Source: a virus
Length of the DNA stretch: 24,696 bases
Direction: 5' to 3' (one strand)
Virus record (IMG/VR): IMGVR_UViG_3300029787_000316
Coordinates: 1-24,696 of that record
A program made the position numbers and the translations under genes. Each line of letters opens with the position of its first letter. The stretch's first letter is position 1. Below the pieces are notes generated by a model. The model saw only the letters and a program-made list of their open reading frames with translations, was not told where the DNA came from and searched no databases. Shown in pieces: positions 1 through 24,696 of this stretch.

Positions 1-827
1 CCTGCTAAAGCCAACGCTGCCCCAGTAGCCATCGTGCCGCCATACTTTCCAAGAAAGGTTTCTGCATCAGGATTAGGAAGCGCAAAAGCGGTTGCTTTAT
101 CTAAAAAAGTAGGAGCGCCTGCTTCAATTGCTTGATTAGAGGCTTCTAAATCAAAACCCTGTAAAACGTTTCTATCCGCTCCAATCTTTCCGGTCTGCTC
201 TATTCCTTGAGCAAACCGTTGTCCAAAAGTGCTTTTTCCTGTAGGATCCTTTGCAAAACCGCCTTTTAAGCCCGAAGTTAAACCGCCTATTAACGCGCCC
301 TGTACACCCATTTTTAACGAGTCCTTAAAGCTTTTGCCCTGCACCAAGCCTGTAATTCCGCTACCAATAAACCCAGAAGCAATAGAACCCAGACCCGGCG
401 CTATGAAGTTTAACGCGAACGGTACAACAATCGGAGCAACCGCTTTAAATACCTTTTTAACGCCAGATATGATCTTCTTCAAAAAGAACTCGCGCTGCCC
501 AGTGTACGGGTTTACCGAGTTAGTCTCACTGCCGACGATGTATGCAGAGGGGTCCGCACCAGCATCAGCAATGGCTATATCTACCTGAGTCATAAGCTCT
601 GGGTTTGCTTCACTTACTTCTTTGGGAATTAAACGTTCTTTCTTTGTAGCGTGGATCAAAACATCGTCGCCGTTACGGCCCAACTGAGCCATCCGTTCGG
701 CTGTTTCTCGCATGGAATTTATGCCGTTCTGGCGTCCAAAGGCTAGGCGACTGTCATCTATTTCGTCTAAGTTAGACGTAAGAAAAGAAGCCAAACCGCC
801 TTCTGGGAGTACCATTTGTTGTTCCAT
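1..827 (-). CDS. Putative virion/tail structural protein, C-terminal part cut by window edge
   Basis: Open from an ATG at 827 to the left edge without a stop, so at least 275 residues. A GGGG-type ribosome binding site sits 7 bases before the ATG. The N-terminal ~120 residues are soluble and contain a segment HATKKERLIPKEV followed by VGSETNSVNPYTGQREFF. From about residue 120 the protein becomes glycine-rich and hydrophobic (KAVAPIVVPFALNFIAPGLG, then IGSGITGLVQG and MGVQGALIGGLTSGL), a layout I associate with conserved virion proteins of marine phages at the end of the tail module. Membrane-active or ejected behaviour is inference from the hydrophobic stretch only. It follows the 104-aa gene after a 53-base gap in which I see no terminator. 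Confidence 0.75.
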   Translation of the reverse strand, partial: MEQQMVLPEGGLASFLTSNLDEIDDSRLAFGRQNGINSMRETAERMAQLGRNGDDVLIHATKKERLIPKEVSEANPELMTQVDIAIADAGADPSAYIVGSETNSVNPYTGQREFFLKKIISGVKKVFKAVAPIVVPFALNFIAPGLGSIASGFIGSGITGLVQGKSFKDSLKMGVQGALIGGLTSGLKGGFAKDPTGKSTFGQRFAQGIEQTGKIGADRNVLQGFDLEASNQAIEAGAPTFLDKATAFALPNPDAETFLGKYGGTMATGAALALA

Positions 828-880
828 CTCAATCCCCTCTAAAAACACTGTAACAGATATGTTTTAGCTTTTCCATGCTA

Positions 881-1195
881 TTATGATATTACTACCGTTA
901 CCGCACCTACCCCACCAGTGGAAGTATTTCCACGAATATTGGGTTGATCCGCAACAGTTATTTTTACCTGACCCATGACGCCCGCCGCATCCCTATATTG
1001 AAACAATTCACCTACTTCTAACCCCTGATCGTCCGTCTGTAAGTTCGTTAAAACCATTCCTGTATCCCTGCCCGCACCGGGGTTCTGCATCTGCTCTATA
1101 TACACCGAGAACGACCGTACAACCTGATCCATATAAGCCCTGTCATAAGTCTCCGGAGCCTTCGGAAAAAACGGTTTGACTAAATTACGAGACAT
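881..1195 (-). CDS. Conserved hypothetical phage protein, 104 aa (tail module)
   Basis: The ATG at 1195 overlaps the stop of the 703-aa gene (TAATG), so translation is probably coupled. No strong ribosome binding site is visible, which fits coupling. The protein starts MSRNLVKPFFPKAPETYDRAY, a proline-rich opening with an RSFSVYIEQMQNPG helix. It ends in GGVGAVTVVIS, a short beta-like tail similar to the C-terminus of the 102-aa protein at 10222-10530 (GLGEVTVTIT). No catalytic motif or membrane segment is visible. Position between two virion-type genes suggests a structural or assembly role; the function is unknown. Confidence 0.8.
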   Translation of the reverse strand: MSRNLVKPFFPKAPETYDRAYMDQVVRSFSVYIEQMQNPGAGRDTGMVLTNLQTDDQGLEVGELFQYRDAAGVMGQVKITVADQPNIRGNTSTGGVGAVTVVIS

Positions 1196-3306
1196 TATCT
1201 ACGCCCATCTGGTCTTATATCAACTCTCGGCGTACCCAAACGCCAACCTACCCCCGTATCTGAAGAAGCCACTTTCAAAGAAAAGGCTCGCCCTCTGAGC
1301 CTTACGTTAACCTGATTTGTCCACTGTTCAATAGGAACAGTAGAAGTTCTTGTAACCGCTTTTGCCTGTGTTTGAAGGTATAAACCCCCCGGATAATTGC
1401 GAGCCTGAAGAGTCATAGTCGCAGCCGGAGAAGAAGCCGTAGAGTTTCTAAAGGTTACATCCGGAACCATTCGGGTCATAAACAGGAAGTGATCGCCGTC
1501 TCCCATGTCAATCTGACTGCTTTCAATGTAAGCGGATATAGCTGTAACAGGCTCTGTGCTGCCGTCATCAAAACCACTCTCGTGTGAATATAAATAATGA
1601 TCTGTGCCCGCTGCAATCGGATCAGCGTTTATACCACGGTCCATCCAAACAGTGCGGGCCATATCACCATAATACCAGACGTTCTGCTGGTAATTAAAAA
1701 CAACATACTTATCGTTCTCTTGACTGCTTGCAGACGGGTAAAACCACCACACTTCGCCAAAAGCAGTGTTTGTAGCAGCCGTAACCTTTTCTTTCTGTAA
1801 GAAGTTAAAGTCCGAAAAGATAAAATCTCTGACCGTACAAGCTAAACGCTGTACCGAACCAGAGTAGCTGTAAAACTCCTCTTGACCCATCCAGAAGATA
1901 GTGTCCTCGACGTTAATTGCACTTAAAGGACTCATAATAGTTAAGTTGTCAGAAACCATGTTAATACCGAATGTAAACGGCGGTCCTAAAAACTGCATGG
2001 CGTGTAATGAAACATCTGTAAAAATTATAATCTGCTGTTTTGTTTCTATTGCGGCTATAATCTCGGAGCCGGAACCTATTCTAAGATCTCCAGCAGTGTT
2101 TGTAGCCGCCGCAGACCACGTTATTAAACTCTCTTGACTGCCAAAACGCACAAGCAAAGGATCCTGCTCGGTGCTGTTTTCTGGATCACACCCAAATACA
2201 ATAACATGTCGCGAAACGTCCGAAACTAAAACAATCTTGCCGCTGGTGGGTGCGCCGTCTGAATTTGTTAAAGAAGAAAGCGCTTGAGCCCTTACACCCG
2301 TCCCGTCTGTCTTGTTCCAGTAATATATGTTGCCATCCCGGTCATTAATCAGGAGGTCCTCACCAAAATTATCATGCGACCAAAGCCGTAGTGTCTGCCC
2401 CGAAGCAGAAAGGTCCGTCGCAGAGTTCCACGTTCCGCGGCCCCATGTGCCCGCATTCCAACCGTTTCCAGATATAGTCGTATCAAGACCCGTGTTGATC
2501 TGATATGCCGCAACAGTAGAAGATCCACCAGTGCCGCTATCTGAAGTATTGCAGAAAAGAAAGGTTGGGTCTAAACCATCCGTCGTTGTAATAGAAGCAA
2601 TTGATGAAACAGTTCGAGCCTCTATTTGATATGAATTAGCGCTGACAACCGTTGTAACTTGGTATTCTTGATTAAGAACCGCCGCAGTAATTAAACCACC
2701 TAACGAAGCGGCATCCGTAAATGTTACAAAATCGTTGTCTAAAGCACCATGCTCGGCCTCTGTTACAGTAATCGTGCAACACGCTATCGCCGCGCCGTCA
2801 GCATGTGACGCTGCCGTGGTTCCGTTTTGACCTCTAGCACAGCCCTGCAAAGTAACGCTGGAAATCGAGGCATACGTTATTATCTCGTCGTCTATCTTAA
2901 CTCTGCCCGAAACAGGAAACCCCGTTGCACTGTCTATTGTAATAGTTTCAGAGTCCGCGGCTATCGCGCCGTTTAATGTATCGGCTCCAGTAAGAAAAGT
3001 GGCATCACCCGCACTCGTTGTAAGTCGAAGCGGGGTAATGTCGTAGTATTGTTGGCCCTCTAAAATATAATACTTTAAATGAGTTCCAACACCTATAAAC
3101 TCTGTTCCGTCTAAGGCTTTCCAAGAGTGCAAGGCACGGCAAGTCCCTAAAAAAGCAACTCCCGTGAACCTTTTCCATCCGCCAATTTTTTCAGGAAAGC
3201 CAAAACGGAACCTGACCTTATCCATATCAAACCAACCGCCTTCGTTAGTGTAGGAGGTAACTTCTCGGTTTATACCGGGTTTAAACTGGAGCTTGGTCAG
3301 GGGCAT
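1195..3306 (-). CDS. Large tail protein, nozzle/hub (stabilisation)-like
   Basis: A 703-aa protein starting MPLTKLQFKPGINREVTSY with a conserved-looking GGWFDMDKVRFRFGFPEKIGGW segment at residues 23-44. Residues ~108-176 look like an inserted beta module (TITIDSATGFPVSG, VKIDDEIITYA, GCARGQNGTTAASH) that recurs in phage tail proteins. Residues 282-293 hold a WNAGTWGRGTW motif. The remainder has many aromatic beta strands (for example AFGEVWWFYPS and YQQNVWYYGDMA), consistent with a beta-propeller-like tail nozzle such as P22 gp10 or T7 gp12. That assignment is by general resemblance and gene position, not by a clear signature. It lies 13 bases downstream of the 75-aa gene and overlaps the next start. 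Confidence 0.8.
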   Translation of the reverse strand: MPLTKLQFKPGINREVTSYTNEGGWFDMDKVRFRFGFPEKIGGWKRFTGVAFLGTCRALHSWKALDGTEFIGVGTHLKYYILEGQQYYDITPLRLTTSAGDATFLTGADTLNGAIAADSETITIDSATGFPVSGRVKIDDEIITYASISSVTLQGCARGQNGTTAASHADGAAIACCTITVTEAEHGALDNDFVTFTDAASLGGLITAAVLNQEYQVTTVVSANSYQIEARTVSSIASITTTDGLDPTFLFCNTSDSGTGGSSTVAAYQINTGLDTTISGNGWNAGTWGRGTWNSATDLSASGQTLRLWSHDNFGEDLLINDRDGNIYYWNKTDGTGVRAQALSSLTNSDGAPTSGKIVLVSDVSRHVIVFGCDPENSTEQDPLLVRFGSQESLITWSAAATNTAGDLRIGSGSEIIAAIETKQQIIIFTDVSLHAMQFLGPPFTFGINMVSDNLTIMSPLSAINVEDTIFWMGQEEFYSYSGSVQRLACTVRDFIFSDFNFLQKEKVTAATNTAFGEVWWFYPSASSQENDKYVVFNYQQNVWYYGDMARTVWMDRGINADPIAAGTDHYLYSHESGFDDGSTEPVTAISAYIESSQIDMGDGDHFLFMTRMVPDVTFRNSTASSPAATMTLQARNYPGGLYLQTQAKAVTRTSTVPIEQWTNQVNVRLRGRAFSLKVASSDTGVGWRLGTPRVDIRPDGRR

Positions 3307-3319
3307 TTATTTACTCCGC

Positions 3320-3547
3320 TTAGTTTACAACGTCTGCTTCCTCTGTATCAGACGCTAACGATGTTGTCAGCATACTTAAACACGCTTGATGACCTATCTG
3401 CACCTGACGCAAGTGAGCTTGTGCCGATGCAATCTTTCTTTCTAAGTCAACGACATCGCTCAGATATACTTTTTGAGCGTCGTTTAAATCATCGTAGTTA
3501 TGTTCAGTGCCATTGATCGTGACGGTGTTTGTGTTTTTTTTAGCCAT
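3320..3547 (-). CDS. Small conserved phage protein, 75 aa (DUF6447-like)
   Basis: Begins MAKKNTNTVTINGTEHNYDDLNDAQK, then a helix-rich segment (DLERKIASAQAHLRQVQIGHQA) likely to form a short coiled coil. The VTINGTEHNYDDLND opening followed by a helix resembles small proteins grouped as DUF6447 in marine phages; this match is from memory and should be treated as tentative. An AAAGGAG ribosome binding site lies 6 bases upstream of the ATG. The gene lies between the 89-aa gene and the 703-aa nozzle-like gene. Function unknown. Confidence 0.75.
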   Translation of the reverse strand: MAKKNTNTVTINGTEHNYDDLNDAQKVYLSDVVDLERKIASAQAHLRQVQIGHQACLSMLTTSLASDTEEADVVN

Positions 3548-3569
3548 CGTGATCTCCTTTCAGTTAAAT

Positions 3570-3839
3570 TTATGCGGTAAATGAATTAGCCGCAGTAATA
3601 GCTTTGTCTATTTCTGTAAAACTTTCACTGCCCCAATCTTCAAGTGCTTTCATGTGAACGAGATAGCCATTGCTACGAGCTACACGCTCTTTCTTTTCGT
3701 CATGCGTCATGTCATGTCCGAAATCTGCGTCCGTTGCATCACTGCCTTTAGCGTGGGTAGCGATAACGCTGTTGATTACCGACACACTGCCCAGCATTGC
3801 TGCGTGGTCCTGTGCGATTTGATCTGCTTCTCTTGCCAT
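3570..3839 (-). CDS. Small conserved hypothetical protein, 89 aa
   Basis: Starts MAREADQIAQDHAAMLGSVS and is mainly helical, with a histidine- and aspartate-rich middle (HAKGSDATDADFGHDMTHDEKKE at about residues 29-51). No membrane segment, signal peptide or catalytic motif is evident. Its ribosome binding site (AAGGA) is embedded in the last codons and stop of the upstream oxygenase gene, 5 bases away. The operon position between the oxygenase and the nozzle-like protein suggests an accessory tail role, but this is only context. Confidence 0.75.
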   Translation of the reverse strand: MAREADQIAQDHAAMLGSVSVINSVIATHAKGSDATDADFGHDMTHDEKKERVARSNGYLVHMKALEDWGSESFTEIDKAITAANSFTA

Positions 3840-3844
3840 TGTGT

Positions 3845-4486
3845 TTATCCTTCTAGGTTTGCAATGTTAATATTGCCTGAGATTGATATTCTTTCCCCGT
3901 CATTGTCGTAAAACGGGAAAACCTGATGAAGCATGGTTGAGGGAAACATAACCATGTAACCTTCTGCTTCTTTCTCCATGTTGTAGGCAAAGGTTGACAC
4001 CCTGCCCAACGTATTTGTGTAGCTAAATGCAAAGTTAGATATGTGGTTATCTGCATTTGAGTTGGCACAAATAAAAAGTTTCTTCTGCTCTGCATAGGAC
4101 GTAGGTATCTGCATCCATATGACAAAGCTGTACACACCACTGTGATCATGCGGTGGGTTAAACTCATGCTGCTTCTGGAAGTTTACCCAGAGGCTTTCCA
4201 AGTTCCAACCCTCACCCTCCTGCATAGTTTCACGCCAAGGTCCACCATACGCCTCAATGTGGCTTTGAATAAACGAGGGCAGTAGCTCAGTCACAAACTC
4301 ATTGAGTAAAGGTGAGTCACCGTCCAGCCTAATAGACGTACTTATGTTACCTGCAAGTTCAGGCTTCATGTCCTCTGGCTGTTCTCGTGCTTCGTTTACA
4401 ACTTTCCATATGTTATCCACAACGTCCTCTGGGAGTTGCCCCTCGACAACCCCTACGTTTGGAAAGTTTCGTTGTATTAAGTCCAT
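3845..4486 (-). CDS. 2-oxoglutarate/Fe(II)-dependent oxygenase-like protein
   Basis: A 213-aa protein with the layout of a phage 2OG-Fe(II) oxygenase. A histidine-rich motif PPHDHSGVYSFV (H113, D114, H115) is followed ~70 residues later by LHQVFPF with H187, then by GERISISGNI with R199, the usual place for the arginine that binds the 2OG carboxylate. The middle VSTFAYNMEKEAEGYMVMFPS fits the strand before the distal histidine. Such enzymes oxidise protein or small-molecule substrates with Fe(II), O2 and 2OG; the substrate here is unknown. The first motif is H-D-H rather than a plain H-x-D, so which residues bind iron is uncertain. The gene starts two bases after the tail-fibre stop, with AGAAGG as ribosome binding site inside the end of the fibre gene. 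Confidence 0.8.
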   Translation of the reverse strand: MDLIQRNFPNVGVVEGQLPEDVVDNIWKVVNEAREQPEDMKPELAGNISTSIRLDGDSPLLNEFVTELLPSFIQSHIEAYGGPWRETMQEGEGWNLESLWVNFQKQHEFNPPHDHSGVYSFVIWMQIPTSYAEQKKLFICANSNADNHISNFAFSYTNTLGRVSTFAYNMEKEAEGYMVMFPSTMLHQVFPFYDNDGERISISGNINIANLEG

Positions 4487-4488
4487 GC

Positions 4489-7400
4489 TTAACCTTCTAG
4501 GGTTGCCACACGAGCTTCAAGCTCTTGTATTGCTTTTACTAAGATTGGTACTAATTTAGCATACTTCATTCCGTACTGTTTGCCATCATCCGTTATGCTT
4601 ACAGTTAGGTTTGTTTTGTCTGCAATTTTATAATTAGCAGCTTCTTCTAATGCTTTAACATCTTGTGCCTTAAATCCTAAATCTAACCAATCTTCTTTGT
4701 GTGTGCCATCAGACGTTATTGCATCTAAATCATAATCATCAGCCCTTTTGTCTCCATATTTAGAACGCTTGTCCCACTTAAAGGTGTAAGGCTTCATGGC
4801 TTTAACAAAGTCTAATCCAATGTCTAGGGCTGTAAAGTCTGTCTTATCTCGTTCATCAGAAGTTACTGTCCAATCCACTTGTATATATGCGTTAGCAATA
4901 TTTTCATCTCCAAGAGTCATGGCATTAGAGCCAGTAGTGTATGCTCCACCCGGACTACCTGTTTGACCTGCATCTAATCCTAAAAGTAATAAGTTATCAC
5001 CTGTTGTAACAGATGCACCAGCTTGAACACCCACAGCAGTATTATTATTTGCTGCACCATTAGCAGCACCTAAAGCATTTACTCCTACAGCGGTGTTTTG
5101 AGAGCCACTTACAGCAGCGTCCATTGCTGCCGCACCCACTGCGGTATTGCTGCCGCCTGTAACATTACGTCCTGCTAGACCCCCAATAAAAGTATTAGAA
5201 ACACCAGTTGCATTGGCTTCACCTGCAAACGAACCAACTGCTACGTTATAAGCGTCTGTAGATGTGGTAAAGTTTTGAGTACTAAGTGAACCAAATCCAA
5301 CAGCGGTATTGTGATTGCCTTTTGTATCAGCGTCCAGTGCAGCAGACCCACATATAGTGTTTGATACGCCTACAGTCATTGATGACCCTGCATTATAACC
5401 AACTGCTGTATTATGACTATTTGTGGCAGTAGTGAAGTTTTGTGAAAATAAAGCTTGGTATCCTACAGCCGTTGATTGAGAACCAAGTGTATCACTGCTC
5501 AAAGCAGTATAACCAACAGCAGTGTTCTTATCTGCGTCTGTAAATGCGTCACCTGTGCCCCCACCAACAAAAGTGTTGAGCATTCCGGTGGTGACCTGAC
5601 TACCTGCGCTGTCACCAATAGCCACGTTGTGAACATTTGTAGCTGTCGTAAAGTTTTGAGCAGTTAATGCGTTAACACCGATTGCAATACTGGAACTGCC
5701 TTGAGTGTCACCATCCAAAGCTTGCAAACCAAGGACTATGTTGCGACCTCCTGTCGTTAATGACATCCCTGCAACAGCTCCGACAAGAGTGTTGTAAAGT
5801 CCAGTAGTCAAAGCTCTACCTGCACGATCACCAATAGCTACGGTATAACCATCTACTCCTGCGTTAAGAGTTTGAAGTGCTTGATAACCTATTGCTACAT
5901 TTAGACCGTGAGCGTCTTCTGTAGATAACGCATCTCTTCCTATGGCTACATTTTGAGTTCCAGTAGTCAAAGCGTCACCTGCTAAACCGCCAATGAGGGT
6001 GTTGTTTGTGGCTGTGGTGACTGATACTCCTGCATTGTATCCAACAGCAGTATTGTAAGTATCTGTGGCAGTTGTGAAGTTTTGTGTTTGTAATGCGCCT
6101 CTACCAACGGCTACAGACTTACTGCCTAAAGTATCAGTAGTTAAAGCACCAGTTCCAACTGCCACGTTTTCATCTGCATCAGTTAGAGCATCACCTGCAA
6201 GACCACCTATGAGGGTGTTGTATATGCCTGACGTGACTGCTGCTCCTGCGCTAGCTCCAACGGCTACGTTGTAAGCGGTAGCCCCTGCGTTTTGTGCGTT
6301 TAATGCTAAATACCCAACAGCAACATTTTGACCATGACCATCTTCAGCAGAAAGTGCAGCATGTCCTACGGCAACATTTTGACCGCCAGTATTTAGGGCA
6401 TCACCTGCTAAACCGCCTATTAAGACGTTTTCTGTAGCCGTGGAAACTGATGCACCTGCGTTATACCCAACTGCTACGTTATACATATCTACTGCGGTAG
6501 CAGGATTCTGGTCGCTTAAACTTCCTTGACCAACTGCTACAGACTTACTTCCTAAAACATTAGTGGTTAAAGATTCTTTACCAATAGCCACATTGCTACT
6601 ACCTGTTGTTATTGCATCACCTGCTAGGCTACCAACAAGGACGTTGTTTATACCTGTGGAAACTGATAAACCCGCATGATTACCAACTGCTACGTTATGA
6701 CTATCTGTAGCTGTGGTAAAGTTTTGAGATTCTAAAGCAAACGGACCTATAGCAACACTTCTTGAACCTAGTGTATCAGCAGTTAATGCACCCATTCCTA
6801 TTGCTACATTGTAGTCTGCATCCGTTAATGCGTCACCTGCTAAACCACCGACAAGGGTGTTCTGTACGCCTGTGGTGACTGCTGCTCCTGCATCAAAACC
6901 TACCGCTACATTATAACTGTTTACGGCTGTAGTAAGGTTTTGAGCCATTAACGTGCCGTAACCTACAGCAACATTTCTTGCTCCTTTGGTGTCTGCAAGC
7001 ATTGCATTAGGACCAAGAGCAACATTTCCTGCCGCAGTATTAGATGCACTTAATGCCCTGTAACCAACAGCAAGATTAGATCCACCTGTCGTGAGTGCGT
7101 CACCCGCAAGTCCACCGACAAGAGTGTTTTCTGTGGCTGTGGTTATATCATTACCTGCACTATAACCGACTGCTACGTTATACGTTGCTGATCCATCTGT
7201 AACATTTTGATTCTGTAAGGCAAAATGACCAACTGCAACAGCAAAGTCACCCGTAGTATTTGCTTGTAAAGCATTAACACCCAGAGCTAAGTTGTTAGTT
7301 CCATCTGTATTTGCTTGCCCTGCTTGTCCACCCACAAAAGTATTTTGTCCTGTTGTATTTGCTGCTCCTGCAAGTGATCCAACAAAAGTGCTATAAACTC

Positions 7401-8121
7401 CAGTAGTTGTTGCAACCCCTGCTTGATAACCTACAGCAGTATTATTAGACTCTGCACCTGCGTTTTGTACTTTTAATGCTTGATACCCTATAGCAGTTGT
7501 TGTCCCGTTTGCATCTTCTGTTTTAAGAGCCTCAAATCCTACCGCAACTACACCATCACCCGTAGTCAAAGCAGTACCAGCCTCATCGCCTAAGACTACG
7601 TTGTAGTTACCGCCAGAGGCTATTGCATCACCTGCGTTGACGCCAAGGCGTAGGTTGGATGTACCTGCTGTACTTGTAGATAAACTTGGAACAGAAAGAT
7701 CAGTAAACGCATCAATCATAGCCGCGCCTGATCCAGCACCGTCTGAATAGATAGCTTTAGTTTGTCCTGCTGAGATTGTAATGTTAGCCCCAGACCCTTG
7801 GGATATGATGATATTCTGGGAACCAGAAGTTCCGTTTTCAATAAACCACAGCTTGCTGACCGTGTTCGGCCCTATTGTAATTGTACAAGCAGAGTCCAAA
7901 GTTCCTGTGTATTTCAAGAACATTGATCGTCCGGGGTCCGTTGCCCCATCCGCAATTGTAGTTGTATGCGTGTCAGCATTTGTTGTTATGGCTTCTGTGC
8001 CAAAAGAAAACGCTTCCGCAATGAGTTCGAGGTTGGTGTTTGTTGTATCGCCCCAAGTACCCGACTGTTCGCCTGTAGCAATTTCTTCTAATCTTAGGTC
8101 ATTTACATATGTACTAGCCAT
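4489..8121 (-). CDS. Tail fibre with YadA-head-like repeats and C-terminal S74 chaperone domain
   Basis: A 1210-aa fibre. Residues 1-~145 form an N-terminal virion-attachment-like region (EEIATGEQSGTWGDTTNTNL, then short beta repeats). Residues ~155-1075 are about a dozen units of roughly 55-90 residues, commonly ~70, each made of 17-19 residue sub-repeats of the form NVAVGYNAG / NTLIGGLAGDALTTG / NVAVGxxAL, as in trimeric autotransporter YadA-type heads (left-handed beta roll). Residues 1088-1210 are a peptidase S74 / intramolecular chaperone domain. It starts with SDERDK (S1088, D1089), where such fibres cleave themselves after trimerisation, and continues with MKPYTFKWD, DLGFKAQDVKAL and a C-terminal helix KLVPILVKAIQELEARVATLEG. 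Function: receptor-binding fibre or spike, trimeric by family. Confidence 0.93.
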   Translation of the reverse strand: MASTYVNDLRLEEIATGEQSGTWGDTTNTNLELIAEAFSFGTEAITTNADTHTTTIADGATDPGRSMFLKYTGTLDSACTITIGPNTVSKLWFIENGTSGSQNIIISQGSGANITISAGQTKAIYSDGAGSGAAMIDAFTDLSVPSLSTSTAGTSNLRLGVNAGDAIASGGNYNVVLGDEAGTALTTGDGVVAVGFEALKTEDANGTTTAIGYQALKVQNAGAESNNTAVGYQAGVATTTGVYSTFVGSLAGAANTTGQNTFVGGQAGQANTDGTNNLALGVNALQANTTGDFAVAVGHFALQNQNVTDGSATYNVAVGYSAGNDITTATENTLVGGLAGDALTTGGSNLAVGYRALSASNTAAGNVALGPNAMLADTKGARNVAVGYGTLMAQNLTTAVNSYNVAVGFDAGAAVTTGVQNTLVGGLAGDALTDADYNVAIGMGALTADTLGSRSVAIGPFALESQNFTTATDSHNVAVGNHAGLSVSTGINNVLVGSLAGDAITTGSSNVAIGKESLTTNVLGSKSVAVGQGSLSDQNPATAVDMYNVAVGYNAGASVSTATENVLIGGLAGDALNTGGQNVAVGHAALSAEDGHGQNVAVGYLALNAQNAGATAYNVAVGASAGAAVTSGIYNTLIGGLAGDALTDADENVAVGTGALTTDTLGSKSVAVGRGALQTQNFTTATDTYNTAVGYNAGVSVTTATNNTLIGGLAGDALTTGTQNVAIGRDALSTEDAHGLNVAIGYQALQTLNAGVDGYTVAIGDRAGRALTTGLYNTLVGAVAGMSLTTGGRNIVLGLQALDGDTQGSSSIAIGVNALTAQNFTTATNVHNVAIGDSAGSQVTTGMLNTFVGGGTGDAFTDADKNTAVGYTALSSDTLGSQSTAVGYQALFSQNFTTATNSHNTAVGYNAGSSMTVGVSNTICGSAALDADTKGNHNTAVGFGSLSTQNFTTSTDAYNVAVGSFAGEANATGVSNTFIGGLAGRNVTGGSNTAVGAAAMDAAVSGSQNTAVGVNALGAANGAANNNTAVGVQAGASVTTGDNLLLLGLDAGQTGSPGGAYTTGSNAMTLGDENIANAYIQVDWTVTSDERDKTDFTALDIGLDFVKAMKPYTFKWDKRSKYGDKRADDYDLDAITSDGTHKEDWLDLGFKAQDVKALEEAANYKIADKTNLTVSITDDGKQYGMKYAKLVPILVKAIQELEARVATLEG
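4900..7659. repeat. Degenerate ~210-bp tandem repeats inside the tail fibre gene
   Basis: About a dozen units recur with a basic spacing of 70-72 codons, some shorter or longer. On the plus strand, recurring words include aaagttttga and caccxgctaaaccxcc-like strings. Each unit encodes four 17-19 residue VAVG/VGGLAGDA sub-repeats. The copies differ from one another at many positions, so these are old, diverged repeats rather than recent copies. They could recombine and change fibre length. Confidence 0.85.
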
Positions 8122-8132
8122 TTTTTAAATCC

Positions 8133-8834
8133 TTACGCTGCAATTTTTGTCCATCCGGGAGATTGAGACGGCGTTGTGGTACTATACCCCGGAACTTGAG
8201 ACGGCGTTACGGTACTATACCCCGGATTTTGATCTGGGACAATACTTCCCCAAACAAGAACCTGACCAACACCACCTGTGGCTGCCACGCCTGTTACAGA
8301 CACGTCGTTACTTACAGAGATGGTAACTGACCCTACAGAGCCCGTGCCCGTTACACCCGTAGCGTTAATATTTGCGTCTGCCGTTGCAATGACAGAACCT
8401 ACAGAGCCCGTTGCTGCTACGCCAGTGACGGTTATATTGGAGTCCGCTGTGACGACAACAGAACCCACAGAACCTGTTCCCGCTACACCCGTAGCGTTAA
8501 TATTTGCGTCTGCTGTTACAGTGACCGAGCCTACAGAGCCCGTGCCCGCTATTCCAGTGGCATTAATATTTGCGTCTGCCGTTACAGTGGCAGAACCCAC
8601 AGAACCTGTTGCTGCTATTCCAGTGGCATTAATATTTGCATCTGCCGTTACAGTGACAGAACCTACAGAACCTGTTCCCGCTAGTCCAGTAGCAGGGACA
8701 TTAGCTGTTGCAACAACCGTTACAGAACCTGTTTGTCCCGTTGCGCCTGTGTTTGTAATAGAGTCTTGGCCCCAAGAGAGTTGACCCCACGTTCCTCGAC
8801 CCCAACCAGAGAGAGGAACGATAATATCAGTCAT
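8133..8834 (-). CDS. Repeat-built tail/virion protein, 233 aa
   Basis: Begins MTDIIVPLSGWGRGTWGQLSWG; the GWGRGTWG motif is shared with the 703-aa nozzle-like protein. Residues ~31-194 are about seven and a half 22-residue units of consensus ATGxAxTGSVGSVTVTADAN. The C-terminus has a different repeat of 11 residues (PGYSTVTPSQ, VPGYSTTTPSQ, SPGWTKIA). Composition is almost only G, A, T, V, S, N and D, predicting a stacked beta fold such as a beta solenoid or a string of small beta domains. It lies directly upstream of the fibre gene in transcription order and overlaps the stop of the 147-aa gene by one base (TAATG). A fibre, fibre-connector or decoration role is inference. Confidence 0.85.
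   Translation of the reverse strand: MTDIIVPLSGWGRGTWGQLSWGQDSITNTGATGQTGSVTVVATANVPATGLAGTGSVGSVTVTADANINATGIAATGSVGSATVTADANINATGIAGTGSVGSVTVTADANINATGVAGTGSVGSVVVTADSNITVTGVAATGSVGSVIATADANINATGVTGTGSVGSVTISVSNDVSVTGVAATGGVGQVLVWGSIVPDQNPGYSTVTPSQVPGYSTTTPSQSPGWTKIAA
8253..8744. repeat. 66-bp tandem repeats (about 7.5 copies)
   Basis: The word attaatatttgc recurs on the plus strand with 66- and 132-base spacing (for example near 8495, 8561 and 8627). Each 66-bp unit encodes one 22-residue protein repeat. The copies are much more alike than the fibre repeats, with mostly third-position and a few coding changes, so they look recently amplified. A second small repeat of 33 bp lies at about 8165-8230 (gagacggcgtt words 33 bases apart). 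Confidence 0.9.
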
Positions 8835-9277
8835 TAGGCTATCCGAATAATCGCGTTACTTGCGTCTGCTGTAGGAAAAACAACAGTAAATGTTCCATTA
8901 CTTGCTGTTTTATCTGCACCAAAATCTAAAACAACTACAGAAGGGTCTCCTGACGCACTGTCATTAAATACCAAAGCTCCGCGAGCCGTAAAACTAGCAG
9001 AAGACCAAGAGGAATCTGCAAAATCTGTAAGGGCCGTAGTTCCAGAAGTTGAAGGGTCAACTCGCGTCAAAGTATTACCTTTGGCGGAGTATGCGCTACC
9101 AGCAGTGTTACTAATCTCATTACTTGTAGTGTAAGCAGTGGTAGCTGCGGTAAAAGACGCACTATTCGTGTACAAAGCAAGCTGAAAAGTGCTTCCTCCG
9201 CTGTTTAAAAAATTGTGCTTGGCCTCAAGAAGCTCTTTCTTAAAGCTCGTACACATGAAGTTACCTGAAAAGGCCAT
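8834..9277 (-). CDS. Putative virion structural protein, 147 aa
   Basis: Starts MAFSGNFMCTSFKKELLEAKHNF, a helical opening, then a Thr/Ser/Ala-rich beta domain (FQLALYTNSASFTAATTAYTT, TLTRVDPSTSG, GALVFNDSASGD, GTFTVVFP). This pattern is known from small conserved tail-region proteins of marine phages. No enzyme motif. It ends with its stop overlapping the ATG of the 22-aa-repeat protein gene. Spacing and composition suggest a beta-structured tail or connector protein; the exact role is unknown. Confidence 0.8.
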   Translation of the reverse strand: MAFSGNFMCTSFKKELLEAKHNFLNSGGSTFQLALYTNSASFTAATTAYTTSNEISNTAGSAYSAKGNTLTRVDPSTSGTTALTDFADSSWSSASFTARGALVFNDSASGDPSVVVLDFGADKTASNGTFTVVFPTADASNAIIRIA

Positions 9278-9278
9278 G

Positions 9279-9578
9279 TCACAATCTCCTTATGAGTGAT
9301 GCAAGCTCTGGGTGTCCTGCGTCGGTTAATGCATTATATACAGTAGTTCTGTCATTTTTAACAGCTTCCGTCAAATAAAACTCTATTAACTTAACTATTT
9401 GAGCTTTAAAAGCACGAGCCTGCTCTTGTATTGCAGGATGCGCGTTGTTTGAAACAGAAATTATTTTATCCGCACAACGTTCAGCAATTTCTTCTGGGGT
9501 AAAACCACGCCCCTCGGAAGTATGTACCTTTACAGAAAAACTTTCTGAAAGACTTATATCTAAAGCTGGAAGACTCAT
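9279..9578 (-). CDS. Conserved hypothetical helical protein, 99 aa
   Basis: MSLPALDISLSESFSVKVHTSEGRG is followed by an all-helical part: FTPEEIAERCADKII, HPAIQEQARAFKAQIVKLIEFYLTEAVKNDR and a final HPELASLIRRL. The start overlaps the adaptor gene stop by four bases (ATGA), a classic coupling. No membrane segment or catalytic motif is evident. Position among connector and tail genes suggests a virion assembly role. Function unknown. Confidence 0.8.
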   Translation of the reverse strand: MSLPALDISLSESFSVKVHTSEGRGFTPEEIAERCADKIISVSNNAHPAIQEQARAFKAQIVKLIEFYLTEAVKNDRTTVYNALTDAGHPELASLIRRL

Positions 9579-10225
9579 TGTTTAGGTCTCCTTACTACTC
9601 CAGTGCGGTACTCGTCCGTCACCTCTTTTGATTCTCCAAGACCTTTTAAGCCCATAATTGACTCCATAAACCTCTTTTCGTAGAGAGCCATCATGTCTGC
9701 ATCACCCTTCATATAGGTATAACCTTCGACCAAACTGCCATATAACATAGCAATAGAAGCGTTTTCACTTAGCCATGTTGTGCCGCTACTTGCCAAACTT
9801 GTTAAACTTGCTGGTCTGTAATAATAATGAAGTTCAACATTGTAACCTGAATTTGGTGTAGGGCCTATAATAAAATTATCTATGTCAAAAACACCATAGA
9901 AACGCGGGCTTCCTGTAGTTGCAGGGTTTGGGTTAAAAGATTGAATAAAATCATTTTCTTTAAAATCCAAAAACACATAGTTACTGCTTGAATCTACGAA
10001 AGCTAAAGAAAAAGGTGCTAAAAAATCCGTTGGACAAGCTAAAAACTTATTTGAACTAGACATTACTCCCGAAACATTTTTTCTAAAAAGACTTAATTGA
10101 ACACTTTTTAAAATGCGTTCTTCCGCCTGTTTTATAAATACAGGTAAGTTATTTACAAAAGAAGTTTCCGTATTGTCCGCGTAATCCTGTATTGCTTGTT
10201 TTAATTCTGAATATGTAAAGCTCAT
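9575..10225 (-). CDS. Head-tail adaptor (SU10-adaptor-like)
   Basis: A 216-aa protein. The N-terminus is helical (MSFTYSELKQAIQDYADNTETSF, then LPVFIKQAEERILKSVQL). The central domain is aromatic and beta-rich (NKFLACPTDFLAPFSLAFV, SPRFYGVFDIDNFIIGPTPNSGYNV, LHYYYRP), and the C-terminal helices are WLSENASIAMLYGSLVEGYTYMKGD and LYEKRFMESIMGLKGLGESKE. This architecture is that of the conserved adaptor that docks under the portal in podoviruses, the family recently called the SU10 adaptor; the name is from memory. It overlaps the 102-aa gene by four bases (ATGA) and the next gene likewise. Confidence 0.8.
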   Translation of the reverse strand: MSFTYSELKQAIQDYADNTETSFVNNLPVFIKQAEERILKSVQLSLFRKNVSGVMSSSNKFLACPTDFLAPFSLAFVDSSSNYVFLDFKENDFIQSFNPNPATTGSPRFYGVFDIDNFIIGPTPNSGYNVELHYYYRPASLTSLASSGTTWLSENASIAMLYGSLVEGYTYMKGDADMMALYEKRFMESIMGLKGLGESKEVTDEYRTGVVRRPKQ

Positions 10226-10530
10226 GTTATGGTCACCGTCACTTCTCCTAAACCAGTGGTTCCTCTGGGAACAGGTGTTAGGCTAGGAGCTTCTACTAAA
10301 GGAAGCCCAATATAAACGTCAAAAGGTTCAACTCTGTCGGGTCTTGCGTCTTGAAGAGATTCCGGGTCATTAACTTTTCTAAAAGGACCTAGTTGTGGTT
10401 GTTTAGGTTCAAACTCATCTGGACCAACAAGAAGACCGTTCCATTCTTTCCGCATATCCTTATACCGATACCGAAAACCAGATCGGTCGGAGATAGCGTA
10501 AGAATTTTTTCCAGATGCAAACTTTGCCAT
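10222..10530 (-). CDS. Conserved small structural protein, 102 aa
   Basis: MAKFASGKNSYAISDRSGFRYRYKDMRKEWNGLLVGPDEFEPKQPQLGPF gives a basic, aromatic N-terminal half that recurs in phage connector regions. The C-terminal half is proline-rich and ends GTTGLGEVTVTIT, echoing the C-terminus of the 104-aa protein at 881-1195. The ATG overlaps the stop of the preceding adaptor gene (TAATG). Both neighbours are probable adaptors, so a connector or tail-neck role is likely, but no fold is proven. Confidence 0.8.
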   Translation of the reverse strand: MAKFASGKNSYAISDRSGFRYRYKDMRKEWNGLLVGPDEFEPKQPQLGPFRKVNDPESLQDARPDRVEPFDVYIGLPLVEAPSLTPVPRGTTGLGEVTVTIT

Positions 10531-11198
10531 TAGTTTGTCCTATAATATTGATAGTTTGGAACAACATTGAAAGAGGACCTATCACGATCTTCTGTAGCAG
10601 CACGATCAAATTCTTCTTCATACATTGCTTTAAGCATTTGAACGCGGTTTGGGGCTCTTTTTAGAGCAATATAGTAAGCTAAACCCGCAGCTAAACAAGG
10701 ATAAAACCTAAAAGGAAGGTCCATAGTATTAGTGTATATGTCAGCATCGTCCATTCGTGTCAAAGCATTGTAGTATATTACATCTGTAGAATTATCTGGA
10801 ACGGGCCAAACGTTTAAAACAGGGGTAAGTTGCCTGTCTAAGAAGAACTGGTTAACTCTTCCCTGAGTTGTCTTGTTGGGTATTGTTAAGTAACCATCCC
10901 TACTTAGACGGGTTAGCGAGTAATCAGTTCCGTCCCGTTGAACAACAACAGACAAAATATCTATAACGTCCGCCCCTAAGTCATAGTTGCCGTCTGCCTG
11001 AACCGTTGTAAGAGTTCGTTGTTTTATAGTCCATTGGTTTAGGCCGCGATTAGCCCACTCTGCTAACAAAAGATTAAGAGAACGTTTTGCTGATTTTAAG
11101 TCATAACCCGTGCGAACTTCTAAGCCGCAACGTTCAAAAGCTTCTTCAACGTATTCAGCTACATCTAGTTCAAAATCTTTGCTACTTGAAACAGCCAT
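10530..11198 (-). CDS. Head-tail adaptor / head-completion protein (P22 gp4-like position)
   Basis: Chosen start is the ATG at 11198, giving MAVSSSKDFELDVAEYVEEAFERCG (222 aa). It has GAGGA six bases upstream, whereas an upstream in-frame start would intrude on the previous gene. The protein has helices (DLKSAKRSLNLLLAEWANRGLNQW), a beta part (LTTVQADGNYDLGADVIDILSVVV, RDGYLTIPNKTTQGRVNQFFLDRQ, TPVLNVWPVPDN) and a final helical part with DDADIYTNTMDLPFRFYPCLAAGLAYYIALKRAP. This is the layout of portal-contacting adaptors in podoviruses. The pair with the 216-aa adaptor is consistent with a short-tail neck. The exact ring position is inference. Confidence 0.8.
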   Translation of the reverse strand: MAVSSSKDFELDVAEYVEEAFERCGLEVRTGYDLKSAKRSLNLLLAEWANRGLNQWTIKQRTLTTVQADGNYDLGADVIDILSVVVQRDGTDYSLTRLSRDGYLTIPNKTTQGRVNQFFLDRQLTPVLNVWPVPDNSTDVIYYNALTRMDDADIYTNTMDLPFRFYPCLAAGLAYYIALKRAPNRVQMLKAMYEEEFDRAATEDRDRSSFNVVPNYQYYRTN

Positions 11199-11199
11199 T

Positions 11200-11874
11200 T
11201 TATTCCTCGTTGTAAAGGTTATCAAAAACCTTGTTAACATCTAGTGTGTAGTCTAACTCAGATTTTGAATAATGTATATGCTGAGAAGGTTTGAAATCTG
11301 GAGCGCCTTCTCCTGTTTGAAACCATGCAGGGTGTGTTACGCGCACACGGTTATTAGGTAACGCAACAATATTACCCGTCCATTCTCCTGCATCTAACAG
11401 TTGAAGAACGTGATTTTGTTTGTGTTGTGCCGGATCATCAGCAATTTCACTCTCAGTGTAATCTACAGTAAATAAATACTTTGCCGGGTGCATTTTACCA
11501 TCTATTTTAGCCATCCAAGGACATGGGGTGGTCCTATCCATAACATAAACAGAGTTATAATGAGAAGCACAGTCCCAAGGTTGTGCATCATATGTTTCCA
11601 TTGGTTCTGGCCATTCTTCTAAAGGAATGTCTGCAACAAGTGCAGTTATTGGCATACGAGCCCACATAGCTCCACCGTGTACGGTGTCCTCTTTCTCTCC
11701 TTCTGCCTCACTTCCAGTAAAAATTACTTGAAAACTTAAAGATCGGTTTGGTATTGTTGTTACACCAATAACCATAGCATGAAGAAATTCGCCGTGATAC
11801 GCCTCATGGTTATGAGTATATTCACGACGAACCCATGCTTTAAAGTAAGGAATATTGCTGTGCAAATAAGCCAT
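11200..11874 (-). CDS. Conserved hypothetical phage protein, 224 aa
   Basis: Starts MAYLHSNIPYFKAWVRREYTHNHEAYHGEF and is rich in His, Trp, Tyr and Met. Recognisable blocks are GGAMWARMPITALVADIPLEEWPEPM, DAQPWDCASHYNSVYVMDR, CPWMAKIDGKMHPAKYLFTVDYTESEIADDPAQHKQNHVLQLLDAG and ALPNNRVRVTHPAWFQTGEG. I associate these with a widespread but uncharacterised gene of marine phages next to the adaptor gene. No known catalytic site is evident. The stop lies one base from the ATG of the adaptor gene, whose ribosome binding site lies in its last codons. Function unknown. Confidence 0.85.
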   Translation of the reverse strand: MAYLHSNIPYFKAWVRREYTHNHEAYHGEFLHAMVIGVTTIPNRSLSFQVIFTGSEAEGEKEDTVHGGAMWARMPITALVADIPLEEWPEPMETYDAQPWDCASHYNSVYVMDRTTPCPWMAKIDGKMHPAKYLFTVDYTESEIADDPAQHKQNHVLQLLDAGEWTGNIVALPNNRVRVTHPAWFQTGEGAPDFKPSQHIHYSKSELDYTLDVNKVFDNLYNEE

Positions 11875-11877
11875 ATT

Positions 11878-12105
11878 TTATTTTTTAACTATCTTATAAC
11901 CAGCGGGAAGTGATGCTCTTGCTGAAGCAAGTGATTTCTTACCACCAGCGGCTCCACCTTTTGACATACGCATTACTTTTTTACCGCCTGCGGCTCCACC
12001 TTTAGACATGCGGCGAACTTTTTTACCGCCTGCGGCTCCACCTTTAGACATCTTCTTAACCTTGCCACCGCTGCGGTAACCTTTGCTTTTCATTTTCTTT
12101 TTCAC
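11878..12105 (-). CDS. Very basic repeat protein, 75 aa
   Basis: A lysine/glycine-rich protein with three 14-residue repeats KKVxxMSKGGAAGG, plus a C-terminal tail SLASARASLPAGYKIVKK. A GTG at 12105 is the chosen start. It overlaps the upstream stop (GTGA) and has AAGGA nine bases before it; an in-frame ATG at 12093 has no well-placed site. Composition is like histone H1 tails or bacterial nucleoid repeat proteins, so binding of nucleic acid is plausible, perhaps to packaged DNA. There is no direct evidence. It is the last of a run of very basic genes (13144-11878). Confidence 0.75.
   Translation of the reverse strand: MKKKMKSKGYRSGGKVKKMSKGGAAGGKKVRRMSKGGAAGGKKVMRMSKGGAAGGKKSLASARASLPAGYKIVKK
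11941..12066. repeat. Three 42-bp direct repeats
   Basis: Copies begin at 11941, 11983 and 12025, each starting acc-gcc/acc-tgcggctcc. The last two are nearly identical over their first 27 bases. They encode the 14-residue KGGAAGG units of the 75-aa basic protein, and copy number may vary between related genomes. Confidence 0.9.
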
Positions 12106-12479
12106 GACACTGATCCTTTCGTTTTTTTACGTTTACTACTTAATACTACACCACAACCCCTAGCTACTACAGTTCCGGGTGGGGTCTTACCACGAAAAGG
12201 TCTTTTTGCTTTAGTTGCAGAGGGTTCACCGCCTCTAGCCATATTTGTAACAGTTGCTGCCTTAGTGTTCTTTACTACTTGTTGACCTTTTGATCCTGCA
12301 CGTTTCTTTTTTGCAGCCGTAGCTTTGCGTTGAGCCTTAGTAAGAGAGCGAGCTTTACTTTCTGGCAAGCATCTATCAGGGTTCTTTTTGTCTTTAGACG
12401 TGCCACAAGGGCCTTTTATAGAGCCGTCGGCTCCAATTCTAACCCAGTTTTGATCCCGCCATTTCTTTAGCTCACCCAT
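12102..12479 (-). CDS. Basic protein with DUF5872-like N-terminus, 125 aa
   Basis: The N-terminal ~45 residues (KKWRDQNWVRIGADGSIKGPCGT, then KDKKNPDRCLPESKARSLTKAQR) match a motif I know from small phage and giant-virus proteins (DUF5872-like), with two cysteines at residues 25 and 37. The remainder is Lys/Ala/Arg-rich with RRPFRG-like and TPPGTVVARGCGVV segments. Strong positive charge suggests nucleic-acid binding. The end RGCGVVLSSKRKKTKG resembles a C-terminal motif seen in other basic phage proteins. The start is an ATG directly after the stop of the 61-aa gene. Confidence 0.8.
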   Translation of the reverse strand: MGELKKWRDQNWVRIGADGSIKGPCGTSKDKKNPDRCLPESKARSLTKAQRKATAAKKKRAGSKGQQVVKNTKAATVTNMARGGEPSATKAKRPFRGKTPPGTVVARGCGVVLSSKRKKTKGSVS

Positions 12480-12665
12480 TTAGCTCTTCTTTCTTTTACT
12501 TTTCTTAGCATAATTAGGGTCTTTACAGTATTTAGAAGCCGCCATGTTTGCATATGCTGAAGGATATGTGTCAAAAGTGCGTTTAGCCCAAGCTTTTCCA
12601 GAAGGACATATTTTGCTGCCTTTGCTTTTTGGAGATGCTTTTTTGGATTTGCGAGAATAAGACAT
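12480..12665 (-). CDS. Small basic protein with paired cysteines, 61 aa
   Basis: MSYSRKSKKASPKSKGSK is followed by ICPSGKAWAKRTFDTYPSAY and ANMAASKYCKDPNYAK, then a KKSKRKKS tail. The CPxGKxxxKRxFxxYPSAYAN..VC/YCK pattern is a conserved small phage module, often next to the DUF5872-like gene as here. Two cysteines ~27 residues apart might bridge or bind metal. Function unknown; the charge suggests nucleic-acid contact. Confidence 0.8.
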   Translation of the reverse strand: MSYSRKSKKASPKSKGSKICPSGKAWAKRTFDTYPSAYANMAASKYCKDPNYAKKSKRKKS

Positions 12666-12669
12666 TATA

Positions 12670-12852
12670 CTATCCTAATAACTTTCCAACAAAAGGTGCT
12701 ATTAAAATTAAAACAGCGAGTCCCCAAAGTTTTAAATCAAAAGCTTTCAACGAGTTTTTATGATCAGAAAGTTTTTCTTCGATCTGTTGATAACGTAAGT
12801 TACACTCAGCCTCGTGTTTTTCTAATTTAGCCAGAAGTTCTAGTATTTTCAT
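12670..12852 (-). CDS. Small coiled-coil membrane protein, 60 aa
   Basis: ATG at 12852, seven bases after the stop of the 95-aa gene, with AAGAAG before it. Residues ~1-35 are a charged heptad-like helix (LELLAKLEKHEAECNLRYQQIEEKLSDH). Residues ~43-59 are one membrane segment (LWGLAVLILIAPFVGKL). This is the layout of XhlA/haemolysin-like or small accessory lysis proteins. An in-frame TTG at 13080 would extend it to 136 aa, but that extension lies entirely over the conserved 95-aa gene in another frame, so the shorter form is preferred. Confidence 0.7.
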   Translation of the reverse strand: MKILELLAKLEKHEAECNLRYQQIEEKLSDHKNSLKAFDLKLWGLAVLILIAPFVGKLLG

Positions 12853-12859
12853 ATCTTCT

Positions 12860-13144
12860 TTACCATGCTTTACAGGACCAGTATCTGGCGCTAAATTTGT
12901 CTTTTGCCGTGTCACAGTTGTGACGAGCCCGGAAACTTTTTCGTCTGGCGGGCTGGTCTTTTTTGATGGACATTTTGGAGTCCCCGAACCGGACAAGTTT
13001 AACTTGACTACCTTTTTTTGCGAGGACCGCGCTTTTTTTCGCCTTGCCGGGCGTCCTTTTTGGCTTGTTGTATCCGCCAAAAGTTTCTCCTCTGTACACT
13101 AACCGCCCAGAGGGCGTCCTTTTTACGTCTTTCGTAGTGGCCAT
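12860..13144 (-). CDS. Conserved basic phage protein, 95-aa type
   Basis: A 94-aa protein: RTPSGRLVYRGETFGGYNKPKRTP, then KSAVLAKKGSQVKLVRFGDSKMSIKKDQPARRKSFRARHNCDTAKDKFSARYWSCKAW, with cysteines near the C-terminus flanking a KDKFSARYWSC motif. This family is widespread in marine phages and is usually uncharacterised; it is sometimes near packaging or capsid genes. The positive charge and paired cysteines suggest a small nucleic-acid-binding or metal-binding role. The shared RHNCDTAKDKFSARYWSCKAW end makes the frame choice safe. Confidence 0.85.
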   Translation of the reverse strand: MATTKDVKRTPSGRLVYRGETFGGYNKPKRTPGKAKKSAVLAKKGSQVKLVRFGDSKMSIKKDQPARRKSFRARHNCDTAKDKFSARYWSCKAW

Positions 13145-13165
13145 TGACTAGCTTTTTTCTTAAAC

Positions 13166-13570
13166 TCAGTCATACTTTTTACGCATATACAAAATAATTG
13201 TATAAGTGTCTGCGCTTGTATGACCTACGGTTGTAAATTGAATATCTCCAGTTTTGCCACTTCCTGCGTTGTTGGTTAAACCACCAAAAATAGTGTAGTC
13301 ATGGGAACCACTTTGGTTTTCGCCAAGCTCAATGCAAAATGCGTCTGTAGTTGCATCCCACAAGATTTGAACCTTCATGCCAATACATTGCCACCAGATA
13401 CGCTCAATCACAACACCAGTACAAGCGTCACCGTCCACACTGGATTCCAAGGCAGAAACATCAACCTTTGTGACGGCAGACTCTCCAGTCCCGTCGGAAA
13501 CGTTAGTGAACTTCATAACGACCTGTTTACCGCCGTCGATCAGCGTCTGTGAGGTTACAGCATCCGCCAT
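13166..13570 (-). CDS. Putative virion structural protein, 134 aa
   Basis: MADAVTSQTLIDGGKQVVMKFTNVSDGTGESAVTKVDVSALE opens a beta-rich domain. It includes VVIERIWWQCIGMKVQILWDATTDAFCIELGENQSGSHDYTIFGGLTNNAG and an end FTTVGHTSADTYTIILYMRKKYD. This pattern is known from small conserved head- or tail-region proteins of marine phages. There is a good AGGAG site before the ATG. The gene starts about 12 bases after a putative terminator, so it is probably expressed at a reduced or regulated level. The exact role is unknown. Confidence 0.8.
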   Translation of the reverse strand: MADAVTSQTLIDGGKQVVMKFTNVSDGTGESAVTKVDVSALESSVDGDACTGVVIERIWWQCIGMKVQILWDATTDAFCIELGENQSGSHDYTIFGGLTNNAGSGKTGDIQFTTVGHTSADTYTIILYMRKKYD

Positions 13571-13581
13571 ATTAATCTCCT

Positions 13582-13610
13582 ATAATAAAAGGTGGGGCGT
13601 TAACCCCACC
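13582..13610 (-). terminator. Putative intrinsic terminator/attenuator between two virion genes
   Basis: Arms ggtgggg (13591-13597) and ccccacc (13604-13610) with a six-base loop. On the minus strand the stem is followed by TTTTATTAT. The next gene begins only about 12 bases later with an AGGAG site, leaving no room for a promoter, so it may reduce rather than end transcription. Confidence 0.6.
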
Positions 13611-13617
13611 CGATTAA

Positions 13618-14166
13618 TTACGCAATTTGAACGTACTCAATGATGAATGTAAACGATCCTGCTGTTGTAGCATCAACGGTATTTGTAATGTTGCAGTAAA
13701 TAGTTCTTTCGGTGTCTGTATACTGAACAGAGGCTGGCGCTGTTGTGCCATCCTGTGTCTGAAGAACTAATGCAGTTACCGTTACGTTATGCTCAACAAC
13801 AGTTGTACCGCCGTCTAAAATCTCATCAGTCTGAGCCGCAACAATCTGCGCACCAGAGGAAGACGTGCCAACTTCGTAACCAATATCACCTGTTCCAATA
13901 ACAGGAGATGTGTCACAAAATATTTTAATGTCAGTGATAATTGTGTTTGCTGGCTGTGTAAACTCACCAATTGTAGGACTATCGCCTGCTGTTGTGTTTA
14001 CCGTAACGCCAGTAGCAAAGCCAACATGCTTCACATATTTATTTGTTACAATGCCTGTTGAGGCTGTATTAGCTACAGTTGTAAAAGCACCAGTTGTTGC
14101 ATTTTTAGAAACAACTTGGAAGCCGTTTTCTGAACGGACGGGACCGTTAAAAGTTGTATTAGCCAT
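13618..14166 (-). CDS. Putative head/virion protein, 182 aa
   Basis: The ATG at 14166 (MANTTFNGPVRSENGFQVVSK) is preferred. It has AGGAG about eight bases upstream, while a longer in-frame TTG start at 14187 would make that site coding. The protein is Thr/Val/Gly-rich and beta-structured (FTTVANTASTGIVTNKYVKHVGF, TIITDIKIFCDTSPVIGTGDIGYEVG, TERTIYCNITNTVDATTAGSFTFIIEYVQIA). Similar short beta proteins follow the capsid gene in many marine phages and may decorate capsids. It is the first gene after the terminator of the capsid gene and has its own putative promoter. Confidence 0.8.
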   Translation of the reverse strand: MANTTFNGPVRSENGFQVVSKNATTGAFTTVANTASTGIVTNKYVKHVGFATGVTVNTTAGDSPTIGEFTQPANTIITDIKIFCDTSPVIGTGDIGYEVGTSSSGAQIVAAQTDEILDGGTTVVEHNVTVTALVLQTQDGTTAPASVQYTDTERTIYCNITNTVDATTAGSFTFIIEYVQIA

Positions 14167-14221
14167 GATATACTCCTGTCTTGGCAAATGTCAGCCACAT
14201 GATGCGACTGTCAGGGATAGT

Positions 14222-14239
14222 TGTATTATACATAATACA
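14222..14239 (-). promoter_or_regulatory. Putative promoter -10 region within a palindrome
   Basis: Minus-strand TATAAT (14225-14230) lies between the capsid-gene terminator and the next ATG (14166). It overlaps a palindrome with arms TGTATTA (14222-14228) and TAATACA (14233-14239). No good -35 is seen. The placement suggests promoter and operator, with restart of transcription after the terminator. Confidence 0.4.
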
Positions 14240-14240
14240 G

Positions 14241-14274
14241 AACAAAAAGAAAGGGGCAACCGAAGCCGCCCCTT
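14241..14274 (-). terminator. Strong intrinsic terminator after the major capsid gene
   Basis: On the minus strand a 10-bp stem (AAGGGGCGGC with GUUGCCCCUU, two G-U pairs) closes on a UUCG tetraloop, flanked by a C-G pair. It is followed by UCUUUUUG. Position 21 bases past the capsid stop fits rho-independent termination. Confidence 0.85.
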
Positions 14275-14295
14275 GCTGTAAATATTAAGTGCAGT

Positions 14296-15207
14296 TTAAG
14301 CTGCGCCGGGAGTTCCAAAGACAGAACGCCAGTCTGATACGCCAAAAGAATAACGCTCACGTGCCTTGAACCGCATGTTACCTGTGTCAAAATCGCCTTC
14401 CATAGCGGTCTTGATTGGTGAACGGTTAAAGAACTTGAAGCCGTTAGGGGCGTCAGTCTTAACAAAGAACGCGTCTGTGTCAGTCAAGAAGTGGTTTACC
14501 ACTGCCCCGTCTGGCAACATGCCCATGTTCTTCATTGCGTTGTTGTCGTTATCCGCAGTTCCGGATCGCAAATTGGAGTTCATAACCCGCTCTGCAATAA
14601 ATTGCAGTTCCTTTGGAATTACCAACTTCATACCACGTACCGCAATCTTTAGACCACGCTCGTCAGTTAGACCAGCAACGTCAATCAACATTTGCTCTAG
14701 CGAAGTCTCATTAAGATCAGCCGCTGTAGCAAGAAGATTTGTCTGATTGCCAGATAAACTTGGATGCGCGGCAGAACAAAGTGCTGCACCGTCACCGATT
14801 GCATTAACACCTGTGCTAAACGCGTTGTTCAAGATAGCTGCTGCTTTGATCTGCTTTGTCTGCGCCATAGAGCGAGCCAAGGCTTTGGTGTAACGAGACG
14901 CCAAACGATCATACAGATTATCTTCAATAGCTTCTTCTGTAATAGAAAACGCTAGTGCGATAGTTTCGTGAGTATAACGTGCTGTGTAAGTTTCTTGTGC
15001 ATCATCAAAAGTGATGGCTCCGCCTTCACTCTTAATTGGTGCGCTTGCAAAACCTCCGAGCATAACCTCTTCTTCAAAAGCTCTGTCTGAACTTTCTTCA
15101 TCAAAGATTTCACCATGCTCGTTTTCGTAACGATCATACTCAAGCCCAAACAATGCGTTAAGGCCCGGTTCTAGCTCTTTAGCTAGTTGTGCGCGAGAAA
15201 TAGCCAT
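14296..15207 (-). CDS. Major capsid protein (Mu gpT-like / HK97-fold)
   Basis: A 303-aa protein, MAISRAQLAKELEPGLNALFGLEYDRYENEHGEIFDEESSDRAFEEEVMLGGF at the N-terminus. It continues with TYTARYTHETIALAFSITEEAIEDNLYDRLASRYTKALARSMAQTKQIKAAAILNNAFSTG and the C-terminal GMLPDGAVVNHFLTDTDAFFVKTDAPNGFKFFNRSPIKTAMEGDFDTGNMRFKARERYSFGVSDWRSVFG. The E-loop-like segment, long helix and final GVSDWR strand are typical of gpT-like major head subunits with the HK97 fold. Position after the scaffold- and decoration-like genes and before a strong terminator fits the capsid gene. AAGGAG lies nine bases before the ATG. I did not see a separate protease gene in the window. Confidence 0.92.
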   Translation of the reverse strand: MAISRAQLAKELEPGLNALFGLEYDRYENEHGEIFDEESSDRAFEEEVMLGGFASAPIKSEGGAITFDDAQETYTARYTHETIALAFSITEEAIEDNLYDRLASRYTKALARSMAQTKQIKAAAILNNAFSTGVNAIGDGAALCSAAHPSLSGNQTNLLATAADLNETSLEQMLIDVAGLTDERGLKIAVRGMKLVIPKELQFIAERVMNSNLRSGTADNDNNAMKNMGMLPDGAVVNHFLTDTDAFFVKTDAPNGFKFFNRSPIKTAMEGDFDTGNMRFKARERYSFGVSDWRSVFGTPGAA

Positions 15208-15220
15208 AGTTTAAAGCTCC

Positions 15221-15865
15221 TTATACGCCAGTTGTAGAAACAGTGCCAGCCGCAATAGAACCCGTAGGAGCATTGAAGTGGTTGTTTATACGAACGATTA
15301 ATGGGATACCAGCGGCAGTGAAGTCGGAATTAGCGGGGTCGTCTTGTACGCCCATAATTCTTAACGCCAAAGTGTTGGTAGTTGCGATAGTGTTTAAATC
15401 TGCTGTTGCAGAAGATAAACCAGTGGAAGTAGAACCACTGTTGCCTGTTGCAAACGCAATGTTCGCAAACACAGCCGCACGAACTTCCGCTTCAGTATTC
15501 GCAGCAGCGACTACATTAGAAGTAGCTATCTGGAATAGTTGATTTGGATCGTCGTACACAAAGGCTTTAACAGGGTGATCACTATCTGCGCCGGAGCCCG
15601 GCCAGTAGTTTGAAAACACTGTCTCACCTGTTGTTGATGAAACGTATTCGCATCCGCCAAATACACCCACGATAGAAACGTTACCACCAGCCGCAGCTTG
15701 TAGATCGTCAATAACGCCCGCAGCCAACGGAATAACCGCCATGCCGTGGAAAATAGGGTTTGAGTTGTCAGAAGCAATACGATACTCGGTCATTCCGCCA
15801 GACGAAACACTACTGCCTTGTCTGGAGATTGGTCGAAGGCCATAAGATGTATCTGTATTAGCCAT
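15221..15865 (-). CDS. Head decoration-like structural protein, 214 aa
   Basis: MANTDTSYGLRPISRQGSSVSSGGMTEYRIASDNSNPIFHGMAVIPLAAGVIDDLQAAAGGNVSIVGVFGGCEYV opens a Ser/Gly/Thr-rich beta protein with FVYDDPNQLFQIATSN and a final IPLIVRINNHFNAP. This family is common directly upstream of the capsid gene in marine phages and is usually called a structural or decoration protein. It has AAGGAG about ten bases before its ATG. No enzyme motif. Capsid surface binding is inference from position and composition. Confidence 0.85.
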   Translation of the reverse strand: MANTDTSYGLRPISRQGSSVSSGGMTEYRIASDNSNPIFHGMAVIPLAAGVIDDLQAAAGGNVSIVGVFGGCEYVSSTTGETVFSNYWPGSGADSDHPVKAFVYDDPNQLFQIATSNVVAAANTEAEVRAAVFANIAFATGNSGSTSTGLSSATADLNTIATTNTLALRIMGVQDDPANSDFTAAGIPLIVRINNHFNAPTGSIAAGTVSTTGV

Positions 15866-15898
15866 TTATCTTTCTCCTTAGTGGGAAGGTAGTCCTAA

Positions 15899-16387
15899 CT
15901 ATTTTTTTGGACCACCAAAAGTTACACGGGATTGACGGTCAGGGTTACTGATCGTCATGGTTGAGTGCGCGTTCTCCCGCATCATATCCTGATCTACGGC
16001 CTGCATCTGATCGGTATTACGTTTATTAAAGTATTCCGTTCTTTCAGCAATTGTTTCAACAGGGATGCGAGCGAGCATTAATCCACCCACTCCAAACACA
16101 CCTTCATATTTACCTGATTCAACTACCGGGGACTCAAAGTCAGGGTATTCGTCTTGACGAACAAGTTCCCAACCTTCGCGCATTTTTGCGCTGATGTTTT
16201 TACGATCATCAAATCCACGCGTTTCGGCGCGTATCCAACGATGCTTAAAACCATCCGGTGCAGGTGGTGCGTCCAACATGGACGGGGGAGCCCAAGGCTT
16301 ACGAGAAGCTTGTTTTTCCCTAGTTTCATTAGCGCGAGAAGTCCGGTCGATTCCAGAACTACCAGTTTGGTTGTTTGATTTTGTCAT
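15899..16387 (-). CDS. Conserved head-region protein, 162 aa
   Basis: A disordered N-terminus (MTKSNNQTGSSGIDRTSRANETREKQ) leads into KPWAPPSMLDAPPAPDGFKHRWIRAETRGFDDRKNISAKMREGWELVRQDEYPDFE. It continues with GVFGVGGLMLARIPVETIAERTEYFNKRNTDQMQAVDQDMMREN and ends SNPDRQSRVTFGGPKK. I recognise this as a family conserved across marine phages between the scaffold and decoration genes, without assigned function. The 3' end RxSRVTFGG is a notable conserved motif. A head-assembly role is likely from context. Confidence 0.82.
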   Translation of the reverse strand: MTKSNNQTGSSGIDRTSRANETREKQASRKPWAPPSMLDAPPAPDGFKHRWIRAETRGFDDRKNISAKMREGWELVRQDEYPDFESPVVESGKYEGVFGVGGLMLARIPVETIAERTEYFNKRNTDQMQAVDQDMMRENAHSTMTISNPDRQSRVTFGGPKK

Positions 16388-16391
16388 CTTA

Positions 16392-17252
16392 TTACTCCTT
16401 CACGTATTTCGCATATTCTTCAAGCGGCACACCCAATTTCTTCGCGATTGCGACTTGGCTAGGGGTGAGTCTAACCTTCTTCCCACTATTGCGCCCAGAT
16501 GGAGTTCTTGAAGCACCAACAACCGTCTGAGCGGGCCTTTTGTTGGAACTGTTTGCGCCGATATTAAACTTTTCAGAAATCCGACGATCTAGTTCATTAT
16601 AGTAGTCTTCGCCCTGCGGGTCAAACCCTTCGTCTTCAACGAGCTTTTTATGTATTCCAAAAGCCGCATAAGTCATGGCCTCGTCTTGACCAAACCAACT
16701 GTTTCGAGCCGCCCAGTTCTCTGCCTTTGGGTCAGGACGACGAGGTTGTTGAGCAGGCATTGGTTGTTGAGACTGGTGTTGAGCAGCCGCAGCTTGTTGT
16801 TGCTGATAACGCTCCTGTTGCGCTTTTGCTTGGTTTGCACGATCTTGTTGAATAGCCAAGGCCGTAAGGTTACGTTGCGCTTCAACCGTTGCCGCGCTGT
16901 CCCCCATTTCAATTGCACGAGTTAAACTAGCTTCAGCCTGAGATACCTGCGTATTAACACGATTGGTGTACTCATTAACATAGTTAGTGTCCAAACTCCG
17001 CATACGAGTTTTAAGGTCTTGAGACTCGGTTTGAACCTGCTTGGCGTAATTAAGAGCTTCTTGTTCACGCCTTTCCGCTTCACGCATTTTCTTTGTAAGA
17101 CGATCAATCCTTTTTTGCGTACTTGTTTCCGCTTTAGTAAATTGATCCTCTTCAGGTGCTTCGGTTTCGGGTGCTTCGGTTTCAGAAATATCTACTTCTG
17201 TCTCCTCGGCACTGTCTAATTCTAATTCAATTTGATTTTCTTCTTCAGCCAT
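16392..17252 (-). CDS. Capsid scaffolding-like protein, 286 aa
   Basis: A very acidic N-terminal ~45 residues (EEENQIELELDSAEETEVDISETEAPETEAPEED) precede long Lys/Glu/Gln-rich helices (KMREAERREQEALNYAKQVQTESQDLKTRMRSL). A Gln-rich stretch QQAAAAQHQSQQPMPAQQPRRPDP and a basic C-terminal motif VRLTPSQVAIAKKLGVPLEEYAKYVKE follow. An acidic, coiled-coil, proline/glutamine-rich protein with a small basic helix at the end, just upstream of the capsid gene, is the standard description of a scaffolding protein whose C-terminus binds the capsid subunit. The ATG has GGAGGT six bases upstream. Confidence 0.8.
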   Translation of the reverse strand: MAEEENQIELELDSAEETEVDISETEAPETEAPEEDQFTKAETSTQKRIDRLTKKMREAERREQEALNYAKQVQTESQDLKTRMRSLDTNYVNEYTNRVNTQVSQAEASLTRAIEMGDSAATVEAQRNLTALAIQQDRANQAKAQQERYQQQQAAAAQHQSQQPMPAQQPRRPDPKAENWAARNSWFGQDEAMTYAAFGIHKKLVEDEGFDPQGEDYYNELDRRISEKFNIGANSSNKRPAQTVVGASRTPSGRNSGKKVRLTPSQVAIAKKLGVPLEEYAKYVKE

Positions 17253-17261
17253 TTTTACCTC

Positions 17262-17714
17262 CTAGAAATGAAGAACGTCTTCAGGTGATGATATTTTTGC
17301 AAGGACTTCATCATCATTAAGAATCCTCACTTCACCACCTTCAATTCTAAAACGGGAACCAGCATACCGGGCAAACATCACCCAGCTACCCTTCTCGCAC
17401 CAAGGACCGTCCGGAAATTTATCGGCGTCCTTATAAGCCAGTTCTCCTACCTTGAGAACGTAACCAACTTGCGTTGAAACTGCATTGTCTTCGATAATTT
17501 TATCAGGAAGATAAATACCGCTTTCCGTTTTTCCTTTGCCACGATAGGGCAAAATAAGAAGCCGCCACCCAGTGGGAGAGGGCATTCTATCTAGGAGGGA
17601 TTGCCCGATTGCATCGGGGTCTAACACTCTATCAGACTTTTCTTTGTAAGCCTGTGATATGTCTTCAACAGCATCTTTCACTGCTGATAAGTCTATTTTC
17701 TGCGTCTCAGTCAT
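17262..17714 (-). CDS. Phage GroES-like co-chaperonin (Cpn10)
   Basis: A 150-aa protein with an N-terminal extension of ~45 residues, then a Cpn10 fold. RLLILPYRGKGKTESGIYLPDKIIEDNAVSTQVGYVLKVGELAYKD covers the mobile loop (GIYL at residues 66-69, matching the GIVL GroEL-contact tripeptide) and GYVLKVG matches the GxVxxVG turn. The later WCEKGSWVMFARYAGSRFRIEGGEVRILNDDEVLAKI matches the C-terminal barrel. It would cap host GroEL during capsid protein folding, as T4 gp31 does. It overlaps the 65-aa gene by eight bases, with GGAG upstream. Position before the scaffold and capsid genes supports that role. Confidence 0.9.
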   Translation of the reverse strand: MTETQKIDLSAVKDAVEDISQAYKEKSDRVLDPDAIGQSLLDRMPSPTGWRLLILPYRGKGKTESGIYLPDKIIEDNAVSTQVGYVLKVGELAYKDADKFPDGPWCEKGSWVMFARYAGSRFRIEGGEVRILNDDEVLAKISSPEDVLHF

Positions 17715-17904
17715 TTGAACGCTCCTGTTTGTCTAGCAGGCCCTTGAGTTCCTGTTCCACGTGATTTAGACATTCTAAGTTGCCCATAAGCTCACGATAT
17801 TGCTCCATTGACTTAACATTTCCGTAGATCATTAAATCTGTTACACCCTGACGCCTTTCTCTCAAGATCCGAAAGACTGCTTCGGCGGTGTGTATTTCGT
17901 CCAT
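17707..17904 (-). CDS. Small conserved hypothetical protein, 65 aa
   Basis: MDEIHTAEAVFRILRERRQGVTDLMIYGNVKSMEQYRELMGNLECLNHVEQELKGLLDKQERSND is all-helical and charged. I associate it with a conserved gene in marine phages placed before the GroES-like gene. It starts with an ATG at 17904 with GAGG five bases upstream; that site forms the end of a long inverted repeat (17911-17994). The eight-base overlap with the co-chaperonin gene suggests coupled translation. Function unknown. Confidence 0.8.
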   Translation of the reverse strand: MDEIHTAEAVFRILRERRQGVTDLMIYGNVKSMEQYRELMGNLECLNHVEQELKGLLDKQERSND

Positions 17905-17910
17905 TCATAC

Positions 17911-17994
17911 CTCGCATATCATCTAACAATTTATGATAATGTCCTAGCACAGTTTATATAGGATATGCTAGGACAAAGTATAAAGATATGCGAG
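17911..17994 (-). promoter_or_regulatory. Nested inverted repeats overlapping a ribosome binding site
   Basis: Outer arms CTCGCATATC (17911-17920) and GATATGCGAG (17985-17994) and inner arms GTCCTAGCA (17941-17949) and TGCTAGGAC (17966-17974) are all perfect. In the minus-strand transcript the 3' outer arm contains most of the GAGG site of the 65-aa gene. A possible -10 (TATACT, 17977-17982) lies between the arms. The inner stem has no U-tract after it, so it is not an obvious terminator. Confidence 0.6.
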
Positions 17995-18008
17995 TTAACT
18001 TAAAACCC

Positions 18009-18464
18009 TTAAACCATTAGCTCAAAATGAGGCCCATCAATAAAAGGACGCCTGCCTTCGCTACGACGCAAATCTATGTACGCGTTCATAGCTTCTTCCA
18101 TTGTACCATCCCACTCACGAATATCTGGGATATGCCATGCGGCACCCCAACGAATACCAACTCCAGCAGCTTCGGCACCTTCTTTCATGGCATCAGCAAG
18201 ATCATCGTACAAATTCAATTCCCACGACCCTCTTGATCCAATATAGGCCATGAGGTCCACGGCGTGGCCGCCAAGATGTTTTGATTTCATGGTTTTACTT
18301 GCGCCTTTGGCGACGAGTTCTCGTTGTTCTTCCATAGTTCGTAACCCGCAGATCACGCCAAAATCAATCTTTGTGACGGCGATAGCATAGTCAACGACTG
18401 CGATTAGCCCGACATCTACTCCCTCTAATCTGTCTCGACTTCGTTTAGATAGTTTAAATGTCAT
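18009..18464 (-). CDS. M15-type peptidase endolysin (L-Ala-D-Glu / D,D-peptidase-like)
   Basis: A 151-aa M15-type peptidase. G40-L-R42-T-M-E-E-Q is followed by S61-K-H63-L-G-G66-H-A68-V-D70, the SxHxxGxAxD zinc motif, and D143-G-P-H146, matching the catalytic D and third zinc H of T5-type endolysin. It would cut peptide crosslinks of the cell wall at the end of infection. No signal peptide, so it needs a holin to reach the wall. The ATG overlaps the stop of the 26-aa ORF (ATGA), with AAGGGG upstream. T5-type enzymes need calcium; an EF-hand gene lies in the same cassette. Confidence 0.92.
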   Translation of the reverse strand: MTFKLSKRSRDRLEGVDVGLIAVVDYAIAVTKIDFGVICGLRTMEEQRELVAKGASKTMKSKHLGGHAVDLMAYIGSRGSWELNLYDDLADAMKEGAEAAGVGIRWGAAWHIPDIREWDGTMEEAMNAYIDLRRSEGRRPFIDGPHFELMV

Positions 18465-18541
18465 TTTGTTTTCCCCTTGTAATACAAAACGCCAAACAGC
18501 TTGTATTTAATTCTGTAGTATAAGTTTATTATTACGGTCAT
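18461..18541 (-). CDS. Very small ORF, 26 aa, inside the lysis cassette
   Basis: MTVIINLYYRIKYKLFGVLYYKGKTK is short and aromatic. Its ATG has GGAGGT six bases upstream and overlaps the stop of the 54-aa gene (ATGA). Its stop overlaps the endolysin ATG (ATGA). The exact overlaps and excellent ribosome binding site support translation, though it may only act to pass ribosomes to the endolysin gene. No domain visible. Confidence 0.55.
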   Translation of the reverse strand: MTVIINLYYRIKYKLFGVLYYKGKTK

Positions 18542-18702
18542 ATTTTTACCTCCAAACACGCTACGGCAATCCCATTATGAGTTACCATAACCTCCGCACG
18601 TTTTTTATTTGTTTCGCATTCAGTCTTAGTTTCGTAAACAGCCAACTGAAAGTGATCTACAGGCTGTCCTGATATTAATTGCATCCAAACCAAAACCCAC
18701 AT
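18538..18702 (-). CDS. Small protein with hydrophobic N-terminus, 54 aa
   Basis: MWVLVWMQLISGQPVDHFQLAVYETKTECETNKKRAEVMVTHNGIAVACLEVKI. A hydrophobic start (residues 1-11) precedes a small domain with two cysteines (C29, C49), possibly a disulfide. Similar small proteins with YxTKxEC...A.VMVTHN..AVACL patterns are common in marine phages. The ATG overlaps the stop of the 69-aa gene (TGATG). Its start is also coupled by spacing, and its own stop overlaps the next ATG. Confidence 0.75.
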   Translation of the reverse strand: MWVLVWMQLISGQPVDHFQLAVYETKTECETNKKRAEVMVTHNGIAVACLEVKI

Positions 18703-18911
18703 CAACTAGAAAGCTTCTTTTTAAGCCACAGAACAATTGCAAATACCACAAGGCCATAAACCGTAGCAACGGTAACATCGACTAAATGCTCACGCATATG
18801 ATAGATAAACTCTATACCTGCTTCAACATCGCTACCACCACCCGTGCCAATGTTGATTGTTTTGGTTCCTATGGTAGACGCTTGCTGTTCAATGATAATA
18901 TCGTTTTCCAT
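18702..18911 (-). CDS. Small single-pass membrane protein, 69 aa
   Basis: MENDIIIEQQASTIGTKTINIGTGGGSDVEAGIEFIYHMREHLVDVTVATVYGLVVFAIVLWLKKKLSS. One membrane segment at residues ~45-63 is followed by KKK, with a Gly-rich soluble N-terminus. Position after the holin-like gene and before the endolysin suggests a lysis-accessory role such as antiholin or spanin-type helper; this is context only. The ATG overlaps the upstream stop (TAATG). Confidence 0.7.
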   Translation of the reverse strand: MENDIIIEQQASTIGTKTINIGTGGGSDVEAGIEFIYHMREHLVDVTVATVYGLVVFAIVLWLKKKLSS

Positions 18912-19300
18912 TACTTTTTACCTAAAAATTGTTTGACACCTTTCACACCAAAACTAGCCGAAATTGCAGTTAAAAGCGCCCAGAAGTACCAGTCGGGTGC
19001 AAGAGAAAGTTGCTCAAACCCATGAGCAACAACGCCTTCCATACCCGGAATAAAACATAAAATAAGTGGGATTGCTAGAATTATAGAAAAAAACTCGTCC
19101 TTCCACGATCCACCAGAGTTCTCGGCCATGATCCGTTCCCAGTCAGCCGTCGAAGTCTCTTTAGAGAGTAAGATTTTTGCCTTACTCTCAGCCTCTACAA
19201 GTTTAAGTTGTGCAGCCGCAGCTTGCTTATCAGCCTTTCCTTGAAGCCATGACCCTGCCAGATTAGCGACGGGGCCAATAAAAGAGGATATTATACTCAT
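18911..19300 (-). CDS. Holin-like membrane protein, 129 aa
   Basis: The N-terminal amphipathic part is MSIISSFIGPVANLAGSWLQGKADKQAAAAQLKLVEAESKAKIL. WERIMAENSGGSWKDEFFSIILAIPLILCFIPGMEGV follows and then WYFWALLTAISASFGVKGVKQFLGKK. The SWKDEFF..ILxIPLILCFIPGMxxxV block, two C-terminal membrane segments and a short basic tail fit a phage holin-like family seen in marine podoviruses. A holin releases or permits the endolysin to reach the wall. The start overlaps the EF-hand gene stop by four bases (ATGA). Confidence 0.72.
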   Translation of the reverse strand: MSIISSFIGPVANLAGSWLQGKADKQAAAAQLKLVEAESKAKILLSKETSTADWERIMAENSGGSWKDEFFSIILAIPLILCFIPGMEGVVAHGFEQLSLAPDWYFWALLTAISASFGVKGVKQFLGKK

Positions 19301-19656
19301 TTTTCTAAGTTCCTATCATCAAAAGTAATGGATGCTTTCTTCTTGTCTGCGTTTGCAGAGTAGGCATTGAACCCCATAAACGCAGCAACAACACCAGACG
19401 CAGCTATCACATAAACAGATGCAATGTCCGTTATAAGGGAAGCCGCTTTGTCAAAGCCAAGCACCGAAGATAGCAAGATAATAAGCGGATACAAAAGCAT
19501 TCCAGCTAAAGCAAACCCGGTAAACCTACGTTCCGCATTGCGCTTGAGGTCCCGGTCAACCATCTCAAGCCTACGATCTTCTAAGGCAAGACGATTCCAT
19601 TCTTTTCTATCTATATAGCCGTTAGAGTCTAAATCCGCTTTATCAAACTCAGTCAT
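19297..19656 (-). CDS. EF-hand membrane protein, 119 aa
   Basis: Residues 8-19 form a canonical EF-hand loop: D8, D10, N12, G13, I15, D16 and E19 all fall in the expected positions (D-x-D-x-N-G-x-I-D-x-x-E). A charged helix follows (RRLEMVDRDLKRNAERR). Two membrane segments lie at ~46-67 (FTGFALAGMLLYPLIILLSSVLG) and ~77-98 (TDIASVYVIAASGVVAAFMGFN). It should bind Ca2+ on one side of the membrane. It sits two positions ahead of the holin-like gene's neighbours in the lysis chain. A calcium-sensing or membrane accessory role is inference. The stop and start overlap neighbours on both sides. Confidence 0.8.
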   Translation of the reverse strand: MTEFDKADLDSNGYIDRKEWNRLALEDRRLEMVDRDLKRNAERRFTGFALAGMLLYPLIILLSSVLGFDKAASLITDIASVYVIAASGVVAAFMGFNAYSANADKKKASITFDDRNLEK

Positions 19657-19768
19657 TTATCTTCCTCGCGTATGCTATAGCAAGTTTTCGTTCTACTGTT
19701 ATTATAACTACTTTTCCACGTTTGTCATATACAACGTATTTTCCTAATTTATTTTGGTATAATCTCAC
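19649..19768 (-). CDS. Small ORF, 39 aa, GTG start
   Basis: MRLYQNKLGKYVVYDKRGKVVIITVERKLAIAYARKIND, starting with a GTG that overlaps the stop of the upstream membrane protein gene (GTGA). It ends eight bases inside the EF-hand gene. Content is coding-like (Lys/Val/Ile/Tyr, no rare runs), with GGTGGG upstream. Similar KxVVYDKxGKVVIIT strands occur in small phage proteins, from memory. Too short to assign function. Confidence 0.55.
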   Translation of the reverse strand: MRLYQNKLGKYVVYDKRGKVVIITVERKLAIAYARKIND

Positions 19769-20232
19769 CCATTAGCCCACCGATCTGCACCCCAGATCAA
19801 CAGTGCCGTTCCAGCTACAAAAAGTACAACACCAACAACAACCGACAAAATATAAAACACACGGTCTCTGTGAGCAGCTTGAGCTTCCAGAGCTTCCTTC
19901 TGCCGAACACGCGCAGCAGCGGTTTCCCTGACCACCGCGTCCCACATTCCAACGGGCCCATACAAGCGGCAGGCGGACCTCAATTCCTCTTGAGCTTGTT
20001 TGTGCGCCATTTTTGCCTGCGCAATAGCGAACCCTTCTTCTTCGCTGGACGTAAGCCTGCCCAGCGGTCCTTTGTGTTTTCCAGATTCTGCTAAATTTAT
20101 ATCAGCTTCCAATTTGGCAAGTTTACCAAACGCGGGAAGCAAGGCGTGTGTATCTTTTCCTGCCTTAATAGCTGCGCTTATGCCGCCTGCTATTTTTGTG
20201 ACAGCACCCGCCAAGGCCAATACCTCAATCAT
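19765..20232 (-). CDS. Membrane-anchored coiled-coil protein, 155 aa
   Basis: MIEVLALAGAVTKIAGGISAAIKAGKDTHALLPAFGKLAKLEADINLAESGKHKG, then helical EEEGFAIAQAKMAHKQAQEELRSACRLYGPVGMWDAVVRETAAARVRQKEALEAQAAHRDR, then a C-terminal membrane segment (VFYILSVVVGVVLFVAGTALLIW, residues ~126-148). The ATG at 20232 is chosen because AAAGGGG lies eight bases upstream; the alternative GTG at 20241 would sit directly on that site. This is a conserved protein of marine phages of unknown function. First gene of the coupled lysis chain. The layout could serve an inner-membrane spanin or holin helper. Confidence 0.78.
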   Translation of the reverse strand: MIEVLALAGAVTKIAGGISAAIKAGKDTHALLPAFGKLAKLEADINLAESGKHKGPLGRLTSSEEEGFAIAQAKMAHKQAQEELRSACRLYGPVGMWDAVVRETAAARVRQKEALEAQAAHRDRVFYILSVVVGVVLFVAGTALLIWGADRWANG

Positions 20233-20241
20233 GCTAAACAC

Positions 20242-20299
20242 CCCTTTCTTTTAAAAGGCACTATAACATGTGTATAACTTTTTAAAAAGTTAGAAAGGG
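20242..20299 (-). promoter_or_regulatory. Inverted repeats covering the ribosome binding site of the lysis cassette
   Basis: Outer arms CCCTTTCT (20242-20249) and AGAAAGGG (20292-20299) are complementary. The 3' transcript arm is the AAAGGGG site of the 155-aa gene. Inside lie a perfect 16-bp palindrome aactttttaaaaagtt (20276-20291) and a 10-bp palindrome cttttaaaag (20248-20257). A weak -10 (TATAGT) is present. Pairing in RNA would hide the start site. Confidence 0.55.
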
Positions 20300-20503
20300 C
20301 TAAGAGGGATAACCTATGTAACTTTTTCCGCGGATCGCGGCACCCGCTCCACGCATAGTCATCTTTTTAGGTTTGCTCGTATCAGCCATAGGAGCCGGAG
20401 CCGACTTGCCGTATGGAATGCGGCCTTGGCCTTTAATGTCCGCATAGCTAACCGCTTCAGGTGTTTTACCCGGCGCGGAGCCGTTTACTCTTACTTTGCC
20501 CAT
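20300..20503 (-). CDS. Small basic conserved protein, 67 aa
   Basis: MGKVRVNGSAPGKTPEAVSYADIKGQGRIPYGKSAPAPMADTSKPKKMTMRGAGAAIRGKSYIGYPS is Gly/Lys/Pro-rich, likely flexible, with a basic C-terminal half KPKKMTMRGAGAAIRGKSY. Similar short genes are common next to portal genes of marine phages. A good AAAGGAG site lies eight bases before the ATG. A possible promoter lies just upstream. Function unknown. Confidence 0.72.
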   Translation of the reverse strand: MGKVRVNGSAPGKTPEAVSYADIKGQGRIPYGKSAPAPMADTSKPKKMTMRGAGAAIRGKSYIGYPS

Positions 20504-20522
20504 TAGTTATCTCCTTTGTTTA

Positions 20523-20551
20523 AAAATACGAGGTTTAGTACAATCTGTCAA
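20523..20551 (-). promoter_or_regulatory. Putative sigma70-type promoter
   Basis: Minus-strand TTGACA (plus 20546-20551), a 17-base spacer and TATTTT (20523-20528), before the 67-aa gene. The -35 is perfect and the spacing ideal, but the -10 is weak. The start point would leave only a ~13-base leader with the ribosome binding site at its very 5' end. Confidence 0.35.
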
Positions 20552-20559
20552 ACAGACCT

Positions 20560-23013
20560 TTATTGTGGGGACCCTCGCTGTTTAAGTATTTCACGTTGCA
20601 TTGCAGCATCAATACGAGCCGAAGTCTGTTGCTCTTGAGATGCCAAACGTTCCTTGAACTGTTGACCGCGCATTTGCTGGCCACGGGCGTCAAGCTCAAC
20701 CTTAGCTTGGTCAATCTGGTTGTCTGCCTGATCCGCTGCTGCCTTCTGCTTCATCTCAGCCTCTTTAAGCTGAACAAGTGGGTCAGGAGCGCCTGCACCT
20801 GTCATCTCGCCAGAAAGTTGTTTGACCTGTTGCAAGCCTTCAGCAATAAAGTTAGCCGTTAGCTGCTCAATTTGTAACATTTGTTCGTCATCAGCAGGCT
20901 GACCACCTTGCTGCTGAACTTGTTGTAAATATGCAACTGCGGCCTGCTCTCTCGCAGCCTGTTGTACGTGTTCCATAACATGCTTTTGTATAGAAATAGC
21001 CACCGGGGGCATCGTGCCAACAATAGGACTTGTGCCAAAAACCAAATGTGCCTGAATGTGCGCTTGGTGGTTCTGACCCTCAAACGCCCGAAGTGGCAAC
21101 ATATCCAAAGCATTAATGTTCTCTTGCGCTGGATCAAGCGGTTCAGGTTCTTCTGTAGGTATAGACTTCATCAAACGGTCTACATCAACAACGCCAATCG
21201 CTTCATACATGTCCCGAAAAGCTTCGTGCATGTTGTGAATCTCTGGTGCCTGACTTGCAAGTTGTAGCTTAGTCTGAGCTAACGTAATGCGCTGGGCCTG
21301 ACTGAAAGCGTTTGGATTGCTAACAGGTACAACGTCAATGCGGTCATCAAAGTCCGACGCCATGATAGTCTCGTCGCCGCCCGCTACAGAATATGGATAT
21401 TCCTGCGGTAAACTCTCTGACATAACACGCGCAAGTATCTTAAACTCCAGCCGCATCGCATAGTGTAAACGCTTATGGACCGCGCTCATTACACGAGACC
21501 CCTGCTCCATAATCGCCATAGTAGTTCCGACGGGCGCGTTCTGATTACCCTGACCAACCTTTAAATCTGTAATGGTCGCGAACCGTTGACCCGCCTCAAC
21601 AACAAAACCAAGCAGTTGAAACAACGTCTGATCTGGACCTTTGAAGGGCAGCGGCATGAGACTATCTCGGATAGCCCCGCCCGGTGCGTCCACATCTCTG
21701 AACTCTCCGGGCTGTAACGGTTCATCGTCGTCTCTGATCCGTAGTCCGCGGGCCTTGAAGCCCGCTGGGAGGTTGGACAACGTACCCGCGTCAATCAACT
21801 GTCGCAATGCCGCCGTGGCGGTTCTCGACAAACCGCCAATCGTGTGGATGAGCCCCAAGCCATAAAAACCAAAACCCGGTAAAAACTTGTAATGTGTAAA
21901 ATACTGGATTTTCTTCTTCTTAGGGTCGTCCTGTTTGTAGTTCCTACGGATACTTAAAACTTGTCCATTATCCATAGAAAGCGTCACTATGTACGGTATC
22001 TTAATGCCTGTTGTTTCGCCGTCGTCATCAACTTCTTCATAACCTTCTAAATCCAGATCAACGTGACACTCTAAAATAGTGCAGTCATAATCAATCTGAG
22101 TAGGTTCAACTCCTTCAATACGGTTTAATTCTCCATCAACGCCAGTGATTTCGCGCTGGGCTGGAATAACATCCACGTCTAAATAGGTCCCCATAACCTG
22201 ACGTTTACGCAAATCATTCAAAGACATGCGTACAACCTGAGTAACATTGGGGCACGTGTCGAGGTCCACGGTCTCATACGGAACAACCAAGTTCTCCGCA
22301 GGAACAAACTTAGACACCGCACGATCTAACGTCTCGTCAAAATAAGTTTTCTTAAAAGTAGAACCCGCCAGCGGTAAATAAAACAACATCTGGTCCATGT
22401 CAGGAGTGTAATCCTCCATAACATCTGTAATGTAATAATTCATAAACTGTCGAACACGCTGGCCCTGCTCAACCTTCTTGCGCGTTTCTTTGCCCATCAC
22501 AACTGTGCGGACAGGACCCGAAGACGGTAAAAGCTCGTTAAAAGCTTGTGCCTGAAACTGAGTAGCAGCCTCGGCTAAAAGAGGGTGCGTAACCCCTGTT
22601 GATCCTCGAAACGGCTGTGTGCGCTCCTCATAATTAAATCCAAGAAGCTCCAAACCATTAGCATACGCATCTTCCCAATCTTGACGGCCCGACTTGTTTG
22701 CGTCGTACTCAGCAAGCATCTCGCTCGAAATTCTTGACAACTCCCGGTCAGGCATCTCTTCAGCAAGGTTTGCATCAAAATCTTCCCCCTCGCCGCGCTG
22801 GTCCGCAGGATCAAAATCAATCTCAACACCGCCATCTTCCGTCGGTGTTATTCCAATCTCACCAACACCCTCGGCCTCAATCATAGCCATAACATTGTTT
22901 TGAGAGTCAGGTATTTCAAGTTCAATCTCAGCAGCTAGATCATCCTCATCAAGTTGAGAAGGGACCCCAGTGTCAATTAAACTGCTTGCGTATCCATTTT
23001 TTTCTTCAGCCAT
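20560..23013 (-). CDS. Portal protein (P22-type)
   Basis: An 817-aa protein. The acidic N-terminal ~90 residues (LDEDDLAAEIELEIPDSQ, DEDG-rich) are followed by SGRQDWEDAYANGLELLGFNYEERTQPF and a portal core with ELLPSSGPVRTVVMGKETRKKVEQGQRVRQFMNYYITDVMEDYTPDMDQMLFYLPLAGSTFKKTYFD. Further core blocks are KFVPAENLVVPYET and YFTHYKFLPGFGFYGLGLIHTIGGLSRTATAALRQLIDAGTLSNLPAG. The last ~90 residues form Gln/Lys-rich helices (QMRGQQFKERLASQEQQ). It forms the dodecameric ring through which DNA is packaged and released and to which the adaptors bind. AGGAGA precedes the ATG. Length is at the upper end for portals, because of the N- and C-terminal extensions. Confidence 0.9.
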   Translation of the reverse strand: MAEEKNGYASSLIDTGVPSQLDEDDLAAEIELEIPDSQNNVMAMIEAEGVGEIGITPTEDGGVEIDFDPADQRGEGEDFDANLAEEMPDRELSRISSEMLAEYDANKSGRQDWEDAYANGLELLGFNYEERTQPFRGSTGVTHPLLAEAATQFQAQAFNELLPSSGPVRTVVMGKETRKKVEQGQRVRQFMNYYITDVMEDYTPDMDQMLFYLPLAGSTFKKTYFDETLDRAVSKFVPAENLVVPYETVDLDTCPNVTQVVRMSLNDLRKRQVMGTYLDVDVIPAQREITGVDGELNRIEGVEPTQIDYDCTILECHVDLDLEGYEEVDDDGETTGIKIPYIVTLSMDNGQVLSIRRNYKQDDPKKKKIQYFTHYKFLPGFGFYGLGLIHTIGGLSRTATAALRQLIDAGTLSNLPAGFKARGLRIRDDDEPLQPGEFRDVDAPGGAIRDSLMPLPFKGPDQTLFQLLGFVVEAGQRFATITDLKVGQGNQNAPVGTTMAIMEQGSRVMSAVHKRLHYAMRLEFKILARVMSESLPQEYPYSVAGGDETIMASDFDDRIDVVPVSNPNAFSQAQRITLAQTKLQLASQAPEIHNMHEAFRDMYEAIGVVDVDRLMKSIPTEEPEPLDPAQENINALDMLPLRAFEGQNHQAHIQAHLVFGTSPIVGTMPPVAISIQKHVMEHVQQAAREQAAVAYLQQVQQQGGQPADDEQMLQIEQLTANFIAEGLQQVKQLSGEMTGAGAPDPLVQLKEAEMKQKAAADQADNQIDQAKVELDARGQQMRGQQFKERLASQEQQTSARIDAAMQREILKQRGSPQ

Positions 23014-23031
23014 TCAACTCTCCTATGCGGT

Positions 23032-24093
23032 CTAATCTAAAAACTGTTGATAATTACCGCGTGTCGTATCAAAAAAACCCTCTTTGTCGCGTGGGAAATA
23101 AACATCAAAACCCTCTTCGGGAGATTTAAAATTTGCCGGAGCTTTGGATTGACCCTCGGCAGGAGTTCTGCGCTCCTCAGGACTACGGCCCATTATTACC
23201 TCTAATTGTTCTAGTACTTTTGCGTCAACAGTTTCTGCTAACTCTTCTAAAGTAGCATTTATGCCCGCTTTTTTAAAAATTTGTATGCCAACCGCGTTGT
23301 TGCGTAGGTCCATTTCCATGTCCCGATCATTAGAAGCACTGCCTATAAAGGTAAACCGATCCATAAATTCAGCAAAATTACCCGCTTTTTTAGCAGATTC
23401 TGGACCATACTCCTGTGCCAATACCGCAGAAGCTAAACCATGAGCCCGTGCATCCTCTAACTCTTGGTAAGTTGGTAAATCTTTACGAGCCCGGCCAGTG
23501 CGAACTTCCTCAGAGTAAAGCTCCTTGTCCGTAGGAATAACCCGCCGTCCCGTTTCAGGGTCTATAACCGAAGGATAACCAAAATCATCTATAAGAGAAC
23601 TTTGAAAGTCGTCCTCAGAAGAAGGATAAAAGTCCTCGTACCGATCACTGCCGGGACGAGCAGACTTACTAATACCCTCTGTAATGTTATCGCCAAATAC
23701 TTTGTCAAATAAAATGCGGCCAATACCCCTCTCCGGGGGCATCTCCTGTTTTTGTTCGTACATAAACTTTCGACCTTCTTGGTCCTCTAAACCACCAAAA
23801 CCCTCTCCGCTAACATAAGGTAAAATGCCTTGCTCTTCTGCAAGTAACATTTCTTGTCTTTGTTGATAAACAGACCTTCGTCCGTCGGAAACTGGGGGAG
23901 AAAGGTCCGTGAACCGCGGAATGGGACTCATCGCACCCGGACCGGGGCCCCTGAAACTTTCCGGTCGCAATATAGGACGTAGTGAAGACAGTGAATTAGG
24001 TCTCGATACAGGAACTAACGAAGAAGAAGGAGCATAGCTAAACGGGCCAGCCATGCCTAAGTTTACCGGAGAATCCATAAGCCGTTCATTCAT
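23032..24093 (-). CDS. Unknown protein between terminase and portal, 353 aa
   Basis: The first 60 residues are Pro/Ser/Arg-rich (NLGMAGPFSYAPSSSLVPVSRPNSLSSLRPILRPESFRGPGPGAMSPIPRF). Charged helical parts follow (RRSVYQQRQEMLLAEEQGILP; TYQELEDARAHGLASAVLAQEYGPESAKKAGNFAEFMDRF). The end reads EEGFDVYFPRDKEGFFDTTRGNYQQFLD. A GTG six bases upstream (24099) could also be the start; AAAGG seven bases before the ATG favours 24093. I do not recognise it. A proline-rich disordered N-terminus next to the portal could suggest a virion or packaging accessory. Confidence 0.8.
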   Translation of the reverse strand: MNERLMDSPVNLGMAGPFSYAPSSSLVPVSRPNSLSSLRPILRPESFRGPGPGAMSPIPRFTDLSPPVSDGRRSVYQQRQEMLLAEEQGILPYVSGEGFGGLEDQEGRKFMYEQKQEMPPERGIGRILFDKVFGDNITEGISKSARPGSDRYEDFYPSSEDDFQSSLIDDFGYPSVIDPETGRRVIPTDKELYSEEVRTGRARKDLPTYQELEDARAHGLASAVLAQEYGPESAKKAGNFAEFMDRFTFIGSASNDRDMEMDLRNNAVGIQIFKKAGINATLEELAETVDAKVLEQLEVIMGRSPEERRTPAEGQSKAPANFKSPEEGFDVYFPRDKEGFFDTTRGNYQQFLD

Positions 24094-24108
24094 ATCCACG
24101 CCTTTCCT

Positions 24109-24696
24109 CTAATAGTATGCCGCCACTCTAACAGAGTTTTCTTCATCTTCCCAGTCATCTGTTGGTAATTGTACAAAATTTCCTTGCCTATAGCGCATAA
24201 GAGCCTGTGTCATACTATCAACTAAGTCGTCATGTTCCCCGTTTGGAAACGCAGCAACCTCCTCAATTAACTCATCTGCCCACGTCTCGTCGGGGGCCCA
24301 AACCATTCCAGCCTCAAATAATGGCGAAACACTGTGAACTCTCATTACCTTATCGTTTCCACGCGAAGGTGTAAAGTTTACAACAGGAATCCCCATGTTT
24401 CGTAATTCCTGAGTCAGAGGGGTCCCGCTCGCTTTTGCCTCAATAATAACCGTGTCAGGCTCCCAAAATTTATAATTATCCAAAGCAATCTGCTTCAATT
24501 CCGGAAAATCCCATCTTCCCTTCTGACTGTCCAACAAAATTAAATTAGGACCACTCCCACCCTCGTTAGGATAAAACACACCCCACGTCGTAATTGCGCT
24601 GTAATCCGCAGTCTCCCGCTTGCTAAACGCCGTATCGTAACTCTGTATCACATACTCTAAATGCGGAACCTTCTCCTTTTCCCAACATTGCCACTG
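24109..24696 (-). CDS. terL: Terminase large subunit, C-terminal nuclease domain (N-terminal part outside window)
   Basis: The frame stays open through the right edge (upstream residues QWQCWEKEKVPHLEYV), so a GTG at 24651 is not the true start. The domain is the RNase H-like headful nuclease: VIQSYDTAFSK with the first Asp, then ETADYSAITTWGVFYP. DTVIIEAKASGTPLTQELR with the second acid and FPNGEHDDLVDSMTQALMRY with the final Asp-Asp follow. It cuts concatemeric DNA during packaging and works with the portal next door. The ATPase half lies beyond the window. Order TerL-unknown-portal fits many marine podoviruses. Confidence 0.93.
   Translation of the reverse strand, partial: QWQCWEKEKVPHLEYVIQSYDTAFSKRETADYSAITTWGVFYPNEGGSGPNLILLDSQKGRWDFPELKQIALDNYKFWEPDTVIIEAKASGTPLTQELRNMGIPVVNFTPSRGNDKVMRVHSVSPLFEAGMVWAPDETWADELIEEVAAFPNGEHDDLVDSMTQALMRYRQGNFVQLPTDDWEDEENSVRVAAYY

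Follow-up and report, generated by a model that had tools for sequence, protein, structure and literature searches.

A conserved family of EF-hand proteins with a predicted membrane hairpin in the modular lysis cassettes of marine phages

Introduction

It has long been asked how a holin recognises when to trigger. A run of eight small genes in a viral genome, overlapping one another up to an endolysin, raises two questions: which of these genes would act in lysis, and does the first of them set the timing for all? The window analysed here is a 24,696-base virus record from IMG/VR, and a first-pass annotation of its sequence had read the run as a lysis block under one control. The block was compared with related loci (242 at first, 338 finally), and the comparison brings out a point absent from that annotation, namely that one product belongs to a conserved family, with an EF-hand and two TM segments, that is encoded beside unrelated endolysins.

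The gene block and its products

Eight ORFs run along the minus strand, which carries all features given below, from 20232 to 18009. All seven junctions overlap, by 4, 8, 4, 1, 1, 4 and 4 bases in gene order from g155 to M15, and read GTGA, the 8-base overlap, ATGA, TAATG, TGATG, ATGA and ATGA; the chain and its junction sequences were all re-found as first annotated, at these minus-strand coordinates. The first gene, g155 (19765..20232, 155 aa), falls in phrog_32327, of unknown function, and its family numbers 216 ORFs among the fetched loci. Its product is hydrophobic over a short stretch at the N terminus and has a membrane segment towards the C terminus (residues 128-146), and a PDB profile search for its function returned only rhodopsin membrane-helix matches (E ~0.008), which are uninformative. 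Next comes g39 (19649..19768, 39 aa), which starts with GTG, shares 4 bases with g155 and 8 with EF, and has no predicted membrane segment. The key gene, EF (19297..19656), encodes a 119-aa holin-like protein with an EF-hand and two predicted TM segments, and is followed by the holin-like gene hol (18911..19300, 129 aa). Downstream lie g69 (18702..18911, 69 aa), with a single C-terminal TM segment and a KKK tail, g54 (18538..18702, 54 aa), with two Cys and an N terminus that is somewhat hydrophobic, the conserved 26-aa micro-ORF g26 (18461..18541), and the M15 endolysin gene (18009..18464, 151 aa). The spacer at the end of the block (17905..18008) is strongly structured (predicted -32 kcal/mol), and the predicted structure covers the Shine-Dalgarno sequence of the next gene. 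Hydrophobic segments occur in at least four members (g155, EF with two, hol and g69), in agreement with the earlier count of membrane proteins.

The labels given to the principal products were largely borne out. The M15 protein matches PF13539 (28.4 bits against a cut-off of 25) and phrog_465 (2e-49) and contains the SKH/D/H motifs, and on this sequence evidence it is an L-Ala-D-Glu peptidase related to the T5 L-alanyl-D-glutamate peptidase, with H63, D70 and H146 as candidate zinc ligands by analogy. A calcium loop was sought in this enzyme, and its sequence contains no canonical EF-hand motif. The holin-like label of hol holds by a less direct route: the window protein has no Pfam match to PF11351 and falls in phrog_2524, annotated as of unknown function, whereas the c2 proteins that fill its slot at related loci match PF11351 directly and are joined to hol by iterated profile search. 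Through these homologues hol resembles the GTA-type 3TM holins (PF11351; PHROG lysis family phrog_3427), differing from them in the missing direct match.

Are the overlaps and the smallest ORFs real?

Overlapping junctions account for 7 of 7 in the block and 8 of 29 in the rest of the window (Fisher p = 8e-4), a comparison that is partly circular because the two smallest ORFs were counted as genes partly for overlapping; without the 39- and 26-aa ORFs the block has 3 of 5, which is not significant within the window (p = 0.18). A chance origin of the overlaps, against which the within-window test is insufficient once those two ORFs are set aside, is ruled out by conservation in relatives. Homologues of the 39-aa ORF were found at 176 loci and of the 26-aa ORF at 37, and the ATGA junction (-4) between g26 and M15 is kept in all 24 loci compared. 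Furthermore, the third codon position is the commonest site of substitution in all eight genes. In g39, amino-acid-changing codons exceed silent ones (87 against 52), so this gene is under weaker constraint. Comparison thus supports both small ORFs as genes.

A modular cassette and the reach of translational coupling

In dozens of marine viral contigs the arrangement g155-g39-EF-hol is found again with its overlaps, continued by all or part of the set g69, g54, g26 and M15. The EF-hol overlap (-4, -1 or -8) is kept in 101 of 108 loci, the g69-g54 overlap (-1) in 36 of 40 and the g54-g26 overlap (-4) in 24 of 32, and an overlap of -4 joins hol to M15 in 37 of 45. This is the check that the first-pass annotation had itself proposed, and it finds gene order and overlaps conserved across related marine phages. 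Individual parts are exchanged or moved. For example, g54 may lie between g155 and g39 or before M15, and g69 also shifts its place; the hol slot is filled by hol, c2 (GTA holin) or c14, the EF slot is occupied in some relatives by c1, a two-TM protein without an EF-hand, and the endolysin slot holds M15, GH19, GH108, lysozyme or amidase. In one clade g155, EF, g69 and hol are in place and the lysozyme lies elsewhere, ~29 kb off in the linear contig of L161.

The closest isolates include roseophages CRP-901 and CRP-902 and HMO-2011, whose lysis regions share with the window the succession of g155 and hol homologues, to which CRP-901 adds a homologue of the 39-aa ORF. They differ in that CRP-901 and CRP-902 have c1 in place of EF and an endolysin annotated as chitinase, while HMO-2011 has a phage lysozyme. 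CRP-114, classed in the Autographiviridae, has g155 and then a GTA holin, directly before the DNA maturase genes. The cassette context in related phages supports reading the block as lysis genes, and the block belongs with the modular lysis cassettes of HMO-2011/roseophage CRP-90x-like marine phages.

It had been suggested that the eight genes are translated as a single coupled unit, timed from the g155 start. The overlap at every junction, kept in relatives, would fit such a unit, as would the middle of the block, where hol and g69 are predicted to pair weakly with the anti-Shine-Dalgarno and g54, which is without a Shine-Dalgarno sequence, hardly at all. Against it, EF (GAGGA; clear pairing, predicted -5.9 kcal/mol), g26 (a strong GGAGG) and M15 (AAGGGG) each carry a good Shine-Dalgarno sequence of their own, and pairing is strong for g155, g26 and M15 (predicted -7 to -11 kcal/mol). 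The relatives that move g54 and g69, swap holin and endolysin, or detach the lysozyme also speak against timing as a single unit. Given the separate Shine-Dalgarno sequences of EF, g26 and M15, translational coupling can be no more than local, and it is plausible for hol-g69-g54; control of the block from its first start is not required, and a single coupled unit is very unlikely. The overlaps are ordinary compact phage packing.

The EF-hand family

The EF family has 175 unique members here, 169 of which carry a canonical EF-hand loop followed by a two-helix membrane hairpin; the other six comprise three truncated at contig ends, one with a single substitution and two without the domain. The pattern used was a 12-residue loop with D1, D/N/S at positions 3 and 5, G6, a hydrophobic residue at 8 and E/D12, and the loop fits it. 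In the window protein the loop DLDSNGYIDRKE (residues 8-19) is encoded at 19600..19635. Across 15 representatives that share less than 60% identity, just three columns present in all are fully invariant, loop positions 1, 6 and 12 (D1, G6, E12); positions 3 and 5 hold only D, N or S, and position 8 only I, V or L; one subclade of the family has Ser at position 6. Synonymous codons vary at these sites (GAT 144 and GAC 50 at position 1; GAA 107 and GAG 87 at position 12).

Profile searches bear out the EF-hand label. The family profile matched calmodulin EF-hands in the PDB (E = 1e-8) and 36 of 41 diverse members singly matched Pfam EF-hand_5 (E <= 0.1), with the window protein just under the Pfam EF-hand cut-off (23.7 against 25.9 bits). 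Ten of the 41 gave weak matches to holin superfamily III (Phage_holin_3_6, PF07332; best E = 9e-4), the window protein at 15.8 bits falling under the curated cut-off of 28.4. Homology of EF to c1, the EF-less occupant of the same slot, was not found (hhalign probability 1.3), and homology to hol was weak and is not claimed (hhalign probability 14.6).

By hydropathy and charge, every one of the 169 members with the loop has two hydrophobic segments whose flanks are richer in K+R than the stretch that joins them; in the window protein the predicted TM1 is encoded at 19459..19515 (residues 48-66) and TM2 at 19369..19425 (residues 78-96). From the more positive flanks an N-in/C-in topology is predicted, with both ends cytoplasmic. 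An AF2 model built with 41 sequences places helices at residues 3-7, 17-66 and 69-107 and a loop at 8-16 (mean pLDDT 71, pTM 0.39), suggesting with moderate confidence a helix-loop-helix followed by a TM hairpin. Searched against PDB structures, the model gave five matches, all of them EF-hand entries and none significant (E >6), and against viral structures one match, to an unnamed protein (E = 9e-4). The moderate confidence of the model and the non-significant PDB matches count against a calcium-dependent holin. A single EF-hand usually needs a pairing partner; EF carries one hand, and pairing would require an oligomer.

Genomic neighbourhoods of EF

At 202 non-redundant EF loci, 142 have an endolysin nearby and 22 lack one within 2.5 kb, while the sequence of the other 38 stops too early to tell; most fetched loci are close relatives, and these counts are not independent. 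The neighbouring endolysins belong to five unrelated types (M15 65, GH19 48, GH108 20, lysozyme 7, amidase 2), and 91 of 98 EF-query loci with enough sequence have an endolysin no more than 2.5 kb downstream. A 'lysozyme' seed from CRP-207, which drew coiled-coil proteins and had no Pfam match, was left out of the endolysin counts. At least eight of the 15 divergent representatives have an endolysin nearby, namely GH19 in L286, GH108 in L246, lysozyme in L254 and L151, and M15 in L028, L249, L008 and L252.

Named phages repeat the association. In roseophages CRP-1 and CRP-9, EF stands directly before an M15 endolysin and then a spanin-like gene, and no hol-family or other recognised holin family was found in the stretch examined. 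CRP-345 has EF, a gene annotated spanin2 and then the endolysin; CRP-810 has EF, holin and GH108 in series; and the freshwater Limnohabitans phage DC31 has g155, EF, one further gene and an L-alanyl-D-glutamate peptidase. In the T4-like phages HTVC008M and Melnitz, by contrast, the EF homologue has baseplate(-hub) genes on one side and the tape measure on the other, at a distance from known lysis genes. These neighbours could mean that EF has no part in lysis and is instead a membrane-anchored factor, of assembly or associated with the virion, that is frequently carried along with lysis genes. Phages that otherwise have little in common place EF next to spanin-like genes and to endolysins of five unrelated families, which makes such a role unlikely. 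The baseplate location nevertheless counts against a calcium holin in HTVC008M and Melnitz, where a different role is possible.

Discussion

The cassette itself is ordinary, multi-holin overlapping cassettes being known already, and the combination of an EF-hand with a holin-like hairpin is the new element. EF shares with the class II holins of two TM segments and N-in/C-in topology, such as the phage 21 pinholin and mycobacteriophage LysF1a, a pair of TM helices joined by a short loop, ends that are predicted to be cytoplasmic and a position in a lysis cassette, and its weak Pfam matches, below cut-off in the window protein, point to superfamily III (Phage_holin_3_6). To our knowledge, neither group carries an EF-hand. 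Among actinophages, Gordonia phages mostly have three or four holin-like genes per cassette (PMC9671378) and mycobacteriophage F1 has two (PMC13056207). These cassettes, like the present one, set overlapping small membrane-protein genes beside an endolysin; they differ in serving actinobacterial hosts, and the Gordonia paper contains neither 'EF-hand' nor 'calcium' and the mycobacteriophage paper no calcium. Among the open-access papers searched, none described a holin-like hairpin that bears an EF-hand.

On the present evidence EF may well be a calcium-responsive holin, or a holin regulator or partner that gates hol, a reading to which we give about an even chance. Gene order, overlaps, the conserved loop, the two membrane segments and the endolysin neighbours are computed results, whereas membrane topology, Ca2+ binding, holin activity and the calcium trigger are inferred from them. 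In this reading the M15 enzyme would cut the peptidoglycan, and the two membrane-hairpin proteins, hol and EF, would most likely govern how the inner membrane is permeabilised. Seawater contains ~10 mM Ca2+ and the cytoplasm normally little, so a first leak in the membrane would admit Ca2+. The predicted cytoplasmic N-terminal EF-hand of EF would bind the incoming ion, and the loaded EF-hands could then drive pairing or oligomerisation, by which a local leak would become rapid lysis. Calcium control of lysis has a precedent in the T5 endolysin EndoT5, which is calcium-activated (PMC10487532) and belongs to the same M15 family as the cassette endolysin. EndoT5 and LysGH15, a lysin with an 'EF-hand-like' CHAP domain, are both lysis proteins under Ca2+ control; their Ca2+ site lies in the enzyme, whereas here the putative site lies in a membrane-hairpin protein.

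A compact two-holin cassette would explain much of the same material: hol would be the holin and EF an antiholin or accessory protein, its EF-hand a structural Ca2+/Mg2+ site with no part in triggering. Cassettes with several membrane proteins and -4 bp ATGA overlaps are already known (PMC9671378, PMC13056207), and c1 fills the EF slot in other cassettes; indeed, because c1 lacks an EF-hand and is not detectably homologous to EF, calcium would not be essential to that slot. EF's single EF-hand and its usual second holin-like neighbour are further observations against a calcium holin, and with such a neighbour EF could be an antiholin or accessory. CRP-1 and CRP-9, where no holin-like family except EF is recognised next to the endolysin, fit the two-holin account poorly. 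The family's strongest conservation falls at the metal-coordinating positions, which also argues against that account, yet would suit a structural site too. On balance it is a credible alternative, though one we consider somewhat less than probable.

A bolder version of the calcium reading would make EF a family of calcium-gated holins, in which Ca2+ entering through the first leak triggers cooperative holes, and its homologue in HTVC008M and Melnitz their unrecognised holin. In the published description of Melnitz a curli pore is put forward as a pinholin analogue, and there is no mention of a holin (PMC9004378). The EF homologue is, as a hypothesis, a candidate holin for Melnitz, and the bolder version as a whole is doubtful.

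To summarize, the block is a modular cassette in which a putative ion-sensing hairpin protein sits beside exchangeable endolysins. If the calcium reading is true, lysis timing would be tied to calcium through the conserved ion-sensor domain of a holin-like family, an idea that is testable through changes to two or three loop residues, and some phages may time the bursting of their hosts with calcium.

Spacer after the endolysin gene and other genes of the window

The minus-strand spacer after the M15 endolysin gene (17905-18008) contains a strong nested dyad with a predicted fold of -32 kcal/mol, in which pairing would cover the Shine-Dalgarno of the following gene, g65; this dyad is conserved among near relatives and variant in the related loci L120, L121 and L122. 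Downstream of g65 lies a phage-encoded GroES/Cpn10 co-chaperonin gene (17262-17714, minus strand; PF00166, 2.9e-9), directly followed by head genes. Elsewhere on the minus strand, the gene for a 233-aa protein (8133-8834) carries an array of 66/132-base tandem repeats and has one tail-region gene on either side, and a putative 2OG-Fe(II) oxygenase of 213 aa (3845-4486; PF13759, 7.7e-11) adjoins a 1210-aa repetitive protein whose C terminus is a Peptidase_S74 chaperone domain.

The EF-hand membrane protein in other phages

The 45,096-base contig L161, from a related phage, retains the order g155-EF-g69-hol (155-aa, EF-hand, 69-aa and holin-like members), with a phage lysozyme gene at a separate site, approximately 29 kb away assuming a linear contig. 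In L338 (223-2246), a Peptidase_C93-like gene is followed by EF; a few genes later, an overlapping gene pair resembles an i-spanin and o-spanin. EF homologues in the T4-like marine phages HTVC008M (L243, 4962-5294) and Melnitz-3 (L244, 4980-5309) have a baseplate-hub gene on one side and the tape-measure position on the other, and are candidates for either the missing holin or a tail-assembly factor of these phages.
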